64,000 nt of DNA from Phycisphaerae bacterium. GTDB taxonomy: Bacteria; Planctomycetota; Phycisphaerae; Sedimentisphaerales; Anaerobacaceae. The position numbers and the translations under genes were made by a program. Location of the stretch: NCBI GenBank assembly GCA_028714855.1, contig JAQTLP010000004.1, positions 80,158 to 144,157 of the forward strand. Reading direction: 5' to 3'. Below, in pieces: positions 1 to 64,000 of this stretch (positions are counted from its first letter, which is position 1; each line of letters begins with the position of its first letter). The notes beneath the pieces were generated by a model. That model did no database searches. It saw nothing but the letters and a program-made list of their open reading frames with translations, and was not told where the DNA came from.

Positions 1-174
1 GTTGGTATCATCGTAGTAGCTGATGTGCGGGTGGCCGTCTGAATCCAGGGCAATGGATGTATACCCGCCCACATCCCCTGTGCTGTCGACGGTGTTGATG
101 TCCCAGGCCGCAAGAGCCGGACCTGCCGACAAAAAAAGCATTATACAAGTTTGAAAAAGAAATTGCCTCTTCAT
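1..174 (-). CDS. Secreted repeat protein, N-terminal part (cut by window edge)
   Basis: The minus strand from 174 down to 1 reads as one open frame of 58 codons without a stop. It starts with ATG at 174-172, preceded by GGAGGG about 7 bases upstream. The first 22 residues are a clear signal peptide (MKRQFLFQTC, hydrophobic core, ALA cleavage motif), followed by WDINTVDSTGDVGGYTS and then IALDSDGHPHISYYDDTN. That last unit resembles the repeat blade of bacterial exported beta-propeller-like proteins common in Planctomycetota. Function unknown. The protein is presumably exported and built of many such repeats, but only the first is visible here. Confidence 0.75.
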   Translation of the reverse strand, partial: MKRQFLFQTCIMLFLSAGPALAAWDINTVDSTGDVGGYTSIALDSDGHPHISYYDDTN

Positions 175-209
175 CTTTCGCCCTCCCCAAAAATTGTTAC
201 TATTTTTAT

Positions 210-224
210 CGCACATAATGTGCG
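210..224. promoter_or_regulatory. 15-base palindrome upstream of the secreted repeat protein
   Basis: CGCACAT-A-ATGTGCG forms a palindrome with 7-base arms around a single central base. It lies about 36 bases upstream of the start codon of the secreted protein at 174. The size and position would suit an operator for a dimeric regulator. No regulator is identified. The rest of 175-500 holds a TTTGCC/GGCAAA hairpin at 304-319 and the stem-loop at 391-415, but no gene. Confidence 0.3.
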
Positions 225-390
225 CTGATTGCTCTTTATGGGGATTGCACACAATAGACATGATAGCTCTCTCATACCCTTTTTCTCCTTCTCTCTCTTA
301 GCTTTTGCCCGCAGGCAAAGACAATTTTGATTATACGCTTTACAGCCGGACAGTCAAGGAAAAAACAGGCGAAACGGTGCCTTATAAGTG

Positions 391-415
391 TAGCCACAGG
401 TGAAACCTGGGGCTA
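391..415. repeat. Stem-loop, TAGCC-A-CAGGT-GAA-ACCTG-G-GGCTA
   Basis: An imperfect inverted repeat with arms TAGCC.CAGGT and ACCTG.GGCTA around a GAA loop, followed by an AT-rich tail (AAATATTTTT). It lies in the intergenic space before pheT. It could be a dispersed palindromic repeat or a weak terminator. Only one copy was noticed in this window. Confidence 0.35.
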
Positions 416-500
416 AATATTTTTGAGATTGTTAGCTCTGTTTCGACGTAGGCGGACAAGTATTGACAATAGTGCCTGCGGGAGTTAAGGTATTACCACT

Positions 501-2525
501 ATGAAAATTTCGCTGAATTGGTTAAATGATTATATCGAAACGGGCTTATCGGCTGAGAAAATCGTCCAGGTTTTAAGTGATATCGGCCTGCCTTGCGAAG
601 GCGTCGAATCCCTGGGTGACGATACCGTAATCGATATTGAGGTAACCAGCAATCGCGGCGATTGTTTAAGCTATATTGGTATTGCCCGCGAACTGGCCGT
701 TGCAACAGGCAAACAATTAAAAACCCCCGATGTTAAATTAAACGAATCAGCCAAAGATGTTACCAAACTTGCCTCTGTTGAGATTGAACAGCCGGGATTG
801 TGCGCCCGATATACCGCCCGGATTATCAAGGGCGTAAAAGTCGGGCCATCGCCTGACTGGCTCAAAAGCAGGTTAAAAGCGGTCGGCCTGCGGAGTGTTA
901 ATAATGTGGTTGACGCGACGAATTATGCGCTGATGGAGACAGGCCAGCCGCCGCACGCCTTCGACTACGAAAAAATAAGCGGAGGCAAAATAATAGTAAG
1001 ATGCGCCCGCGCCGGCGAGGAGCTTGTCAGCATCGACGGCACTAAATGCAAATTGACAGCCGATATGCTGATTATCGCTGACACGAAAGGCCCTGTGGCT
1101 ATAGCAGGCGTTATGGGCGGGGCAGATACCGAAGTAAACGAGAAAACCACGACAGTCCTCTTAGAGGACGCGTATTTCGACCCTGTAAGTATCCGTAAGA
1201 CTTCCCGCCAGCTCGCGCTGCCTTCGGAGGCATCTTATCGTTTCGAGAGGACTGTTGATATCGAAATGGTGGACTGGGCCTCGAAACGCACCGCTCAATT
1301 GATTACGCAGGTCGCAGGCGGGAAGGTCGCCAAAGGCGTAGTCGATATTTATCCGAAGAAGCCGGCCAAAAAAGAGATAACGCTGCGACTATCGCGGTTG
1401 AACAAGGTGCTCGGTATCGAAATCCCGCAGGCGGAGACGCTGGAAATTCTGTCGGGATTGAGTTTCCAGCCGAAGCAGAAGGGCGATTCGATAACTTGTG
1501 CCGTTCCTTCGTGGCGCAGCGATATTTATCGTGAGATTGACCTGATAGAGGAAATCGCCCGCCTGTACGGCTATAACAGGATACCAACTGAACAGAAAAT
1601 CCGGATTAAGGTCGTCCCCGTCGATTCACGTCAGAAGCTGGCTGAAGCCGTGGGAACATATCTTAACGGCAGCGGCTTTTACGAGACGATTACCGTTTCT
1701 TTCATCGATAATTCGATTGCGGAGCTATTCGCTGCTGAGGGTTCCGGCGAGCATTTGAGCGTAAAAGACATAACCAGGAAAAGCGATAACCTGCTTCGCC
1801 AGACGCTATTGCCTTCTTTGCTTACCGTTATCAAGACAAACCTCAATGTTAAAAATACTCCATGCAGGATATTCGAGGTAGCCGATACTTTCGTGCCTCG
1901 TCCCCAGCAGAGTAAAGAGAATGTCTTGCCGATTGAAAAAGCCAAGCTGACTATTGCCTGCGATGGTGATTTTTCTCTCCTGCGGGGTGTGGTCGAGGGA
2001 TTGATAAAGAATGTCAACAGGGATGCGGCAGTGGTTTTCGAGGCCGCCGATTTGCTTTGGGCACAGACCGGAGCGAGAATCCTGGTGAACTCGGAGCTTA
2101 TCGGCACAGCGGGGATTATTTCTCAGGCAGTCAAAGATAAATTCGATTTCAAAGACGTAACGCCCGCGGCCGCGGAGCTGGATTTTGAAATGCTTTCTGT
2201 TTTACAGGCCGGCCCACTCAAGGTGGAACCTATCCCGAAATTCCCGGCGATAGAGCGCGACCTTTCGATTGTTATCGATGAGCAGGTCCGCTGGACAGAC
2301 ATTGCCGGGGCGGTGAATAAGAAAGCATCCGACGAACTGGAAGACGTTAAGTTTGTCGGTATATACCGCGGCAAAGGCATTCCCGCCGGCCAGAAAAGTC
2401 TCACCCTTACGCTTCGCTTCAGAGACAGCGACGGCACATTGACCCACGAGATGGTTGACCGCTTCCAGGCAGATATTCTGAACAGTCTCACCGAATCCAC
2501 CGGCGCACAACTGCGAACCATCTAA
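501..2525 (+). CDS. pheT: Phenylalanine--tRNA ligase beta subunit, lacking the OB tRNA-binding domain
   Basis: Beta chain of the alpha2beta2 phenylalanyl-tRNA synthetase, which charges tRNA-Phe in the cytoplasm. At 674 residues it is about 120 shorter than the typical bacterial chain. The N-terminal MKISLNWLNDYI segment runs, after about 40 residues, straight into IDIEVTSNRGDCLSYIGIAR, which in the long form follows the EMAP/OB tRNA-binding domain; that domain is therefore absent. The B3/4 editing region (VNNVVDATNYALMETGQPPH), the B5 domain (about 295-365), the catalytic-like core and a C-terminal FDX-ACB domain (FPAIERDLSIVIDEQ onward) are all present. AAGG lies 10 bases before the ATG. pheS is not adjacent, which is unusual because pheST is often an operon. 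The gene is followed by the 6S RNA gene. Confidence 0.95.
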   Translation: MKISLNWLNDYIETGLSAEKIVQVLSDIGLPCEGVESLGDDTVIDIEVTSNRGDCLSYIGIARELAVATGKQLKTPDVKLNESAKDVTKLASVEIEQPGLCARYTARIIKGVKVGPSPDWLKSRLKAVGLRSVNNVVDATNYALMETGQPPHAFDYEKISGGKIIVRCARAGEELVSIDGTKCKLTADMLIIADTKGPVAIAGVMGGADTEVNEKTTTVLLEDAYFDPVSIRKTSRQLALPSEASYRFERTVDIEMVDWASKRTAQLITQVAGGKVAKGVVDIYPKKPAKKEITLRLSRLNKVLGIEIPQAETLEILSGLSFQPKQKGDSITCAVPSWRSDIYREIDLIEEIARLYGYNRIPTEQKIRIKVVPVDSRQKLAEAVGTYLNGSGFYETITVSFIDNSIAELFAAEGSGEHLSVKDITRKSDNLLRQTLLPSLLTVIKTNLNVKNTPCRIFEVADTFVPRPQQSKENVLPIEKAKLTIACDGDFSLLRGVVEGLIKNVNRDAAVVFEAADLLWAQTGARILVNSELIGTAGIISQAVKDKFDFKDVTPAAAELDFEMLSVLQAGPLKVEPIPKFPAIERDLSIVIDEQVRWTDIAGAVNKKASDELEDVKFVGIYRGKGIPAGQKSLTLTLRFRDSDGTLTHEMVDRFQADILNSLTESTGAQLRTI

Positions 2526-2678
2526 ATTTGCGTTCATAATTTATCTGTGCTGCTGCACTTAAGGAGGCGGGTAAATTTTCTAAATTTTGCTGCAGAAGAA
2601 GCGGTCGAAAATCCGAAAGTTTAGGTAAAGGCGAAGCTAAAGATTTTAATTTGCCGCTTTGATTTGCCGATATTCTTA

Positions 2679-2707
2679 TTGATTTTTGTTTTGAAATTTG
2701 GTATAAG
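2679..2707 (+). promoter_or_regulatory. Sigma-70-type promoter of the 6S RNA gene
   Basis: TTGATT at 2679-2684 and TATAAG at 2702-2707 are separated by exactly 17 bases. Transcription should start about 7 bases downstream, near 2714, which is where the closing stem of the predicted 6S RNA begins (GCAGGCT). The fit between promoter and RNA fold supports both calls. Confidence 0.7.
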
Positions 2708-2713
2708 AAATAT

Positions 2714-2914
2714 AGCAGGCTGACCCCTGCGGTGTGCGTATAGAAAATACGATTTTGAAAAAACCGATACCTATTATTCAGGGAAATCGGGCCTTGATGG
2801 GTCGGAAACGCCTACTCGATAGGACTTCTGAACACAAGCAACGATTACCCACTTGGAAATAATGGGTTTTCTTCAAAAGTTTTCTTACGGCACCGGCGGA
2901 GGAAAGCCTTGCAT
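2714..2914 (+). ncRNA. ssrS: 6S RNA (SsrS-type)
   Basis: About 200 bases of non-coding sequence fold as a long rod. The 5' arm GCAGGCT..CCCC..CGGTG.GCGTA (about 2715-2740) pairs with the 3' arm TACGGCACCG..GG..AGCCTTGC (about 2886-2912). The 3' side of the central bubble carries ACCCACTTGG with a returning GGGTTTTC, a pattern seen in many bacterial 6S RNAs. The family sequesters the housekeeping RNA polymerase holoenzyme by mimicking an open promoter. The gene has its own promoter upstream and an intrinsic terminator just downstream. Recognition is by eye; a covariance-model search (Rfam 6S) would be decisive. Confidence 0.72.
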
Positions 2915-2918
2915 TTAG

Positions 2919-2946
2919 AAAGGCCTGTTTGTTGCAGGCCTTTTTT
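2919..2946 (+). terminator. Rho-independent terminator after 6S RNA
   Basis: Perfect 7-bp stem AGGCCTG / CAGGCCT with a 7-base loop, extended by A-T pairs, followed by a run of T. It ends the 6S RNA transcript. The 218 bases from here to glgP hold no gene I can see. Confidence 0.85.
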
Positions 2947-3165
2947 ATTGCCCATTTTTAGCTGCTAAAGTTGGAAATATCGGACTAACAGCGCCCTCCG
3001 GAGTATCGTTTCCTTGTGTTTTTGGCCTTAAGCTGAGTGCTGTATTTGTCGATTAAAAAGTAGCGCAAAATATAACTATATAGGTAATAAAAGTGTAAAT
3101 AAAAGCGTAACGTATGACATTATAAGCCGTTGTGCACCTGTGCTCTTTTTGTTGGAGAGGTAAAA

Positions 3166-5787
3166 ATGCCAAAAGTTTGTAGTTTTACGGTCTTACCCGC
3201 ATTGCCGGATGCTTTGAAAGCCCTTGAGGGTATTGCCCGGAATTTATTTTGGTGCTGGAACACCGACTTTATAGAGCTGTTTAAGCGCATTGACGGTGAC
3301 TTATGGGCAGCTTCCGGCCGTAATCCGGTCAAACTTCTCGCAAGTCTCCCGCAGCGTCGCATAAATGAATTGGCCCAAAATCAGGCGTTTTTGTCTGAAA
3401 TGCGGCGGGTTGAGGAAAAGCTGAAATCATATCTTGATGGGCCGACGTGGTTCGAAAAAAATTATTCAAGATCCGCCAAACCCGTTATCGCATACTTTTG
3501 TGCCGAGTTTGGAATTCATGAATGTTTGCCTTTTTATTCGGGCGGTTTGGGGCTTCTGGCAGGTGACCATTTAAAAAGCGCCTCTGACCTTGGTATTCCA
3601 TTGGTCGGCGTCGGTCTTCTCTATCAAAAAGGTTATTTCCGCCAGTATTTGGACGTCGAGGGCTGGCAGCAGGAAACGTATAGTGAAAGCGATTTCTACA
3701 GTATGCCGATCGAGCTGGTTAGGGACAGCAGCGGCCAGCCGTTGACTATCAGCGTGGAATTCCCGGACAGGGCTGTGCACGCCCAGATTTGGTCTGTTTC
3801 CGTAGGCAGGGTTAAATTGTATCTGTTGGATACCAACATACAGGCTAATTCGTCCACAGACCGTATGATTACATCCAGTTTATATGGCGGCGACGTTGAA
3901 ATGCGCATTCGCCAGGAGATTGTTTTGGGCATCGGCGGCTCAAGGGCCCTGGCGGCGATGGATATTAAGCCGGCCATCTGCCATATGAATGAGGGACACG
4001 CTGCTTTTATGGTGCTCGAACGAATCCGGCATCTGCGAAGCGAAACGAATATGACTTTTGCCGAGGCTGTTGAAGCCACCAAGGCCGGCAATGTTTTTAC
4101 GATACATACGCTTGTAAAAGCCGGTCTCGATGAATTTTCAGTCGAGCTCATCGATAAGTATTTTGCTAACTTCTTCCCGGCTCTTGGGATAAGCAGAGAG
4201 CAGTTTCTGTCGCTGGGCAGAATCCTTCCTGACGATGCCGGCGAGTCATTTAAAATGCCGATTTTGGCATTACGCCTCAGCAGTTTCGTAAACGGCGTAA
4301 GTAAATTGCATGGGCAGGTATCGCGCGAGGTATGGTCGAGTCTTTGGCCGGCGGTTCCTGTTAGTGAGGTCCCCATAATCTCGATTACAAACGGCGTACA
4401 TACTAAAAGCTGGCTGTCGGATGAAATGAGTTCTTTGTACGGAAGGTATCTTGGGCCGAATTGGACTGATGAAATCGTCAATAACACGGTTTGGGACGGC
4501 ATCGACCAAATTCCCGAAGAGGAATTCTGGCGGGTACATCAGCAGTGCAAAGGCCAGCTGATTGCTTTTACGCGTAACTGTCTTAAGGCCCAGGTAAAAC
4601 GCAGAGGTACTTACCATTCTGAATTGAACTGGGCTGAGGAGGTCCTCGATGTTGAGGCGCTGACGATTGGTTTTGCCAGAAGGTTTGTAAACTATAAAAG
4701 AGGCAATCTTCTGCTTAGAGACCCAGAGCGCTTCGTAAGGCTGCTTAATAACCCCGATAGACCTGTTCAGATTATTTTTGCAGGCAAAGCTCACCCGAGA
4801 GATACCGGAGGCAAAGAGATAGTACGTCAAATTATTAACTTTGCGTCAAAGTATGATGTCCAGCGACGCATCGTCTTTCTTGAGGATTATGATATTAATG
4901 TAGCCAGGATGTTAGTCCGCGGCGTGGATGTGTGGCTTAATAACCCTCGAAGACCTATGGAAGCCTGTGGAACAAGCGGTATGAAGGCGGCAATAAACGG
5001 TGCTTTGAATATGAGCACCCTGGATGGATGGTGGTGTGAAGGTTACAGGCCTGACGGGGGCTGGGCTATCGGTGCAGAGCAAACTTACAGCAACTCGGAT
5101 TATCAGGATGAGGTCGAAGCTCGGGCAGTCTATGACCTTCTCGAAAACGAGGTTATTCCTTTATTTTACACCCGCTCGGCGGATGACCTGCCGCGGGCTT
5201 GGATAAGCAGGGTTAAAAACTCAGTCAAATGGATAGCGCCGCGCTTCAACACTCACAGGATGGTTGCTGAGTACACACAAAGGTTTTATAACCCGGCTGC
5301 GGCTAAATGGCGTTATTTGACTGCGGAAGCTATGGCAAGAGCCAAGGTGCTTTCTACGTGGAAATCCAATATGAAGAAAGCCTGGCCTGAATTTGCCATT
5401 AAAGATGTGCAGATACAGGTTTATAATAATGGTGATGGCGGCAAACAGTTGGATATCAGGCAGCCGCAGCTCAAAGTCGGTTCGAAATTGTCTATCAGCG
5501 CACTGGTTAAGCTGCCTAAGGTTAGCCCGGATGATGTTTCAGTTGAGCTTTATCATGGGCCGGTAGATTCACATGGAAGTATTAGAAACGGCTCAATTGT
5601 GAGAATGGCTTACAAAGAAACTACAGACCGGGACAGTGAGCATTGGTTTGTCGGCTCGATGTCTTGTGGAGAAACAGGCCAGCATGGAGTGGCCGTGAGA
5701 GTTTTGCCCAGACACGCTGACCTTGTTAACCCATATGAGCTGGGCTTGGTTCTCTGGGAAACAACGGACGACACAAACGTTAAATAA
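3166..5787 (+). CDS. glgP: Alpha-glucan (glycogen/maltodextrin) phosphorylase, GT35
   Basis: Phosphorolysis of alpha-1,4-glucans to glucose-1-phosphate in the cytoplasm, using pyridoxal phosphate. I place the start at ATG 3166 because GGAGAGG lies 5 bases upstream; a more upstream in-frame start at 3130 has no such site. The protein has 873 residues. The first ~110 residues (PALPDALKALEGIARNLFW...) match the DUF3417 domain found at the N-terminus of the archaeal/actinobacterial-type short phosphorylases. The PLP signature EACGTSGMKAAINGALN is intact, with Lys in GMK as the Schiff-base residue. The C-terminal ~100 residues form an extra beta-rich tail typical of this subgroup. It stands alone, without glgC/glgA nearby. 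Confidence 0.93.
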   Translation: MPKVCSFTVLPALPDALKALEGIARNLFWCWNTDFIELFKRIDGDLWAASGRNPVKLLASLPQRRINELAQNQAFLSEMRRVEEKLKSYLDGPTWFEKNYSRSAKPVIAYFCAEFGIHECLPFYSGGLGLLAGDHLKSASDLGIPLVGVGLLYQKGYFRQYLDVEGWQQETYSESDFYSMPIELVRDSSGQPLTISVEFPDRAVHAQIWSVSVGRVKLYLLDTNIQANSSTDRMITSSLYGGDVEMRIRQEIVLGIGGSRALAAMDIKPAICHMNEGHAAFMVLERIRHLRSETNMTFAEAVEATKAGNVFTIHTLVKAGLDEFSVELIDKYFANFFPALGISREQFLSLGRILPDDAGESFKMPILALRLSSFVNGVSKLHGQVSREVWSSLWPAVPVSEVPIISITNGVHTKSWLSDEMSSLYGRYLGPNWTDEIVNNTVWDGIDQIPEEEFWRVHQQCKGQLIAFTRNCLKAQVKRRGTYHSELNWAEEVLDVEALTIGFARRFVNYKRGNLLLRDPERFVRLLNNPDRPVQIIFAGKAHPRDTGGKEIVRQIINFASKYDVQRRIVFLEDYDINVARMLVRGVDVWLNNPRRPMEACGTSGMKAAINGALNMSTLDGWWCEGYRPDGGWAIGAEQTYSNSDYQDEVEARAVYDLLENEVIPLFYTRSADDLPRAWISRVKNSVKWIAPRFNTHRMVAEYTQRFYNPAAAKWRYLTAEAMARAKVLSTWKSNMKKAWPEFAIKDVQIQVYNNGDGGKQLDIRQPQLKVGSKLSISALVKLPKVSPDDVSVELYHGPVDSHGSIRNGSIVRMAYKETTDRDSEHWFVGSMSCGETGQHGVAVRVLPRHADLVNPYELGLVLWETTDDTNVK

Positions 5788-5823
5788 AAACTCCTCCCCG
5801 GCAGACGGAAACGATACGCGGTT

Positions 5824-6282
5824 TCACTCCTCTTCTTTATTGCGCATAAGCTCATAAACTTCCTCGGGCGAGGTTGCTTTTTCGAGCTTTTGTTTGAGTT
5901 CTTCATTAAGCATCAGTTTGCTTATTTTAGCCAGTGCCTGAATGTGCGGGCCGGTCTGGTTGGCTGGTGAGGCCAGCAGGATAATGATTGTTACTGGTTT
6001 TTCGTCGATGCTTTCAAAATCAATCGGCTCACTTGCTACTCCGACTGCCATAACCAGCTCTTTGACGGCGTCGCACTTGCCGTGCGGCACGGCGATTCTC
6101 GAACCGATTCCGGTGCTGCGGGTTTGCTCACGTGCCAGAACCGCTTTTAAAACCGTTTCTCTGTCTAACAGTAATCTGTTGGCATCGAGCAAATCCACCA
6201 ATTCTGTTATTGCGGATTGCTTGTCTTTGCTTCCCAGCGGAACTTTGATACAATTCGGTTGCAGAATTTCTTTTAAGGTCAT
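5824..6282 (-). CDS. ptsN: PTS EIIA-Ntr/fructose-type domain protein
   Basis: A 152-residue single-domain EIIA of the nitrogen/fructose type (PTS_EIIA type 2 fold). The phospho-accepting His is in RIAVPHGKCDAV, the canonical motif. No EIIB or EIIC domain is attached and no sugar permease is nearby, so it more likely serves in regulatory phosphorelay (PtsN-like) than in sugar uptake. It converges with glgP and is divergent from cimA, with about 255 bases between the two starts. No strong ribosome site precedes the ATG. The assignment to PtsN rather than another stand-alone EIIA is inference. Confidence 0.85.
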   Translation of the reverse strand: MTLKEILQPNCIKVPLGSKDKQSAITELVDLLDANRLLLDRETVLKAVLAREQTRSTGIGSRIAVPHGKCDAVKELVMAVGVASEPIDFESIDEKPVTIIILLASPANQTGPHIQALAKISKLMLNEELKQKLEKATSPEEVYELMRNKEEE

Positions 6283-6537
6283 TTCAATCGTTAAGACGGC
6301 TTACGCCATTGCTAAAAAGTATACTGTACTGCTTCTAATTTACATAAACCTTCTATTATATGTAATTATCGGTTCAATTGCAACAACTTTGCAAAAAATT
6401 TGTAGCCTGTGCCCTCCGAAAACCTGCTTTCTGTACGTTGTTTTCCCCTTTACTTACCTGTTGTAATGGGCTAAAATGGCGTTTCGTTTAATTCACAGGC
6501 TATCAACTGCGGATACAGGCGATTTGGAGATTTGGTT

Positions 6538-8100
6538 ATGGAAAAGATAAAACTCTACGATACCACCCTTCGCGACGGCATGCAGGCCGAGGGCGTCAGC
6601 TTCTCACTCGAGGACAAGCTCTCAATCGCCGCCTGCCTCGACGAGCTTGGCCTTGATTATATTGAAGGAGGTTTCGCCGCTTCCAATCCCAAGGAAATGC
6701 AGTTCTTTACCGAAGTGGCCAAGCTCGGTCTGAAGAATTCTAAAATTGTGGCCTTCGGCAGCACCCGCAGGGCTGATGCGAAAGTTGAGGCTGACGTGTC
6801 ACTTGCAGCCATTCTCGCCTGCAAAACCAAAGTGGCTACCATTGTCGGTAAGGCCTGGGACATGCAGGTAAAAGCAGTTCTGGGCTGTTCGCTCGATGAG
6901 AATTTACAGCTCTGCGTCGACTCCGTTGAATACCTTAAAAAGCACGGCATTGAGGTGATTTTCGATGCCGAACACTTATTCAACGGATACAAGGAAAATA
7001 GCGAATATGCGATGAAGGTTCTGGCTGCCGCTGCCGAGGCCGGCGCCGATGTGCTGGTGCTTTGCGATACTAACGGCGGCTGCCTGCCGGACCAGATTTA
7101 CGAAATTACAAAGGCCGTATGTGAAAAATTCCCGTCGCTCTCAATCGGCATCCATACCCATAATGACAGCGATTGCGCCACCGCCAATACTTTGGCCGCT
7201 GTTCGTGCAGGCGCTCGACACGTTCAGGGCACTATCAACGGCTTGGGAGAACGCTGCGGAAACGCAAATCTCTGCACCGTCATTCCCAACCTTGCTTTCA
7301 AAATGGGGTTCGATTGTCTGGCTCCCGAAAAAATCAAGACCCTCACCGAGGTTTCGCGATTCGTTTTCGAGCTCGGCAACCTCAACCCGGTAACGAATAT
7401 GCCCTATGTAGGCGAAAGCGCCTTCGCGCACAAGGCAGGCCTCCACGTTGACGCTTTGCTGAAAGACAAGCGCACTTATGAGCACGTTGACCCTTCCGTC
7501 GTTGGCAATGAACGCCGTTTCCTCATCTCCGAGTTAAGCGGCAAATCCAACGTTCTCGCTGAGCTTGAAAAAGCAAAAATCACGCAGGATAAGAAACTGG
7601 CAAAAGAAATTCTCACCCGCGTTCAGGAGCTTGAGAACGAAGGCTATCAGTTCGAAACTGCGAATGCCTCCTTTGACCTGCTCATAAAGAAGATACTCGG
7701 CACATATAAACCCTCTTTCGAGCTTGTGAAATATTACGTAACTACGGAAAGGCGCACCTCCGGCGAAATGATTAATGAGGCCACGGTCAAACTTAAAGTC
7801 GGCGATAAAGTCCAGCATGTTGTCGGCGAAGGCGACGGTCCCGTCAACGCCCTCGATGCCGCTCTGCGTAAAGCGCTCGAAAACCCCTATCCTGTCATCA
7901 GGGACATCCGCTTAATTGATTATAAAGTGCGTGTGGTCAACGCTAAAGCCGGCACCGCCGCTCGTGTCCGCGTAATAATCGAATCACGCGACAAAACCTC
8001 GACATGGGGCACGGTCGGCGTATCCGAAAACGTCATCGAGGCTTCCTGGCAGGCCCTTTCCGACTCCATCGAATACAAACTGCAGAAAGATGCGAAGTGA
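6538..8100 (+). CDS. cimA: (R)-citramalate synthase, CimA type
   Basis: Condenses pyruvate with acetyl-CoA to citramalate, the first step of the threonine-independent route to isoleucine. The ATG at 6538 is preferred over the TTG two codons upstream because GGAG lies 8 bases before it. The 520-residue protein opens with IKLYDTTLRDGMQAEGVSFS, the DRE-TIM metallolyase signature (R and D for catalysis), and carries the metal-site HTHND motif and NGLGERCGNAN. The last ~130 residues are a LeuA-type allosteric domain, expected to give isoleucine feedback inhibition. The sequence matches the long CimA subfamily (ScGGxAxSNPKE-like segment) better than 2-isopropylmalate synthase. Confidence 0.92.
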   Translation: MEKIKLYDTTLRDGMQAEGVSFSLEDKLSIAACLDELGLDYIEGGFAASNPKEMQFFTEVAKLGLKNSKIVAFGSTRRADAKVEADVSLAAILACKTKVATIVGKAWDMQVKAVLGCSLDENLQLCVDSVEYLKKHGIEVIFDAEHLFNGYKENSEYAMKVLAAAAEAGADVLVLCDTNGGCLPDQIYEITKAVCEKFPSLSIGIHTHNDSDCATANTLAAVRAGARHVQGTINGLGERCGNANLCTVIPNLAFKMGFDCLAPEKIKTLTEVSRFVFELGNLNPVTNMPYVGESAFAHKAGLHVDALLKDKRTYEHVDPSVVGNERRFLISELSGKSNVLAELEKAKITQDKKLAKEILTRVQELENEGYQFETANASFDLLIKKILGTYKPSFELVKYYVTTERRTSGEMINEATVKLKVGDKVQHVVGEGDGPVNALDAALRKALENPYPVIRDIRLIDYKVRVVNAKAGTAARVRVIIESRDKTSTWGTVGVSENVIEASWQALSDSIEYKLQKDAK

Positions 8101-8197
8101 CCCTTGTCACTTTTCCTCTTATCTTTATGCTTGACTTCTCGTTCCGCTTCTGTATGATTGACCCCCTGTTTCACAGTGTTTTTTAGGAGATAACGCA

Positions 8198-9325
8198 ATG
8201 GCAGATAAAAGAGCAGACCTCGCCGGCCCAGGCATCGGTGACTATAATGAGCTGGAAAAAATCCTCCCGCAGGATTACAGCTCGCTGCTGTCCCCCAAGG
8301 AAACCCAGATTGCCATTTATGCCGCCAAGGATTACATCGAGCAAAATCTCTGTAAAGAGCTTAATCTTATTCGTGTTACCGTTCCCCTGATTGTCGATGT
8401 CGAAAGCGGCGTCAATGACCTCCTTGATCGCGACGGCTCTCGAACTCCCATCGAGTTTCCCTGCGGACTCGGTCTCGATAAGCCTATACGAGCCCAAATC
8501 GTTCAGGCCGCCACCAAATGGAAACGTATGGCGCTGAAGCAATTCGGTATGAAAATCGGCGAAGGCCTCGTCACCGATATGAGAGCCATTAGAAAAGATT
8601 ACTTCCTCGACCACGACCACAGCGCCTACGTTGACCAGTGGGACTGGGAGCTTGCTGTAACAGCCGAGCAGAGAAACCTGGAGTTCTTAAAGCAGGTTGT
8701 TGAGAAAATCTGGAAAGTCCTCAAAGGCGCCGAAACCTGCGTCCAGGAACTTTTCCCCAAGCTAAAGACCGATAAATACCCCGATATGCCTGAAAAATTA
8801 ACGTTTATCCACGCTGAGGAGATACTCGAAAGATACCCAGACCTGCCGCGAAAACAGCGCGAGACAGAAATTGTCAAAGAGCTGGGCGCAATTTTTATCA
8901 TCGGCATCGGCTGGGTACTTAATGACGGCTACCCGCACGAAATGAGGGCCGCTGACTACGACGACTGGGCAACCGATACTAAATCTCAAACCGGAAAAGA
9001 TACCCACGGTTTGAATGGTGACATACTCGTCTGGAACCCTATAACAAAACGCCGGCACGAATTGACAAGTATGGGTATCCGCGTTAACGCCGATTCCCTC
9101 AAACAGCAGCTAAAGCTCTCTGGCCTGGAAGATTTATTAAAGTTCCCATACCACCAGGCCATCGTAAATAACCAAATTCCCCTCAGCATCGGCGGCGGCA
9201 TAGGACAATCCCGGACGTTTATGCTCCTGTTGAAAAAAGCTCACATCGGCGAAGTCTCCGCGACCGTATGGCCGAAAGTTCTCAAGGATATTTCCGAAAA
9301 GAAAAATATCCATGTTATAGAATAA
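8198..9325 (+). CDS. asnA: Aspartate--ammonia ligase (asparagine synthetase A)
   Basis: Makes asparagine from aspartate, ammonia and ATP. The 375-residue protein shows the class II synthetase-like AsnA core: KETQIAIYAAKDYIEQNLC, MRAIRKDYFLDHDHSAYVDQWDWE, and the C-terminal SIGGGIGQSRTFMLLL motif that binds ATP. It is about 45 residues longer than the E. coli enzyme, with extra sequence in the middle (about 170-215). TAGGAGA precedes the ATG. It follows cimA by 97 bases in the same direction and converges with the GH30 gene. Confidence 0.93.
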   Translation: MADKRADLAGPGIGDYNELEKILPQDYSSLLSPKETQIAIYAAKDYIEQNLCKELNLIRVTVPLIVDVESGVNDLLDRDGSRTPIEFPCGLGLDKPIRAQIVQAATKWKRMALKQFGMKIGEGLVTDMRAIRKDYFLDHDHSAYVDQWDWELAVTAEQRNLEFLKQVVEKIWKVLKGAETCVQELFPKLKTDKYPDMPEKLTFIHAEEILERYPDLPRKQRETEIVKELGAIFIIGIGWVLNDGYPHEMRAADYDDWATDTKSQTGKDTHGLNGDILVWNPITKRRHELTSMGIRVNADSLKQQLKLSGLEDLLKFPYHQAIVNNQIPLSIGGGIGQSRTFMLLLKKAHIGEVSATVWPKVLKDISEKKNIHVIE

Positions 9326-9345
9326 CCGCTGTTTCTGATTCGGCC

Positions 9346-11139
9346 TCACTCTTGACTGGCTGAAAGCGCTACTGTCGTTATAGAATTCGCAGGCAGTTTC
9401 AACGGCTCACCTTTTTTGAAGCTGCCGATTTTAACGCAGTTTTCCTTTTCACTCGAACGATATACGTCTCCCTTGGAAACAGCCGAACCCTTCAAAGAAA
9501 AGTTAAGGGTGATATCAGTGCTCGGCGTGGTATTGAGCAGGACCGCTGTTAGTTTTTTGTTGTCCGGGCTGATATACGCTGAAATTCTCAGGCCGGGATT
9601 ATCGGTCGAGGCTTCAACTCGCTGCCAGCCGGAATCTGTGAAAGCCGAATATTGCTTGAAAGCATAGTAAGCGGGTCTGACGCTGTAGGAATTCGAGTCA
9701 TTGAGGCCGACCAATCCGTCGTTCGGGTCCCAGAACAAATCCCAGTACAAATACGAAGCTACGTTCTCCACTGTCAGGCTGTTATGTAATAAAACCGCTG
9801 TATTCATTGCGCCAGTCCACGTTTTCGGTTGGTCCTCGAATTCCGTCTGGAACACGGGCTTGTCACCATACTGTGCAATAAACTTCTTGAACCTGGTCAT
9901 TTTTGGAATATATCTGTCGGGGTTTTCGGCACAGCCGCTGCAATCGTAGAGATGGTGCGCGTAGCCATAAATGCGGGATGTGTCTAATTTACTTATATAG
10001 CTTTCGATGTGAGAAAAGCCCATCGTTTCGGGGTCGAGCATTTTGGGCATGGCCGGTCCCATTTCAGCCTTCAGTTTTTGCCAGACTGCTTCGAGGGCGG
10101 CGTCATAGCCGGCCGTGTTTGGTTCTTCTGTGGGGGCGAGTTTGCACGATTCGTATGGAGCTTCCCAGTCAGGCTCATTCTGCATAGTTATATAGTCCGC
10201 TTTGACTCCTGCTTTTGCATACGCGGCCAGGCTGTCTGCCCACCATTGCGCGAATTCGCCATATACGAATTTGCCGTCTTTTTTGGCGAGTGTCCCGCCG
10301 ATTAAGTTTGCGTCGCTTTTCAGCCGTGCCGGCGGCGTCCACGATGAAATCATAATCTTCAGGTTCCCGCCGAGAGCGGCTTTGCCTTTATTGGCTATTT
10401 CAACCGTATAATCGAAGTCGGCTTGGTTCATATCGTAAGTATTTCTGATGCGGAATATATCAAGGCCGAGCTCCTTGAAGAGAAGGTTGTATAATTCAGC
10501 TTTTTGTTTATGCTGAACAAGTTCCATCATCCGGAATGCGCCGGATGCCCCCAGACCTTCGATTTTTTGATGCCGTTTATCTGCGTCAATTTCACTTGTT
10601 GCGGTAGGTTTGACGGCGGCGGATTTGGCGATTGGTTCCGGGCCATATACGTTCACGTCATCAACGTAAAAATTAACGCCCGGCGCAGCGCCGTCGAAAT
10701 ACACGTCCAGCACCGTCAGTCCGCCGTTAACATCTAATTTGAAGTCACCTGTTAGCAGCGTCCAGTTGCTGTCCGTGACAGCGGTTGCGGTGGCTAAAGT
10801 ATGATACTTGGTGCCGCTGTCGTCCTGTTGCTCGACCGATAGCAGTACCTTGTCGCTCGGAGCGTTATCGAGTCTTACCCACCCTGATATCTTGTAAGTT
10901 TTTCCATCTGTCATTGTGTCGAATACAGATTGCCTTACTCCCTGCCAGGCCGCGACTCTGCCGGTTGCCTTGACGCTGCCCGAACCGCTGTGCACCGGTG
11001 CGCTGACCGCCTCGATTGGACAGCCTCTGCCGGCCCAGCCTTCCGTCCCTTTTTCGAAGTCTGGGTTGACCAGGATGTTGGTATCGGCGTAACATGTTAA
11101 TGACAGACACAATAATAAAAACAAACCTTTGTAAGACAT
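9346..11139 (-). CDS. Secreted GH30 glucuronoxylanase-like enzyme with N-terminal CBM
   Basis: Signal peptide (about 1-18), a carbohydrate-binding jelly-roll of CBM4/9/22 type (about 20-168: NILVNPDFEKGTEGWAG...FYVDDVNVYGPE), then a GH30 (beta/alpha)8 barrel with its side beta-domain (about 183-597). The acid/base Glu is in QNEPDW (E322) and the nucleophile in QTEFED (E433). The fold and the HHLYDCSGCAENPDRY segment suit subfamily 8 glucuronoxylanases, which cut xylan next to methyl-glucuronic acid side groups; substrate is inferred. AAGGAG lies 7 bases before ATG. It is downstream of a close paralogue in the same direction, 33 bases apart, so co-transcription is likely. No dockerin or anchor is present. 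Confidence 0.87.
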   Translation of the reverse strand: MSYKGLFLLLCLSLTCYADTNILVNPDFEKGTEGWAGRGCPIEAVSAPVHSGSGSVKATGRVAAWQGVRQSVFDTMTDGKTYKISGWVRLDNAPSDKVLLSVEQQDDSGTKYHTLATATAVTDSNWTLLTGDFKLDVNGGLTVLDVYFDGAAPGVNFYVDDVNVYGPEPIAKSAAVKPTATSEIDADKRHQKIEGLGASGAFRMMELVQHKQKAELYNLLFKELGLDIFRIRNTYDMNQADFDYTVEIANKGKAALGGNLKIMISSWTPPARLKSDANLIGGTLAKKDGKFVYGEFAQWWADSLAAYAKAGVKADYITMQNEPDWEAPYESCKLAPTEEPNTAGYDAALEAVWQKLKAEMGPAMPKMLDPETMGFSHIESYISKLDTSRIYGYAHHLYDCSGCAENPDRYIPKMTRFKKFIAQYGDKPVFQTEFEDQPKTWTGAMNTAVLLHNSLTVENVASYLYWDLFWDPNDGLVGLNDSNSYSVRPAYYAFKQYSAFTDSGWQRVEASTDNPGLRISAYISPDNKKLTAVLLNTTPSTDITLNFSLKGSAVSKGDVYRSSEKENCVKIGSFKKGEPLKLPANSITTVALSASQE

Positions 11140-11172
11140 CTGACTGCTCCTTAATCTTAAAATCTTACTTGT

Positions 11173-12975
11173 TTATTTTCCGGAAAGTACCAGAGTCGTT
11201 ATCGACTTTGCAGGCAGTTTTAATGGCTCGCCTGCCTTGTAGCTGCCGAGGTTAACGCATTTTTCTGTCTCGCTCGAGCGGTAAACTTCACCTTCAGAAG
11301 CGGAAAAGCCCTTCGAAGAAAGGTTAAGGGTAATATCCGTATTGCCTGCGGTATTTATTATGACCGCGGTTAGTTTTTTATTGTCCGGGCTTATATATGC
11401 TGAAATTCTCAGCCCAGGATTGTCGGTCGTTGCCTCCACTCGCTGCCAGTCCGAATCTGTAAAAGCCGAATATTGCTTGAAAGCATAATAGACCGGCTTG
11501 ATAGTGTAGTAGGATAGGTCCATCGGGTTAAAACTCACCATCCCGCTGCTGGGGCCCCAGAACAAATTCCAGTACACATATGCCGTTGCGTTCTCGACTG
11601 TCAGAGAATTATGAATCAAAATCACCATACTCATTGCGCCGGCCCATGTGTTCGGTTCGTTCTCGAACTCTGTCTGCATCAGCGGCTTGCTGCCGTATTT
11701 TGATTTGAGTCTTTCCATTTCAGGAATATACCTGTCAGGATTTTCGGCGCAGCCGCTGCAGCCGTAGAGATGATGTGCATAACCGTCAACGTGAGATGAG
11801 TTTTTCAATTTGTCTATATAATCAATGGTGGTATTCAAACTATACGTTTCCGGTGCGAGCATCTTCGGAATTTCCAGCTCCGGGTCTGCATTAAATTTCT
11901 GCCAGACCGCTTCGAAGGCGGCATCATAACCTGCCACGTTTGAATCCTCAGCGGGATTGAATCTGCACGAATTCCATGGGGCTTCGTAGTCCGGCTCATT
12001 CTGGATATTCAGATAGTCTATTTTCACTCCTGCTTTTGAATAAGCGGCTAAGCTGTCAGCCCACCACTGGGCGAATTCTGCATACGCATATTTGCCGTTG
12101 ATTTTGGCAAGCGTTCCGCGGGCTGTATTTCCGTTGCTTTTCAATCTCGCCGGCGGCGACCACGACGAAATCATAATCTTGAGATTTCCATCGAGGGCAG
12201 CTTTACCGCCTTTGGCTATTTCCACCATCTCATTGAAAGCGGCCTGGTTGATATCGTAAGTGTTACTTATGCGGAATATGTCCATGCCCAGTTCCTTGAA
12301 CAGCAGATTATACAGTTCAGCTTTTTTCTGGTGGTTTACGAATTCCATCGTGAAATGGACCCCGCCGGCCCCGAAACCTTCGATTTTTTGATGACGTGTC
12401 CCCACATCAATCTGAGCCGTTGCATTTGGTTCGATAGTAATTTTCTCAAGGGCAGCTCCTTCGGGGCCGTATGCGTTTGCGTCGTCAACGTAAAAGTTAA
12501 TATTCGGGTCAGGACCTTCGAAGTAAACGTCCAGCACCGATAATGTATCGCTCACCTCTAATGTAAAATCACCCGAAAGCAGCGCCCAGTTGCTGTCGGT
12601 TGCGGTAACAGTAGCTACGTTATGGTAACTGGTTCCCTTGCCGTCCTGCTGCTCAACCGATAAGGCGACACGTCCGCTCGCGGCGTTATCGAGTCTTACC
12701 CATCCGGATATCTTGTAAGTCTTGCCATTGGCCATTTTTTCGAACACGGATTGTTTCACACCCTGCCAGTTCGCGTCTCTCTTCGAAGCTTTCGCGCTGC
12801 CCGAACCGCTGTGTACAGGTGATTTGACCGCCTCAATTGCGCAGTTTCGCCCCGCCCAGCCGTCCGTCCCGCTTTCAAAATCGGGATTGACCAGTATGTT
12901 GGTGTCGCCGTAAACTGACGCCGATGACAAAAACAGCAGTAAAAATAAAGACTTACAAAAACAATTGGAAAACAT
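11173..12975 (-). CDS. Secreted GH30 glucuronoxylanase-like enzyme, tandem paralogue
   Basis: Same architecture as its downstream neighbour: signal peptide (about 1-24), CBM4/9/22-like domain, GH30 barrel with acid/base Glu in QNEPDY and nucleophile in MQTEFENEP, then the beta-side domain. Both genes share a TTAAGGAGC leader and nearly identical C-terminal ends, so this is a recent tandem duplication. Differences cluster in loops around the active site (for example GPSSGMVSFNPMDLS here), which may shift preference between decorated xylans. It is divergent from the DUF4038 glycosidase with about 128 bases between the starts, probably holding both promoters. Confidence 0.87.
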   Translation of the reverse strand: MFSNCFCKSLFLLLFLSSASVYGDTNILVNPDFESGTDGWAGRNCAIEAVKSPVHSGSGSAKASKRDANWQGVKQSVFEKMANGKTYKISGWVRLDNAASGRVALSVEQQDGKGTSYHNVATVTATDSNWALLSGDFTLEVSDTLSVLDVYFEGPDPNINFYVDDANAYGPEGAALEKITIEPNATAQIDVGTRHQKIEGFGAGGVHFTMEFVNHQKKAELYNLLFKELGMDIFRISNTYDINQAAFNEMVEIAKGGKAALDGNLKIMISSWSPPARLKSNGNTARGTLAKINGKYAYAEFAQWWADSLAAYSKAGVKIDYLNIQNEPDYEAPWNSCRFNPAEDSNVAGYDAAFEAVWQKFNADPELEIPKMLAPETYSLNTTIDYIDKLKNSSHVDGYAHHLYGCSGCAENPDRYIPEMERLKSKYGSKPLMQTEFENEPNTWAGAMSMVILIHNSLTVENATAYVYWNLFWGPSSGMVSFNPMDLSYYTIKPVYYAFKQYSAFTDSDWQRVEATTDNPGLRISAYISPDNKKLTAVIINTAGNTDITLNLSSKGFSASEGEVYRSSETEKCVNLGSYKAGEPLKLPAKSITTLVLSGK

Positions 12976-13103
12976 CTTGCAGCTCCTTAATCCAGAGTTA
13001 ATTTAAAATTCCTTAATCAAACATATGTCTTTTTGGGCAGGGTATGATAACATATTAGCCGTTGGTTTGCAATATTGTTGAACATTTGAGGATTTTGTCT
13101 TTT

Positions 13104-14999
13104 ATGAATACTAAATATCAAAAACTGCTCACTTTTTGCGTTGTTTTTCTGCTTATTGTAAATGTTTCCCTTAATACGCTCATCGCCGGCGGTCCTTCGG
13201 ATATTCACGTATGGGAAATGGAAGAAATTGTGCTGGAAGCGGAAAATGATTATGATAATTTCTATACGGATGTGACCTGCTGGGTCGACCTGAAGGGTCC
13301 GGATTTCTCGAAACGAATTTATGGCTTCTGGGATGGCTCCAATCGTTTCGTTGTGCGTATGGTCGCGACATCACTTGGCAAATGGCAATGGACCAGCGGC
13401 TCGAATCAGCCCGATGATAAAGGCCTTACCGGCCTGTCCGGCGAATTTAACGCAGTCAGATGGACAAAAAAACAAAAGTCGCAAAATCCCAACCGCCGCG
13501 GCTTCATTCGTCCCTCACCTAACGGGCACGCCTTGCAATACGCTGACGGAACGCCCTTCTTTATGGTTGGTGACACCTGGCTTGCAGGAACCACCTGGCG
13601 CCTGCCTTTCAGGGGCGTTGCATCTCCAAAAGATTATGTGCCCGGCCCGGGTATCAGCTTTGAAGACGCCGTCGCTTACCGAAAAAGACAGGGCTACAAT
13701 TCCGTCAGTATGATTGCCTGTTTTCCGAACTGGGAAGCGGACTGCCATCCCGCGACTTACGCTGATTCCAGCGGATTATTCCTGAGAAATGCGTGGGAAA
13801 AATTTGGTTACCCCGTCGGAAACGGCCATGTGACCGCGAAAGATATGCGCGACGAATTCGGCAACCTCCCCTTTGAGATGTCAACGGAGCACCAGGGCGT
13901 CGCTGATTTTGACCGTATCAATCCCAAATACTTTCGCAGTCTTGACGAAAAAATGCGTCATTTGTCCAAACAGGGTTTTGTCCCTTTGATAGAAACCGTA
14001 AGAAGAGACAACTGCCCGGCGTGGAAGGCATATTTTGACTTTAATGAATCTTACTCGCGATATGTTCAGTATCTAATCTCAAGATACGGTGCCTATAATA
14101 TATTCTTTAGCGGCATTCATCTCGATTGGATTCCCAAAGAATATAGTCTCACCGCCGACGAATTCAACGCAGCTTTAACCTATCATTTGAATAAATACGG
14201 CCCGCTGCCTTTCGGCCAGCCCCACACAACACTAATCAGCGATTCCACATATACTCAATTCGGCCACGACCAGAATTGTCCTTGGCTGACTATGCACAGC
14301 GTCGGCAACAAGCCGCGCGACCATAGTGTTAAAACAGCTCTTGAAACCCTTTTTAATCTTGTCCCCACATACCCGGCCATAAACTTCGAGCCGTATTATA
14401 CCGGCTGGGACCACGAAATAAATATGCCGAATGGCGAGCGTCCGCCGGCAAATTCCCCGCGTGATAACTATTTCTCACGGGCACAAATGTATGGCTCCGT
14501 TCTTTCCGGCGGCCTGTCCGGCCACGTCCACGGAACCGCCGCCTACGACATCACTACAACCGGTGAGCCTGCCGGTGCGCGTCCCCATTTCTGGGTCGCG
14601 CTAAAGTATAAATCAGGCGCCTATATGCAGCACCTCGCTGCGTTTGTCTTGTCGCAGGGCAAAAAATATCAGCAATTACAGCCCTGTTCGCAGAATATAA
14701 ACCCGCAAAAAGCCCCCGGCAGCCCCGAAAGAGGTTTGGATGGCTGGTCGTTTATGTCGTGCACGCCTGAAAAGGATTTTGCACTGCTCTACTTCGAGAA
14801 CCAGGCTGTCCTGCCTACATTAAGCGGTTTCAAACCTGACTCTTCTTTTTCTTTCCGGTGGTTTAATCCCCGCAACGGCCGGTGGAAAAAGAAAATCACC
14901 ATTAAATCGAATGAGCAAGGAATATTGGCACTCCCGCCATTCCCGGATGGACAAAATCCTTCCACCATTGACTGGGCCGCCAAAATCACTTTACAATAA
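13104..14999 (+). CDS. Secreted DUF5060/DUF4038 glycoside hydrolase (GH140/apiosidase-like)
   Basis: I start at ATG 13104, which gives a proper signal peptide (MNTKYQKLLTFCVVFLLIV...), with GAGG upstream. The DUF5060 immunoglobulin-like domain (about 35-115) is followed by a DUF4038 TIM barrel (from GFIRPSPNGHALQYADGTPF to about 490) and a C-terminal beta domain ending in the FRWFNPRNGRWK motif. Members include apiosidases and related enzymes acting on plant cell-wall side chains, so a role in trimming xylan or pectin decorations fits the GH30 and CE15 neighbours. The exact substrate cannot be read from the sequence. Confidence 0.8.
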   Translation: MNTKYQKLLTFCVVFLLIVNVSLNTLIAGGPSDIHVWEMEEIVLEAENDYDNFYTDVTCWVDLKGPDFSKRIYGFWDGSNRFVVRMVATSLGKWQWTSGSNQPDDKGLTGLSGEFNAVRWTKKQKSQNPNRRGFIRPSPNGHALQYADGTPFFMVGDTWLAGTTWRLPFRGVASPKDYVPGPGISFEDAVAYRKRQGYNSVSMIACFPNWEADCHPATYADSSGLFLRNAWEKFGYPVGNGHVTAKDMRDEFGNLPFEMSTEHQGVADFDRINPKYFRSLDEKMRHLSKQGFVPLIETVRRDNCPAWKAYFDFNESYSRYVQYLISRYGAYNIFFSGIHLDWIPKEYSLTADEFNAALTYHLNKYGPLPFGQPHTTLISDSTYTQFGHDQNCPWLTMHSVGNKPRDHSVKTALETLFNLVPTYPAINFEPYYTGWDHEINMPNGERPPANSPRDNYFSRAQMYGSVLSGGLSGHVHGTAAYDITTTGEPAGARPHFWVALKYKSGAYMQHLAAFVLSQGKKYQQLQPCSQNINPQKAPGSPERGLDGWSFMSCTPEKDFALLYFENQAVLPTLSGFKPDSSFSFRWFNPRNGRWKKKITIKSNEQGILALPPFPDGQNPSTIDWAAKITLQ

Positions 15000-15017
15000 A
15001 CTGCTTTTCTTGGCGGC

Positions 15018-15572
15018 TTAATGCTCTGCGGCGGACTTCTCGAGATAATTGAATTTCTGTCCGCCCAGCGACGCATCGACCATTAGCCCCGTGTCAGTTG
15101 CGACGAATACTGCCATTCCAGATTTATAATCAGCCTTCGCTGCCGCGCCGAGAGTGACAGCTACGCCTGTAACCTGTGCGGAAAACGTGAACTCCTCGGT
15201 CTTGAACACGTCTAAATCATTTTTAGTCTTGAAGAATATTATCTCTCGGAAGAACTCGCCCCCGAACGAGAACCCAAGCGTTGCCTGCGACATACTGCAG
15301 TACCCGACCATTTTACCCTGCTCGTAAACTTCGCCCTTGCCGTAAGCGCCGCCGGCAAGAAAAGCCCCTTTGAATACCTTCGGCAGCACCGCCCAGCCGT
15401 AGGAGTTGTCGAAGAATTTCTGTATCTTAGGGTCTTTCTCCTTGAATACCGCTATTGCCTCACTTGCCTCAGCCGACAAAACCGCTTTTCCCTCCGGCTC
15501 TTCCGGTGCAATAGCGCAGCCGGCCGATACAATCGCCAAACACAAACACATCATAATTATTTTCGTCTTCAT
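15018..15572 (-). CDS. SYLF/YSC84-domain lipoprotein
   Basis: 184 residues with a lipoprotein signal peptide (lipobox VSAGC, Cys 19). Residues about 30-178 form a SYLF domain: FDNSYGWAVLPKVFKGAFLAGGAYGKGEVY, then a glycine-rich centre and the AVFVATDTGLMVDASLGGQKFNYL end. The domain binds phosphoinositide or other lipids in characterised members; its role in bacteria is unclear. AAAGGAG lies 6 bases upstream of ATG. It converges with the DUF4038 gene, only 18 bases apart. Confidence 0.85.
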   Translation of the reverse strand: MKTKIIMMCLCLAIVSAGCAIAPEEPEGKAVLSAEASEAIAVFKEKDPKIQKFFDNSYGWAVLPKVFKGAFLAGGAYGKGEVYEQGKMVGYCSMSQATLGFSFGGEFFREIIFFKTKNDLDVFKTEEFTFSAQVTGVAVTLGAAAKADYKSGMAVFVATDTGLMVDASLGGQKFNYLEKSAAEH

Positions 15573-15734
15573 ATATCACTCCTTTCAATTGTTTCCTTTG
15601 TCTTGCTTGGTTTATAGCCGATTGCCGCCTAATTGTCAATACAAAGACCGTAAGCTCATTTGTCAGCTCGAAATTTTCGCATCCGCCCCATTTTGACAGC
15701 GTTTGATATGTTAAGACTAAAAAACTTTAGCTTG

Positions 15735-15938
15735 CTATACCGCAGCTAAGCACGGCACCTTAAAGCAGTCTTTTCTGAAACAGCAGTTGGTATATGGGCA
15801 GTTGCCGTTGTTTGAATTTCCATAGCAGGGCGTATTGCCTTCCGTCCTCTGGATGGTATGGATTAGCTCCGCCTTTTTCATCTTGCCGGATTTTATGCCT
15901 AATTTCTTCGCCTTCTTTTTGATGGCTTCCATCTTCAT
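15735..15938 (-). CDS. Small SAP-domain protein with Cys-rich tail
   Basis: 67 residues. The N-terminal half (IKKKAKKLGIKSGKMKKAEL) is a SAP/Rho-N-like helix-turn-helix that binds nucleic acid in other proteins. The second half (TPCYGN...CPYTNCCFRKDC) has six Cys, a possible metal site. This layout recurs as a small conserved family in environmental bacteria; its function is not known. AAGGG precedes ATG. The 290 bases upstream hold a hairpin (CCCAGC-TTC-GCTGGG, 16095-16109) but no intact gene. Confidence 0.7.
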   Translation of the reverse strand: MKMEAIKKKAKKLGIKSGKMKKAELIHTIQRTEGNTPCYGNSNNGNCPYTNCCFRKDCFKVPCLAAV

Positions 15939-16154
15939 ATTTGTTTACCCTTCGTCAATTTCACTCTGTTGAAAATCTAAAATTTCACGGGATTAACCTT
16001 TATTATCGTCAAAACCGTTTGTTTCAGAACAGCAAAATTTACAAAAAATATAAATCGTAAATGAATCATCCTTCTTTTCCCTTATTGGTTGGCTCCCAGC
16101 TTCGCTGGGGGTTGCATAATCTTAGTTCGAGAGAGTTATAGTTTTTTGGGAGTG

Positions 16155-16183
16155 TTGACATTAGCCTGTTATCATAGTAGTAT
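16155..16183 (+). promoter_or_regulatory. Consensus-like promoter before the restriction-gene remnant
   Basis: TTGACA at 16155-16160 and TAGTAT at 16178-16183 with 17 bases between. It points at the 55-codon remnant starting at 16233 and could now read on into the CBS/antiporter cassette. Confidence 0.45.
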
Positions 16184-16232
16184 CTTGCCTGTTTGTGTCT
16201 TTTTGTGTTTTACTAAATAGAAAAAGCATAAG

Positions 16233-16400
16233 ATGAGTAGTGCTTCTCCAAGAATTGTAGAGCTTGTCGAAACTTTCGATTGTAACATCGAAACGTACCA
16301 TTCGCAGCAATACTACAATGAGACCCAGCTTCGCAGAGAGTTCGTCGCCCCGTTTAAGGAAGCGCATGGAAAATATGCACAAGGCTATTGGCGAAAATGA
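16233..16400 (+). pseudogene. N-terminal remnant of an Eco57I-like (type IIG) restriction-modification protein
   Basis: A 55-codon frame begins MSSASPRIVELVETFD and continues with YHSQQYYNETQLRREFVAPF. This matches, from memory of the family, the conserved N-terminus of large Eco57I-type restriction/methyltransferase proteins (IVELV..FD.N...Y....YNET..R.EF..PFF). After about 41 residues similarity ends and the frame soon stops at TGA. The full proteins are around 1000 residues, so this is a truncated leftover. A promoter-like pair lies 50 bases upstream. A matching C-terminal fragment may lie at 23804-23920. Confidence 0.5.
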
Positions 16401-16469
16401 TGTTTACAAATGGGCCGGAAATGTTATTACGTAATTAACTGCTTGAAGAAAAGAACAGGAAGTTAATCA

Positions 16470-16937
16470 ATGCAAGTTAAAGAGATAATGTCAAAGGAAG
16501 TAATAACTGTAACACGCTCTGTAAAATTGAGAGAACTGTTAGAGTTATTTAATAAATTTCATCTTTTCCCTTTGGTGCCTGTAGTTGAAGAGGACAACCG
16601 CCTGGTGGGGATTGTTTCTTTTAGCAATCTTATCGATGTATTTAGTCCGTATCATCAGGAAATATTGAAAACGGTTCCTTTCTTGGACGATCGGGAAGAA
16701 GATATATTTAATGTAGAACTGACCAGGGATATCGGAGACTTGTTAATCGTTGATGATATTATGGAGACAAAGTTCGTTTCTTTACAAGAGGATGCCTCTT
16801 TAGAGGAAGCTTTTAAGTTAATGAAGTTACATCTTAAAGAAGAATTTCTGGTAACAGATAAAACAGGAATATTAGTCGGAAAGATTGGCATATTCGACAT
16901 AATTCGGAGAGTATTTCAGGAAAAGGGCGTTATTTAA
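16470..16937 (+). CDS. Two-CBS-domain protein
   Basis: 155 residues made of two CBS motifs: MSKEVITVTRSVKLRELLELF...LVPVVEEDNRLVGIVSFSNLID and MESTK-like METKFVSLQEDASLEEAFKL...FLVTDKTGILVGKIGIFDIIRR. Such pairs bind adenine nucleotides or similar ligands and usually regulate a partner. The stop codon directly abuts the GTG start of the antiporter, so the two are translationally coupled and this is probably its sensor subunit (inference). The stretch is more AT-rich than the flanking polysaccharide genes. Confidence 0.85.
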   Translation: MQVKEIMSKEVITVTRSVKLRELLELFNKFHLFPLVPVVEEDNRLVGIVSFSNLIDVFSPYHQEILKTVPFLDDREEDIFNVELTRDIGDLLIVDDIMETKFVSLQEDASLEEAFKLMKLHLKEEFLVTDKTGILVGKIGIFDIIRRVFQEKGVI

Positions 16938-18131
16938 GTGAATACTATATTAGGATTGGGGTTTATTCTGCTTGCAGGTTTATTTTCGGCAAGGCTGATA
17001 AGCAAAATTAGATTTCCAGCGGTAACCGCTTATCTTGTAATAGGTATACTTACCGGGTCTTCGCTGTTAAAACTCATTCCTGTAGAAATTATTAATGCAT
17101 CAGGACTAATTTCAAATATAGTTTTAGGAATAATCGCCTTTAGTATTGGCCAAAATTTTTCTCGAGATAACTTTAGAAAGATTGGCAAATCAGTGGTATG
17201 GATTTCAGTTCTGGAGGCATGCGGGGCCTGGCTTTTAGTTACATTAACTTTCTTATTGATACTAAGGCAGCCTTTTTATATTTCTCTTCTTTTCGGAGCG
17301 CTTTCTTCCGCTACTGCCCCGGCGGCAACGGTAATGGTGATAAGAGAATATCGCGCTAAAGGCATTTTTACTGATACGCTTTTAGGGGTCGTTGCTATTG
17401 ATGATGCCTGGTGCCTTATTATTTTTGCTGTTTCCTTGGCAATATCCCAGGCCGTTTATAGCCACAGGTTGGCTGCATTTTTTTTGATTAGGGTATTTTT
17501 AAACTCCATCTTGAGTATACTTGGTGCCTTTATCTTAGGAAGCATCAGTGCAATCCTGTTATCTTATCTCTCTCGTTTTATTCGTACGCAGGCAGAGCTC
17601 CTGATTTTCACCCTCGGATTTGTTCTTTTAAGCATAGGAATAGCTATTTGGCTGCACTTGTCCGTCCTTTTAGCAAATATGTTTTTAGGGGCAATCTTAG
17701 TCAATATCAACAAATCTTCATTCAGCTCTTTTGAAGTTTTAAAAACAATAGATTCCCCGCTATTCTTGCTTTTCTTTGTTTTGGCCGGGGCAAATTTGGA
17801 AATAGGTCTTCTGCCCAAATTGGGATTAATTGGTTCGGCATATTTAGTATTTCGCGTGGCAGGTAAGGTAGCTGGCGCAAGATTAGGAGCTCGTATTTCT
17901 AATGCATCCGGTAGCATAAGAAAATATTTAGGCCTGGGCTTAGTGCCCCAGGCAGGCGTTGCTTTGGGCTGCGCTTTAGTTGCTAAAAGTGACTTTCCAA
18001 ATATAGGCGGTATGATTTTTACTACGATTGTTGCTACTACAGTTGTTTATGAATTGGTCGGTCCTTTATGTACAAAATATGCCTTGCAAAAAGCAGGAGA
18101 GATAAACGTTGAACACCACCAAATGGTGTGA
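16938..18131 (+). CDS. CPA2-family Na+(K+)/H+ antiporter
   Basis: 397 residues, nearly all membrane-embedded (about 11-12 hydrophobic segments), with the KefB/NhaS-like start LGFILLAGLFSARLISKIRFPAVTAYLVIGILTGS. The conserved acidic pair region reads GVVAIDDAWCLIIF, with Asp residues needed for cation/proton exchange. There is no C-terminal RCK/TrkA-N domain; the upstream CBS protein may supply regulation instead. The GTG start follows the CBS stop with no gap. Exact ion specificity cannot be told. Its 3' end overlaps a 34-codon frame that has its own ribosome site. Confidence 0.88.
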   Translation: MNTILGLGFILLAGLFSARLISKIRFPAVTAYLVIGILTGSSLLKLIPVEIINASGLISNIVLGIIAFSIGQNFSRDNFRKIGKSVVWISVLEACGAWLLVTLTFLLILRQPFYISLLFGALSSATAPAATVMVIREYRAKGIFTDTLLGVVAIDDAWCLIIFAVSLAISQAVYSHRLAAFFLIRVFLNSILSILGAFILGSISAILLSYLSRFIRTQAELLIFTLGFVLLSIGIAIWLHLSVLLANMFLGAILVNINKSSFSSFEVLKTIDSPLFLLFFVLAGANLEIGLLPKLGLIGSAYLVFRVAGKVAGARLGARISNASGSIRKYLGLGLVPQAGVALGCALVAKSDFPNIGGMIFTTIVATTVVYELVGPLCTKYALQKAGEINVEHHQMV

Positions 18132-18213
18132 AAATCCTTTTGAGCATTTGGATGATTTGAAAGAAGAATTGAGGGATAAGTATGTTCTGCTGGCCAATAA
18201 GATAATGGAATAA
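18109..18213 (+). CDS. Very small protein overlapping the antiporter 3' end
   Basis: A 34-residue frame starts with TTG at 18109, preceded by AGGAGAG at 7-8 bases, and overlaps the antiporter end by 23 bases in another frame. The peptide (MNTTKWCENPFEHLDDLKEEL... ending LLANKIME) is an amphipathic helix rich in Glu/Asp/Lys. The ribosome site and the position between the antiporter and a small membrane protein favour a real gene. It has no known family. Confidence 0.45.
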   Translation: MNTTKWCENPFEHLDDLKEELRDKYVLLANKIME

Positions 18214-18241
18214 CTCCATTCAATTTTTTAGTGAGGTGTAT

Positions 18242-18379
18242 ATGTTTACATTATTAAAGATTAGCGGAATGGCCGTGACAGCCATTATTATTGGTGCTGT
18301 AATTTTGATTGTTTTGGCTTTCGGAGCAGTAAAAAAGTTTTTCCCTGAAAAGCCGCGTAAGCCCTTGGGAAAAGCATAA
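18242..18379 (+). CDS. Small single-pass membrane protein (45 aa)
   Basis: Begins with ATG at 18242 after GTGAGGTG. One transmembrane helix (about residues 11-30: VTAIIIGAVILIVLAFGAV) is followed by a short basic tail (KKFFPEKPRKPLGKA). It could be an accessory subunit of the antiporter, but this is inferred only from position (28 bases after the 34-residue frame). Confidence 0.55.
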   Translation: MFTLLKISGMAVTAIIIGAVILIVLAFGAVKKFFPEKPRKPLGKA

Positions 18380-18541
18380 AATTTTGTCGAGCCCTTGCTG
18401 CAGTGTCCCGTCCGCCGACTTGCCTGCCCTCGAATGTTGTCGTCGGGGTTCGTTTGGGCGTTTGTATTTAGCCCCGCAATTTATTGCGCAGGTTCTCTCT
18501 CATCCATCTTCCATCGTCCGCTTTCGGCGACCCATTCTCCA

Positions 18542-18565
18542 ATTTATAATTCGTAAATTATAAAT
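18542..18565. repeat. AT-rich inverted repeat, ATTTATAATT-CGTA-AATTATAAAT
   Basis: A perfect inverted repeat with 10-base arms and a 4-base loop, located 14 bases beyond the stop codon of the CE15-like gene. It may act as a weak terminator for that gene. The rest of 18380-18579 shows no gene. Confidence 0.5.
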
Positions 18566-18579
18566 CGCCTCCCTACCCA

Positions 18580-21500
18580 CTAATTCCCTTCGAGCCAGTT
18601 CACCGCAAGCTCGGCATAATCACGGAAATCCACATCTCCGTCGTAATTCAAATCTGCCTCATAACACCACCCGTTATATAGACAATCCTCGTTCAGCCAT
18701 CGCTCGACCAACAATGCTAAATCAGAATAACCACAACCGCAATCGTGGTTCAAATCGCCTTTGAGATTCGGCAGTGTCAAATCTACCCTTGGCGGTAGAA
18801 TTGTCCAATCTACCAATGGTGCTTCATCGAATGTAAAACCGCCATCAGTATACATGATATTCGTATCTGCGGTGCCGCCGCCGACCAGGAATTTCTCGAC
18901 ATAAGCGTTCACATGAGGTTGCTGTGAAGCGGGGAACACGCAGTGATCATGACCGCCGACCCCGGAAAAACCCATCTTATCGGGTATCCCGAGTGCTTCC
19001 CATATCTTATGCGTAATATTGCCATTTTGCCAACAACTCTGAACGCACAACCAGCCATGCGAGGTGTTTTCAATGAACAGAAGCGCATTCGGTGCGCACA
19101 ATCCCGCTAACTCGTGATGATCAAACGGCAGTTTATCCGCGTTATTGACGAATTGTGTGAAATTAGCACTGAAGAGACCCAGGCCAACGACCCCGGCCAT
19201 CGTCTCGCAACCGCCTTCGGATTGAATACCGCGCCAGCTTGCCGCGCCGCCGGCTCCTGATTCCTGGGGGATGGTGAGCTTAATCCGCGGGTTGAATGCA
19301 CCGCAAACCAAAGCGCCCTTCCCGCTGGCTGAACACCCTGTAATACCAAGCCTGTTTGGATCGATATTGGCTGCAGGGGTCTTTTCGAGTGCGTCTATTA
19401 AACGGCTCAAGTTCCATGCCGCTTTCATCATTGACGAGACGGATGGATCGCTCCCATACAAGGTATTGAACGGAGTTGCGGAAGTGGACAGATTCATGGT
19501 AGCCACTCCCAGATTGCGGATCGCTGTTGCGCCAATACTGATACTGCCGCCGTAACCTATCATGGCAGGATAAGGTGGGCTCCCTGTGGGGGGATAGGTT
19601 ATCGAACAAGAGAAGGATGTTGAATGTCCATTATCAGTTACATACACTGTGATTGAGTTACCATTAAATGAACCTGTTGTAGCGGAATAAGGCGTCTCTG
19701 GCATATAACCTAACTCAAATTCCTGAATCAGCTCGGCTATTTCCGCACGACGGCATGTCCATTCATCTTTCGTCATGCATGAACCAGACACGAATTCAAA
19801 GGGGTCAGGATAGTAGGGATTATCCACTAAGGATGAGAATGAAGGCATTGGCGGAACAGTACACTCGTTGCCGCCGGTGCCGCCTTGTGTAACTGTTACA
19901 GTTTGCCAAGCATCTCCTGTCGTAGTAACGGCTACCGTTGCTGCTCTTGATAAGAGGCCATTTTGCTGAGCGGTAACAGTTACTGTATCATTGTTTGAAC
20001 CTGATGCCGGATCAACAGTCAGCCAGTACTCTGAACTTGAGACAGTCCAGCTTGTATTTGATGTAACGGTAAAAGTGCCTGTGCTGTTTGCTTCCGCGGA
20101 AATTCTAAGCGATGTTGGAGAAACAGAAGTAGCACTGCCTCTGACGTCGTCGAAATACACATTTCCTGTGCTTCCGCCGCTGCCGTCGCCGAAGCCGATG
20201 GTAATCCCGGCAACATTGGACAGGTTCACGTCGGCAAATTCCGTCAGCGGAATGCTCCAATTGCTCCATTGTTTCCGCCTGACATCGCTCGTGTTGTCGT
20301 ATGTTACAGTCGCGGTGTTAGGCGGACTGTCACCGTCGGTCAGCTTCACATACATTTGCTCGTCGGTGGGGTTACTTAGGTCCCCGTAGAAATACAGCAC
20401 CAATGCCTGGGCGCCGATGCCGAGCCAGTCAGGGTCGACCATTCCCAAATCAGCAACATCTGCGCTGACTTCGGAATAGTAAGGAGGCAGATTGTTATTA
20501 TAAATATACCGCATCGATTTACCGCTGCGGGCGATAGCGATATCGATAGAAACTTCTGCGCTGGTGCCGCTGTTTTGCCATATATTCTGCATGGCGGCGT
20601 TGTCCTCATAAGAACTGAAATTGTCCAAAACAAAATGCGGCAATACCTTGAAACTCCAGACTTCGCCTTTGAAGATTGTGTAGTCAGGCGCGGCATTGAC
20701 CTCATCAATACGCCAGTAGTAGGTTTTGCTAAAATCAAGAAATCCGGGAGGGTCATAAGTCGTGGTTGACTGATTTTGACTGACCAGTACGCCCAGCGAA
20801 TTGTCTCTGTCGGCGTTGTTGATATCGTTAAAATCGGTGCCGAAATATACATCGTGTGTTTCAGCAAGTCCGCCCTTTTTCCATTCGAGGACCGCATCTA
20901 TCGGCGCGTCTTCTGCGCCGTCAACCGGAACAGGATGGTAAGCATAGCTTGGCAGGACGAATGCCTGCAAGGCGTTCGGTTCCACCTGTAAGGCGTTGAC
21001 AAAAGCGAAAGGCTCGGCTGCTGGACTGCTTGGGCCCCTTTCGCTTGTCAGGATAATTCTGCCTAAATCATCCGATGTGGCTCTTCCGCTAAAGGCCCAC
21101 TTCCAGAAATCTTTAGAGGAGCTGGAAGAATAGTTATCCTGCAGAGGCTGATTTGCCGCTCCGCCGATGAAATTGGTGTCAAAAATATGTGTGCCGTTGG
21201 CGTACCAGTTCGCCACTCGATTAGCGTCTAAGATTTGGCTGTCCCATGACCATATGGTTATGTTGCAGTCCCGGTTGGTGCCAAGTCCCCATAGCGTGAT
21301 TGTAACTCCGCTCGGATTAACACCGTAGACAAAATCGCGATAAATCCTCTCGCCTGCCCGCGGGGAATAATAGCATGGGTCGCCCGGCATCACGGGTGTG
21401 CCGGCGTATCTCGACCATCCGCCGCAGGGGTCATCACGTCTTACTGAGTTAATGCTGCCGCCGAGGTCAGTTATAACGCCATTTACTTCACTGCCGCTGG

Positions 21501-21966
21501 TTGTAATGCTGAGCGGCATAAAGCCGACCTGGGTATTTACATCGTCATTGTTTGCCCAGTTGTTAAGGTCCAGCCTCAGCACAGGAGGAGTAGTAGAGGC
21601 ATCGGTGGTTGCCGAGCGAGCAAGCGACCAACTGGTCATATTCAAAGCGCTGTCACGTGCCCTGACCCTGAATGTGTACACAGTGCTCGGGGTAAGGCTT
21701 GTTGCAATGTAATTGGCGTCTGTTTGCCATGTGCTGCTGGCTGTGGGGACACTGGAGCACTCAAACAAGTACTGTATGGGAACACTACCGGCTTGATCCA
21801 AAGCAGTTACTGCAGCCATCTGAATTGAATTTGGCCCAAGTGTTATCGGGACAATCCACCACTTCGCCGGGACCGGCCTTGGAGCAGTGGTATCTGCGCC
21901 GTAACAGGGTGATAAAGCAAGGGCTGAAATCAAAAGCAAATACAGGGGAAAATATTTAACAGACAT
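18580..21966 (-). CDS. Large secreted CE15-like glucuronoyl esterase with FnIII-like, BACON and dockerin-like modules
   Basis: I start at the ATG at 21966 because AAGGAGG lies 9 bases before it; the ATG at 21972 is only 3 bases from that site. About 1128 residues: signal peptide, FnIII-like domain (to about 130), a planctomycete-type module (about 135-335), an FnIII-like domain (HPVPVDGAEDAPIDAVLEWK, about 345-445), a jelly-roll (about 450-615), BACON (about 620-705), CE15 alpha/beta-hydrolase (about 710-1030) and a C-terminal pair of dockerin-like Ca-binding units. The hydrolase shows GCSASGKG (nucleophile Ser about 880), QESGAGGAASWR and the His in GGHDHC (about 1006). CE15 enzymes cut ester bonds between lignin and glucuronoxylan. 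The Arg normally next to the serine is Ala here. Confidence 0.8.
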   Translation of the reverse strand: MSVKYFPLYLLLISALALSPCYGADTTAPRPVPAKWWIVPITLGPNSIQMAAVTALDQAGSVPIQYLFECSSVPTASSTWQTDANYIATSLTPSTVYTFRVRARDSALNMTSWSLARSATTDASTTPPVLRLDLNNWANNDDVNTQVGFMPLSITTSGSEVNGVITDLGGSINSVRRDDPCGGWSRYAGTPVMPGDPCYYSPRAGERIYRDFVYGVNPSGVTITLWGLGTNRDCNITIWSWDSQILDANRVANWYANGTHIFDTNFIGGAANQPLQDNYSSSSSKDFWKWAFSGRATSDDLGRIILTSERGPSSPAAEPFAFVNALQVEPNALQAFVLPSYAYHPVPVDGAEDAPIDAVLEWKKGGLAETHDVYFGTDFNDINNADRDNSLGVLVSQNQSTTTYDPPGFLDFSKTYYWRIDEVNAAPDYTIFKGEVWSFKVLPHFVLDNFSSYEDNAAMQNIWQNSGTSAEVSIDIAIARSGKSMRYIYNNNLPPYYSEVSADVADLGMVDPDWLGIGAQALVLYFYGDLSNPTDEQMYVKLTDGDSPPNTATVTYDNTSDVRRKQWSNWSIPLTEFADVNLSNVAGITIGFGDGSGGSTGNVYFDDVRGSATSVSPTSLRISAEANSTGTFTVTSNTSWTVSSSEYWLTVDPASGSNNDTVTVTAQQNGLLSRAATVAVTTTGDAWQTVTVTQGGTGGNECTVPPMPSFSSLVDNPYYPDPFEFVSGSCMTKDEWTCRRAEIAELIQEFELGYMPETPYSATTGSFNGNSITVYVTDNGHSTSFSCSITYPPTGSPPYPAMIGYGGSISIGATAIRNLGVATMNLSTSATPFNTLYGSDPSVSSMMKAAWNLSRLIDALEKTPAANIDPNRLGITGCSASGKGALVCGAFNPRIKLTIPQESGAGGAASWRGIQSEGGCETMAGVVGLGLFSANFTQFVNNADKLPFDHHELAGLCAPNALLFIENTSHGWLCVQSCWQNGNITHKIWEALGIPDKMGFSGVGGHDHCVFPASQQPHVNAYVEKFLVGGGTADTNIMYTDGGFTFDEAPLVDWTILPPRVDLTLPNLKGDLNHDCGCGYSDLALLVERWLNEDCLYNGWCYEADLNYDGDVDFRDYAELAVNWLEGN

Positions 21967-22241
21967 CTTCATACGCCTCCTTATCAGGGTAAAACTCTGA
22001 GGGTTTTACCGGTTTTAATAATCCTCACCCTCTTACCCCGTAAGGAGCAAACCGCCCGAGCCCAATGAACCGTACCTTGAAACAGTGGGCACATTTTACG
22101 TACGAAATTTCAATTTCTTATAATATACCACACTTGCTCCGGATTTTCAACCAATTTTTGCCCTTTTTGGGGATTAAAATAGGCATTTTGGCTCTCCAAA
22201 CGCGGATTTTCGTGATAAAGGTTGAAAGACACCGCCAAGAG

Positions 22242-22397
22242 TTATTTTGCTGCCTTTATCGCATCCGCGAGGTTTAGCGTGCCTTCGTATAAAGCCCTGC
22301 CGATTATTACAGCTTCAACCCCCGTTTCGGATAGCTTTTTAATATCGCTTATTGTGCTTACGCCGCCCGAAGCGATAACAGGAATCCGCACCGTTCC
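22242..22397 (-). pseudogene. hisA 3' fragment
   Basis: Minus-strand reading gives [20 protein letters not shown] followed by [26 protein letters not shown] and a stop. That is the C-terminal quarter of phosphoribosylformimino-5-aminoimidazole carboxamide ribotide isomerase, with its phosphate-binding loops. An in-frame TAA lies directly before the fragment and no start or upstream three-quarters is present, so it is a truncated remnant. The flanks (21967-22241, and 22398-22480) show nothing else I recognise. Confidence 0.75.
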
Positions 22398-22480
22398 TTA
22401 CCCATACCGCAGCTTTTAAATCTTCAGTTTCCATTTCGGATTTTTATCCGCCTCTGGCCGATGATGGCAGGGTTCGGTTA

Positions 22481-22586
22481 GCCCCCCTGACTCGTGCCGG
22501 GGGGTACGTTACTTTATCTTGGGGGGGGGTAATGTCGTCCCTGTATAGACCGGGACAGGGGAAAATAGGGATAGTCACCTGTTTTT
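22481..22586. mobile_element. Hairpin cluster with G-runs, possible mobile-element scar
   Basis: A stem CCCCCC/GGGGGG (22482-22504), a run of nine G (22521-22529), a GTCCC-10-base loop-GGGAC hairpin (22537-22556) and the motif AAAATAGGGATAGTCACCTG (22562-22581) lie together between the hisA fragment and the next gene's stop codon. The last motif resembles short sequences I recall beside IS200/REP-associated transposase genes in Planctomycetota. No transposase is present. Identification as a scar is an inference. Confidence 0.3.
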
Positions 22587-23619
22587 ACTTTTTAACTTGC
22601 CTCCACAATTTCCAATCACGCCCAACTTCTGGGACCATATTTATCTGTATGCTATTGAATATGTTCGGGTTCTCTACAAGAGATTCCAAGGGGATGTCCA
22701 CTTCATAATTATAGAACCAGCGTCCCTTGAGCTGGTCTCCAGCGATGTCCCAGTACCCGATGCCACACATAGATGGAATATCGATCCATCGCCACTGAAA
22801 AACAATCCGAGAGGTGGTAAGTCGTCCTCTAATCTCTCCAACCCATTCCTCTTCATGATACTGGTACTTGCCAATAATGTCATAAGAATCTTGGGCAAGT
22901 CGAACAAAACCATGGTTGCTTTCCCACAAACCCGAGAAGTTTTGTTCTCGTTTTGCCATCATAGGTAATTGTAAGGCCGGCGTCTCGATACACTCTTGGA
23001 ATTTCTTCCACAGAAAGTCACTCTCTTTTCTGTAGGCGGCCATTTCTTCTATAATCTTGCCGGAAAGTTCCTCGAATTGATGAGCAAGTGTCTTCGCCCC
23101 GTGTGGCAACAGCCCTTGAATGGTGATACCTAGAGACTCAAGCACTCCGGAGATGGGGTTCTGGTACGAGTACGACTTCATTCCGTCGCCAACAAATGCG
23201 GCGAGTCTCTCCTTGGCCGAGTGTACACTGTCTAAATCCGTGTGATCAATCTTTATTGTATTGACATCTGACACATCAAATGGGATGGATTCACCTTTTT
23301 CAATAAGCTGGACAACTGGCTTCCCAATGAAATGTCTCACCGCAAGCTCGTAGTAGACGTTGGGATTAGCACCGGTCAGATCTGCTATCACTAAGTCTGC
23401 AGTGATGAGCTCACGCATTACACCCTGGGAAATAAGAAAAGGTTGCGTCATTTGGTCAGCACGGTATGCACTGAACCCAAGTTCCTCACAGACCGGTTTG
23501 ATGATGTGTCGCAGGATTTTGTCTGAACGACGACGGATATCAGAGTCATCGTCCCCAATGGGTGAGATGACAAAACATCGCTTATTTGGCGGCAATATCT
23601 TGCCACTTCGTGTTTTCAC
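22585..23619 (-). CDS. TIR/nucleoside 2-deoxyribosyltransferase-like protein with C-terminal beta-rich domain
   Basis: 344 residues. The N-terminal ~150 form a TIR/NDT-like Rossmann fold: KRCFVISPIGDDDSDIRRRS, then RADQM, then ADLVIADLTGANPNVYYELAVRH. The Glu of YYELAVRH sits where NAD- or nucleotide-cleaving members have their catalytic Glu. A helical linker (about 175-215) leads to a C-terminal domain (about 225-325: FSGLWESNHGFVRLAQDSYD through KGRWFYNYEV) that looks like a small beta-barrel. Similar N-terminal domains serve as effectors or sensors in anti-phage systems, but here the gene is alone. It is a defence candidate by inference only. It ends within the hairpin cluster and does not resemble its neighbours. 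Confidence 0.6.
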   Translation of the reverse strand: MKTRSGKILPPNKRCFVISPIGDDDSDIRRRSDKILRHIIKPVCEELGFSAYRADQMTQPFLISQGVMRELITADLVIADLTGANPNVYYELAVRHFIGKPVVQLIEKGESIPFDVSDVNTIKIDHTDLDSVHSAKERLAAFVGDGMKSYSYQNPISGVLESLGITIQGLLPHGAKTLAHQFEELSGKIIEEMAAYRKESDFLWKKFQECIETPALQLPMMAKREQNFSGLWESNHGFVRLAQDSYDIIGKYQYHEEEWVGEIRGRLTTSRIVFQWRWIDIPSMCGIGYWDIAGDQLKGRWFYNYEVDIPLESLVENPNIFNSIQINMVPEVGRDWKLWRQVKK

Positions 23620-23803
23620 GGGTTTTCTCCATTCCTTTCCTGTGTGCTAACAATGCTTATACAGTCTATTCAAAGACTTCCGCCGGACGGCAATGTTGAC
23701 AGGCAAAGGTGTGATTCTCCGCATCTTCCGGCCTTAACTTTTTACTGAATTAACTATAAACCCTTACGAACCACGCGTCAATCCCAATTCCCCCGATCCG
23801 TCA

Positions 23804-23920
23804 AAGCAAAACTTATGGCCATATTTTCCCTTGCAATCAGCGCAGTCCTCGGTTAAAAGATTAGAAGAACAAATCGACCAGATGCTTTACAATCTTTACA
23901 GCCTGATCCTCGAAGCATAG
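23804..23920 (+). pseudogene. Possible C-terminal remnant of an Eco57I-like restriction-modification protein
   Basis: An open stretch ending at TAG 23918 reads SSVKRLEEQIDQMLYNLYSL before ILEA and stop. Eco57I-like and related enzymes end in a helix of the form (L..QI..TD.QIDQLVYELYGLT), so this looks like the end of such a gene. No start or body is present. It lies on the same strand as the N-terminal remnant at 16233. The remaining intergenic sequence 23620-24346 holds AT-rich DNA and a GTCATCCTGAGCGAAGTCGA word (about 24001-24020) typical of dispersed bacterial repeats, but no gene. Confidence 0.35.
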
Positions 23921-24207
23921 TTTACCTCGCCGTCCTTTTGGCGTAGCGCAGACCTCGGCGTAGTGAAACGAAGACGGGCCCACAATCTCAAAATGACCTT
24001 GTCATCCTGAGCGAAGTCGATGTTAATTTAGGCAACTTTTAAACTTTTCTGTCGTCTGTCATCCGCCAAACTCTGTATGTAAAAAATCTACCCGCGAAGC
24101 GGCTCCACAATTTTGCATTTTGCACTTTGATTTTTAATTTTTCACACTTTTTTACCAATTTATACCATTTTTAAGCAGCTTTTTTGCTACCCCAAATTTC
24201 CCAAATT

Positions 24208-24305
24208 ACCTATTTTAACTAAAGTTTTTTCTTAACGCCTACCGATAGCTATACTACCTATTTTAACATTTTGCCTCGGTAGACACACAAGTTTGAGAAA
24301 ATAGG
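24208..24305. promoter_or_regulatory. Three CCTATTTT sites upstream of the B12-fold gene
   Basis: ACCTATTTTAAC occurs at 24208-24219 and again at 24256-24267, 48 bases apart. The inverse AAAATAGG is at 24298-24305, about 40 bases before the start codon. Repeated sites this close to a start suit an operator array. The binding protein is unknown. Confidence 0.35.
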
Positions 24306-24346
24306 CAACATATAACGATTGTAAAGCTATTTTGGAGACCTATATT

Positions 24347-25075
24347 ATGGCAACAGAAGCTGTTCTTGAGCGTTATTTAGACACTTTACTTCAGGGCGAC
24401 CGCAAGGCCTGCCGGGGCGTTATAGAGGAGTCCCTCCAGACCGGCACCCCAGCCAATTCCGTTTATTCCGATATTATCTGGCCTATTATGGTTGAAATCG
24501 AGCATTTAGTCCGTGCCGACAAGATTACGACCACTCAGGAGCATTTGGCCACTCGGATTAACCGCACAATCGTTGACCAGCTTCAGAACAAGCTGCCGCG
24601 TAAACCCCGTAAAGGCAAGAGGATAGTGATTTCCTGCGCCCAGGCTGAGCTGCAGGAACTCGGTGCTCAAATAATGGCGGACTTGTTCGAAAGCGATGGC
24701 TGGGAGGTCAAATTCCTCGGCGGCGGCCTGACTAGCGACGATATCCTTGCATTCATACACGAAAGTGCTCCCGATATTCTCCTAATCTACGGCAGCGAAC
24801 CAAAGCAGGCGCCTGATATCCGGCAACTCATTGACACAATTAGAGATATAAACGCCTGGCCCGATATGCGGATTATGGTATCAGGTGGGCTGTTTAACCG
24901 TGCAGAGGGGCTCTGGCAGGAAATTGGCGCCGATTTATTCGCCGCCACGGCACTCGAAGCCATCCAGGTAGCTTCACAAGACACACCAATCGAGCCGGAG
25001 GCAGGAACAGCAGGCCGGCGTAGAAAAAGAGGACTGCCGGCGGTTAAAAAAATACAAGTTCAAGTCCTGAAGTAA
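24347..25075 (+). CDS. B12-binding-fold protein without the cobalamin-ligating His
   Basis: Start ATG 24347 with GGAG 9 bases upstream. 242 residues: an N-terminal four-helix cap (about 1-85, like the B12-binding_2 domain of methyltransferase corrinoid proteins and CarH), then a Rossmann domain (about 90-215) and a basic tail (RRRKRG...). The canonical DxHxxG motif that ligates cobalt by its His reads ELQELG here, so Asp is Glu and His is Gln (Q103). The GGG phosphate loop (KFLGGGL) and SGG motif (IMVSGGLFN) are kept. It may therefore bind cobalamin base-on, bind another tetrapyrrole, or have lost the ligand. A regulatory role is possible; there is no methyltransferase nearby. Confidence 0.75.
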   Translation: MATEAVLERYLDTLLQGDRKACRGVIEESLQTGTPANSVYSDIIWPIMVEIEHLVRADKITTTQEHLATRINRTIVDQLQNKLPRKPRKGKRIVISCAQAELQELGAQIMADLFESDGWEVKFLGGGLTSDDILAFIHESAPDILLIYGSEPKQAPDIRQLIDTIRDINAWPDMRIMVSGGLFNRAEGLWQEIGADLFAATALEAIQVASQDTPIEPEAGTAGRRRKRGLPAVKKIQVQVLK

Positions 25076-25259
25076 GTTAGTATCTAACCGCCGTAAATTT
25101 AGTGTTTGGTACCCAATCGCCATATTCACAAAGTTTGGGCAGCGTGAGATTCAATTTCCAATTGACGATTGGGGGTTAGGGATTTAGTATTTACAAGTGT
25201 CTATGTTTAACGAATGGCACATAGTTCCGCTGGAATAGGGGCTTTTTGGAGAAAAAATT

Positions 25260-26072
25260 ATGATTGGGGCACTTGGGGCCAAGGCGATAGAAGATTTAAG
25301 TGATTTGGGGCGGTTCGGCAGGTTTGTCTGGCGTGCGATATTGGCATCCGGCTCGAGCATAGCCAGAACATCGACGTATCCCCTGATATGGACACAGATG
25401 AATATAATCGGCGTTCGCAGTGTGCCGGTTGTGATGATAACGGGAGCGTTCGTGGGGATGATATTGGCGGTGATGGCATACGACCAGCTTGCCGGTATGG
25501 GGCTGGAAGAACACTTGGGAGTTTTAATTAACGTTTCAGTTGTTAAAGAGTTAGGCCCGGTTCTTACGGCGGTGATGCTGGCAGGGCGGGTCGGCGGAGC
25601 TTTGACGGCAGAGCTTGGGACGATGAATGTTACCGAGCAGATAGATGCGGTCAGGAGTATGGGGACCGACCCGGTAAGATACCTGGCTGTTCCGCGGCTT
25701 CTGGCGTGCCTGTTTCTTACGCCGGTGCTGATTATCTATGCGGATTTGCTCGGAGTATTGGGTGGATATTTTATCGGGGTCATTCAGTTCGGAATTAACA
25801 GCCGGGCGTATTGGAGCTTCAGCGCATACGGGGTAGAGCTGTGGGACGTGGTTGTCGGGGTTGTAAAGGGATTTTTCTTCGGAGCGGCAATCGCGGTAAT
25901 CAGCTGTTATAAGGGCTTTACGTGCAAAGAAGGTGCGCATGGAGTAGGTCAGGCGTGCACGGATGCGTTTGTGGCCAGCTTTATCTCTATACTCGCGCTG
26001 GATTTTGCGCTGGCAGTGATTTTCAAGGCGATTTACAATACGTTCTGGCCTTTGAAAAGTCTGGTTGGGTAG
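25260..26072 (+). CDS. mlaE: ABC transporter permease, MlaE family
   Basis: 270 residues with the MlaE/YrbE signature: QMNIIGVRSVPVVMITGAFV...MAYDQLAGMG, VVKELGPVLTAVMLAGRVGG, TEQIDAVRSMGTDPVRYL. Five to six membrane segments. In Gram-negative bacteria this permease moves phospholipids between the membranes with MlaF (ATPase) and an MCE-domain protein (MlaD). GGAG lies 9-10 bases upstream. mlaF follows after 17 bases. No mlaD/MCE gene is in the window. Confidence 0.93.
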   Translation: MIGALGAKAIEDLSDLGRFGRFVWRAILASGSSIARTSTYPLIWTQMNIIGVRSVPVVMITGAFVGMILAVMAYDQLAGMGLEEHLGVLINVSVVKELGPVLTAVMLAGRVGGALTAELGTMNVTEQIDAVRSMGTDPVRYLAVPRLLACLFLTPVLIIYADLLGVLGGYFIGVIQFGINSRAYWSFSAYGVELWDVVVGVVKGFFFGAAIAVISCYKGFTCKEGAHGVGQACTDAFVASFISILALDFALAVIFKAIYNTFWPLKSLVG

Positions 26073-26089
26073 AAAGTAAAGAAGCAAAA

Positions 26090-26983
26090 ATGGAAGTGAA
26101 AAAAGACGAGCAGAATAATCGGACAGCAGAGGGGAACGGTAACGGTATAATCGTTATTAAGAACCTTACCAAGCAGTTCGGTAATAATATTGTTCTGGAT
26201 AATATAACACTATCCATAGAGAAGGGCAAAACGACGGTGGTAATCGGGCCGAGCGGATGCGGCAAGACTGTTTTGATAAAGAATTTCATAGTGCTGCTTA
26301 GGCCGAGCTCCGGAGAGGTTTATTTTAAGGACAAGCGAATAGATAATCTGCCTGACAGGGAATTAAACGAGGTACGCACCCATTACGGTTTTCTTTTTCA
26401 GGGAGGGGCACTGTTTGACAGTCTCAGCGTAGCCGAGAATATAATGTTCCCGATATGGCAGCATCATGACCATGCGAAAATTGACTGGAAGCAGGCCGAG
26501 GACGTCGTCAAGACCAAACTGGCAATGGTAGGTCTAGATGGATTTCAGCAATTTTATCCTGCGAACCTTTCCGGCGGTCAGAAAAAAAGAGTGGCGTTGG
26601 CAAGGGCCATCGCGCTGAATCCGGAAGTGATTTTGTACGATGAGCCAACGACGGGACTGGATCCTATTCGAGCAGATGTAATCAACGAGCTTATTTTGAA
26701 GCTTCAAAGAGAACTCGGCGAGACGGCGGTAGTTGTTACCCACGATATGACAAGTGCGTATAAGGTAGCGGACCGCATCATTATGCTGCATAACGGCAAG
26801 ATAATTGCCGACGGCGATGCCGACCATATTCATAATCATCCCCATCCTGCAGTTCAGCAGTTTATCAGCGGCCAGGTCGGTCAAGACGACCTTGCGGTTC
26901 TGCGTGCAAGCGGCATTATATCGAAGGCCCAATTCCTGCCTCGGGATTTTGAGGAAGACAAGAGCGATGCACGAGAGAATTGA
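26090..26983 (+). CDS. mlaF: ABC transporter ATPase, MlaF family
   Basis: 297 residues starting at ATG 26090; an earlier in-frame start would read through the end of mlaE and lacks support. Walker A GPSGCGKT, Q-loop FLFQGGALFDSL, signature LSGGQKKR, Walker B EVILYDEPTTGLDP and the H-loop VVTHDM are all present. The GALFDSL segment after the Q-loop is typical of MlaF rather than other importers. It works with MlaE in lipid trafficking. Its last 17 bases overlap the start of the dehydrogenase gene. Confidence 0.93.
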   Translation: MEVKKDEQNNRTAEGNGNGIIVIKNLTKQFGNNIVLDNITLSIEKGKTTVVIGPSGCGKTVLIKNFIVLLRPSSGEVYFKDKRIDNLPDRELNEVRTHYGFLFQGGALFDSLSVAENIMFPIWQHHDHAKIDWKQAEDVVKTKLAMVGLDGFQQFYPANLSGGQKKRVALARAIALNPEVILYDEPTTGLDPIRADVINELILKLQRELGETAVVVTHDMTSAYKVADRIIMLHNGKIIADGDADHIHNHPHPAVQQFISGQVGQDDLAVLRASGIISKAQFLPRDFEEDKSDAREN

Positions 26984-29834
26984 GGACGCGGTCGGAGATT
27001 TGGCCAAGATTGTGCGAGGAGATGTTTTTACTGACATACTGCACAGGGCTGCATACGCCAGCGACGCCAGCATTTATCAGATAATTCCCGGATGTGTTGT
27101 TGCGCCCCGCGACGCTGCAGACGTTGCGGCTGTTGTGAAATATGCCTGCGCCCACGGTATAGCGATAGCAGCTCGCGGCGCCGGCAGCGGGTTGGCGGGC
27201 GAATCGTTGTGCAGCGGCATAGTCTTCGATATGAGACGGTATATGAACAAGATTATCGATGTGGAAGACGGCGGCGCGGCGGTGATTTGTGAGCCGGGGG
27301 TGGTGCTTGACGATTTGAATAATTACCTGTCGGGTTACGGCAGAAAAATCGGGCCAGACCCGTCGAGCGGCAACCGCGCAACGGTGGGCGGGAGTGTGGC
27401 GAATAACGCCACAGGCGCTCATTCGCTCGAATACGGTTATATCGGCGACTACGTGGAAAGCGTTGAAGCGGTGCTGGCGGACGGCAGCGTGGTTGAGTTC
27501 AAAAATGATTTTGACCCGGAGGAAGCAGTGGACGAGAAACTTGCTTCGATTGCAAAAGGATGCGCAGCGGTCCTTTCGGGCAAGGAGGCAGTCATAGCAA
27601 ATGCGTTGCCGGTGACAAAGCGGAATCGCAGCGGGTATTCGATAGCGGGAATTTATCACGATGGGAAGATAGATTTGGCGCGCCTGCTGGCAGGGTCGGA
27701 GGGGACATTGGGCATTTTTACGAAAGTTAAGCTCAGAACGGTTGCGGTGCCTAAGGCGAAAGGGCTGCTGCAGCTTGAGTTCGATTCATTAATAAAGATG
27801 GCACAAGCGGTGCCGATTATTGTGGATAGCGGGGCGTCGGCGTGCGAACTGATGGACAGGGCTTTGATAGATATGGCGGTTGAGGCACTGCCGGAGCATC
27901 GGAATGTTTTGCCTACCGGCGGAGTTGTTGTTATTTTGGTTGAGCATACTGGCGAAACGGCGGAGCAAGTGAGAGAAAAAATAGAAAATACCGATTCTAA
28001 AATCGGGGTGCTGGCGAGTGGACGAAGAATTGTTTTTGAGCCGAGACAGCAGAAGCAGTTGTGGAAATCCCGCAAGGATTCGGCGGCGCTTCTTGAGAGA
28101 CGAAAGGGGAGAAAGCGTCCGGTTCCATTTATTGAGGATGTTTCGGTAGAGAACAGGCGGCTGGCGGAATATATTTCTGGTTTGGAGAAAATCGGAAAGC
28201 GGTATGACGTTGCGATGTCTTTTTATGGCCATGCCGGTGATGGAGAACTGCATGTGCGGCCATATCTGGATTTGGGCGACCCGGCTGATGTAGAGAAGAT
28301 GCGGTCGATTGCGAATGATGTTTTCTCTCTTGCGTGGTCGCTGGGCGGGACAATCAGCGGTGAGCACGCAGTCGGGCTGGTCAGGGCAGCTTTTTTACGG
28401 CGGCAATACGGCGATGAATTTTATGAGCTGCTGCGGGCGATTAAGAATGTGTTCGACCCGAGCGGGGTGATGAATCCTGGTAAAATCATCAGCGATGACG
28501 CTGATGTTATGGTCAGGAATTTGCGGGCCGGGCATAAATTGGAGCCGGGGAGACTTAAAACGGATTTGCATTTCGGAAGCGATGAATTTCGCGCCGAAAT
28601 TGAGCAGTGCAGCGGGTGTGGGGTTTGTTTGAGCAGGGAATCCGATTTGCGGATGTGCCCGGTATTTCGTGCGATGGGGGAGGAACTGGGCAGCTCACGG
28701 GCAAAAGCGAATGTGCTTCGCTTGTGGATTACGGGGGAGTTAGAGGAAAAAGATTTCGAGTCGGCGGAGTTCAGGAAATTTCTGGATTTGTGCGTGAACT
28801 GCAAGGCGTGCTCGGTGGAATGTCCGGCCGGGGTTGACATTTCCAAGCTGATGACGGCGGCGAGGACGGAGTATGTGAGGCGGCGGGGGCTGAGGCGTGC
28901 GGAGATTTCGCTGAGCCATAACCGGTATCTGAGTATGCTAGGCAGTATTTTTTCGCCGATTTCGAATTTTGTTACGCGGCTGTCGATTTTCAAATGGTTT
29001 TTAGAGCAATTTTCGGGGTTAGACCGGCGAAGAAGTATGCCGTCTTTCGGCAGCGGGTCGTTCGTAAGGGCGGGAAGGAAATACTTGAGAGCCTGTGCAC
29101 CAATTGAAAAGCCGGTCGATAAGGTTGCGTATTTTGTTGATACGTACGCAAATTATAACGACCACGAGTTGGGGTTTGCGGTGCTCGAAGTTCTGCGGCA
29201 CAATGGTATTGATGTGATTTTGCCGAAGCAAAGGCCTGTGCCGCTGCCGGCGATTGTGTATGGAAATGTAAAAAGGGCACGCAAGGATTTGGAGTATAAT
29301 GTCAAACATTTGGCCAAGGCGGTTCGAGACGGGTACAAGATTGTCTGTTCTGAGCCGAGCGCGGCATTGTGTTTGAAACAGGAGTTGAAGCATTTTGTTG
29401 CGGGGGAGGATGCGAAACTTGTTTGCGAGAATACGTATGAGCTAATGATATATCTTTCGGATTTGTCCAGGCAGAATAAATTGAAGCCTGTTAAGAATCG
29501 CATATCTCGCAGTTTCGTTTATCATCAGCCTTGTCATTTATATGCTCTTGGCGAAGGCAGGGCGGGGGTCGAGCTTTTGAAGAAAGTTTGTTACGCGAAT
29601 ATAACCGAACTTGATTCCGGCTGCTGCGGGATAGCGGGGACGTTCGGGTTTAGCAAGAAAAATTACGAGCTTTCCTCGCAGATAAGTGCAAGATTAAAGG
29701 ATGCGATGGAAAAATCGCCTGTTAAAGAAGTTTTGACGGAATGTGCCGCGTGCAAGATGCAGATAGAGCATATAAGCGGTGCGGCGGTTGTGCATCCAAT
29801 AAAGATATTGGCGGAAGCATATAGAAGTATGTAA
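26967..29834 (+). CDS. FAD-linked oxidase with 4Fe-4S and CCG domains (glycolate/D-lactate dehydrogenase-like)
   Basis: 955 residues from ATG 26967, overlapping mlaF by 17 bases. Domain order: PCMH-type FAD-binding (VVAPRDAADVAAVVKYA..., GPDPSSGNRATVGGSVANNA), GlcD-type C-terminal cap (to about 545), two 4Fe-4S clusters (CSGCGVCLS..CP and CVNCKACSVECP), and a CCG-rich domain (YHQPCHLYALG, SGCCGIAGTFGF, ECAACKMQ). This single-chain form oxidises D-2-hydroxy acids such as D-lactate or glycolate and passes electrons to quinone or another carrier. Substrate is not certain. The link with mlaEF is positional only. Confidence 0.88.
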   Translation: MHERIEDAVGDLAKIVRGDVFTDILHRAAYASDASIYQIIPGCVVAPRDAADVAAVVKYACAHGIAIAARGAGSGLAGESLCSGIVFDMRRYMNKIIDVEDGGAAVICEPGVVLDDLNNYLSGYGRKIGPDPSSGNRATVGGSVANNATGAHSLEYGYIGDYVESVEAVLADGSVVEFKNDFDPEEAVDEKLASIAKGCAAVLSGKEAVIANALPVTKRNRSGYSIAGIYHDGKIDLARLLAGSEGTLGIFTKVKLRTVAVPKAKGLLQLEFDSLIKMAQAVPIIVDSGASACELMDRALIDMAVEALPEHRNVLPTGGVVVILVEHTGETAEQVREKIENTDSKIGVLASGRRIVFEPRQQKQLWKSRKDSAALLERRKGRKRPVPFIEDVSVENRRLAEYISGLEKIGKRYDVAMSFYGHAGDGELHVRPYLDLGDPADVEKMRSIANDVFSLAWSLGGTISGEHAVGLVRAAFLRRQYGDEFYELLRAIKNVFDPSGVMNPGKIISDDADVMVRNLRAGHKLEPGRLKTDLHFGSDEFRAEIEQCSGCGVCLSRESDLRMCPVFRAMGEELGSSRAKANVLRLWITGELEEKDFESAEFRKFLDLCVNCKACSVECPAGVDISKLMTAARTEYVRRRGLRRAEISLSHNRYLSMLGSIFSPISNFVTRLSIFKWFLEQFSGLDRRRSMPSFGSGSFVRAGRKYLRACAPIEKPVDKVAYFVDTYANYNDHELGFAVLEVLRHNGIDVILPKQRPVPLPAIVYGNVKRARKDLEYNVKHLAKAVRDGYKIVCSEPSAALCLKQELKHFVAGEDAKLVCENTYELMIYLSDLSRQNKLKPVKNRISRSFVYHQPCHLYALGEGRAGVELLKKVCYANITELDSGCCGIAGTFGFSKKNYELSSQISARLKDAMEKSPVKEVLTECAACKMQIEHISGAAVVHPIKILAEAYRSM

Positions 29835-29847
29835 GGACCTTGCTGGT

Positions 29848-30687
29848 TTACGGGATATAATCCCGGAGTTTGCGGTGGTAAAGGGTTTCGGTGTTTTTCA
29901 TCAGCTCAAGTCCTTTTATCCAGCCTAATGTTATCAGAGCCATACTAATCAGCACGACACTAAGCGCGAGGGCGATATCGAAGGTAATTTTTTTTGAATA
30001 CATAACGAGCGCTACAAAAGCGAAAGGGATTAGGAATACAGAAAGCCTTGTAAGAATCATAACTGTTAGAAAAGCAAGAACTCCCAAAAAGACAAGCTCC
30101 GGAGAATTCCCAATATATGGCTTAACGGCTGCATAGATATCCAGATTATTTCTAAAAAACGTCGGGATGCCTTTCCAGAGCAGCAGCAAGCCTGTGACCA
30201 TCGCACAAGGTCCGAGAGTCGTGCAGACCATAATGAAAGATGACATCCATTCGCGATGGATTTTATCATCCGGAGAGGCTTTTTCATTAATCATAATATT
30301 TGCCCGCCTTAACCTTTTAGTTACCTCCCAGCGGCGATTTCGGCCTTTTGGTATGTCGGGGAAAACATCTTCCCATTTTTCACCTATAAGACATCTATAT
30401 AACCATCTTAATGGGAAGCGAGGCCGAAAATAATCTGCGGTTTTTACAATATGAAGCAAAGAGAAGATTTCCTGGAAGCAGTAACCGACGGCATAGGCCA
30501 GGCCGAATCCAATAACGTAGAATATGATATTGGCTGATTCCGGGATGATGGTGATATTGATTGCTTTTTTGGAGATATCTATTTTGCCCCAGACATATAA
30601 AAAGCTAAGTATGACCGAAAGTCCGCCTACGATATAAGTTATATCCCTGACGACAAAGTTTCTGATAGATTTAACCAGTTTACTCAT
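29848..30687 (-). CDS. Membrane protein of unknown function
   Basis: 279 residues with about five hydrophobic segments: near 15-35 (IVGGLSVILSFLYVW), 50-72, 148-168 (FIMVCTTLGPCAMVTGLLLL), 195-235, and 240-260. A basic cytoplasmic loop (about 90-140, RWLYRCLIGEKWEDVF ... RRWEVTKRLRRANIM) lies in between. I do not recognise the family. It converges with the dehydrogenase gene, 14 bases apart, and is downstream of the cysteine synthase gene with 28 bases between them, so the two may be co-transcribed. Confidence 0.65.
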   Translation of the reverse strand: MSKLVKSIRNFVVRDITYIVGGLSVILSFLYVWGKIDISKKAINITIIPESANIIFYVIGFGLAYAVGYCFQEIFSLLHIVKTADYFRPRFPLRWLYRCLIGEKWEDVFPDIPKGRNRRWEVTKRLRRANIMINEKASPDDKIHREWMSSFIMVCTTLGPCAMVTGLLLLWKGIPTFFRNNLDIYAAVKPYIGNSPELVFLGVLAFLTVMILTRLSVFLIPFAFVALVMYSKKITFDIALALSVVLISMALITLGWIKGLELMKNTETLYHRKLRDYIP

Positions 30688-30714
30688 AAAAAGCCTACTA
30701 TTTTATCGGCTATA

Positions 30715-31626
30715 TTATGGAGGACATTTAGCGCAAATGGAGCGGAACAGGGTTGTGCTTAAGTAGCGGTCACCGCGGTCGGGCAGGATAACGACGATTG
30801 TGCCGGATTTCATCTTCTCGGCTATTTTCAATGCGCCGGCGACGGCTGCGCCGCTGGACATTCCAACGAAGATTCCTTCGCAGGCAGCCAGTGTCCGGGT
30901 GGTTTCGAAGGCCTGGCCATCGTCAATGGTGAGTTTTTCGTCGAGCATCTTGGGGTCATAAATCGGAGGGACAATGGATTCAGTCATATTTTTGAGGCCC
31001 TGGATTGTGTGGCCTGTGGGCGGTTCGATTCCGACGATTTTGACGTCCGGTTTTTTCTCTTTGAAGAACATACTTGCACCCATCAGGGTCCCGGTCGTAC
31101 CCATACCGGCGACAAAGACGTCGATTTCGCCGTTGGTTTGGGAGAGGATTTCGGGGCCTGTCGTTTCGTAATGGGCGAGGAAATTGCTTTTATTAGCGAA
31201 CTGGTTGGGCATAAAGTAGTTGTCCAAATCATCGTTGAGAAGCTGATGCGCCTTTCTGATTGCGCCGTCGGTGCCTTCTTTTGCAGGGGTAAGGACGACT
31301 TCAGCGTTCATGGCCTGCAGGACAAGCTGTCTTTCGGTACTGACGCATTCGGGCATACAAAGTTTAACGCGGTATCCTTTAGCTGCGCCAATCATAGCAA
31401 GGGCGATGCCTGTGTTTCCGGATGTTGGTTCGAGGATGATTTTGCCTTTTGTAAGCTGGCCTGATTCTTCGGCTTTGTTTATCATATAATAAGCGGGGCG
31501 GTCTTTGATGGAGCCGCCGGGGTTTGCACCTTCGAGTTTTCCAAGGATTCTGACCTTTGGTTTTTTGCCGTTAAGCTTATTCAACTCTATAAGAGGCGTA
31601 TTTCCGATGGCGGATAGTATGCTCAT
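30715..31626 (-). CDS. PLP-dependent cysteine synthase (CysK/CysM type)
   Basis: 303 residues. Makes cysteine from an activated serine and sulfide. The PLP Lys is in GGSIKDRPA, the substrate loop is PTSGNTG, and the phosphate-binding Gly-rich loop is VAGMGTTGTLMG. The size and the GTDGAIRKA..FMPNQFANKSNFLAHYETTGPEI stretch suit the CysM/CysK-like group, including cystathionine beta-synthase-like enzymes; which donor is used (O-acetylserine or another) cannot be read from sequence. The C-terminal CAKC pair is a small oddity that might bind metal. Confidence 0.9.
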   Translation of the reverse strand: MSILSAIGNTPLIELNKLNGKKPKVRILGKLEGANPGGSIKDRPAYYMINKAEESGQLTKGKIILEPTSGNTGIALAMIGAAKGYRVKLCMPECVSTERQLVLQAMNAEVVLTPAKEGTDGAIRKAHQLLNDDLDNYFMPNQFANKSNFLAHYETTGPEILSQTNGEIDVFVAGMGTTGTLMGASMFFKEKKPDVKIVGIEPPTGHTIQGLKNMTESIVPPIYDPKMLDEKLTIDDGQAFETTRTLAACEGIFVGMSSGAAVAGALKIAEKMKSGTIVVILPDRGDRYLSTTLFRSICAKCPP

Positions 31627-31708
31627 AAAACCTTACTCCAGAGTCTGATAGTCAATTGATTTTACCTGGATTATTCTATATGTTAGATTAGAGAAAGTAA
31701 AGGTAATT

Positions 31709-31744
31709 AAGAGCTAAGAGCGTAGGAACGTAAGAGCTTAAGAG
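31709..31744. repeat. AAGAGC-rich repeat, left flank of the four-helix gene
   Basis: The words AAGAGCGTA and AAGAGCTTAA occur here and again in the right flank at 32119-32143. The block reads as several variants of AAGAGC in a row. Such flanks suggest past movement or duplication of the gene between them. Confidence 0.5.
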
Positions 31745-31759
31745 TGGAAAGGAAATTAG

Positions 31760-32128
31760 ATGGGAGAGGTCGGATATAAGAAGCTGGTTGTTTGGCAAAA
31801 AGCGGACGAATTTGCTTTTCGGGTTTATACAGCAACAAGGGATTTCCCCAAAGATGAAATTTATGGGATTATATCCCAATTGCGGAGAGCGGGATTGTCT
31901 GTCCCGACTAATATTGTTGAGGGGTATGGTAGAGGTGGCAGAAAAGAATTAAAGCAATTTTTGAATATAGCTTTAGGTTCTTTGGCGGAAACGAGATATC
32001 TATTAGATTTTTCACTAAGGTTAAAGTATTTGAATTCCGTAACATATAAGCAATTACAGGATTTGGCTGAAGAGGTTGGTAAGTTGTTATGGAAGTTTTA
32101 TAAGGCACAAGAAGAACCAAGAGCTTAA
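31760..32128 (+). CDS. Four-helix-bundle protein (S23/IVP family)
   Basis: 122 residues of the family first known as the protein encoded in 23S rRNA intervening sequences, and related to bAvd: YKKLVVWQKADEFAFRVYTAT, SQLRRAGLSVPTNIVEGYGRG, EFLNIALGSLAETRYLLDFS-like segment, and a C-terminal helix. Role unknown; it may bind RNA. AAGGA precedes ATG. Repeated AAGAGC words flank it on both sides, and it lies in an AT-rich islet. There is no reverse transcriptase nearby, so a diversity-generating retroelement is not indicated. Confidence 0.85.
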   Translation: MGEVGYKKLVVWQKADEFAFRVYTATRDFPKDEIYGIISQLRRAGLSVPTNIVEGYGRGGRKELKQFLNIALGSLAETRYLLDFSLRLKYLNSVTYKQLQDLAEEVGKLLWKFYKAQEEPRA

Positions 32129-32147
32129 AAGCGAAAGAGCGTAAGGG
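32119..32147. repeat. AAGAGC-rich repeat, right flank of the four-helix gene
   Basis: AAGAGCTTAA at 32119-32128 overlaps the stop codon of the four-helix gene, and AAGAGCGTA is at 32135-32143. Both words also occur at 31709-31744. Confidence 0.5.
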
Positions 32148-32174
32148 AAAGATTTAATTGGCTACAGAAAGTTT

Positions 32175-32837
32175 ATGAGAATGAACCAGTATGAAAATGA
32201 GGAGAAAAAGGAGTTGAGGGAGATAACGGAATATAACAAAGATAGTCTTCGGTTACTTACAAACCACGAGTGGATGGAGAAGGTTGCAGTAAGGACATTT
32301 TTGCGAATATGTGACGTTGAATTTAAAGATGCTGATTTGAAGAAAAGTGATAAGGAACCGCCAGATATAGTCTTTAAAGACGCAAAATTTGAAGTTACAG
32401 AGGTTCAAGATGAAGGCAGAAGAAGAGGTGATGAGAGTAAAGAAAATATAACGAAGAGTGAACAAGCGAATCACCTATTAGACTTAGGGGGAAAGTGGGA
32501 GAATTCTGCTCCCATGGAATTTTCAGAGTTATTAAAGAAAGTTCAAGAAGGGATGGATATTAAATTTGAAAAGTATAAAAGCCCGGAGACTTGTAAAGAA
32601 CTTGACCTTTTAGTCTATGTGAATTTGAAAAACCGGCATTTGGCAACTAAAATTAAAATGGATTATTCAAGTGGGATTTTAGCCGAAGTGAGGAAACAGG
32701 GGTGGAGATCTGTTTCTTTTCTCACGGGGTTATGTGCAGGGGTGATATTTGCTGACGAGTACGTGCCAGATTTTTTAAAAAAATTGCAGGGAGTTACTAA
32801 GATAACCAGCAGCCCAGATATCTATGAAGATAGTTAG
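32175..32837 (+). CDS. DUF1780-like putative endonuclease
   Basis: 220 residues. The motif EPPDIVFKDAKFEVTEVQDE then GRRRGDES resembles the DUF1780 family (DPPDV.F..A.FEIKE..D.GRRR.DE), whose fold is related to PD-(D/E)xK nucleases: D of PPD, E of FEV and the following E would make the metal site. Substrate and role are not known. No strong ribosome site precedes the ATG at 32175, so an internal start at 32181 is possible. It shares the AT-rich islet with the four-helix gene and may have been acquired with it. Confidence 0.55.
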   Translation: MRMNQYENEEKKELREITEYNKDSLRLLTNHEWMEKVAVRTFLRICDVEFKDADLKKSDKEPPDIVFKDAKFEVTEVQDEGRRRGDESKENITKSEQANHLLDLGGKWENSAPMEFSELLKKVQEGMDIKFEKYKSPETCKELDLLVYVNLKNRHLATKIKMDYSSGILAEVRKQGWRSVSFLTGLCAGVIFADEYVPDFLKKLQGVTKITSSPDIYEDS

Positions 32838-32893
32838 CAGATAGTTTCCTAAAGTATATGAATTAACGATTATAAAAGAGTTACGAGAAAACA

Positions 32894-33919
32894 ATGGAGA
32901 ATCTTAGGCGGGCGGTTTTGTGGGATGCGGCGGAGGGCAAGAAGGTTAGTTGCAAGCTGTGTGCGCATCGGTGCGTGATTGGCGAGGGCAAATTGGGCAG
33001 GTGCTGCGTGCGCAAGAATATAGACGGCGTGTTGTATTCGCTGAACTATTACAAAATTTGCTCAGCTAACCCAGACCCGATAGAGAAAAAACCTTTGTAT
33101 CACTTTCAGCCGGGGTCGAGCAGCTTTTCCATCGCCACGATGGGCTGTAATTTTCGCTGCGAATTTTGTCAGAACTGGCAGATAAGCCAGGCAGTTGTCG
33201 AAGATGGTCAAATTGACGGGCAGGCGATAAGCCCGGAGCAGATTGTAACTGCGGCGGTTCGCAGCGGGTGCAAATCAATCGCATATACCTATACCGAGCC
33301 GACGATTTTTATGGAGCTGTGCAGCGATTGCGGGCGGCTGGCAAAGAAAAAAGGCCTGGCAAATATTTTTGTCAGCAACGGCTATCAGACCGTCGAGGCG
33401 ATTGATTTTTCCAAAGACTGGCTTGACGGGATAAACGTCGATTTGAAGGCGTTCAGCGAGGATTATTACAAGAGGTTATGCAAGGCGCATCTGCAGCCGG
33501 TGCTCGATACGCTTAAATATATTGCGAAGGAGACGAAAATCTGGCTTGAGATTACGACTTTGTTGATACCGGGCGAGAACGATTCAGATGATGAATTGAA
33601 GCAGCTCGCTGAGTTTATCGTTAACGAGGTTGGCGCCGATGTTCCGTGGCATATCAGCCGTTTTTCTCCGCAGTACAAGTATGTTGATTCTGCGCCGACG
33701 CCGGTGAAGGCGCTCGAACGTGCGGAGCAGATAGGCAGAGAAGCGGGGCTGCATTATGTATATCTTGGTAATGTGTCTGGCTCGAAATCGGAGAGCACTT
33801 TTTGTTATAACTGCGGCAGGGTTCTGATAGAACGCGCCGGCTACCGGATATTAGCCAATCATATAGCGAACAGCTGCTGTCCGGACTGCGGGACAAAGAT
33901 AGCGGGCTTCGAATTATAA
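32894..33919 (+). CDS. amrS: AmmeMemoRadiSam system radical SAM enzyme
   Basis: 341 residues. Cys motifs CKLCAHRC near the N-terminus, radical SAM cluster GCNFRCEFCQNW, and two C-terminal CxxC pairs (CYNCG, CCPDCGTKI). The layout matches the pyruvate-formate-lyase-activating-like family that occurs with AMMECR1 and Memo proteins. The biochemical role of that trio is still poorly defined. Neither partner gene is in this window. It converges with the FlgO-like gene with 1 base between stops. Confidence 0.88.
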   Translation: MENLRRAVLWDAAEGKKVSCKLCAHRCVIGEGKLGRCCVRKNIDGVLYSLNYYKICSANPDPIEKKPLYHFQPGSSSFSIATMGCNFRCEFCQNWQISQAVVEDGQIDGQAISPEQIVTAAVRSGCKSIAYTYTEPTIFMELCSDCGRLAKKKGLANIFVSNGYQTVEAIDFSKDWLDGINVDLKAFSEDYYKRLCKAHLQPVLDTLKYIAKETKIWLEITTLLIPGENDSDDELKQLAEFIVNEVGADVPWHISRFSPQYKYVDSAPTPVKALERAEQIGREAGLHYVYLGNVSGSKSESTFCYNCGRVLIERAGYRILANHIANSCCPDCGTKIAGFEL

Positions 33920-33920
33920 T

Positions 33921-34640
33921 TTACAGCCAATTCACTCCTTCTCTGCCTTTGAACAGCATTTTAAAGACGTCGCGGGTCATAGGGACATTATAGTCATAAG
34001 AAGCCAGAATCGCGGAATCCTCAGCATTTACAATTCTTACGGTCAGATAGACCCTGTCGGAGGCTATAGCGTAAGTGCCGACGACCACCGCCTGCGCTCT
34101 GTGTTTGGTGACGATATCCGACAGCTCACGGCTGAGCATAAATTCTCCCGAGCCTTCCTTGATAAAAATTGTTGTGCGCATTTTGAGCTCAATGGTGGTG
34201 TAGCCAAGCTGTTTGAACCGTGACGAGATTTGCTCGGAAACCATTCTGCCGAAGGTGGAGGACTCGCTCAGATTATCGACGTTGACCAGACTTGCGACCA
34301 GAAGAGGGGTATCCTTTGGCATATCTTTGGGCAGTTTTCCGATGAGATATTCCGCTGCTTTATAATTGGCAGAGGTGACGACATCGTCATTGGCGTCAAC
34401 GAGCCTTATGTTGTTCTGAACGGCGGTCAGGAGTATTTCGTGTTCGGCTTTCTCTCGCTCAGTGAGATTTTTGAGTTGTTCCATTTTGGCCTGATCCCGG
34501 GCCTTTCGTAATTCATAGCTGTCGTATTTTGATTCGGAAATGTCGATAGCTGATTTCGGGGTTTTGGCGGTTTCACCACATCCGGAAACTATCAAGCAAA
34601 GCAGTGCCAGTAATGCTGATTTCATAATATATTTAGTCAT
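33921..34640 (-). CDS. FlgO-family lipoprotein
   Basis: 239 residues with a lipobox (LIVSGC, Cys 21). A helical linker (about 35-90) precedes a FlgO domain: AAEYLIGKLPKDMPKDTPLLVASLVNVDNLSESSTFGRMVSEQISSR..., with the ending AVVVGTYAIASDRVYLTVRIVN. In vibrios FlgO is an outer-membrane flagellar protein; many relatives, as here, sit outside flagellar loci. GGAGG lies 11 bases upstream of ATG 34640. Role unknown. Confidence 0.75.
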   Translation of the reverse strand: MTKYIMKSALLALLCLIVSGCGETAKTPKSAIDISESKYDSYELRKARDQAKMEQLKNLTEREKAEHEILLTAVQNNIRLVDANDDVVTSANYKAAEYLIGKLPKDMPKDTPLLVASLVNVDNLSESSTFGRMVSEQISSRFKQLGYTTIELKMRTTIFIKEGSGEFMLSRELSDIVTKHRAQAVVVGTYAIASDRVYLTVRIVNAEDSAILASYDYNVPMTRDVFKMLFKGREGVNWL

Positions 34641-34786
34641 TGGTTAAAATGCCTCCATTGTTTTTTGCTGTATTGTATAGTCGTCGATTTTATCCTGTCA
34701 AGCTTTTTCGAAGGACCTGCTGAGGGAACTGAAATTACGTGCAATTTAGACTGTTTTTAACTAAAATAAGCGGCCGATAAGTAATT

Positions 34787-35938
34787 ATGAAGATAATCGC
34801 AGATGCCAATATACCGTTTGTAAAGGATTGTTTTTCATCTGTCGGCGAGGTTGAGGTTTTCCCCGGCCGGGAGATAACACGAGATGTTGTCGGCGAAGCA
34901 GAGTGTTTGCTGGTCCGCAGCGTGACGAAGGTGGATTCGAATTTGCTGGCAGGCAGCAGGGTCCGTTTCGTTGGGACGGCCACTATCGGCTTTGACCATA
35001 TAGATATCGGAAATCTATCGCGGAACAATATAGGTTTTGCGTCGGCGCCCGGCTCGAACGCCAATTCGGCGGCTGAGTATGTTATAGCCGGGCTATTTGA
35101 AATCGAGCGAAAGTACAAAATAAAACTGGAGGGCAAATCGATAGGTATTATCGGGGTTGGCAACGTCGGCAGCAAGGTCGCCGAGAAGTGCGCTTCGCTT
35201 GGTATGAAGATATTGCTGAACGACCCGCCTTTGCAGCGGGCCAGCGGTGATGTGAAATACCGGCCGTTGGAAGAGCTTTACGATTGCGATTTCATAACAC
35301 TTCATACGCCATTGACTTTCGAAGGGGCTGACAAGACATTTCATCTGGCTGGTGAGAAGTTTTTCAAATCACTAAAAGCCGGCTGTGTTTTCATTAATGC
35401 TTCACGGGGCGAAGTTGCCGACGGAAAAGCAATGAAGGCATCGATGCGGTCGGGTGAGCTGGAAACAGTGGTGCTCGATGTCTGGGAGAATGAGCCGAAT
35501 ATAGACACCGAGCTTCTGGAGATGATTGATATCGGGACGCCGCATATAGCTGGCTATTCGCTGGACGGCAAGATTACGGGGATGATTATGATATATAAAG
35601 CGGCCTGCGAATATTTCGGATTAAAGGCCGAGCGTGATATTGAGGAATTTTTGCCTGAGCCGGATGTTCCGCAATTAAAGATAAATCCAGGCAGCGGCAG
35701 CGATCAGGACGCGATTCGGAAAGCCATCGAGAAGATTTACAAAATCAGCGAAGACGACGGGAAACTGCGCAAGATTTTGAATGTGCAGGCGAAAAGGGGC
35801 GAATTTTTCGATAACCTGCGGAAGAGTTACCGGGTGAGGAGGGAATTTCAGAATACAGAAATAATAACCGCAGAGAACACAGAGAATTTAAGAAAAAAAT
35901 TAGAGGGAATAGGATTTAAAGTAAAAAGTGGCAAATGA
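34787..35938 (+). CDS. pdxB: Erythronate-4-phosphate dehydrogenase
   Basis: NAD-dependent D-2-hydroxyacid dehydrogenase of pyridoxal phosphate synthesis. 383 residues: N-terminal IIADANIPFVKDCFSSVGEV, Rossmann GIIGVGNVGSKVAEKC, catalytic Arg in NASRGEV, Glu in VLDVWENEP, His in GTPHIAGYS. A PdxB-type C-terminal dimerisation domain follows. The last ~25 residues are encoded by AACCGCAGAGAACACAGAGAA (35866-35886) and following bases, a low-complexity word seen as an intergenic repeat elsewhere; it seems to have been absorbed into the gene. The stop overlaps folP by 11 bases. Confidence 0.87.
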   Translation: MKIIADANIPFVKDCFSSVGEVEVFPGREITRDVVGEAECLLVRSVTKVDSNLLAGSRVRFVGTATIGFDHIDIGNLSRNNIGFASAPGSNANSAAEYVIAGLFEIERKYKIKLEGKSIGIIGVGNVGSKVAEKCASLGMKILLNDPPLQRASGDVKYRPLEELYDCDFITLHTPLTFEGADKTFHLAGEKFFKSLKAGCVFINASRGEVADGKAMKASMRSGELETVVLDVWENEPNIDTELLEMIDIGTPHIAGYSLDGKITGMIMIYKAACEYFGLKAERDIEEFLPEPDVPQLKINPGSGSDQDAIRKAIEKIYKISEDDGKLRKILNVQAKRGEFFDNLRKSYRVRREFQNTEIITAENTENLRKKLEGIGFKVKSGK

Positions 35939-36782
35939 TGTGAAAATAGTTAATTGGGGGAGATGGCGGCTGGACTTTTCGGAGGGAACTTTGGTAATGG
36001 GTGTGCTCAATGTTACGCCGGACTCATTCAGCGACGGAGGGCAATTCTTTGATGCCGACAAGGCGATTGAACAAGGCCTGAAAATGGCTGCCGATGGCGC
36101 TGCAATAATAGACGTAGGCGGGGAATCGACCCGGCCTGGTTCGGCGTCGGTGCCGGCTGAAGAGCAGATAAGACGGGTTGTGCCGGTGTTAGAGGCGATT
36201 GCGAAGAAAGCTGATGTGCCGATTAGTATCGATACGACAAATTACGAGGTTGCTGAGGCTGCTCTGAAGGCGGGGGCGGCGATGATAAACGATATTACGG
36301 CCTTGAGCGACCAGCGGATGGGAGAGTTGGCGGCTGAGCGCGGTGTGCCGGTTGTTTTGATGCATATACAAGGAACGCCGGCGACAATGCAGGTTGAGCC
36401 GAAATATAAAAACGTTATTGCAGAAGTTTTGGCCTTTTTACTCGAAAGAGCAAAGCGAGCAGAGAAATTCGGAATACCGAAACAGCTAATCTTTATTGAT
36501 CCCGGAATCGGGTTCGGCAAGACGGCTGAGCATAATCTTTTGCTGTTGAGACATATTGACAGATTTGTCGACAGCGGCTATCGTGTTTGCCTCGGGACAA
36601 GCAGGAAGAGTTTTATCGGCAGAATTACCGGTAAAGAAAAACCAGCGGAGCGGATATTCGGCACTGCGGCGACGGTTGCTTTGTGTGCTGCCGCGGGAGT
36701 CTCGATTGTGCGGGTACACGATGTAGCGGAAATGGTTGATGTGGTCAAGATAATTAATGCGGTAAAGTGTATAGAGGTGTGA
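35928..36782 (+). CDS. folP: Dihydropteroate synthase
   Basis: Joins p-aminobenzoate to dihydropterin pyrophosphate in folate synthesis; the target of sulfonamides. 284 residues. Conserved loops MGVLNVTPDSFSDGG, IDVGGESTRPGS, FIDPGIGFGKT, LGTSRKSFIG and IVRVHDV are intact. GTG start at 35928 overlaps the end of pdxB. A small membrane protein gene begins one base after the stop. Confidence 0.95.
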   Translation: MANDVKIVNWGRWRLDFSEGTLVMGVLNVTPDSFSDGGQFFDADKAIEQGLKMAADGAAIIDVGGESTRPGSASVPAEEQIRRVVPVLEAIAKKADVPISIDTTNYEVAEAALKAGAAMINDITALSDQRMGELAAERGVPVVLMHIQGTPATMQVEPKYKNVIAEVLAFLLERAKRAEKFGIPKQLIFIDPGIGFGKTAEHNLLLLRHIDRFVDSGYRVCLGTSRKSFIGRITGKEKPAERIFGTAATVALCAAAGVSIVRVHDVAEMVDVVKIINAVKCIEV

Positions 36783-36783
36783 T

Positions 36784-36948
36784 ATGAGTATAAGTAGTCA
36801 CTTGGGTATTATTTTAGTATTAATTGTGGGGCTGGTAACAATCTTCGGCATTGTCGCAATAGCAGCCGTTGAGACAAGGCGTATGGAAAAGGGGGAGCCG
36901 TCTATAATAACAGGGGAGAAGAGCGATAAAGCGGAAGAAGAATCGTAA
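36784..36948 (+). CDS. Small membrane protein (54 aa) after folP
   Basis: ATG at 36784 after GAGGTG, directly behind the folP stop. One transmembrane helix (HLGIILVLIVGLVTIFGIVA, about 6-25) and a charged tail (ETRRMEKGEPSIITGEKSDK). Probably co-transcribed with pdxB-folP. No known family. Confidence 0.6.
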   Translation: MSISSHLGIILVLIVGLVTIFGIVAIAAVETRRMEKGEPSIITGEKSDKAEEES

Positions 36949-36963
36949 TACAAGAAACGAATC

Positions 36964-39408
36964 TTAGATAACCTCTAAAGCGATTTTGAGTGCTTCATCT
37001 GTGTTCTTGACGAAGGCGAATTTGAGACCTTTTTTTGCTTCTTTTGGGACTTCGGGGAGGTCCTTTTTGTTTCTGGCGGGGAGGATAACAGTTTTAATTC
37101 CTGCCTGTTTAGCGGCGAGGATTTTTTCCTTCAGGCCGCCAATGGGCAGGACAAGGCCTCGCAGGGTTATTTCCCCAGTCATTGCGACATCGGGTCGAAC
37201 GGCTTTTCCCAATAATAGGGAGACCAGCGAAGTGAACATTGCGATGCCTGCGCTTGGGCCGTCTTTTGGGATTGCGCCGGCGGGGACATGGATGTGATAA
37301 TCTAATTTTTTGAATTTGTCCGGCTCGATATTTAGTTTTTTGGCGTTAGATTTTACGACTGAGAAAGCGGCCTGTGCGCTTTCCTTCATAACGTCGCCGA
37401 TATGACCTGTAAGCTGCAGTTGGCCTTTGCCCGGCATAGAGGCGGATTCGATAAAAAGCAGCTCACCGCCGACGGGCGTAAACGCAAGTGCGGTGGCGAC
37501 GCCAGGGATTCCTGTTCGCATGGCCAGTTCGGATTCGAATTGCGGCGGGCCGAGGATTTTTGCGAGGTCTTTTTTATCAATAGAGGCCTTTCTTCTTTTA
37601 GCTTTTGCAATTTGAGTAGCGACGGCCCTGCAGACGGCGGCTATATTCCTTTCGAGGTTTCGGACTCCCGCCTCGCGGGTGTAGTCGCGAATTATCGCAA
37701 GGGTTGCCTGGTCTTTTATGGTAAGGGAGCTTTTGTTTAAGCCGTGCTCAGTGAGCTGGCGCGGGATGAGATACTTTTTCGCGATATTAAGTTTCTCATT
37801 TTCGGTATAGCCGGGCAGTTCGATAACTTCCATTCTGTCTCGCAGCGCCGGCGGGACAGGCTCGGTATAATTTGCTGTGCCGATGAACATAACAGTTGAC
37901 AAATCAAAGGGCTGGTCGAGGTAATGGTCTGTGAAGCTGAAGTTCTGTTCGGGATCGAGGACTTCGAGCAGCGCGCTCGAAGGGTCGCCTCTGAAATCGG
38001 CCCCGATTTTGTCCAGCTCATCGAGCATAAATACTGGGTTTTTACTTTGGCACTTTCTCAGCTCCTGGAGGATTCTTCCCGGCAGGGCGCCGATGTAAGT
38101 TCTTCGATGTCCGCGAATGTCAGCCTCATCCCTTATTCCGCCGAGTGATATGCGGATAAATTTTCTTTCCATCGCCCTCGCGATGGATTGCCCGAGAGAA
38201 GTTTTGCCGACGCCCGGGGGGCCGACAAAACAAAGTATAGGGCTTTTCCCTGTTGGGTTCAGCTTACGGACGGCGAGAAATTCGAGTATGCGTTTTTTTA
38301 CTTTTTTCAGGTCGTAGTGGTCAGTGTTGAGTATTCGCTCGGCCTTGTTGATATCCAGCCGGTCTTTTGTTTCGATGGACCAGGGCAGCTCGCAAACCCA
38401 GTCCAGATATGTTCGGATAACGCTGTATTCGGGCGAAGCTGGTTGTATTTTACTCAATCTGTCGAGGTCTCGAAGCGCCTCGGCCTCGACCTTTTCGGGC
38501 ATTTTGGCTTTTTTGATATTTTTGCTGATTTGCCTGAGCTCTTCGGTTTGCAAGTCGCCCTTGCCAAGCTCGGACTGGATGGCTTTTAATTGTTCCTGCA
38601 GGAAATATTCGCGCTGACTTTTATCCACCGCTTCTCTTACCCGGCCTTGGATTTTGTGACTGAGCTCGAGGACTTCCAGATTAGCTGCCAGAGCGGCGGA
38701 TATTTCTTCGAGGCGCTTGGTGGCGTCGAGCTCTTCGAGCAAGTGCTGTTTTTTTGCAGGGTCGAGGTTGAGATTGGCTGCCAGGAAATCGGCCAAGGCG
38801 GAGGGATTTTCGATATTTTCCAGCAGCACAGAAGCCTCTTCGGGGATATTCGGGCTTAATGCTATGACGCGATTTGCCGTCTGGCGGACGCTGACGATGA
38901 GCGCCTGAAGTTTTTTTGTCGTTTTAGTCTGGACATCGAGCTGCTGCACCACGGCTTTTAGATATGGCTCCGTGGCTATCGGTTTTACGATTTTGAAACG
39001 GACTATACCGTGGACTATAATGTTAATCGAGCCCTGCGGTATTTTTATTAGCTTTAGGATGGAGGCGGCGGTCCCCACGGAGTAGATGTCGCTGAACTTC
39101 GGTCTGTCAGTTTGAGGGTTGTGCTGCGTGACGAGCCCTATGATGGATTCATTGGGTTTGATGTCGGCAAGCAGGTTTTTGCTTCTCTCCCGTCCAATTG
39201 ACAACGGCATTACCGTGCCCGGATAGGCGACAGCATTTCGAATCGGCAAAATGCTGATTACCTCCGGCAGTTTGAACTCGTGGTTGTGCTCACGCGATTC
39301 TGAGGTTTCGTTGTGCAGATAGCGTTCAAAGCCTGGAGGGTCTTCTACGGCCATTCCGAATGGCCAACTACTGTGGGGAAATAACAGGTTTTCCGGGTTG
39401 CCTGGCAT
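36964..39408 (-). CDS. lon: ATP-dependent protease Lon
   Basis: 814 residues. N-terminal substrate-binding domain (LPEVISILPIRNAVAYPGTVMPLS), AAA+ module with Walker A GPPGVGKTS and Walker B VFMLDELDKI, then the Ser-Lys protease with PKDGPSAGIAMF and GGLKEKILAAK. Degrades damaged and regulatory proteins in the cytoplasm. The first ~45 residues are an extra leader; no clear ribosome site precedes ATG 39408, and an internal start near residue 19 is possible. Confidence 0.95.
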   Translation of the reverse strand: MPGNPENLLFPHSSWPFGMAVEDPPGFERYLHNETSESREHNHEFKLPEVISILPIRNAVAYPGTVMPLSIGRERSKNLLADIKPNESIIGLVTQHNPQTDRPKFSDIYSVGTAASILKLIKIPQGSINIIVHGIVRFKIVKPIATEPYLKAVVQQLDVQTKTTKKLQALIVSVRQTANRVIALSPNIPEEASVLLENIENPSALADFLAANLNLDPAKKQHLLEELDATKRLEEISAALAANLEVLELSHKIQGRVREAVDKSQREYFLQEQLKAIQSELGKGDLQTEELRQISKNIKKAKMPEKVEAEALRDLDRLSKIQPASPEYSVIRTYLDWVCELPWSIETKDRLDINKAERILNTDHYDLKKVKKRILEFLAVRKLNPTGKSPILCFVGPPGVGKTSLGQSIARAMERKFIRISLGGIRDEADIRGHRRTYIGALPGRILQELRKCQSKNPVFMLDELDKIGADFRGDPSSALLEVLDPEQNFSFTDHYLDQPFDLSTVMFIGTANYTEPVPPALRDRMEVIELPGYTENEKLNIAKKYLIPRQLTEHGLNKSSLTIKDQATLAIIRDYTREAGVRNLERNIAAVCRAVATQIAKAKRRKASIDKKDLAKILGPPQFESELAMRTGIPGVATALAFTPVGGELLFIESASMPGKGQLQLTGHIGDVMKESAQAAFSVVKSNAKKLNIEPDKFKKLDYHIHVPAGAIPKDGPSAGIAMFTSLVSLLLGKAVRPDVAMTGEITLRGLVLPIGGLKEKILAAKQAGIKTVILPARNKKDLPEVPKEAKKGLKFAFVKNTDEALKIALEVI

Positions 39409-39547
39409 TTTATTTATATCGGTTATTTTTGATACAAAGTGTGATAATAAATGGTTAACAGGACGAATGCAAATAATAAAGTTGACGATTTAAAACGAGA
39501 AATGCAGATTAAATACTTTCTGGTTTAGGTATGGTTTACTTCTCACT

Positions 39548-41281
39548 TCAATTCAACTGTTGACCTTCAGAATAGGTATCCTGCGAAGCTTTAATGACAA
39601 TTGGGCTAATAACGCCGCTCGGCAGCAGCTCATCGAGGTCCGGCGTGATGTTAATGACGCCGATATCGCCCGGCTCGGTTGTCTCCGAACCGCCGTCATC
39701 TGCAGTTGCTCCGATGTTGCTGACGTATCCGCTCGAGTAGCTGCTGGTGTCATACATCGAAATGACCGTTCCGTAAATTTCAGCATTGCCTCGAATATCC
39801 ACAATGCCGCCGACGATTGCGCCGGTAAGAACATTGTTCTCGCCGTTGTTAGGGTTGGTGTTGCCGAGGTTCACGTTAAAGTTCGGCGCAAGAATCGTTG
39901 CGGGCACATTGGTGTTGTTCTGGAAGGTTTCTTCGCCGGTGAAATACAGGCAGTTTCTCATCCACCAGTTGGTGCTGTTCGCATAGTCGGGCGTGTTGGT
40001 AATGATGGGGCCGTTAAATGTACAGTTCTCAAACCGTACATTATTGTAAGTGCTGCCGGTCGTGCTGCAGTCAAGGTATAGAATGCCTTCGAACGTGCAG
40101 TTCTTAAAAAGTGTGCTTTTCAGGACGCCGCTGCTGATTGAGTAAGCAGAAACTTTTTTATTTGAAAATGTCTGATTTTCATATTTATAGCGGGATAGTT
40201 TCTGGCTTCCGGAAGAAGACGGCAGACTATAATTGCCTGCTGCATGCGGAAAGTATTCCGTTACAGTGGGAATGCCGGTGATGGAAAGGGCGGTCGTTTG
40301 AGCTTGGTACTGGCTGGTGTCATAATCGCTTATTTTCATTCCGGGCATATCGACGGCTTTATCGCCGTAGTTGACATTATAGCCGATGTCGTCGCACTGG
40401 CCTTGTATCTGGTCGCCAGGGCTGATTACCCTGTTTCCCTCGCTGTCATATACGGTATTACCGTTGGCGTCCAGTGTCTCAAGGTCGTAAGGCATCTTGA
40501 TTTTAACACGATTACCCTCTGCGTCGAGAACAGGATTGCCATACTTGTCAAACTTGTCTGCATACAGGTCAGGACCGGGCTGGTTTGTATTTGGATTAAT
40601 GTTGCTAAGAATGGTATTAATGGTTCCATCGATCGTGGATTCGCTGCTTATATTAAAAGGCGAGATATCCTGGTATTGCCACGAACTGTAAACATTGCCG
40701 TGTATGGTCGAGTCGCCGGCGAGCCACATTCGACCTCTGCTGGCAATGGCGTAAGTTAAAACCTCGTTGTCTTTGGTGATTGTCGAATTTATCCTGACCT
40801 GTCTGCGTACCTGCCCATCAACTCCTATTCCCTCAATCTGGATGGAATTGGCATCTCGACAAAATCTGACCTGAAAAGAAGCATTTGCCGCTCCGAAATT
40901 TATAGCGGGAGTTACAATTTCATTTTCAGTTTGTGCGGCATTGCCAGTTACCCATGGCTGGTTTTGAATCTGAGAGCAAAGTGTAGCCCATACAATATTC
41001 GCCTGGTCCTGGGTCACATAGTTTAGGCCGTTGCTCATTGATGGTATACCTGCCAAAGTCAGTGTTGTCTGCTTGATGATATATCTTCCGCATTCCAGGC
41101 CGGATTGGGCAGCTGACAGCGCCGTGTTGGCCTTGCGCTGATTACCCGTGATTTGCAAGTTGACGCCGGACAGCGAGGCCATTGAAACAGCCAGGGCACA
41201 AAAGACGAGAACAAATATCATAGATATGATAAGGATGCTTCCCCTGTTTTTGGGGTAGATTACTTTATTTACGGGTTTCAT
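39548..41281 (-). CDS. PilX-type N-terminal domain protein, type IV pilus/secretion-like
   Basis: The start at 41281 is preferred: GGAGGGGG lies 4-6 bases upstream, while the longer frame begins 10 codons earlier without one. 577 residues: one transmembrane helix (NRGSILIISMIFVLVFCALAVSMASL, about 15-40), a PilX-like section (SAAQSGLECGRYI), then a long region with beta-helix-like repeats (for example LFKNCTFEGILYLD, VRFENCTFNGPI) near the C-terminus. Found among pilus or pseudopilus minor components, but none are nearby. Confidence 0.75.
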   Translation of the reverse strand: MKPVNKVIYPKNRGSILIISMIFVLVFCALAVSMASLSGVNLQITGNQRKANTALSAAQSGLECGRYIIKQTTLTLAGIPSMSNGLNYVTQDQANIVWATLCSQIQNQPWVTGNAAQTENEIVTPAINFGAANASFQVRFCRDANSIQIEGIGVDGQVRRQVRINSTITKDNEVLTYAIASRGRMWLAGDSTIHGNVYSSWQYQDISPFNISSESTIDGTINTILSNINPNTNQPGPDLYADKFDKYGNPVLDAEGNRVKIKMPYDLETLDANGNTVYDSEGNRVISPGDQIQGQCDDIGYNVNYGDKAVDMPGMKISDYDTSQYQAQTTALSITGIPTVTEYFPHAAGNYSLPSSSGSQKLSRYKYENQTFSNKKVSAYSISSGVLKSTLFKNCTFEGILYLDCSTTGSTYNNVRFENCTFNGPIITNTPDYANSTNWWMRNCLYFTGEETFQNNTNVPATILAPNFNVNLGNTNPNNGENNVLTGAIVGGIVDIRGNAEIYGTVISMYDTSSYSSGYVSNIGATADDGGSETTEPGDIGVINITPDLDELLPSGVISPIVIKASQDTYSEGQQLN

Positions 41282-41530
41282 TTTCCCCCTCCGGAAAACA
41301 CCCCATGCCAAATAGGCGATTTAAGTCATTATGTGTCAAATAAAGTATAAGAAGTGTTTAGCATAAAGCCCAAATAGTTGATTGAAGGATGCCGGAGATA
41401 TACTGTTTTATTTTAATGTCCGATAAAAAGGGGCGTTTCGTAAGCAATTTGCCCTCTTTTGGCTGATGAAGCACATCGATAGGGGTTATTTATTAAAGTG
41501 AAACAAAGAAAGTTTTGTCAAACACAAGTC

Positions 41531-41656
41531 TTACTGGTTGTCTCTTGCACCGGCAAGCCAGCGGATGTCTCCGCCAGCACCTTGTACTGTTTGACAGCTA
41601 ATTGCAGAAAACACGACGAAAAGCAACAGTATTATTAAGATGGCTTTTTTGACCAT
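41531..41656 (-). CDS. Entericidin-like small lipoprotein (41 aa)
   Basis: Starts MVKKAILIILLLFVVF with the lipobox SAISC (Cys 21), followed by QTVQGAGGDIRWLAGARDNQ. The QTVQGAG.D segment after the lipidated Cys matches the entericidin family (CNTV.GAG.D). AAAGGA lies just upstream of ATG at 41656. Entericidins are small envelope lipoproteins; in enteric bacteria one of the pair promotes lysis. The function here is not known. The 249 bases between this gene's stop and PilX hold nothing I recognise. Confidence 0.7.
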   Translation of the reverse strand: MVKKAILIILLLFVVFSAISCQTVQGAGGDIRWLAGARDNQ

Positions 41657-41791
41657 TTCCTTTTACTCCACGAAAGTCCTTTTTTATTTCTTATATATTT
41701 ATCGTCCTAACACCGGCCAAAAAATAAACATATTAATTGGAATTTTTCATATTAACCGCTTTGCCGCATAATCAACGTTCCGAACAGATTA

Positions 41792-44700
41792 CTATTTGAT
41801 GGCAGAATGATAATTTTGCAGCGATTTTACAGTGCTTGGTTCTGTCTGGTGGGCGGCAATACCCTTTATGGCGGCAGCGGCAGCGGCTGGTGTCGTAATA
41901 TAAGGAACCTTGTATTTTATAGCTGCCTTTCGGATGTAAGAATCATCGGATATACTTAACTTGCCGGCGGGGGTGTTGATGATTAGCTGAATCTCGGCGT
42001 TTTTAATTGCATCTACTATATTAGGTCTTCCCTCATGCATTTTGAGGATAAGTTCAGCTTTGATGCCTTTGTCTGCGAGGAAACGGCCAGTGCCTTCGGT
42101 GGCCTTTATTTTGAAGCCGAGTTTGGCAAAAGCCTTTGCTGTTTCGAGTATTGCAGCCTTGTCCGTGTCGACGACCGTTATTAAAACGGTGCCTTCAGAA
42201 GGCAGGATTAGGCCGGTGGCCTCCTGTGCTTTGAAGAAAGCCAGTCCGAATGAATTTGCCAGTCCCAATACTTCGCCTGTGGAGCGCATTTCCGGGCCGA
42301 GGAGTGGGTCAACGGTGTGGAACATATTAAATGGGAAGACAGCTTCTTTTACGCCGAAGTGCGGAATTTTTCTATGCTTTATGTTGAGGTCAGACAATTT
42401 TTTCCCGAGCATAAGCTGCGTGGCGATGCGCGCCATCGAAATGTTGCAGACCTTTGAGACCAGCGGGACAGTTCGCGAGGCGCGAGGGTTAGCTTCAAGG
42501 ACATAAACGATGTCATTGGCAATGGCATACTGCATATTCATCAAGCCGACGACGTTTAATTTCGTTGCTATGGTTTTGGTGTATTCGCAAATAGTGTCAA
42601 TGTGCTTTTGAGGAATGCTGACGGGCGGAATTACACAGGCCGAGTCACCGGAATGGATGCCGGCCAGCTCGATGTGCTCCATAACCGCGGGCACAAAAAC
42701 GTCGGTACCGTCGGAGATAGCATCGGCCTCGGCTTCAATGGCGTTTTCGAGGAATTTGTCAATCAGGATGGGTCTTTCCGGTGTTATTTCGACAGCGGCT
42801 GCGACGTACCGCTGCAGCATTTCCTTGTCGTGGACAACCTCCATACCGCGTCCGCCGAGAACATAGGACGGCCGAACCATCAGTGGATAGCCGATCTGTC
42901 CGGCGATGGTAAGCGCTTCGTCGAGATTACTTGCCATACCGGATTCGGCCATAGGAATACCAAGTTTATCCATCATCTTGCGGAACCGGTCGCGGTCCTC
43001 AGCTAAATCTATGGTATCTGGTGTAGTGCCGATTATTTTTACGCCGGCCTGTTCGAGTTCTCTTGCGATATTAAGCGGTGTCTGACCGCCGAACTGAACA
43101 ATGGCACCTTCGGGTTTTTCCTTTTCGTAGATACTCAAAACATCTTCAACTGTAAGCGGCTCAAAGTAAAGCTTATCGGAGGTGTCATAATCTGTTGAGA
43201 CAGTTTCCGGGTTGCAGTTGACCATGATTGTTTCAAAACCTTCGTCTCGCAGAGCAAAAGCGGCGTGGACGCAGCAATAATCGAATTCGATTCCCTGGCC
43301 TATACGGTTTGGTCCGCCGCCGAGGACCATTATCTTGCGGTTTTTACTTACGCTGACACTGTCAGGTGCGTTGTAAGTTGAGAAATAATAGGCTGCATTT
43401 TCGACGCCGCTGACCGGCACCGGCTCCCAGGCCTCGACGATGCCGAGCTTTGTGCGCTGCTGGCGGATTTTATCTTCTGAAACGCCGAGCAATCTGGCAA
43501 GGTATCGGTCGGCAAAACCATCTTTTTTGGCCTGTATCACCAAGTTGTCTGGAAGCTGCTTACCCTTGTATTGGAGAATTTTCTCCTCGAGTTGGACGAG
43601 TTCAGCCATTTGTTCGATGAACCATCGTTTGATGTAAGTTTTCTCGCAAAGGGTATCGATATCAGCTCCCTTGCGAAGCGCCTCATACATAATGAACTGC
43701 CGTTCGCTTGTAGCCGTGCTCACAAGTTTCATCAGTTCATCGAGAGAGAGTTTATTGAAGTTCTTTGCAAAGCCCAGACCGTATCTGCCGATTTCGAGCG
43801 AGCGGATGGCCTTTTGGAATGCTTCCTTATAATTTTTGCCGATACTCATCACCTCGCCGACGGCCTGCATTTGTGTTCCGAGCTTGTCCTCGACGCCTTT
43901 GAACTTTTCAAAAGCCCACCGGGCAAATTTAACAACTACATAATCACCGGATGGAGTATATTTTTCGAGCGTTCCGTCTCTCCAATAGGGAATTTCATCC
44001 AGAGTCAGTCCGCCGGCGAGCATCGAGGAGACAAGGGCTATCGGAAAGCCCGTGGCTTTTGAGGCAAGCGCCGATGAACGCGAAGTTCTCGGGTTGATTT
44101 CGATTACGACTACGCGGTCGCTTTTGGGGTCGTGGGCAAACTGTATGTTTGTGCCGCCGATGACCTCGATTGCGTCAACGATGTCATAGGAGTATTTTTG
44201 CAGGCGCTTTTGCAGTTCCGGGTCGATGGTGAGCATTGGCGCGGTGCAGTATGAATCGCCTGTATGTATACCCATAGCGTCGACGTTTTCGATAAAGCAG
44301 ACGGTTATCTTCTGGCTCTTCGCGTCGCGGACGACTTCCAGCTCTAATTCCTCCCATCCCAAAACGGATTCTTCGACGAGAATTTGCTTAACGAGACTTG
44401 CCGCGAGTCCCCGTCCGGCTACAGTTCGCAGCTCCTCCACATTATAGACAAGCCCGCCGCCGGTGCCGCCCATAGTATAAGCGGGGCGAATAACGACGGG
44501 ATATCCCATTTTGTCGGCGATTTTTTCGGCTTCTTCCACGCTGAAGGCCAGCTCGCTTGTTGGCATATCGATGCCGAGCTTGTTCATTGTTTCTTTGAAT
44601 GCGCCGCGGTCCTCGCCTCGCTTGATGGCATCGACCTGAACACCGATTACTTTGACGCCGTATTTTTTGAGCACGCCTGCATGAGCAAGTTCGGAAGACA

Positions 44701-44992
44701 AATTAAGCCCGCTCTGGCCTCCGAGGTTGGGCAGCAGGGCATCGGGGCGTTCGGCTTCGATGATTTTCGTCATAGTCTGGAGATTGAGCGGCTCGATATA
44801 GGTTATATCAGCCATACCAGGGTCGGTCATAATGGTAGCGGGGTTGGAATTGGCCAGGACTATCTTGTAGCCCAGCTTGCGAAGTGCCTTGCAGGCTTGT
44901 GTGCCGGAATAGTCGAATTCGCAGGCCTGGCCGATGATGATTGGACCGGAGCCTATAATCATAACTTTTTTTATGTCGTTACGCTTCGGCAT
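41792..44992 (-). CDS. carB: Carbamoyl-phosphate synthase large chain
   Basis: 1066 residues with the internal duplication of the family: two ATP-grasp halves (each opens with a KVMIIGSGP..IGQACEFDYSG or KIMVLGGGPNRIGQGIEFDYC segment), the oligomerisation region in between, and a C-terminal MGS-like allosteric domain. Makes carbamoyl phosphate for pyrimidine and arginine synthesis with CarA, which is not in the window. AGGAGG is 7 bases upstream. Two ACAAATTTGT palindromes lie 39-74 bases before the start. Confidence 0.96.
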   Translation of the reverse strand: MPKRNDIKKVMIIGSGPIIIGQACEFDYSGTQACKALRKLGYKIVLANSNPATIMTDPGMADITYIEPLNLQTMTKIIEAERPDALLPNLGGQSGLNLSSELAHAGVLKKYGVKVIGVQVDAIKRGEDRGAFKETMNKLGIDMPTSELAFSVEEAEKIADKMGYPVVIRPAYTMGGTGGGLVYNVEELRTVAGRGLAASLVKQILVEESVLGWEELELEVVRDAKSQKITVCFIENVDAMGIHTGDSYCTAPMLTIDPELQKRLQKYSYDIVDAIEVIGGTNIQFAHDPKSDRVVVIEINPRTSRSSALASKATGFPIALVSSMLAGGLTLDEIPYWRDGTLEKYTPSGDYVVVKFARWAFEKFKGVEDKLGTQMQAVGEVMSIGKNYKEAFQKAIRSLEIGRYGLGFAKNFNKLSLDELMKLVSTATSERQFIMYEALRKGADIDTLCEKTYIKRWFIEQMAELVQLEEKILQYKGKQLPDNLVIQAKKDGFADRYLARLLGVSEDKIRQQRTKLGIVEAWEPVPVSGVENAAYYFSTYNAPDSVSVSKNRKIMVLGGGPNRIGQGIEFDYCCVHAAFALRDEGFETIMVNCNPETVSTDYDTSDKLYFEPLTVEDVLSIYEKEKPEGAIVQFGGQTPLNIARELEQAGVKIIGTTPDTIDLAEDRDRFRKMMDKLGIPMAESGMASNLDEALTIAGQIGYPLMVRPSYVLGGRGMEVVHDKEMLQRYVAAAVEITPERPILIDKFLENAIEAEADAISDGTDVFVPAVMEHIELAGIHSGDSACVIPPVSIPQKHIDTICEYTKTIATKLNVVGLMNMQYAIANDIVYVLEANPRASRTVPLVSKVCNISMARIATQLMLGKKLSDLNIKHRKIPHFGVKEAVFPFNMFHTVDPLLGPEMRSTGEVLGLANSFGLAFFKAQEATGLILPSEGTVLITVVDTDKAAILETAKAFAKLGFKIKATEGTGRFLADKGIKAELILKMHEGRPNIVDAIKNAEIQLIINTPAGKLSISDDSYIRKAAIKYKVPYITTPAAAAAAIKGIAAHQTEPSTVKSLQNYHSAIK

Positions 44993-45030
44993 CTGAAATC
45001 CTCCTGTTTTCTCAGCGTTCCATAAAAGCT

Positions 45031-45066
45031 ACAAATTTGTGCATTCCATTAAAATTACAAATTTGT
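45031..45066. promoter_or_regulatory. Two ACAAATTTGT palindromes upstream of carB
   Basis: The perfect 10-base palindrome ACAAATTTGT occurs at 45031-45040 and 45057-45066, 26 bases apart (about two and a half helical turns). Both lie in the 226-base gap between carB (minus) and the sigma factor gene (plus), closer to carB. They are likely operator half-pairs for a regulator of one of the two genes; the regulator is unknown. Confidence 0.4.
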
Positions 45067-45218
45067 CGCGAGGGATTAAACTATAAAAAAATTGCGATGT
45101 CAAATAAGAAAAGTTTATAAAACCGGTAAGGAGGGTTAATTTTTTAAGTAATCCCGGCCTTTACGTGTAAGGAATTTTTAATTATTGTTACTATTACTAT
45201 TGAAAGCAGGTATTCCGG

Positions 45219-45728
45219 ATGACAGACGATAAATGTGAAACAACATTCAAACAATGGCTTGGTGAGCACCAGGGGCTGATTTTCAAGGTTATCCGGGCCT
45301 ATGCAGACACGTTGGAAGATCAGGATGACCTGTTTCAAGAGGTTCTTTTACAGTTGTGGTTCTCAATTCCTAATTTTCAGGGGAAGGCAAAAGTGTCGAC
45401 GTGGATTTACAGGGTTGCGCTGAATACAGCTTTGGTTTGGAACCGCGGTGAAAAGAAGCGTCGAAAACATAGTGTTCCGATGACAGAATTCAGCTCGCAA
45501 CAGGGCGATAGTCCGGAACAATCGGAAGAAATCATCGGGCGATTATATGGGGCAATCAGGAAACTCTCGAAGGTCGATGCGTCGGTTGTCCTTATGCACC
45601 TCGATGGTCTGGCGTATGGTGAAATGGCTGAAATACTCGGCATCTCGGAAAACAATGTCGGCGTAAAATTGAATCGAGCCAAAAAACAACTGGTTCAATT
45701 ATTGAAAGGGCTTGTAGATGACTTTTAA
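45219..45728 (+). CDS. ECF-type RNA polymerase sigma factor
   Basis: 169 residues. Region 2 (about 20-85: LEDQDDLFQEVLLQLWFSIPNFQGKAKVSTWIYRVALNTA) and region 4 (about 110-165: SKVDASVVLMHLDGLAYGEMAEILGISENNVGVKLNRAKKQLV) with a short linker, no region 1 or 3. Directs RNA polymerase to a small regulon. AGG is near the start. The stop overlaps the next gene by 11 bases, so the two are translated together. Confidence 0.9.
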   Translation: MTDDKCETTFKQWLGEHQGLIFKVIRAYADTLEDQDDLFQEVLLQLWFSIPNFQGKAKVSTWIYRVALNTALVWNRGEKKRRKHSVPMTEFSSQQGDSPEQSEEIIGRLYGAIRKLSKVDASVVLMHLDGLAYGEMAEILGISENNVGVKLNRAKKQLVQLLKGLVDDF

Positions 45729-46335
45729 CGAATTACAAAAAACCTGGCAAAAAGAAACAGGCATTTCAAAACTGACTGTCGACTCAGATTTGCTTCTTCG
45801 AGAAGTCAAGAGGAATAAAGAGCACTTTGAATCAACCATCTTCTGGCGGGATGTCCGAGAAGTGGGAGTGAGTTTTGCCCTCGCAGTATTTTTCTTGTAT
45901 CAAGGTATGAAATTGAACCTGTGGTTTTTATATCTTCCTGCATTGGCGTGTATTTTTGTGGGAGTTTTTATGGTAATTGACAGGGTTATTCAAAAGAAAA
46001 AAACACCGAAACCCAGTGCTCCTTTGGCGGGCTGTATCAAAATTTCGCTTGCACAGGTTAAGCATCAGATATGGTTGCTGAGGAATGTTCTCTGGTGGTA
46101 TCTGCTTCCATTAGCGGTTGGAGCAGCCTTGTTTTGGGGGCACGTAGGTTGGCGGGTCCGCAATGACAGCGGGACCGGATTGATATTCATCGGCGGATGC
46201 TTTGTCGGACTTATTATTCTTTGCACAGGTGTATATTATTTGAATCAATATGCCGTGCGGAAAGGATTGATGCCCCGAAAGCAGGAGCTTGAGGCGCTGC
46301 TGAAAAATCTCAGCAACGATAATAAAGCTACATAG
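45718..46335 (+). CDS. Membrane protein, likely anti-sigma partner
   Basis: 205 residues. A soluble N-terminus of about 45 residues is followed by four transmembrane helices (about 50-70, 72-92, 122-142, 152-174) and a short C-terminal tail. It lacks the HxxxCxxC zinc motif of ZAS anti-sigmas. Because its start overlaps the sigma gene, I infer that it holds the sigma factor at the membrane. No other family is recognised. Confidence 0.6.
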   Translation: MTFNELQKTWQKETGISKLTVDSDLLLREVKRNKEHFESTIFWRDVREVGVSFALAVFFLYQGMKLNLWFLYLPALACIFVGVFMVIDRVIQKKKTPKPSAPLAGCIKISLAQVKHQIWLLRNVLWWYLLPLAVGAALFWGHVGWRVRNDSGTGLIFIGGCFVGLIILCTGVYYLNQYAVRKGLMPRKQELEALLKNLSNDNKAT

Positions 46336-47836
46336 TCGTAGTCATCTCTGCAAAATACGAACTGCGGGCAAATGGCAAGGAGATAACCCATTTAAAGCCG
46401 AGGTCAGTTGCTTTTTGTTTCCACCAGTCGAATTTCGCAGGCGGTATGTATTGGACAACTTCGAGCGAATTTTTCGAGGGTTTAAGGTATTGGCCGATTG
46501 TGATTCTGTCACAGCCGGCGTCCCGCAAATCTCTTAAGGCTTGCTCTACCTCGGCATCTGTTTCTCCCAAGCCGAGCATAATCGATGATTTTGTTAGGGC
46601 GTCTTTATAAGTTTGGCTGGCCGATTTAAGCAGGTCTAAGGAGCGTTGATAATTTCCGCCGAGGCGGGCTTTTCGGTATAAAGAGGGGACGGTTTCGATA
46701 TTGTGCGCGAAAACAAACGGCAAAGCATCAGCCAGAATTTCGATAGCTTGCCCCTGACAATTTCGAAAGTCAGGCGTTAGTATTTCGAATTTCACGTCTG
46801 GGCATCTGTTTCTTATTTGGTTGATGCAATCGCGAAAGTGGCCTGCGCCGCCATCGGGCAGGTCATCGCGATTGACGCTGGTGATTACGAGGTATTTGGC
46901 GTTCATTTGCTCTGCCATCTCAGCTATTCTTGCCGGCTCGGTTGGGTCGGGCGGAAGGGGTTTGCCGCAGGTTACCGAGCAGAATTTACAATTCCGCGTG
47001 CAGACCTCGCCCAGAATCAGGACTGTTGCTGTGCCCCTTGACCAGCACTGGCCTCGGTTTGGACAGTTGGCATTATGGCATATTGTATTTACCTTGAGAG
47101 AGTTTAAGATTGTCTCAGTGGAATTGTATTTATCATCTGCTGGCAGAGGCCTTTTCAGCCATTCCGGCAATCTGCGCCGGCCGAGATGTCTTTTTAGAAT
47201 TCCAGACAATTGGTTTTTAACTTCATCCATCGGGTGTGTGATTGCGGTTTCGTTCAGTACGGATGTCATTTTGACGTTTTCAAGACCGCAGGGTATGATG
47301 TAATCGAAGATGCTCAAATCGTTCCGGATATTTATTGCCATGCCGTGGCTGGTTACAGATTTCGACACGCGCACGCCGACCGAAGCTATTTTTTTGTCGT
47401 TTACCCATAAGCCTGGAAAACCTTTTCGCCTTTGGGTTTTGACATTCAGTTGTTCCAGCAGCTCAATGCCGATAGCTTCAAGTTTTCGGATATATTCACT
47501 GATGTCTAAGCCAAGCTCTCGCAGATTTAGAATCGGGTAAAAAACCAGCTGTCCCGGATTGTGTGCCGTTGTTCCGCCGCCTCTTCGGACATCGACAACG
47601 TCTATATTCTGTTTTTTCAGACTTTCAATGTCTGCGCAAAGCTTGTTGGCGTTTTGCCGGGCGCCGAGAGTAATGACCGGCAGGTGCTCGGTGATTAAAA
47701 TGGTGTTCGATATTTCGCCATGCTGCCTTTCTTTGTGCAGTTGGTGCTGCTGCAGCAGGACGTCTCGGTAACCAGCAAGACCGCAATCGACAATACGTAA
47801 AGATGAGTTTTTAGTTTTTTCAGCTATTGTCAGCAC
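46328..47836 (-). CDS. lipBA: Fused octanoyltransferase-lipoyl synthase (LipB-LipA)
   Basis: 502 residues, GTG start. Residues about 1-220 are LipB: catalytic Lys in DKKIASVGVRV (K149), Cys in IIPCGLENV (C183) and the RRGGGTTAHNPGQ motif that holds octanoyl from acyl carrier protein. Residues about 222-502 are LipA: auxiliary cluster Cys 253, 258, 264 (ICHNANCPNRGQCW), radical SAM Cys 279, 283, 286 (CTRNCKFC) and the C-terminal RSSYFAE, whose Ser binds the auxiliary cluster. The whole pathway from octanoyl-ACP to lipoylated protein is thus in one chain. Both sets of key residues are intact. It ends opposite the anti-sigma gene with an 8-base overlap and follows birA. Confidence 0.92.
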   Translation of the reverse strand: MLTIAEKTKNSSLRIVDCGLAGYRDVLLQQHQLHKERQHGEISNTILITEHLPVITLGARQNANKLCADIESLKKQNIDVVDVRRGGGTTAHNPGQLVFYPILNLRELGLDISEYIRKLEAIGIELLEQLNVKTQRRKGFPGLWVNDKKIASVGVRVSKSVTSHGMAINIRNDLSIFDYIIPCGLENVKMTSVLNETAITHPMDEVKNQLSGILKRHLGRRRLPEWLKRPLPADDKYNSTETILNSLKVNTICHNANCPNRGQCWSRGTATVLILGEVCTRNCKFCSVTCGKPLPPDPTEPARIAEMAEQMNAKYLVITSVNRDDLPDGGAGHFRDCINQIRNRCPDVKFEILTPDFRNCQGQAIEILADALPFVFAHNIETVPSLYRKARLGGNYQRSLDLLKSASQTYKDALTKSSIMLGLGETDAEVEQALRDLRDAGCDRITIGQYLKPSKNSLEVVQYIPPAKFDWWKQKATDLGFKWVISLPFARSSYFAEMTTTM

Positions 47837-47882
47837 GATGATAATATAGCAGAAAAATAAGGATAGCGGAACTTAACGTTAA

Positions 47883-48668
47883 TTATTTTGCAATAGTGGT
47901 TTGAGCGGCGTGGAACATTCTGACGCCGCCGCGGTCGAGCTGGACAATTAAACCTTTTTCGGGATCGACGCCGATGCAGTTGCCGGTAAATTTCCTGCCG
48001 TTGTAAATGACTGTTATTCTCTGGTTCAGCAGGGTGTTTAGTTTGCGCCATCGGTCAATTATTTTTTTGCCTGTATCTTCCGCTGCTTCAAGCCAGTGGT
48101 CTAACGAGGAAAGTAGTCTCCTTGCCAGCGAGATGCGGTCGCATACCAATCGGCCTTCGATGTCGATGCTTGTCGCGGTTGTTTGCAGCTCGTCGGGGAA
48201 CAAGTTTTTCTTTTGGTGGCAGTTTATTCCTATGCCTATTATATAAGCGGTGCTGCCGTTGACCTTTTTTGACTCTACCATAATGCCCGCCACTTTTTTA
48301 CCATTTAAGATTATATCGTTAGGCCATTTGATTTTTGCGTGGCTGTGGGCGATTTTTCCGACGGCCTCGGCGACTGCTACGGGACAGGCCAGCGAGAGCA
48401 TCTCAGGGTTGCACTTGCAGGAGGTCAGAAGAATCGAACAAAGAATACTGTCGCAGCGCCTGCTGAGCCATTTGGCGCCGGTCCTGCCCCGGCCGGCGGT
48501 TTGCTCTTCGGCGAAGATTGCAAGGCCGTCGTTGTCTTTGTTTTTCGCGTATTCGGCGGCGATGTCATTTGTGCTCGATGTGTGATTGTAGACGAGGATT
48601 TTTCTGCCGATACGCTTGGTGTTTACCTTTATTTTGTCTGGGTCGAGATGTTCGTGCGCTGGAGACAT
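47883..48668 (-). CDS. birA: Biotin--protein ligase without DNA-binding domain
   Basis: 261 residues. Catalytic motif GRGRTGAKW (adenylate formation), KWPNDIILNGKKVAGIMVE, and a C-terminal SH3-like domain. No N-terminal winged helix, so it is a mono-functional ligase (class I) rather than a repressor. It attaches biotin to carboxyl carrier proteins. It lies 3 bases after the nadC stop and 47 bases before lipBA, so the genes form one operon with uvrB. Confidence 0.92.
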   Translation of the reverse strand: MSPAHEHLDPDKIKVNTKRIGRKILVYNHTSSTNDIAAEYAKNKDNDGLAIFAEEQTAGRGRTGAKWLSRRCDSILCSILLTSCKCNPEMLSLACPVAVAEAVGKIAHSHAKIKWPNDIILNGKKVAGIMVESKKVNGSTAYIIGIGINCHQKKNLFPDELQTTATSIDIEGRLVCDRISLARRLLSSLDHWLEAAEDTGKKIIDRWRKLNTLLNQRITVIYNGRKFTGNCIGVDPEKGLIVQLDRGGVRMFHAAQTTIAK

Positions 48669-48671
48669 AGT

Positions 48672-49544
48672 TCAACTGTCAACCGCAATGTCAACGGCCC
48701 TTGCCGAGTGAGTGATTTCACCTACGGCGATTCTGTCGATGCCGCACTGGGCAATAGCGGATACATTGCTCAGCGATATATTACCGGAGGCCTCGAGTAG
48801 CGGCCTCCTGCCTTTGCGGCACATTCTGTTTCGCATATCCACGGCGTGTTTTAACTGCCACTGGCCCATATTGTCGAGTAGCACAATGTCTATGCCAGGA
48901 ATCTTCAGGACGTAGTTCAGCTGGTCGTCAACGTGGTCGACTTCTACGGCGACAAATTTAGCGCCCTTTAATTTTTTTGCGCGTTCGATTATTTTTTTCA
49001 GTTTCGGGTAAAAGTTTCTGCCGAGTAGCGACAGATGGTTATCTTTAATCAGCACGGCGTCGTATAATCCGAGGCGGTGATTATGTCCGCCGCCGCAGCG
49101 GACGGCGTATTTTTCGATGGTTCGCCAGCCGGGCATTGTCTTTCGGGTGTCGTAGATTTTTGCTTTTGTCCCTTCAACAGCGCGGACAAATTTGCGAGTT
49201 GTCGTGGCTATACCGCTGAGCCGCTGCAGAAAATTGAGCATAACCCGCTCGGCGCTTAGCATGGCGCGCACCGGGCCTTTGATTGTGGCGATTTTACATC
49301 CGACATAAGCTACCTGGCCATCCTTTACAATGACCTTTAACTTAAGTCTCTTGTCGAAAGCAGCGAGGATTTCCTTGGCGATACCCATTCCGCACACCAC
49401 TATTTCCTCGCGGGATATGATATTTGTTTTGGCAATAACGTTGTCTTTAAAGAGAAGCTCGCTGGTTATATCGCCGCTGCCGAGGTCTTCTTCGATTGCC
49501 ATTTTGATTAGCTGGCGTGCTTCTTTGTTGTTCAGTTGTTTCAT
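48672..49544 (-). CDS. nadC: Nicotinate-nucleotide pyrophosphorylase (carboxylating)
   Basis: 290 residues. Converts quinolinate and PRPP to nicotinate mononucleotide. Key segments: ALxEDLG-type [70 protein letters not shown] and VEVDHVDD. The start overlaps the uvrB stop by four bases (ATGA). Confidence 0.95.
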
Positions 49545-51583
49545 TTGAATTTTTCCCTTTGCTTTTTCGCGGCTAAAAAGCTTCTTTTCTTTTTCTTCGA
49601 TTCTATGAGGGCGAATTCCGGCAGTTCTTTCAGTTCCTGCAGCTGGTCTCGCAGAAAAGCCGCCTTTTCGAAATCCAGCTCCTGTGCCGCTTCGAGCATT
49701 TCTTTCTCAATCTGGCCGGCCAGTTCTACCTTGTCATATTCACGTTCTTCGAACCGGATCGCCTCGCGGGCGGTCTTTCTTGCCTTTATCTGCTCGGTCA
49801 GACTGCTGCGAATCTCCTTTTTTATCGTTTCAGGCGTAATATTATGCTCTTTATTGAATTGTAGTTGAATTTTACGCCGTCTTTCAGTTTCGTCAATAGC
49901 TTTTTGCATCGATTTGGTGATGGTATCGGCGTATAAAAAGACGGTGGCGTTGATATTTCGTGCGGTTCTGCCGATTGTTTGTATCAGCGAAATATGACTT
50001 CGCAGGAATCCTTCTTTGTCAGCATCGAGAATTGCGACGGCTGATACCTCCGGCAAATCAAGTCCTTCCCGCAGCAGATTGATTCCGACCAGCACGTCAA
50101 ATTCGCCGTTGCGAAGGTCGCGCAGGATCTCGATTCTTTCGAGCGTGTCGATTTCGCTGTGCAGGTAGCGGCATTTAAAACCTTTCTTCGTAATAAAGCC
50201 CGCTAGGTCTTCGGCCATTCTTTTTGTCAGCGTTGTAACGAGTATTCGCTCTTTGGCCTTGACCCGTTTTTCGATTTCACCGAGTAGATGCTGTACCTGA
50301 TTGCCGGCCGGATGAACGAAAATTTCCGGGTCCACCAGTCCCGTTGGTCTTATGATTTGCTCGATGACCTCGTTGTTGCATTTTTCCAGCTCGAAATCGC
50401 CGGGCGTCGCGGAAACGAAAACGACCTTTGCCCATTTCTCCTGAAACTCTTCGAACCGTAAAGGTCTGTTATCCAGAGCGCTTGGCAGTCTGAATCCATG
50501 CTCAACTAAGATGTTTTTCCTGCTCCTGTCTCCGGCCCACATCGCTCGTATCTGCGGTATCGTAACGTGCGATTCGTCTATGAATAATAAAAAGTCCTTC
50601 GGGAAATAGTCAATCAGTGTATAAGGTTTGGCTCCCGGTGGCAGGCCTGCCAGGTGCCTTGCGTAATTTTCAATGCCGCTGCAGTAACCGACCTCCTGCA
50701 TCATTTCAATGTCATACATCGTTCGGGCCTTCAGCCGCTGCGCTTCGAGAAGTTTGCCTTCCTGGTTGAATTGCTGAAGCCGTTCTTTCAGCTCGGCCTT
50801 TATGCTCTCTATCGCTGACTCGACCCGCTCGGCGGGCATAATGTAATGCTCAGCCGGATAGATAAAGACCTGCTCTTCAACGGCAAGGGTCTCTGCTGAC
50901 GTGGGATTTATATAGCTGATTTTTTCGACGCGGTCGCCGAAAAATTCGAAGCGGATAGCGAAAGTTTCGTAAGATGGGTACAGCTCGACCACGTCGCCTC
51001 GAACGCGGAATTTACCCCTCGCGAAGTCGAAATCGTTTCTGGTGTATTGCAGATCTGCGAATCTGCCGAGAAGGTCGTTTCTGTCGATTCTGTCGCCCGT
51101 TCGCACGGCTACTACCGATGCTTTGTAGTCTTCCGGCGAACCCAAACCGAAAATGCAGGAGACGGATGCGACAATAATGCAATCGTTTCTTGTCGACAGG
51201 CTTGTAGTCGTTGAAAGCCGCAGACGGTCGAGGTCGGCGTTTTTCGAGGCGTCCTTTTCTATGTAAATATCGCGCTGCGGGATATAGGCCTCCGGCTGAT
51301 AGTAATCGTAATAGCTGACGAAATATTCGACAGCATTTTCTGGAAACAGCTCCTTGAATTCCTCGTAAAGCTGGGCGGCCAGCGTCTTATTGTGCGATAT
51401 GACAAGGGCCGGCCTGTCGAGTTGAGCCAGGGTCTGGGCCATTGTGAATGTCTTGCCGCTGCCCGTTACGCCCATAAGCGTCTGGAATTTCTTGCCTGCG
51501 CGCAGACCCTCTACAAGCCGCTTTATCGCTTCCGGCTGGTCACCCGCGGGACTGAACGAACTATTTAGTTTGAATATGCCCAT
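49541..51583 (-). CDS. uvrB: UvrABC system protein B
   Basis: 680 residues. Helicase motif I ([13 protein letters not shown]), the [16 protein letters not shown] beta-hairpin that probes DNA damage, DESH box ([11 protein letters not shown]), motifs IV-VI ([24 protein letters not shown]), and a C-terminal UVR domain that binds UvrC. Nucleotide excision repair. First gene of the operon with nadC, birA and lipBA. Confidence 0.97.
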
Positions 51584-51647
51584 TTGATAGTCTCAAAACA
51601 ACTTATTCTACGCCCGGAAGCTGCAAAACTCAAGGAAAAGGGCGGGG

Positions 51648-51676
51648 TTGACATAGCTGTTTCAAACTGGGACAAT
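51648..51676 (+). promoter_or_regulatory. Candidate promoter of the small lipoprotein gene
   Basis: TTGACA at 51648-51653 and GACAAT at 51671-51676 with 17 bases between. It lies 35 bases before the lipoprotein ATG. The -10 box is imperfect. Confidence 0.35.
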
Positions 51677-51710
51677 CGCAGCCAAAGATAAAATCAAGGG
51701 GTAAAGTGAA

Positions 51711-52031
51711 ATGAAAAATATAATTCTTCTTATGGTTATGGCTTGTCTGCTCTCCGGTTGCGCCGGCAAAGGACAGACACTGATGAATATCAAGACCGAA
51801 GCGGACGTCACAGCCAAACAGCCTTTGCCGGTAAAGGTAATGCCTCATGATGAGAAACCGTTGCAGATCCAGATTGTCCCGGATGAGATTATCGTTGGAG
51901 CGGTTATTGCCTCTTTGATAGCTGTTGTTGCAACAATTTTCGCTGCAATTGCAGCCTGGCGTGCCGCTGACAGTGCTAAGCGTGCTGCGAAGGAACTCTC
52001 GAAAATTTTAAAAACAAACTTGAAGAAATAA
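51711..52031 (+). CDS. Small lipoprotein with membrane helix
   Basis: 106 residues. Lipobox LLSGC (Cys 17) and, near the C-terminus, a hydrophobic helix (EIIVGAVIASLIAVVATIFAAIAAW, about 59-83) followed by a basic helix (KRAAKELSKILKTNLKK). Having both a lipid anchor and a membrane helix is unusual. No family recognised. It is directly followed by priA (6 bases). Confidence 0.6.
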   Translation: MKNIILLMVMACLLSGCAGKGQTLMNIKTEADVTAKQPLPVKVMPHDEKPLQIQIVPDEIIVGAVIASLIAVVATIFAAIAAWRAADSAKRAAKELSKILKTNLKK

Positions 52032-52037
52032 GGCGTA

Positions 52038-54413
52038 TTGAAGGTGCGTAAGTATCAAACGGAGAGTTTGTTTGAGACGGATGACGTCCAGCAAAGCAAA
52101 TGCAGTCATATTATTCGCGTGGCTTTTGAGTCTGCGGCGGATATGGAATTTGACTACCTTGTGCCGGACGAATTCTGGCCGATTGAGCCGGGGCAGCGGG
52201 TCGAGGCCCCGTTCGGCAGGGGTAATAAGCTCGAAAAAGGTTTTTGTGTTGAAATAATATCGGGGGAACAAAGCCGCAAAGACACAAAAGGAAAAGGCCG
52301 TGAATTTAAATTAAAAAAGGTTTGCGGTGTAATTGATAAAGAGCCGTTGCTGAATGCCGATTTGTTGGAACTGGCTCGGTGGATTGCCGGTTACTATGTC
52401 TGTCCTCTGGGGCAGGTCCTTGCTGCAATGGTGCCGGGGGCGGTGAAAAAAGGAGCGGGGGTCAAAACAGAAAGACAAATTTATCTCGCTGGCGTTGCTG
52501 AAGGGACAATCGAAAAATTAAGGGGCAAAAAGCAGAAACAAATCATCGAATACCTGCAGCGGAAAAAAGCCTTTAATTCTGACTCGGCGGCGGACCTGCA
52601 AAGTTTATTGGCAGAGCTTGACTGCACAAGTGAACCCTTAAAGAGCTTAGCTGAAAAACAGCTCATCAAAATAGTTCGCAGGACGGTATTAAAATCGCTG
52701 CCGGCTATTCCCGCGGGGATGGTGATAAAAACCGACCGCGTTGTATTGAATCAGGAGCAGCAAAAGGCATTAGCTCATTTTAAGGCCAAAATAGATTCGG
52801 GCGAGTTCGGCGTCACGCTTTTATACGGCGTCACCGACAGCGGCAAGACCGAGCTTTATATAAGGTCAATTGAGGCGGTTTTGCAAAAGGGCATGGGCGC
52901 TATCGTCCTGCTGCCGGAAATCGCCCTTACCGCCCAAACCGTTCAGCGGTTCAGCTCAAGGTTTAAAAAAATAGCTGTGATGCATTCTGGCCTGACTTCC
53001 GCCCAGCGCAACGCCCAGTGGCATAAAATAAGAGATGGCGAAGCAGATGTTGTTATCGGCGCCCGCTCGGCGGTTTTTGCGCCGCTGCCGAAGCTCGGCC
53101 TTGTCGTTGTTGACGAAGAGCATGAGCCGAGCTTCAAGCAGGATACTGCCCCCCGTTATAATGGACGGGACGTGGCGATAAAATGGGCGCAGCTGTCAAA
53201 CGCACATTGTATTTTAGGCAGCGCAACACCCTCGCTGGAGACGCTTTATAACAGCCAAAATAAAAAGTATTTTAGTATGATGCGTTTGCCCAAAAGGGTG
53301 ATGGACCTGTCCTTTCCCGAGATGAGACTCATTGATTTGCGGAACGAATTTCACACAAAGGAAGGCATAAATCTGATTTCCGAGCCGCTTGCCGAACATC
53401 TGGAAAAAGTGCTGGCTAAAGGCGAGCAGGCAATTTTGCTTTTGAACAGACGCGGTTACAGTAATTTTGTTTTCTGCCCGTCGTGCAAATATACGCTGCA
53501 CTGCCGGAATTGCGATGTAACTTTGACGTTTCACAAATCGCCGCCTCGCGATGGCAGCCGGATGCGGACGGTTACAGGCAAACATATAGATTACGGTTTC
53601 GCGGTATGTCACTATTGCGGGGCGCAGACCCTCGTGCCGCAGAAATGTCCTTTGTGTGGTGCCGGCTTTGCGATGTTCGGGTTTGGCTCGCAAAGGCTCG
53701 AAGGTGAGCTGGCTAAAAAGTTCTCGCAGGCCCGTATAGCGCGTGTTGACAGCGATTCTATGGCCGGGCGCGACTATTACCACGTCCTTAGGGATTTCAG
53801 CGATGGCAAAATAGATATATTGGCCGGAACACAAATGCTGGCCAAGGGTCTGCATTTTCCGAACGTAACACTGGTCGGCATTATCAGCGCCGATACCTGC
53901 CTTTATCTGCCGGATTTCAGGGCGAACGAGCGGACGTTCCAGTTGATTTCTCACGTGGCCGGCCGCGCGGGACGCTCTGTGAAAAAAGGAGTGGTATTTG
54001 TTCAAACATTCCTGCCGGACCAGCCGGCCATACAATTTGCGCTCAAAAATGATTTCGACGGGTTTGTTAAAGAGGAGTTAAAGCACCGCAGGGCCTGCAA
54101 TTTGCCCCCGTTTTGGCGGTTGGCCGGTGTGATTATGCGGGACAGGAATTTCGATAGACTCGAAGCCGCTTCTGTTGTGATACGCAGGAAGGTCGATGAT
54201 ATTGTAAAACGAGACGACCTGAAGGTGACTGTCAGGGGGCCGATGCCGGCGGTGATAAATCGGATACAGCAGTTCCACAGGATGCAGATAATTATCCAGT
54301 CGGCCAAAGCTGAAACTATACAGCGATTATTTACAACGCTCCGGGCCGACCTGTGGCGGCTTCGTCCCGCAGTCAAGGTCGCCATAGATATAGACCCTGT
54401 CAACTTATTGTAG
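52038..54413 (+). CDS. priA: Primosomal protein N' (replication restart helicase)
   Basis: 791 residues. DNA-binding domain at the N-terminus (FDYLVPDEFWPIEPGQRVEAPFG), helicase motif I GVTDSGKTELY, DEEH box (VVVDEEHEPSFKQ), two zinc sites (CPSCKYTLHCRNCDV and CHYCGAQTLVPQKCPLCGAG) and a C-terminal domain. Reloads the replisome at stalled forks. Start is TTG at 52038; GTG at 52044 is an alternative. Confidence 0.95.
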   Translation: MKVRKYQTESLFETDDVQQSKCSHIIRVAFESAADMEFDYLVPDEFWPIEPGQRVEAPFGRGNKLEKGFCVEIISGEQSRKDTKGKGREFKLKKVCGVIDKEPLLNADLLELARWIAGYYVCPLGQVLAAMVPGAVKKGAGVKTERQIYLAGVAEGTIEKLRGKKQKQIIEYLQRKKAFNSDSAADLQSLLAELDCTSEPLKSLAEKQLIKIVRRTVLKSLPAIPAGMVIKTDRVVLNQEQQKALAHFKAKIDSGEFGVTLLYGVTDSGKTELYIRSIEAVLQKGMGAIVLLPEIALTAQTVQRFSSRFKKIAVMHSGLTSAQRNAQWHKIRDGEADVVIGARSAVFAPLPKLGLVVVDEEHEPSFKQDTAPRYNGRDVAIKWAQLSNAHCILGSATPSLETLYNSQNKKYFSMMRLPKRVMDLSFPEMRLIDLRNEFHTKEGINLISEPLAEHLEKVLAKGEQAILLLNRRGYSNFVFCPSCKYTLHCRNCDVTLTFHKSPPRDGSRMRTVTGKHIDYGFAVCHYCGAQTLVPQKCPLCGAGFAMFGFGSQRLEGELAKKFSQARIARVDSDSMAGRDYYHVLRDFSDGKIDILAGTQMLAKGLHFPNVTLVGIISADTCLYLPDFRANERTFQLISHVAGRAGRSVKKGVVFVQTFLPDQPAIQFALKNDFDGFVKEELKHRRACNLPPFWRLAGVIMRDRNFDRLEAASVVIRRKVDDIVKRDDLKVTVRGPMPAVINRIQQFHRMQIIIQSAKAETIQRLFTTLRADLWRLRPAVKVAIDIDPVNLL

Positions 54414-54461
54414 CTTGCAATTCCGGCATTTATGTGCTATATTTCCCATTTCTATGTCTTT

Positions 54462-54536
54462 CGGGGCGTAGCTCAGCTTGGATAGAGCGCTTGGTTCGGG
54501 ACCAAGAGGCCGGTGGTTCAAATCCACTCGCCCCGA
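54462..54536 (+). tRNA. tRNA-Pro (anticodon CGG)
   Basis: Cloverleaf: acceptor CGGGGCG/CGCCCCG, D-stem GCTC/GAGC, anticodon stem CTTGG/CCAAG with loop TTCGGGA (anticodon CGG at 54497-54499), T-stem GGTGG/CCACT with TTCAAAT, discriminator A. The 3' CCA is not encoded. A T-run follows. Confidence 0.96.
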
Positions 54537-54559
54537 TTTTTTACTAATGAGGGTTTGTG

Positions 54560-54769
54560 ATGCCGATTTTTGAATATAAATGCGATAAATGTGGCAAGAT
54601 AACCGAGTTGCTTGAAACAAGCGGCAGCCGCGGCGTTAGGAGCTGTGCTCATTGCGGCAGCAGCAAACTGACAAAACAGATTTCGGTATTTTCGGCGCAG
54701 GTCAAGGCGGGGCAATCAAAAAAATGCTTCGGCTGCAGCGATAACACCTGTCCTCATTCGAACGGGTAA
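54560..54769 (+). CDS. FmdB-family zinc-ribbon protein
   Basis: 69 residues. MPIFEYKCDKCGKITELLE and CAHCGSSKLTKQISVFSA form the typical zinc ribbon (CxxC...CxxC) of this family; a second Cys set (CFGCSDNTC) follows. Probably binds zinc; function of the family is unclear. GAGGG precedes ATG 54560. The gene lies between the tRNA and leuS. Confidence 0.85.
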   Translation: MPIFEYKCDKCGKITELLETSGSRGVRSCAHCGSSKLTKQISVFSAQVKAGQSKKCFGCSDNTCPHSNG

Positions 54770-54804
54770 ATACTCGTAAATATGAAACGGTAAAATAGGA
54801 AGCA

Positions 54805-57363
54805 ATGGACGAGAAAAAAAACGGTTATAACTTCAACGAGATAGAAAAGAAGTGGCAGCGGTTCTGGGAAGAGAACAAGACATTTAAGGCCAGGGACTGC
54901 GACAATTCCAGGTGCAAGTATTACGTTCTCGATATGTTTCCCTACCCCAGCGCTGCCGGCCTGCACGTCGGCCATCCGGAAGGTTATACGGCCAGCGACA
55001 TTGTTTCCCGCTATAAGCGGATGAAAGGTTTCAACGTCCTGCATCCTATGGGCTGGGATGCGTTCGGTCTGCCCGCAGAACAGTATGCTGTTGCAACTGG
55101 AACGCATCCTGCTCAGACCACTCAAAAGAATATTGATGGTATGCGCCGGCAAATCGAATCACTGGGCTTTAGCTATGACTGGGACAGGGAGGTTAATACT
55201 ACCGACCCGAATTATTACAAGTGGACGCAGTGGATATTTCTGAAATTCTACAACAGTTACTTTGATGAAGATGAGCAAAAGGCCAAGCCTATCGAAGAAC
55301 TGCCGATACAAAAAGATTTGAGCGAGGAAGGAAAACGGATTTTCATAGATGGTCACCGTCTGGCTTATGAAGATTTCGCCCCGGTCAATTGGTGTCCTGA
55401 GTTGGGCACTGTTCTTGCGAACGAGGAAGTTGTCGGTGGTGTAAGCGAACGTGGCGGCCATCCTGTTATAAGAAGACCAATGCGGCAGTGGATGCTGAGG
55501 ATAACGAAGTACTGTGAGCGTCTTCTTAAGGGGCTTGACGAGGTTGACTGGCCGCATTCGATCAAGAAGCTTCAGCAGGACTGGATCGGCAAGAGCATCG
55601 GCGCAGAGGTTGATTTTAAAGTTGACGGATACGATATTAAACCTATCCGTGTTTTTACAACTCGCCCGGATACCTTATTCGGGGCGACGTATATGGTACT
55701 GGCGCCAGAGCATGAACATGTCGATATGATAACGACTGATAAATATATAAATGCGGTAGAAGACTACAAATTCAAGGCTCTTAACAAAAGCGATTTGGAC
55801 AGGACAGATTTAGCTAAAGAAAAAACCGGCGTATTTACCGGTGCTTACGCAATCAATCCAGTAAACAACGAAAAAATCCCAATCTGGATAAGCGACTATG
55901 TTTTAATCAGCTACGGCACGGGCGCAATAATGTCGGTGCCGGCCCACGATGAAAGGGATTTCGAATTCGCCAAAAAATTCGATTTGCAGATTATTCCGGT
56001 TGTCGAACCGGATGACCGTGAGCAGGCCGAGTTGGTTAAGAAAGGCCAATTTTGTTTCATCGGCGACGGCAAAGCAATAAACTCCGGCCGGTTTAGCGGC
56101 CTGACAACAGCCCAGTTCAAAGAGCAAATTACAAATTGGCTCGCAGAAAAAGGCCTCGGCGGAAAAGCGGTTAACTATAAACTGCGCGACTGGCTTTTCA
56201 GCAGGCAGCGCTATTGGGGTGAGCCTTTTCCGATATTGCATGCTGAGGATGGCAGAAGAATTGCTCTGACTAAAGAAGATCTTCCTCTAAGATTGCCGGA
56301 GGTGGATGATTATAAGCCGAGCGGGGATGGTGAGCCGCCTTTGGCAAAAACGACTGACTGGGTCAATGTGACACTGGCCGATGGAGTAAAGGCCAAACGC
56401 GAAACCAATACAATGCCTCAATGGGCGGGAAGCTGCTGGTATTATCTGCGTTACCTTGACCCGGAGAATCCCCGCCAGGGCTGGGACCCGGAGAAGGAAA
56501 AATACTGGATGCCTGTCGATTTGTATATTGGAGGTGCGGAACACGCGGTGCTGCACCTTTTGTATTCGCGGTTCTGGCACAAGCTGCTTTTCGACTTAGG
56601 TTTCGTCAGCACCAAAGAGCCGTTCAAAAAGCTCGTCAATCAGGGAATGATTTTGGGCGAGGACGGCCAGAAGATGAGCAAATCTCGCGGCAACGTGATT
56701 AATCCAGATAAAGTCGTCGCCGATTATGGCGCCGATTCGATGCGGCTGTACGAAATGTTTATGGGGCCGCTGGAATCAATGAAACCTTGGAGTATGCAGG
56801 GCGTTGAAGGTGTGTTCAGGTTTCTTAAGAGAACCTGGTCGATGATAGTTGATGAAGATATCGGCGAGCTTGTCGAGAATATTAAAGATGCCGATGCTGA
56901 TGAGACAACCCTTAGATTGCTGCACCAGACTATAAAGAAGGTTGGAGATGATATTGAAACATTCGGTTTCAATACCGCGATCAGTCAGATGATGATTTTT
57001 GTAAATCACCTCAGCAAGCAGGAAATCAGACCAAAATCCGTTGTTGAGAAATTCCTTCTGGTTCTTGCGCCGTTCGCTCCTCATATTGCTGAAGAGCTTT
57101 GGGAAAGATTAGGCCATACCAATACCCTTGCTTACGAACCTTGGCCTGAATATGACGTACGGATTATCAAAGAAAAGGAAATTGAGCTGGTTATTCAGGT
57201 CAACGGTAAAATAAAGGATAGAATTGTTGTTTCCGCCGATGCCGACGAAGAGCAGATAAAACAAAAGGCACTGGCCGGCGAAAAGGTTAAAAAAGCTTTG
57301 GACGGAAAAGAGCCAAAAAAAATTATCGTCATCAAGTCCAGGTTGGTGAATATTGTTATTTGA
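54805..57363 (+). CDS. leuS: Leucine--tRNA ligase
   Basis: 852 residues. HIGH-equivalent [21 protein letters not shown] in [14 protein letters not shown], the inserted editing domain (about 220-415, with the T-rich and [16 protein letters not shown] motifs), and the C-terminal anticodon-binding and leucine-specific parts. No T-box or other leader is visible in the short gap before it. Confidence 0.97.
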
Positions 57364-57394
57364 CATAATTATTTAGAAAGGGAAAGGTATTATT

Positions 57395-58774
57395 ATGTGT
57401 CGCGGTTTTAATTTCAGAACTGTTTTCAATGGGTTTATTGTTTCCTGTGTGATTTTAGCTGTTTTTACGTCCTGTTTGGCCGCTGCAGGGCCGAATAGCG
57501 GCGGGCAAAAATTGGTAGCGGAAATTGTATCTAAAGCTGTGCAGAAACAACGAATTTTGTATAAACTTACCACTATCGATGAATTTAAACAAATTGCCGG
57601 AGAACCTCTAAAAGAAACAAAAAGCACTATTGGGGGAATAGAAATTTGTGAGCTCGCATATTCAGATGTTTTTGCCAGGTTTGCAAAAGTTAAAGACAAA
57701 TCCATCCCGTTTACTATCTTACAGTTGTCCGGCAAAGGAATGAGCTTTGATATTGGTAAAAATCGCCAGGTTACGTTAAGGGACACGGATGACCTTGGTA
57801 AGATTGACCCCTTCCTGGGAGTGGCGAATATGTCGCTGACTAAGCTCGACTTGAGAAAACATAAAAAAATTCTCGATGAGATGTCTTTTGATACCTTTAC
57901 AAAGTGGCCCAAGCCAAACAGGATGCCTAAAGGATTTAAACCGGAACGTTTGCTTGAGGAAGGAAAAAATCCGGGACTAGGTGTGCGGGCTCTGCATAAG
58001 CAGGGTATCGATGGCAGAGGTGTTGTTATAGCTATAATTGACCAGCCATTGATGAAGGATCACCGGGAGTATGACGGAAAAATCACAAAATATGAAGGAG
58101 TTGTCTTTCAAAGTACAACCTCGGCAATGCACGGTACGCCCATAGTCAGTGCTGCGGTTGGCGAACAGTGCGGTGTTGCGCCGGCAGCCAGAGTCTATTA
58201 TTATTCTGTGCCTCTCATCTCTTTACCGGATAATGGGATTTACTGTGATATTATTGATAAAATTATTGAAGAAAACCAAAACGCAGGCGCTTCAGAAAAA
58301 GTTCGGGTGGTAAACATCTCATCAGGGACATTTCGGCAGCAGGTCAACTTTGACAGGTGGAAAGAAACTTTTGCTAAGGCCGCTGCGAATGGTATCCTCG
58401 TAGTAACGTGCGACACGGCTCTCTTGAACTACGGGACGCTCGACCATATTACTGACAGGAATGCGGATTCACCATCGGCCTACAAAGCCGGTAAGTCCAG
58501 TGGAAAAGATAGTATCTTCCTGGTTCCGGCGGGTAATCGGACAACGGCAAGTCATATGGCTCAGGATGCTTATACCTTTTGGAGACAAGGCGAAAGAAGC
58601 TGGGCGGCGCCGTATCTTGCAGGACTTGCTGCCCTCGCTTATCAGGTTGACCCTGAGATTAAGCCCGGCGAAATAGTCAATTTGTGGATTGACACGGCAA
58701 TAAAAACCAATGCCGGTTACGTTATCAATCCTACAGGCTTTATCGAAGCTGTTCAAAAAACCAAACCAAAGTAA
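57395..58774 (+). CDS. Exported subtilisin-like serine protease
   Basis: 459 residues with a signal peptide (about 1-30). A non-protease N-terminal region of about 160 residues leads to an S8-like domain with Asp 216 (VIAIIDQPL), His 246 (AMHGTPIVSAAVG), Asn in VPAGNR and Ser 402 in ERSWAAPYLAGLAAL. The triad is present, but the usual GTSMAAP box reads ERSWAAP and the Asp/His motifs are also atypical, so activity is likely but not proven. GGAAAGG lies upstream of ATG. It sits between leuS and the CYTH gene. Confidence 0.75.
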   Translation: MCRGFNFRTVFNGFIVSCVILAVFTSCLAAAGPNSGGQKLVAEIVSKAVQKQRILYKLTTIDEFKQIAGEPLKETKSTIGGIEICELAYSDVFARFAKVKDKSIPFTILQLSGKGMSFDIGKNRQVTLRDTDDLGKIDPFLGVANMSLTKLDLRKHKKILDEMSFDTFTKWPKPNRMPKGFKPERLLEEGKNPGLGVRALHKQGIDGRGVVIAIIDQPLMKDHREYDGKITKYEGVVFQSTTSAMHGTPIVSAAVGEQCGVAPAARVYYYSVPLISLPDNGIYCDIIDKIIEENQNAGASEKVRVVNISSGTFRQQVNFDRWKETFAKAAANGILVVTCDTALLNYGTLDHITDRNADSPSAYKAGKSSGKDSIFLVPAGNRTTASHMAQDAYTFWRQGERSWAAPYLAGLAALAYQVDPEIKPGEIVNLWIDTAIKTNAGYVINPTGFIEAVQKTKPK

Positions 58775-58777
58775 TCG

Positions 58778-59344
58778 ATGGAACTTATGCCCGTTGAGAT
58801 TGAAGCAAAGCTGAAGGTCGATTCGCTGAAGGAAATAGCGGAAAAGCTGGATGCTCTCGGTGCTGAATTTGGACAGGAGCGGCTGCACTTAGACAGCTAC
58901 TTTGATGATGCGAACACAACTTTCAGGAAAAGTGACCGCTGTCTCCGCCTGCGGCGGCAGTCGGCCGATAATAGCAAAAGATTTTTTTTGACTTATAAAG
59001 GCGCGAAAGAAAAGGACCAGTTCAAAAAAAGGCAGGAAGTTGAAGTCGAAGTCGAAGATGGAGATTCTGCCGAGAAGCTGCTTTTGTTGCTTGGATATAA
59101 TAAAGTGCTTGTGTTCGAGAAGAAACGTCAAATTTGGCGATTTGGCGGGTGCGAAGTTGCTCTGGATGAACTGCCGTTATTGGGCAGTTTCGTTGAAATA
59201 GAAGGGCCTGATGAGCAGAAAATCGCCGACGTGCAAAGCAATTTGGGGCTGTCGGATTTGCCGGTCATTTTGGAAAGCTATGCGTCTTTGATGGCCAAAA
59301 AGCTTCTGCAGCTTGGCAGAAAAGAAAAAGAGGTATTGTTATAA
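58778..59344 (+). CDS. CYTH-domain protein (CyaB/thiamine triphosphatase-like)
   Basis: 188 residues with the ExExK signature (PVEIEAKLKV) and the following KLHLDSYFDD-like strand, RLRR, and KEKDQFKKRQEVEVEVED segments of the CYTH tunnel fold. Members act as class IV adenylate cyclases, triphosphatases or inorganic tripolyphosphatases; which one applies here cannot be told. It starts 3 bases after the protease stop. Confidence 0.85.
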   Translation: MELMPVEIEAKLKVDSLKEIAEKLDALGAEFGQERLHLDSYFDDANTTFRKSDRCLRLRRQSADNSKRFFLTYKGAKEKDQFKKRQEVEVEVEDGDSAEKLLLLLGYNKVLVFEKKRQIWRFGGCEVALDELPLLGSFVEIEGPDEQKIADVQSNLGLSDLPVILESYASLMAKKLLQLGRKEKEVLL

Positions 59345-59357
59345 AAGATTAGAGCGT

Positions 59358-60302
59358 ATGAAACCAGATGATGGTTATATTGCGTATATCTTAAATCCCA
59401 AAGCCGGCGCAACCAGCAGCAAACTGGTCGGTCGATGGTTTGAGGAATACCTTGTCAAAAAAGGATACAAGGTCAGGGTTACTTTGACTGCTTCTTTGGC
59501 ACATGCCTGTGAAGTGGCTACAGATGCGGCTGTGGATTACAATTGTGCGATGGTTGTCGCTGCCGGTGGTGATGGTACAATCAGGGAGGTTGCGCACGGC
59601 CTCGAAGGCAGTGACAAACCGCTGCTGATAGTGCCCTGCGGAACCGAAAATTTACTGGCAAATGAGTTGGGTTTCGATGAAAAATTGAAAACAATAATAA
59701 AAGCGTTTGAGTGCGGCTTCATTCGGACTTTAGACTTGGGGAATATAAATGGGAAATGTTTTACTTCGATAGCAGGATTCGGTTTTGACGGCCGAGTAGT
59801 CAAACGTGTTAGCGAGCAGCGCAGGGGACATATAGATTACTTCGATTATTTCTGGCCGCTCTGGCGAACGTTCTGGGATTATAAATTCGAATCAATGAAA
59901 GTGACCGTGGACGGCGAAGAAATTTTTAACGGCCGGGGCCTGGTTTTTGTCGGAAATATTTCGAGATATGCGGTAGGCCTTCAGATATTGCACTATGCCG
60001 ATTTCAGTGATGGCTTGCTGGATATATGTATTTATAAATGTGCCTCCCGCCTGCATCTGGTCAAGCATTCGATATTTACGGTCCTCAAGCGAGACGTAAA
60101 TTGCTCTGATGTTATTTATCGTCAGGGCAAAGAGGTTTCCGTAAGTTCGGATAGTGCCGCCATAGATACCGAAATTGATGGTGACCCCGGCCCCGCTTTA
60201 CCTGTGCAGATTAAAGTGATACCGCGGGCGGTCAATTGTGTCGTGCCAGAGGGCGCAAAGCCGGCGGGAATAAGAACGAGAATTATCAGGGCATTAGGAT
60301 GA
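59358..60302 (+). CDS. Diacylglycerol kinase/LCB5-family lipid kinase
   Basis: 314 residues from ATG 59358; a TTG at 59313 would overlap the CYTH gene. The nucleotide-binding AILNPKAGATSS and AAGGDGTIREVAHGL motifs, CGTENLLANELG and the GFGFDGRV loop are those of YegS/DgkB/sphingosine-kinase-like enzymes. Likely phosphorylates a membrane lipid. Next to kdsA it may be part of envelope lipid metabolism. Confidence 0.87.
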   Translation: MKPDDGYIAYILNPKAGATSSKLVGRWFEEYLVKKGYKVRVTLTASLAHACEVATDAAVDYNCAMVVAAGGDGTIREVAHGLEGSDKPLLIVPCGTENLLANELGFDEKLKTIIKAFECGFIRTLDLGNINGKCFTSIAGFGFDGRVVKRVSEQRRGHIDYFDYFWPLWRTFWDYKFESMKVTVDGEEIFNGRGLVFVGNISRYAVGLQILHYADFSDGLLDICIYKCASRLHLVKHSIFTVLKRDVNCSDVIYRQGKEVSVSSDSAAIDTEIDGDPGPALPVQIKVIPRAVNCVVPEGAKPAGIRTRIIRALG

Positions 60303-60311
60303 AATTAAAAT

Positions 60312-61136
60312 ATGAATAAAGCAAGTTTCAAAATCGGTAATGTCAATATTGGCGCCGATGCGCCTTTATTTCTAATCGCTGGGCCTTGTGTTATTGAAAG
60401 CAGGGACATCTGTCTGGATATCGCGGACAAAATCGTCAAAATCGCCGCAAGCACCGGCGTGGGAATGATTTTCAAGGCGAGCTTCGACAAGGCCAATCGC
60501 TCCAGTCTGCATAGTTTCAGAGGCCCGGGTTTGGAAAAGGGACTGGAGATTCTTGCAGCAGTTCGCCGGGAGACTGGTTTGCCTGTTATGACCGATGTGC
60601 ACGAGCTGGCTCAGGCCCAGGCCGTCGGCAAAGTCGTTGATTGTCTCCAGGTGCCTGCTTTTCTCTGCAGGCAGACCGATTTGCTTTGTGCCTGCGCCAA
60701 GACTGGAAAACCTGTGAATATAAAGAAAGGCCAGTTTATCTCGCCCGATGAAATGAAAAATGCCGTCGAGAAGGTTCGCTCCTGCGATAACAAAAAAATT
60801 ATGCTCACCGAACGCGGAACGTTTTTTGGCTACAATCGGCTCGTCAACGATATGACCGCTATTGTCTCTATGAAAAAGCTTGGCTGTCCCGTTGTCTTCG
60901 ATGCGACGCACAGCACCCAGCAGCCGGGCGGTCTCGGTAATGCCAGCGCGGGCCGGCCGGAATTCGCCCCAATACTTGCCAGAGCCGCCGTCGCCGCAGG
61001 CGCCGATGGGCTTTTCATCGAGGTGCACACCGACCCGGAAAAATCAAAATCCGATGCCGCCAGCATTATGCCCATCGATTGGCTCGAAGATTTATTAAAA
61101 GTGTGCAAAAAGATATTCGAGGTCGTCCGGAAGTAG
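60312..61136 (+). CDS. kdsA: Kdo-8-phosphate synthase
   Basis: 274 residues. Condenses arabinose-5-phosphate with phosphoenolpyruvate for Kdo of lipopolysaccharide. IAGPCVIESRD, FKASFDKANRSSLHSFRGPGL, QVPAFLCRQTDLL, VNIKKGQF, LTERGTFFGYNRLVNDM and VFDATHSTQQPGG are all conserved. Its presence argues for an outer membrane with Kdo-bearing LPS. Confidence 0.96.
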   Translation: MNKASFKIGNVNIGADAPLFLIAGPCVIESRDICLDIADKIVKIAASTGVGMIFKASFDKANRSSLHSFRGPGLEKGLEILAAVRRETGLPVMTDVHELAQAQAVGKVVDCLQVPAFLCRQTDLLCACAKTGKPVNIKKGQFISPDEMKNAVEKVRSCDNKKIMLTERGTFFGYNRLVNDMTAIVSMKKLGCPVVFDATHSTQQPGGLGNASAGRPEFAPILARAAVAAGADGLFIEVHTDPEKSKSDAASIMPIDWLEDLLKVCKKIFEVVRK

Positions 61137-61142
61137 ATAAAA

Positions 61143-62078
61143 GTGGCTGAAGAAAAAAAGTATTTATATGGCCCGGTGCCCTCGCGAAGACTTGGACGTA
61201 GCCTCGGCGTTGATATCGTGCCGTTCAAGCTCTGTTCGCTCGATTGCGTTTACTGCCAGCTCGGCAAAACCACCGAAAAGACCCTCCATCGCAGCGATTT
61301 TCTTCCTGTCGAAGCGGTTTTGGCCGAGTTGAAAGACAAATTGGCCGCAGGACTGGAAGCCGATTTCATTACCATCGGCGGTTCCGGCGAGCCTACCCTC
61401 CACTCCCGCCTCGGCGAGCTTATAGACGGCATAAAGAAAATCACCGCCATCCCCGTAGCCATACTTACCAACGGCACCATGCTCTACAAACCGGATGTCC
61501 GCGCCGATTGCGCCAAGGCCGACGTCGTTTTGCCTTCTTTGGATGCCGGCGACGAGCAGACCTACCAGAGGATAAATCGCCCGCACTCCGGCTTAAGTAT
61601 TGAAAGATTGATTAGTGGTTTGTGCGCATTGAGAGACGAGTTCCAAGGCCAAATATGGCTCGAAGTTTTTCTCATCGAGGGTTTCAATACTGATAACCAG
61701 CAGATTGCCAAAATCAAGTCTGCCATAGACCGCATTCATCCCGACAAGGTTCAGCTTAATACCGCCGTTCGCCCCACCACCGAGCCTGGCGTCAAAGCCC
61801 TCGACCACAAAACACTCCGCGCCATCGCTCGGCAGCTCGGCCAAAACTGCGAGGTCATAGCCGACTTCTCACCGGCACACGCAGGCGCAAACTTCCAAGC
61901 CAAGGCCGAAGACGTATTATCAATGCTGAAACGCAGGCCTTGCTCCCTGAGTGACATATCCTCTGCCCTCGGCATCACCCCAAACGAGGTCTTAAAGTAT
62001 ATCACCCATCTCCAGCAGCAGGGCGCCATCGCTTCCCGACAAAAAAACGGCGTAACCTTCTTTTTCAAAGCAAATTAG
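61143..62078 (+). CDS. Radical SAM protein with C-terminal winged helix
   Basis: 311 residues, GTG start. N-terminal LYGPVPSRRLGRSLGVDIVP then the cluster motif CSLDCVYCQ, then a GGSGEPTLH motif. The last ~70 residues (SMLKRRPCSLSDISSALGIT...) look like a winged helix. The family is widespread in Planctomycetota and anaerobes but its reaction is not established. Confidence 0.8.
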   Translation: MAEEKKYLYGPVPSRRLGRSLGVDIVPFKLCSLDCVYCQLGKTTEKTLHRSDFLPVEAVLAELKDKLAAGLEADFITIGGSGEPTLHSRLGELIDGIKKITAIPVAILTNGTMLYKPDVRADCAKADVVLPSLDAGDEQTYQRINRPHSGLSIERLISGLCALRDEFQGQIWLEVFLIEGFNTDNQQIAKIKSAIDRIHPDKVQLNTAVRPTTEPGVKALDHKTLRAIARQLGQNCEVIADFSPAHAGANFQAKAEDVLSMLKRRPCSLSDISSALGITPNEVLKYITHLQQQGAIASRQKNGVTFFFKAN

Positions 62079-62162
62079 TAGATATTCCTAACGCACGGGG
62101 GACGAGCCGGTAAAAATCTGGTGAATTTACACCTAATTGCCGGATTCATATTCATTTTAGTA

Positions 62163-62281
62163 AAGACGGACGTCTTATTGGCCGATAAAAGCGTTGTAAC
62201 GTTTTCCAAAGCTTCGATTTTATCGAATTTGTCGCGAAAAACTGGATTTTAGCAATAGGTTATCGGCTTTTAGACCGATAA
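62163..62281. repeat. Two inverted repeats in the gap before the small protein
   Basis: AAGACG-GA-CGTCTT at 62163-62176 and TTATCGG-8 bases-CCGATAA at 62260-62281. The word GGCCGATAAA also appears near 62180. They may be regulatory or a weak terminator. Nothing else is seen in the 221-base gap. Confidence 0.35.
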
Positions 62282-62299
62282 AAAATATAGGCGACTTTG

Positions 62300-62551
62300 A
62301 TGACCAAACACAGGAAACAGCAGCTGGTTCTAAACAAAGGCACCGAGAAGTTTATATTCCGTTACGACAGCGGCTCCGAAGACAAACTTCTCGACGCCCT
62401 GATTGAGCAGGCCAAGGATAAACGAACGAATTTCGATTGGTTCGATGCCGCGGTGCTCAGTTTCAAGCTCGCGCAATCGCTTATTAACCAGGCCGATAAG
62501 CTCATCGGCGATAAGAAACCCATTTTGCAGGAAGACTCGCAGCCGCAATAA
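62300..62551 (+). CDS. Conserved small hypothetical protein (83 aa)
   Basis: ATG 62300. MTKHRKQQLVLNKGTEKFIF, then RYDSGSEDKLLDALIEQAKD and NFDWFDAAVLSFKLAQSLI. Mostly helical with an N-terminal basic strand. I recall no named family. It is placed between the radical SAM gene and xerC. Confidence 0.6.
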   Translation: MTKHRKQQLVLNKGTEKFIFRYDSGSEDKLLDALIEQAKDKRTNFDWFDAAVLSFKLAQSLINQADKLIGDKKPILQEDSQPQ

Positions 62552-62616
62552 CCCGGCTGATATAACTAAGATTGAAACCTTTATTACATAAAGATGCTGA
62601 ATAGGTAGGTGCGATT

Positions 62617-63696
62617 ATGGAAGATAATGTAATTGTTTCGGAGTTTCTAAATTACTTGAAATTCGAAAAGCGGTTTTCCCCGCATACGGCCAAGTGCTAC
62701 GGCGCGGACCTCGAGCAGTTTAGCGATTTTCTAGCTGGTCGCTCCGGTCACACGGATGAGCACGCCCCGGCCGGTGCCCATCAGGGCGGCGCAGCTACCG
62801 CTGTCGCTACGCGGACAAATCTCAAACTGGACCAGCTCCTTCTTGCCGTCGATGTCAATTCCATCAGGGCATATCTGGCCGCCCTCAACGAGAAGCAGTA
62901 TTCAAAGTCAACCGTCGCTCGCAAGCTTGCCACGCTGCGCAGCTTCTACAAATTCCTCGTTAAAAGAAACCAGCTCTCCACCAATCCTGTTATGGCCGTC
63001 CGCACCCCCAAGCAGGACAAGCGCCTGCCCCACTTCCTCGAATACGAAGACATCAAGAGATTAATCGAGACCCCTTCTATGGATAACTGGCTCGGCGCAA
63101 GAGATAGGGCCATCATGGAGACCCTTTACAGCACAGGCGTCCGCGTCAGCGAGCTTGTCTCCCTGAATATGGACGACGTCGACTTCCTCGGCGAAGTCAT
63201 ACACATCCGCGGTAAAGGCAAAAAGGAAAGAATCGTCCCAATCGGCACCTCCGCTTTGCAGGTCATTCAGCACTATATGGAATTTCGCAACAAAAGGGCA
63301 AGCAGCAACGCCAATTTCGATACGAAGGTTCTGTTCGTTAATAAGCACGGCCGGCGACTAAGCACACGCAGCGTCCGCCGAAAAATGGATAAATACCTCA
63401 AAATGGCTGGCCTCGACCCTACTATCAGCCCGCATACCCTCCGGCACAGCTTCGCGACGCACATGTTAAATAACGGCGCCGATTTAAGAAGCGTTCAGGA
63501 GCTGCTCGGCCATCAGTCGCTTTCGACCACCCAGATTTACACCCATCTGACAACCAAAAAGCTCAAAGAGACCTACGACAAGGCCCACCCCCGCGACCAG
63601 CAGACCACTCCCGAGCAGCCGGTTTCGAAAGACCATATTTCGAGCATAACCGAGCCGAGCAAAATGAATAAGGATAATAACGAACACGAGTGGTAA
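62617..63696 (+). CDS. xerC: Tyrosine recombinase XerC/XerD
   Basis: 359 residues. N-terminal SAM-like core-binding domain interrupted by about 25-30 low-complexity residues (near 43-72, HAPAGAHQGGAATAV), then the catalytic domain with Arg in STGVRVSELV, Lys in GKGKKER, HTLRHS, GHQSLSTTQIY (the nucleophile Tyr). Resolves chromosome dimers. An extra C-terminal tail of about 40 residues follows. No phage genes surround it. Confidence 0.92.
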   Translation: MEDNVIVSEFLNYLKFEKRFSPHTAKCYGADLEQFSDFLAGRSGHTDEHAPAGAHQGGAATAVATRTNLKLDQLLLAVDVNSIRAYLAALNEKQYSKSTVARKLATLRSFYKFLVKRNQLSTNPVMAVRTPKQDKRLPHFLEYEDIKRLIETPSMDNWLGARDRAIMETLYSTGVRVSELVSLNMDDVDFLGEVIHIRGKGKKERIVPIGTSALQVIQHYMEFRNKRASSNANFDTKVLFVNKHGRRLSTRSVRRKMDKYLKMAGLDPTISPHTLRHSFATHMLNNGADLRSVQELLGHQSLSTTQIYTHLTTKKLKETYDKAHPRDQQTTPEQPVSKDHISSITEPSKMNKDNNEHEW

Positions 63697-63730
63697 AACC
63701 TCGCCGCGAGAGATAAGAAGAAAAGAACTG

Positions 63731-63761
63731 CCCCCGAAGTCTGAGACTTCGGGGGTTTTTT
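63731..63761 (+). terminator. Strong intrinsic terminator after xerC
   Basis: CCCCCGAAGTC-TGA-GACTTCGGGGG followed by six T. The 11-bp perfect stem is the strongest terminator in the window and ends the plus-strand run. Confidence 0.95.
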
Positions 63762-63768
63762 ATTAACT

Positions 63769-63831
63769 CATCCCCTCATCCCCCCATTCCCTCATTCCCT
63801 CATTCCCTCATTTACTCATACCTCATTCCCT
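63769..63831. repeat. CATTCCCT tandem repeat
   Basis: Three exact consecutive copies of CATTCCCT (63785-63808), a fourth at 63824-63831 and degraded CTCAT variants around them. The gap 63832-63949 beyond it holds AT-rich repeats of TAATTAC and no gene. Confidence 0.7.
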
Positions 63832-63949
63832 TGCTTTTTCCCCACCGACCCTTTACAACACCCCTATTATGGTAATTACTGCTTACCAGTTACTAATTAC
63901 CAATAACTAATTACAACCAAAGGTCGTATTCCTATGGCGGAGAAATTCA

Positions 63950-64000
63950 ATGGCTAAAGAACACCCGAAAGATAATGCTCAATGTAAAAGCGATGAGCAC
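63950..64000 (+). CDS. Start of an unknown protein (17 codons, cut by window edge)
   Basis: ATG 63950 with GGAG 7 bases upstream opens MAKEHPKDNAQCKSDEH, with no stop before the edge. Hydrophilic; no family can be told from 17 residues. Confidence 0.5.
   Translation, partial: MAKEHPKDNAQCKSDEH

What the first reader, a model, noticed from the sequence alone, without database searches (positions are those of the whole stretch)
24347..25075. B12-binding fold with the cobalt-ligating His replaced by Gln
The canonical DxHxxG motif reads ELQELG. The remaining fold (helical cap plus Rossmann domain, GGG and SGG loops) is intact, so the protein has kept a cofactor-type pocket but lost the base-off ligand. 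It may bind cobalamin differently, bind heme or act as a ligand-free regulator. Repeated CCTATTTT sites lie just upstream.
Basis: partly seen in the sequence, partly recalled or inferred. Interest (0 to 1): 0.55.

Follow-up and report, generated by a model that had tools for sequence, protein, structure and literature searches.

The report
Vitamin-B12 sensor fold, cobalt site lost
A protein shaped like bacterial vitamin-B12 light sensors has, across one class of planctomycete bacteria, lost the residues that hold the vitamin while keeping the fold and a conserved promoter-like switch, so it probably does a new, B12-free job although protein-family databases match it as B12-binding.

Summary
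In detail: window 24347-25075 encodes a 242-aa B12-binding_2 + B12-binding protein whose ligand His is Gln103 (ELQELG). Gln is neither a local mutation nor a replacement ligand. In 142 aligned class relatives the position is E58 Q37 D16 A9 G7 S7 H5 N2 P1. The loss goes deeper: the motif Ser near the cobalamin tail (Tyr148 here) is Y/F/H in 138 of 142 and Ser in none; the Trp of Wx9EH is kept in 2 of 142. Of 19 canonical relatives 18 keep Wx9EH and 19 the His. Trees without these columns give one Ser-to-large change and a well-supported clade. The predicted fold is intact (photocobilin 8j2w, Z 24.2), with clade-specific invariants (Arg159, Arg185) and a basic tail.

Upstream is a sigma28-like box pair with unusual N17 spacing (order 43 of 49; rest of class 21 of 73); flagellin promoters of the order have N15 (22 of 24 matched, 28 examined). 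A similar N17 pair precedes an order-wide ParA-glycogen-binding fusion (19 of 29). Best reading: a cobalamin-independent regulator descended from B12 photosensors. New variant of a known kind.

The parts
24347..25075 (+). CDS, 242 aa, B12-binding fold protein with degenerate cobalamin site
   Evidence: start ATG shared by orthologues
24334..24337 (+). likely ribosome-binding site GGAG
   Evidence: read directly
24356..24592 (+). four-helix cap (residues 4-82; B12-binding_2)
24620..24976 (+). Rossmann-type domain (residues 92-210; B12-binding)
24479..24481 (+). Trp45, 140 of 142 in clade, 0 of 19 in canonical relatives
24509..24511 (+). Val55 at the Trp position of Wx9EH; Trp lost
24539..24544 (+). 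Glu65-His66, the EH of Wx9EH, retained here
24647..24664 (+). degenerate ligand motif ELQELG (residues 101-106); Gln103 codon CAG at 24653-24655
24668..24670 (+). Gln108, 138 of 142 in clade (Arg or Lys in 15 of 19 canonical relatives)
24788..24790 (+). Tyr148 in place of the Ser of the SxT/V motif (exactly x41 after G106)
   Evidence: motif definition PMC9304148 (passages)
24821..24823 (+). Arg159, 142 of 142 in clade, 2 of 19 canonical
24881..24889 (+). SGG loop (residues 179-181); second Gly 142 of 142 in clade, 3 of 19 canonical
24899..24901 (+). Arg185, 142 of 142 in clade, 4 of 19 canonical
24992..25072 (+). C-terminal tail predicted disordered (residues 216-242), basic
   Evidence: pLDDT below 50 for 216-242; basic tail in 125 of 141 clade members
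24220..24247 (+). sigma28-like box pair TAAAG (24220-24224), N17, CCGATA (24242-24247)
24206..24219 (+). TTACCTATTTTAAC, abuts the TAAAG box; over-represented genome motif
24256..24267 (+). second copy ACCTATTTTAAC just downstream of the CCGATA box
24298..24305 (-). inverted CCTATTTT
24022..24035 (-). further copy TTGCCTAAATTAAC upstream

Best explanation
A cobalamin-independent regulatory protein descended from a CarH/photocobilin-type B12 photosensor. SHOWN by sequence: the fold family and ancestry; clade-wide loss of the three residues that such sensors use (lower-ligand His, tail-pocket Ser, upper-face Trp); new clade-wide invariants; a basic tail predicted disordered; one close copy per order genome where found, with a conserved sigma28-like box pair of N17 spacing that a ParA-glycogen-binding ATPase gene also has. 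INFERRED: it works as an apo-protein, probably a dimer or partner-docking module, as the B12-free relative CarA or the AppA SCHIC domain (which docks on PpsR) do. The basic tail touches nucleic acid or an acidic partner. The gene is switched on by the FliA/WhiG-family sigma factor together with parA-CBM48, possibly in glycogen-storage physiology. Light and B12 are not expected to affect it.
For: Ligand position is 9 different residues, His in 5 of 142; Ser position Y76 F60 V3 H2 L1; Trp in 2 of 142. In 19 canonical outgroup sequences the ligand is His and Trp is present in 19 of 19. Trees built without these columns: clade against canonical outgroup support 100/99 and 100, Ser change inferred once in each. 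R159, R185 and E192 are 142 of 142 in the clade and 2, 4 and 3 of 19 in the outgroup, so the protein is under constraint and not decaying. At least 5 K/R in a 10-aa window of the tail in 125 of 141. Fold: photocobilin Z 24.2, AerR 19.7, AppA SCHIC 19.2. Up to 162 of 198 class genomes carry it (163 matches, at least one of them a canonical paralogue). N17 box pair: 43 of 49 order upstreams, 0 at spacings 12-16 and 18-22, shuffle mean 0.035; 21 of 73 upstreams elsewhere in the class, 2 at N16, 0 at the other nine spacings tried. parA-CBM48: 19 of 29 at N17, mostly CCGAA rather than CCGAT, 1 at N16, 1 at N22, shuffle mean 0.065; of five further loci N17 in G000, G013, G031, G058 and N16 in G001. 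G039, G044 and G048 lack the close orthologue, a FliA/WhiG sigma above cut-off and the ParA fusion. Precedent for B12-free use of the fold: CarA lost Wx9EH (PMC9304148, passages).
Against: No ligand-binding experiment. B12-dependent radical SAM Mmp10 binds cobalamin with neither DxHxxG nor SxL (PMC8828468, passages), so missing motifs do not prove missing cofactor; that domain is only marginally Rossmann-like. E101, the GG loop and, in the window's family, EH are retained. L056 and L242, attached at the unresolved base of the clade, keep the His. Tail function and partner are guesses; no class-wide conserved operon partner was found. A box upstream of the sigma gene itself in G000 has N15 spacing, so spacing alone does not assign the sigma factor. 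50 of 73 class upstreams showed no box pair at any spacing tried with the strict pattern, and no shuffled control was run for that set. Of 57 matches to a looser N17 pattern in 61 genomes, 28 lie before neither gene; the 30 loci clustered held 9 singletons and no third recurrent target. The co-absence is not phylogeny-corrected, and exceptions exist: G013, G020, G021, G036 (and G002, with a truncated sigma match) have the sigma without the gene; G011, G024, G026 the gene without a strong match of that sigma type.
Confidence: 0.55

Rival explanations
1. It still binds cobalamin, but His-off or base-on, the polar residue at 103 (E/Q/D in 111 of 142) holding a water under the cobalt, and remains a B12 or light sensor.
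For: Cobalamin proteins without DxHxxG and SxL exist (Mmp10, PMC8828468, passages); E101 (119 E and 12 D of 142) and the GG loop persist, though the second Gly is kept in only 3 of 19 canonical relatives; position 103 is mostly a polar hydrogen-bonding residue; EH retained in the window's family.
Against: The Ser position is Tyr/Phe/His in 138 of 142; in AerR a Thr hydroxyl that I take to be at this position contacts cobalamin, with Ser or Ala in MetH and CarH (PMC9144470, passages). The Trp that stacks on the adenosyl ribose in photocobilin (PMC10979010, passages) is kept in 2 of 142. Position 103 is also A, G, S, N, P.
Confidence: 0.2
2. The remodelled pocket binds a different small ligand, for instance a nucleotide or a second messenger, with Tyr/Phe148 stacking and Arg159 and Arg185 contacting phosphate; it is a ligand-gated regulator.
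For: Clade-specific near-invariant Arg159, Arg185, Gln108, Asp131 and Tyr/Phe148, several of them next to the old motif positions in sequence.
Confidence: 0.15
3. It is a heme or other tetrapyrrole protein like the AppA SCHIC domain.
For: AppA SCHIC is a fold match (Z 19.2) and binds heme via a His shifted by two positions (PMC9144470, passages). Position 97, six residues before the ligand position, is Cys here and C, H or M in 80% of the clade.
Against: No His between residues 67 and 137 of the window protein; His66 is kept in 104 of 142; no C/H/M position exceeds 80% of the clade.
Confidence: 0.05
4. Ordinary divergence: a decaying or neutral paralogue whose B12 site is eroding.
For: The ligand position drifts among 9 residues; 23 inferred changes on the tree.
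Against: Up to 162 of 198 class genomes of at least 90% completeness keep it; full-length order orthologues are 53-88% identical to the window protein; 34 of 211 columns are at least 90% identical class-wide; conserved promoter-like element.
Confidence: 0.04

Closest known systems
Photocobilins (SasPcob 8j2w/8j2x, AbPcob 8j2y)
   Same: Closest solved relatives by sequence (E 9e-19) and first by Z (24.2); same cap plus Rossmann unit
   Different: No Trp, no ligand His, no motif Ser, and no globin/bilin domain (242 aa in all)
CarH / CtMerR B12 photoreceptor domains
   Same: Fold (8jbs Z 21.1, 5c8e Z 18.6); EH of Wx9EH kept in the window protein
   Different: No MerR DNA-binding domain; ligand His, Trp and Ser lost
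CarA of Myxococcus
   Same: A B12-independent descendant of a B12 photosensor that lost Wx9EH (PMC9304148, passages)
   Different: CarA keeps the lower B12 motif and a MerR domain; here the lower motif is lost too
AppA SCHIC domain / AerR
   Same: Fold (Z 19.2 and 19.7); co-regulators that act on a transcription factor
   Different: AppA has a shifted heme His and an inserted loop; AerR keeps ligand His145 (PMC9144470, passages)
Sigma28 (FliA/WhiG) promoters
   Same: TAAAG and CCGATA boxes; consensus TAAAGTTT-n11-GCCGATAA (PMC2859248, passage)
   Different: Spacing N17 instead of N15, and no trailing AA here; flagellin genes of the same order have N15, mostly with TTAAG

Membership tests
Pfam B12-binding (PF02310) + B12-binding_2 (PF02607) | score above the curated cut-off | tested here: met
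   46.0 and 45.6 bits against 32.1 and 23
B12 photoreceptor domain (CarH/photocobilin) | cap plus Rossmann fold | tested here: met
   Z 24.2 to 8j2w, predicted model
B12 photoreceptor domain (CarH/photocobilin) | E/DxH lower-ligand His | tested here: not met
   Gln103; His in 5 of 142 relatives
B12 photoreceptor domain (CarH/photocobilin) | Wx9EH | tested here: not met
   Val55; EH present
B12 photoreceptor domain (CarH/photocobilin) | SxT/V motif | tested here: not met
   Tyr148 at x41 after G106
B12 photoreceptor domain (CarH/photocobilin) | GG motif | tested here: met
   G180-G181
B12 photoreceptor domain (CarH/photocobilin) | cobalamin binding and light response | not testable with these tools
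   needs purified protein
CarA (B12-independent CarH paralogue) | MerR DNA-binding domain and retained lower B12 motif | tested here: not met
   no such domain in the Pfam scan at E 1; Gln103 and Tyr148
AppA SCHIC (heme) | heme-ligating His near the motif | tested here: not met
   no His in residues 67-137
Canonical sigma28 promoter | TAAAG and CCGATA boxes | tested here: met
   24220-24247
Canonical sigma28 promoter | N15 between TAAAG and CCGAT | tested here: not met
   N17 in 43 of 49 order upstreams, N15 in 0 of 49

The most novel reading that the evidence does not exclude
Phycisphaerae carry a class-wide, cofactor-free (or cofactor-swapped) offshoot of the B12 photosensor fold that is co-regulated, by a sigma28-family factor reading promoters with a 2-bp longer spacer than flagellar ones, with a ParA ATPase fused to a glycogen-binding module: a regulon of a former motility/sporulation sigma redirected, also in species without flagellin, to positioning or managing glycogen.
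Probability: 0.3. Interest if true: 0.7.

Novelty: new variant of a known kind. Interest (0 to 1): 0.5.

Why it matters
Family models call these proteins B12-binding; for about four fifths of the sampled genomes of a bacterial class (up to 162 of 198) that inference is probably wrong. The family gives a stepwise case of a cofactor fold losing its cofactor site while gaining new fixed residues, with candidates for intermediates (L056, L242) that keep the His but already have the aromatic residue. The N17 box pair, shared with ParA-CBM48, makes a small regulon directly testable in bacteria where little regulation is known (the last from general knowledge).

Tried and rejected
Local mutation: rejected, Gln in 37 of 142 and non-His in 137 of 142. 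Misalignment: the spacing x41 from G106 to the motif Ser and the GG loop fit. Operon partner: none conserved. Within about 5 kb in 27 order loci: MlaE 10, ABC ATPase 10, LeuA/homocitrate-synthase-like 7, PTS EIIA 7, alpha-glucan phosphorylase 7, in either orientation (names); elsewhere in the class an M48 peptidase (7 of 11 loci) and a UbiE methyltransferase (8 of 11), often divergent (these groups also hold antisense frames, so the counts are of the group, not of checked genes). The apparent 11-of-11 neighbour (group 1) was the antisense frame of the gene itself, by the coordinates. RNA element upstream: no consensus structure for 14 sequences and no Rfam match there at the gathering score. 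CCTATTTT motif as private to this gene: rejected, TTRCCYAWWTTAAC occurs 16 times in the genome against 0 for the reversed control, 13 of 16 outside ORFs of 80 aa or more. Plasmid collection: 17 records with distant relatives below 60% identity. A wide box search (TAAA-N13..22-CCGATA) in the own genome was near background (108 against 79), so the N17 claim rests on conservation and not on single-genome counts. Literature: no paper with B12-binding + Phycisphaerae, Planctomycetes + CarH + B12-binding, or Sedimentisphaerales + cobalamin (open-licence PMC only). Papers were seen as an outline (PMC10979010), passages, one section (PMC11796333) or listings, none in whole.

Caveats on counts. The 142 were set apart by residue 148 being large, which is circular for the Ser count; the trees, built without that column, give the same split (73 and 141 rows; one Ser change). 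Dropped before the trees: L002, L048, L057. In one search one of the 43 (L022) lies about 297 bp upstream and may be spurious. In one search the 23 order rows include the same genome twice (L165/L204, L166/L209, L167/L210) and repeat some, so I rely on its 73 class rows. In one search, 30 loci were given and one (L355) had no start found; two with no hit (L344, L348) show CCGAC at N17 by eye. In one search, 30 flagellin loci were held, 28 examined, 24 matched (22 at N15, 2 at N16) with a looser pattern than one search's. In one search the reversed control gave 5 matches against 35. In one search I called the WhiG-like sigma present at 230 bits or more, or truncated (G002, G052), and counted G004's contig-edge fragment as the gene.

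Full report
WHAT IS THERE. In the own genome the only other match is a separate corrinoid-like protein with intact DxHxxG (G000:C3, E 0.066, 18% identity). The closest solved structures by sequence are photocobilins 8j2w/8j2x/8j2y and the CtMerR B12 domain.

THE LIGAND. In the alignment with photocobilins Gln103 takes the place of the ligand His. Orthologues were sought in relatives (61 genomes; 26 public contigs), the phylum (294 genomes) and the class (198 genomes of at least 90% completeness). Matches at E 1e-20 or better were found in 163 of 198 class genomes; at least one of these (G039) is a canonical paralogue, so the family is in up to 162. Among 142 non-identical clade members the ligand position is E58, Q37, D16, A9, G7, S7, H5, N2, P1, a column more variable than 70% of columns 4-210. 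Gln is the usual residue only around the window's own family. Five members, plus the truncated L057, have His.

WHAT ELSE IS LOST. The full motif of such sensors is D/ExHx2G/P-x41-SxT/V-x22-27-GG with Wx9EH in the cap (PMC9304148, passages). In the window protein the Ser position, exactly 41 residues after G106, is Tyr148. In the clade it is Y76, F60, V3, H2, L1 and never Ser. The Trp is Val55; Trp survives in 2 of 142. In 19 canonical relatives (from the phylum and class samples and the order, L174, L175, L176 and L177 among them) Trp and ligand His are present in 19 of 19, EH in 18 of 19, and Ser or Ala in 19 of 19. In AerR a Thr hydroxyl contacts cobalamin, where MetH and CarH have Ser or Ala (PMC9144470, passages); I take this to be the same position. 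A large aromatic residue there is a second, independent reason to doubt cobalamin binding.

HISTORY. A careful tree of 92 sequences (columns of interest removed) separates the clade from the canonical sequences with support 100/99; the Ser-to-large change is inferred once and ligand changes 16 times. A quick tree of 160 sequences agrees: one Ser change, 23 ligand changes. L056 and L242, which keep His but already have Phe/Tyr and no Trp, pair with each other (SH-aLRT 99) and attach at the unresolved base of the clade, which suggests, without proving it, that Trp and Ser went first. His in L018, L025 and L028 is nested among Gln members, one base away (CAG against CAT/CAC), and is more likely regained than kept (inference).

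WHAT WAS GAINED. R159, R185 and E192 are 142 of 142 in the clade and 2, 4 and 3 of 19 in the outgroup; W45 is 140 against 0; Q108 138 against 3; D131 137 against 1. The C-terminal tail is predicted disordered (216-242) and basic: at least five K/R in ten residues in 125 of 141 clade members against 1 of 6 canonical sequences that could be scored. The protein is constrained, but for something else.

STRUCTURE. AlphaFold2 from 21 aligned sequences: mean pLDDT 85.7, pTM 0.80. By VIA-align the photocobilins come first (8j2w_A Z 24.2, rmsd 3.0, 211 residues), then MetH (22.2), a corrinoid protein and CtMerR (21.1 each), AerR (19.7), AppA SCHIC (19.2) and CarH (18.6); Foldseek by E-value puts CtMerR and photocobilins first.

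THE UPSTREAM SITES. The repeated CCTATTTT is part of something larger. At 24220-24247 lies TAAAG-N17-CCGATA. Among 49 non-identical order upstreams, T(A/C)AAG-N17-CCGAT occurs in 43 and at no other spacing from 12 to 22; shuffles give 0.035. It also occurs in 21 of 73 upstreams elsewhere in the class, with 2 at N16 and none at the other spacings (no shuffle run there). No RNA structure is predicted. The boxes match the sigma28 consensus TAAAGTTT-n11-GCCGATAA (PMC2859248, passage) except that the spacer is two bases longer and the trailing AA is missing; flagellin genes of the same order have N15 in 22 of 24 matched promoters, 28 examined. The extended form TTTTAAC+TMAAG-N17-CCGAT (up to one mismatch) occurs 35 times in 34 of 61 genomes (reversed control 5), 34 of them before this gene.

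A SHARED PROMOTER. A looser form gave 57 matches in 39 of 61 genomes (reversed control 6), 25 of them before this gene by my count of coordinates. Clustering the downstream genes of the 30 loci returned (17 this gene, 9 singletons) gave one other recurrent target, four times: a ParA-type ATPase (AAA_31, E 1e-50) with a C-terminal AMPK1_CBM/CBM_48 glycogen-binding module. Matches to that fusion protein at E 1e-60 are in 54 of 61 relatives; two of them (G020, G025) are 42-43% identical over the ATPase part only and are probably paralogues, and in many others the match is reported over the ATPase part alone, so the module was not checked in each. Its upstreams carry TAAAG-N17-CCGA(A/T), mostly CCGAA, in 19 of 29, with 1 at N16 and 1 at N22; of five further loci four have N17, G000 among them, and G001 N16. 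G000 and G001 have no flagellin match, yet G000 has a FliA/WhiG-family sigma (267 bits, cut-off 189.6; nearest NCBIfam model WhiG, below that model's own cut-off). Three near-complete genomes of family f4 (G039, G044, G048) lack the close orthologue, any FliA/WhiG match over the cut-off and the ParA fusion. Gene and WhiG-like sigma co-occur more than expected in 61 genomes (48/3/5/5, Fisher p 0.002, not corrected for kinship or completeness). Against a strict rule: in G000 the sigma gene itself is preceded by an N15 box, exceptions exist in both directions, and 28 of the 57 looser matches lie before neither gene. WhiG switches elsewhere are c-di-GMP controlled (PMC8325347, passages); nothing of that was tested here.

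NEIGHBOURS. In the window MlaE and an ABC ATPase follow on the same strand. In 27 order loci, within about 5 kb (the window with more), MlaE and the ABC ATPase occur in 10 each, and PTS EIIA, alpha-glucan phosphorylase and a LeuA/homocitrate-synthase-like gene in 7 each, in varying orientation. In 11 loci from the rest of the class groups holding a UbiE methyltransferase (8) and an M48 peptidase (7) recur, often divergent. So it looks like a stand-alone gene. The phosphorylase neighbourhood and the ParA-CBM48 promoter both point loosely to glycogen.

VERDICT. A real, lineage-wide loss of the cobalamin-site residues in a B12-sensor fold, with a conserved and unusual promoter-like element. The best-supported function is a B12-independent regulator (0.55). 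It would work like CarA or AppA in using the fold without canonical cobalamin, but it is a member of neither, since defining features were tested and not met.

Noticed in passing
L321:1627-2937 (G009); G000 copy at L369:1486-2871: Order-wide ParA-type ATPase, in the two copies scanned fused to a glycogen-binding AMPK1_CBM/CBM_48 module, preceded by the same N17 sigma28-like boxes in 19 of 29 loci; possibly positions glycogen granules.
   Followed up: partly
genome-wide; in the window 24022-24035, 24206-24219, and 24256-24267 (one base off the full pattern): TTRCCYAWWTTAAC occurs 16 times in the 2.3-Mb genome against 0 for the reversed control, mostly between genes; looks like the operator of an unidentified regulator.
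   Followed up: partly
L163:3029-3808 (-) and 3962-4384 (-): FliA/WhiG-family sigma in a genome without flagellin match, preceded by an N15 sigma28 box and by a small ORF that looks like a FlgB remnant (resemblance recalled; no Pfam match).
   Followed up: partly
L174, L176, L177 (G039, G048, G044): Three genomes of the same order lack a close member of this family but carry a B12-photosensor-like protein with Trp, EH, ligand His and Ser intact.
   Followed up: partly
L056: Contig labelled Actinomycetota carries a member of this otherwise planctomycete clade, pairing with class member L242; probably a binning error.
   Followed up: no
window 2721-2906 (+): 6S RNA, Rfam RF00013, 62.8 bits.
   Followed up: no
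window 22585-23619 (-): 344-aa ORF upstream on the other strand (CFVISPIGDDDSDIRRRSDKIL...) with no Pfam match at E 0.001.
   Followed up: no

Follow-up and report, generated by a model that had tools for sequence, protein, structure and literature searches.

The lipB-lipA locus

The window, by which we mean the whole 64,000-nucleotide stretch of DNA analysed here, contains on its minus strand a gene in which the two consecutive enzymes of lipoate assembly, LipB and LipA, are encoded as one polypeptide. An earlier note on this DNA had described a LipB-LipA fusion of 502 residues at 46328-47836, with a short linker near residue 221. Our analysis bore out the fusion as a single reading frame, supplied the strand, which the note had omitted, and placed the junction at residues 219-222. 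The genes and features of the locus are as follows:

46328..47836, minus strand: lipB-lipA fusion gene, 502 amino acids, GTG start, stop codon at 46328-46330
47183..47836, minus strand: LipB octanoyltransferase domain, residues 1-218 (family match to residues ~7-218)
47390..47392, minus strand: LipB catalytic lysine, K149 (aligned to the LipB Lys/Cys dyad)
47288..47290, minus strand: LipB catalytic cysteine, C183, in PCG (aligned to the LipB Lys/Cys dyad)
47171..47182, minus strand: junction or linker, residues 219-222 (secondary structure and alignment)
46340..47170, minus strand: LipA lipoyl synthase domain, residues 223-499 (TIGR00510, match to residues 220-497, and Foldseek)
47045..47080, minus strand: LipA auxiliary [4Fe-4S] motif CX4CX5C, C253/C258/C264 (motif in sequence)
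46979..47002, minus strand: LipA radical SAM motif CX3CX2C, C279/C283/C286 (motif in sequence)
46355..46366, minus strand: LipA RSSY motif, residues 491-494 (motif in sequence)
47883..48668, minus strand: birA, biotin-protein ligase, upstream of lipB-lipA (TIGR00121, 154.6 bits; synteny)
48672..49544, minus strand: nadC, quinolinate phosphoribosyltransferase, upstream of birA (TIGR00078, 273.2 bits; synteny)

The minus-strand frame is free of stop codons over all 502 residues, while the opposite strand is dense with stops over the same interval. The linker is only ~4 residues long, with the final LipB helix (203-218) stopping at residue 218 and the motif LPEWL opening LipA at residue 223. The three genes nadC, birA and lipB-lipA lie on the same strand with gaps of 3 and 46 nt, and this order recurs in both remaining genomes of the genus as well as in several further relatives with the fused gene. 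Many members of the family (e.g. G405:C16, G406:C58, G408:C17 and G449:C87) have an E3-type (Pyr_redox_dim) gene just upstream of lipB-lipA, in the place occupied in the window's genus by nadC-birA.

Both halves retain the hallmarks of their families

The LipB half scored 163.9 bits against NF010925 (cut-off 155), 139.1 bits against TIGR00214 (cut-off 83.55) and 152 bits against PF21948, and fell under the cut-offs of models NF010922, NF010921 and NF010923. In alignments with LipB proteins of solved structure, two Thermus chains included, K149 and C183 fall on the catalytic dyad, and the RGG loop is formed by R85-G86-G87; the roles of the Cys/Lys dyad residues in LipB catalysis have been described (PMC9307952). 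Compared with LipB proteins of known structure (PDB 1W66, 2QHS), the entire catalytic domain, the loop, the dyad and the fold are alike, and the difference is the LipA domain fused at the C-terminus. Curated score, dyad and loop together thus place the N-terminal half in LipB.

The C-terminal half scored 364.5 bits against TIGR00510 (cut-off 310.25), and has CX4CX5C, CX3CX2C and RSSY in common with LipA/LIAS proteins, so that it belongs to LipA on curated score and motifs alike. In LipA the RSSY serine is a ligand of the auxiliary cluster (motif roles per PMC12246082). Identity to the solved LipA/LIAS structures (PDB 8TSK, 5EXK, 4U0P) is ~40-44% over the domain; unlike them, the window LipA has a short N-terminal region, with LipB directly ahead in place of its own start. 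Every catalytic residue that we checked in both halves is present, including all of those singled out in the earlier note (K149 and C183 of LipB, and the auxiliary and radical SAM cysteines of LipA).

The AlphaFold model of the 502-residue protein has a mean pLDDT of 91.8 and is confident within the domains; with a pTM of 0.73 it supports no definite placement of the two active sites relative to each other. In Foldseek searches the LipB half matched 2qhs (TM(target) 0.92) and 1w66 (0.85), and the LipA half matched human LIAS, M. tuberculosis LipA and T. elongatus LipA.

The nearest described architecture is NCBIfam NF053790, a bifunctional lipoate--protein ligase/lipoyl synthase (LplA-LipA fusion), in which LipA is likewise preceded by a lipoyl-attaching member of the same superfamily. 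However, its attaching half is named a lipoate-protein ligase, and the window protein matches the model over the LipA part only. Membership in NF053790 was rejected on a score of 356.7 bits against a cut-off of 800, with the match confined to profile positions 300-604 of 606. The other obvious counterpart, adjacent but separate lipB and lipA genes, would carry out the same two steps with two polypeptides. Neither a published LipB-LipA fusion nor any description of this gene architecture was found in the open-access literature searched. Some proteins of this kind may already carry the label of multifunctional fusion in automated protein databases.

Proposed function

We consider it very probable that the product is a bifunctional lipoate-assembly enzyme, with LipB and LipA on one chain, derived from adjacent genes by in-frame loss of a stop codon. 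On the basis of family membership, from which both reactions are assigned, the LipB domain would transfer octanoyl from acyl carrier protein, via C183 and K149, to the lysine of a lipoyl domain, and the LipA domain, which belongs to the radical SAM enzymes and has two [4Fe-4S] clusters, would then insert two sulfur atoms into the octanoyl group. The chemistry looks like that of the standard lipoate pathway, which the fusion seems to have rearranged in a small way without creating a new one. In the window genome, which is 98% complete, there is one LIAS_N and one LplA/LipB-type catalytic domain, both in the window protein; because searches of that genome found no further LipA or LipB and no lipoate ligase, the lipB-lipA product is probably its only lipoylation enzyme.

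A different use of the same gene would be for LipA to be made also, or mainly, as a separate polypeptide, either from an internal start or by cleavage of the fusion. Candidate internal starts exist in the window gene (in-frame TTG at residues 210 and 223, ATG at 190 and 203), and the lipA start is coupled in relatives with split genes. We regard this as improbable, given that no obvious or good ribosome site was seen at the internal start codons of the window copy, that in most fused genes the stretch from the LipB end to the LipA core is free of start codons, the nearest in-frame ATG or GTG lying within conserved LipB sequence, and that evidence of a cleavage site is absent.

Distribution of the fusion

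Across the window's order, 161 genomes were searched and the loci fetched. The same in-frame fusion was found in 21 genomes of the window's family, comprising about a dozen genera by group codes; the window's own genus is represented by all of its three genomes, and the other family loci with lipB and lipA near each other are split. A scan of genome contigs found the in-frame fusion in at least four Planctomycetota MAGs and in Desulfosarcina cetonica JCM 12296, with split adjacent genes elsewhere, so that the spread outside Planctomycetota (at least one case, Desulfosarcina cetonica) is a lower bound from a single scan. Across 392 genomes of the phylum, the matches listed outside the window genome covered essentially the LipA part only, and lipB and lipA are usually split in the phylum, in keeping with the premise that lipB and lipA are separate in most bacteria. 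Among plasmid records searched by tblastn, no annotated fusion was found in the best rows, and the two annotated whole-pair matches carry separate lipA and lipB. One single-contig genome (G422:C1) departs from the adjacency usual in the family, with lipB at 2818594-2819241 far from lipA at 118537-119373.

These data bear directly on whether the fusion could be an artefact of assembly or sequencing that joined two genes. In favour of an artefact are the split genes of most relatives and the origin of many of the genomes in metagenome assemblies. Against this, the 21 family genomes, several of which are single-contig assemblies (G418-G421), and the named strain of Desulfosarcina cetonica are all fused in frame, and both halves are under purifying selection (below); we therefore treat an artefact as having a negligible probability. 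The mark of such an error proposed in the earlier note, a stop or frameshift at residues 215-225 in relatives, is absent within the genus, where three of three genomes are fused in frame, but the distant relatives are indeed split.

Probable origin from a coupled gene pair

In the split members of the family, lipA mostly starts at, or within a few bases of, the lipB stop, often with a 4-nt ATGA or GTGA overlap, and the pair is predicted to be translationally coupled. A small indel at the junction of lipB stop and lipA start, with loss of the stop in frame, would be enough to yield a fused gene, and the fusion appears to have arisen from adjacent, often overlapping genes repeatedly within the family, unless some of the changes were reversals.

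A possible source of such indels is seen in the spacers and linkers themselves, many of which are made up of 7-bp repeats (CGAAATA, CACGAGC, AGACAGA). The same-base rate in spacers and linkers was 0.42 at lag 7 and 0.365 at lag 14, compared with ~0.26-0.30 at most other lags. As 7 is not a multiple of three and leaves a remainder of 1, gain or loss of any unit alters the frame, and changes in these repeats may drive switching between the fused and split states. The linker of the window copy is without a repeat. Tandem 7-bp repeats fill the spacers or linkers at loci such as L057, L061, L067, L084 and L140, and insertions, possibly of the same 7-bp kind, were noted within LipB of L085 and L109 and within LipA of L059, L072 and L073.

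The history of these switches was assessed on a tree of fused and split states, on which gains are not separable from losses. At least nine changes are needed with Desulfosarcina included and at least eight in the family set. A single clade of the fused family members was rejected (p-AU 0.0005, from a quick tree with two trees compared), and fusion, or fission, has therefore occurred several times.

Selection on the fused gene

Among fused relatives, dN/dS was 0.10-0.22 for LipB and 0.05-0.21 for LipA at dS of 0.4-1.9, values obtained by simple Nei-Gojobori counts in which some pairs are near dS saturation. Both halves are thus under purifying selection, and the linker codons alone are unconstrained, yet remain in frame. 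Over such distances, a frame without function would be expected to have been disrupted.

Does tethering promote hand-over?

With the two consecutive enzymes of lipoate assembly on one chain, the protein is a natural construct for the question of how octanoylated domains are handed over from LipB to LipA. A putative direct hand-over within the fusion is plausible, in that tethering might raise the chance that an octanoylated domain meets LipA next. The linkers of the fused genes range from ~4 to ~40 residues and vary freely, and the joined state has been gained or lost several times; these features argue against a rigid, finely tuned channel and fit either simple tethering or neutral fusion of genes that were already coupled. 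The free linkers would point at best to loose tethering, and otherwise to no effect of the fusion.

The neutral version of this account, in which the lipB stop was simply lost in a coupled pair, the linker is passive and tethering gives no channelling, is a serious contender, to which we assign slightly less than an even chance. The free variation of linker sequence and length fits it, as do the eight or more state changes on the family tree, with a single clade rejected, and the abundance of 7-bp repeats in spacers and linkers, in which one unit shifts the frame by one and could produce in-frame joins by chance. On the other side, fused genes group together on the tree (9 changes of state observed against 19.5 expected by shuffling, although near-copies add to the clustering), and the frame has been kept across whole genera at dS near 1. 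In genus g299 fused and split versions stand side by side, which allows close homologues with and without the fusion to be compared for its effect.

Lipoyl-domain clients in the window's genus

The window genome has two biotin/lipoyl domains, one AccB-like and one E2-like. The AccB-like domain adjoins a biotin carboxylase-like ORF, both names being a reading of the sequence. The E2-like protein, of 345 amino acids (G000:C6:48722-49759; L147:6723-7760), has lipoyl and acyltransferase domains and is without the E3-binding domain that is present in a relative. An E1-beta-like gene lies upstream of E2 in several of the relatives examined; in the window genome that position is taken by an aldolase-like ORF.

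In the three genomes of the genus (98%, 98% and 89% complete), searches found neither GcvH nor a true E1 or canonical E3, and the E2-like protein is the sole lipoyl-domain client that they brought up. The E1_dh matches in the genus are weak, the two in the window's genome being transketolase-like proteins, and Pyr_redox_dim was matched in the window's genome only by an 818-residue frame whose tail reads as CoA-disulfide-reductase-like and rhodanese-like. These observations raise the speculative and, in our estimation, unlikely idea that in this genus the fusion would serve as a one-client machine for the E2-like protein, with lipoate used outside the 2-oxoacid dehydrogenase and glycine cleavage systems. 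Across the loci compared, GcvH is present in 9 of 21 fused and 33 of 50 split cases, counts that ignore shared ancestry.

Two frames were also noted. Around 7351-7668 of G000:C11 (L154), one frame of more than 700 amino acids reads as a histidine-kinase ATPase domain fused to a CoA-disulfide-reductase-like and rhodanese-like part. A second 2-oxoacid_dh acyltransferase domain occurs at G000:C1:198323-198994, with similar ones in most family genomes, in a frame of ~230-280 amino acids, which is too short to hold a lipoyl domain of usual size besides the acyltransferase domain.
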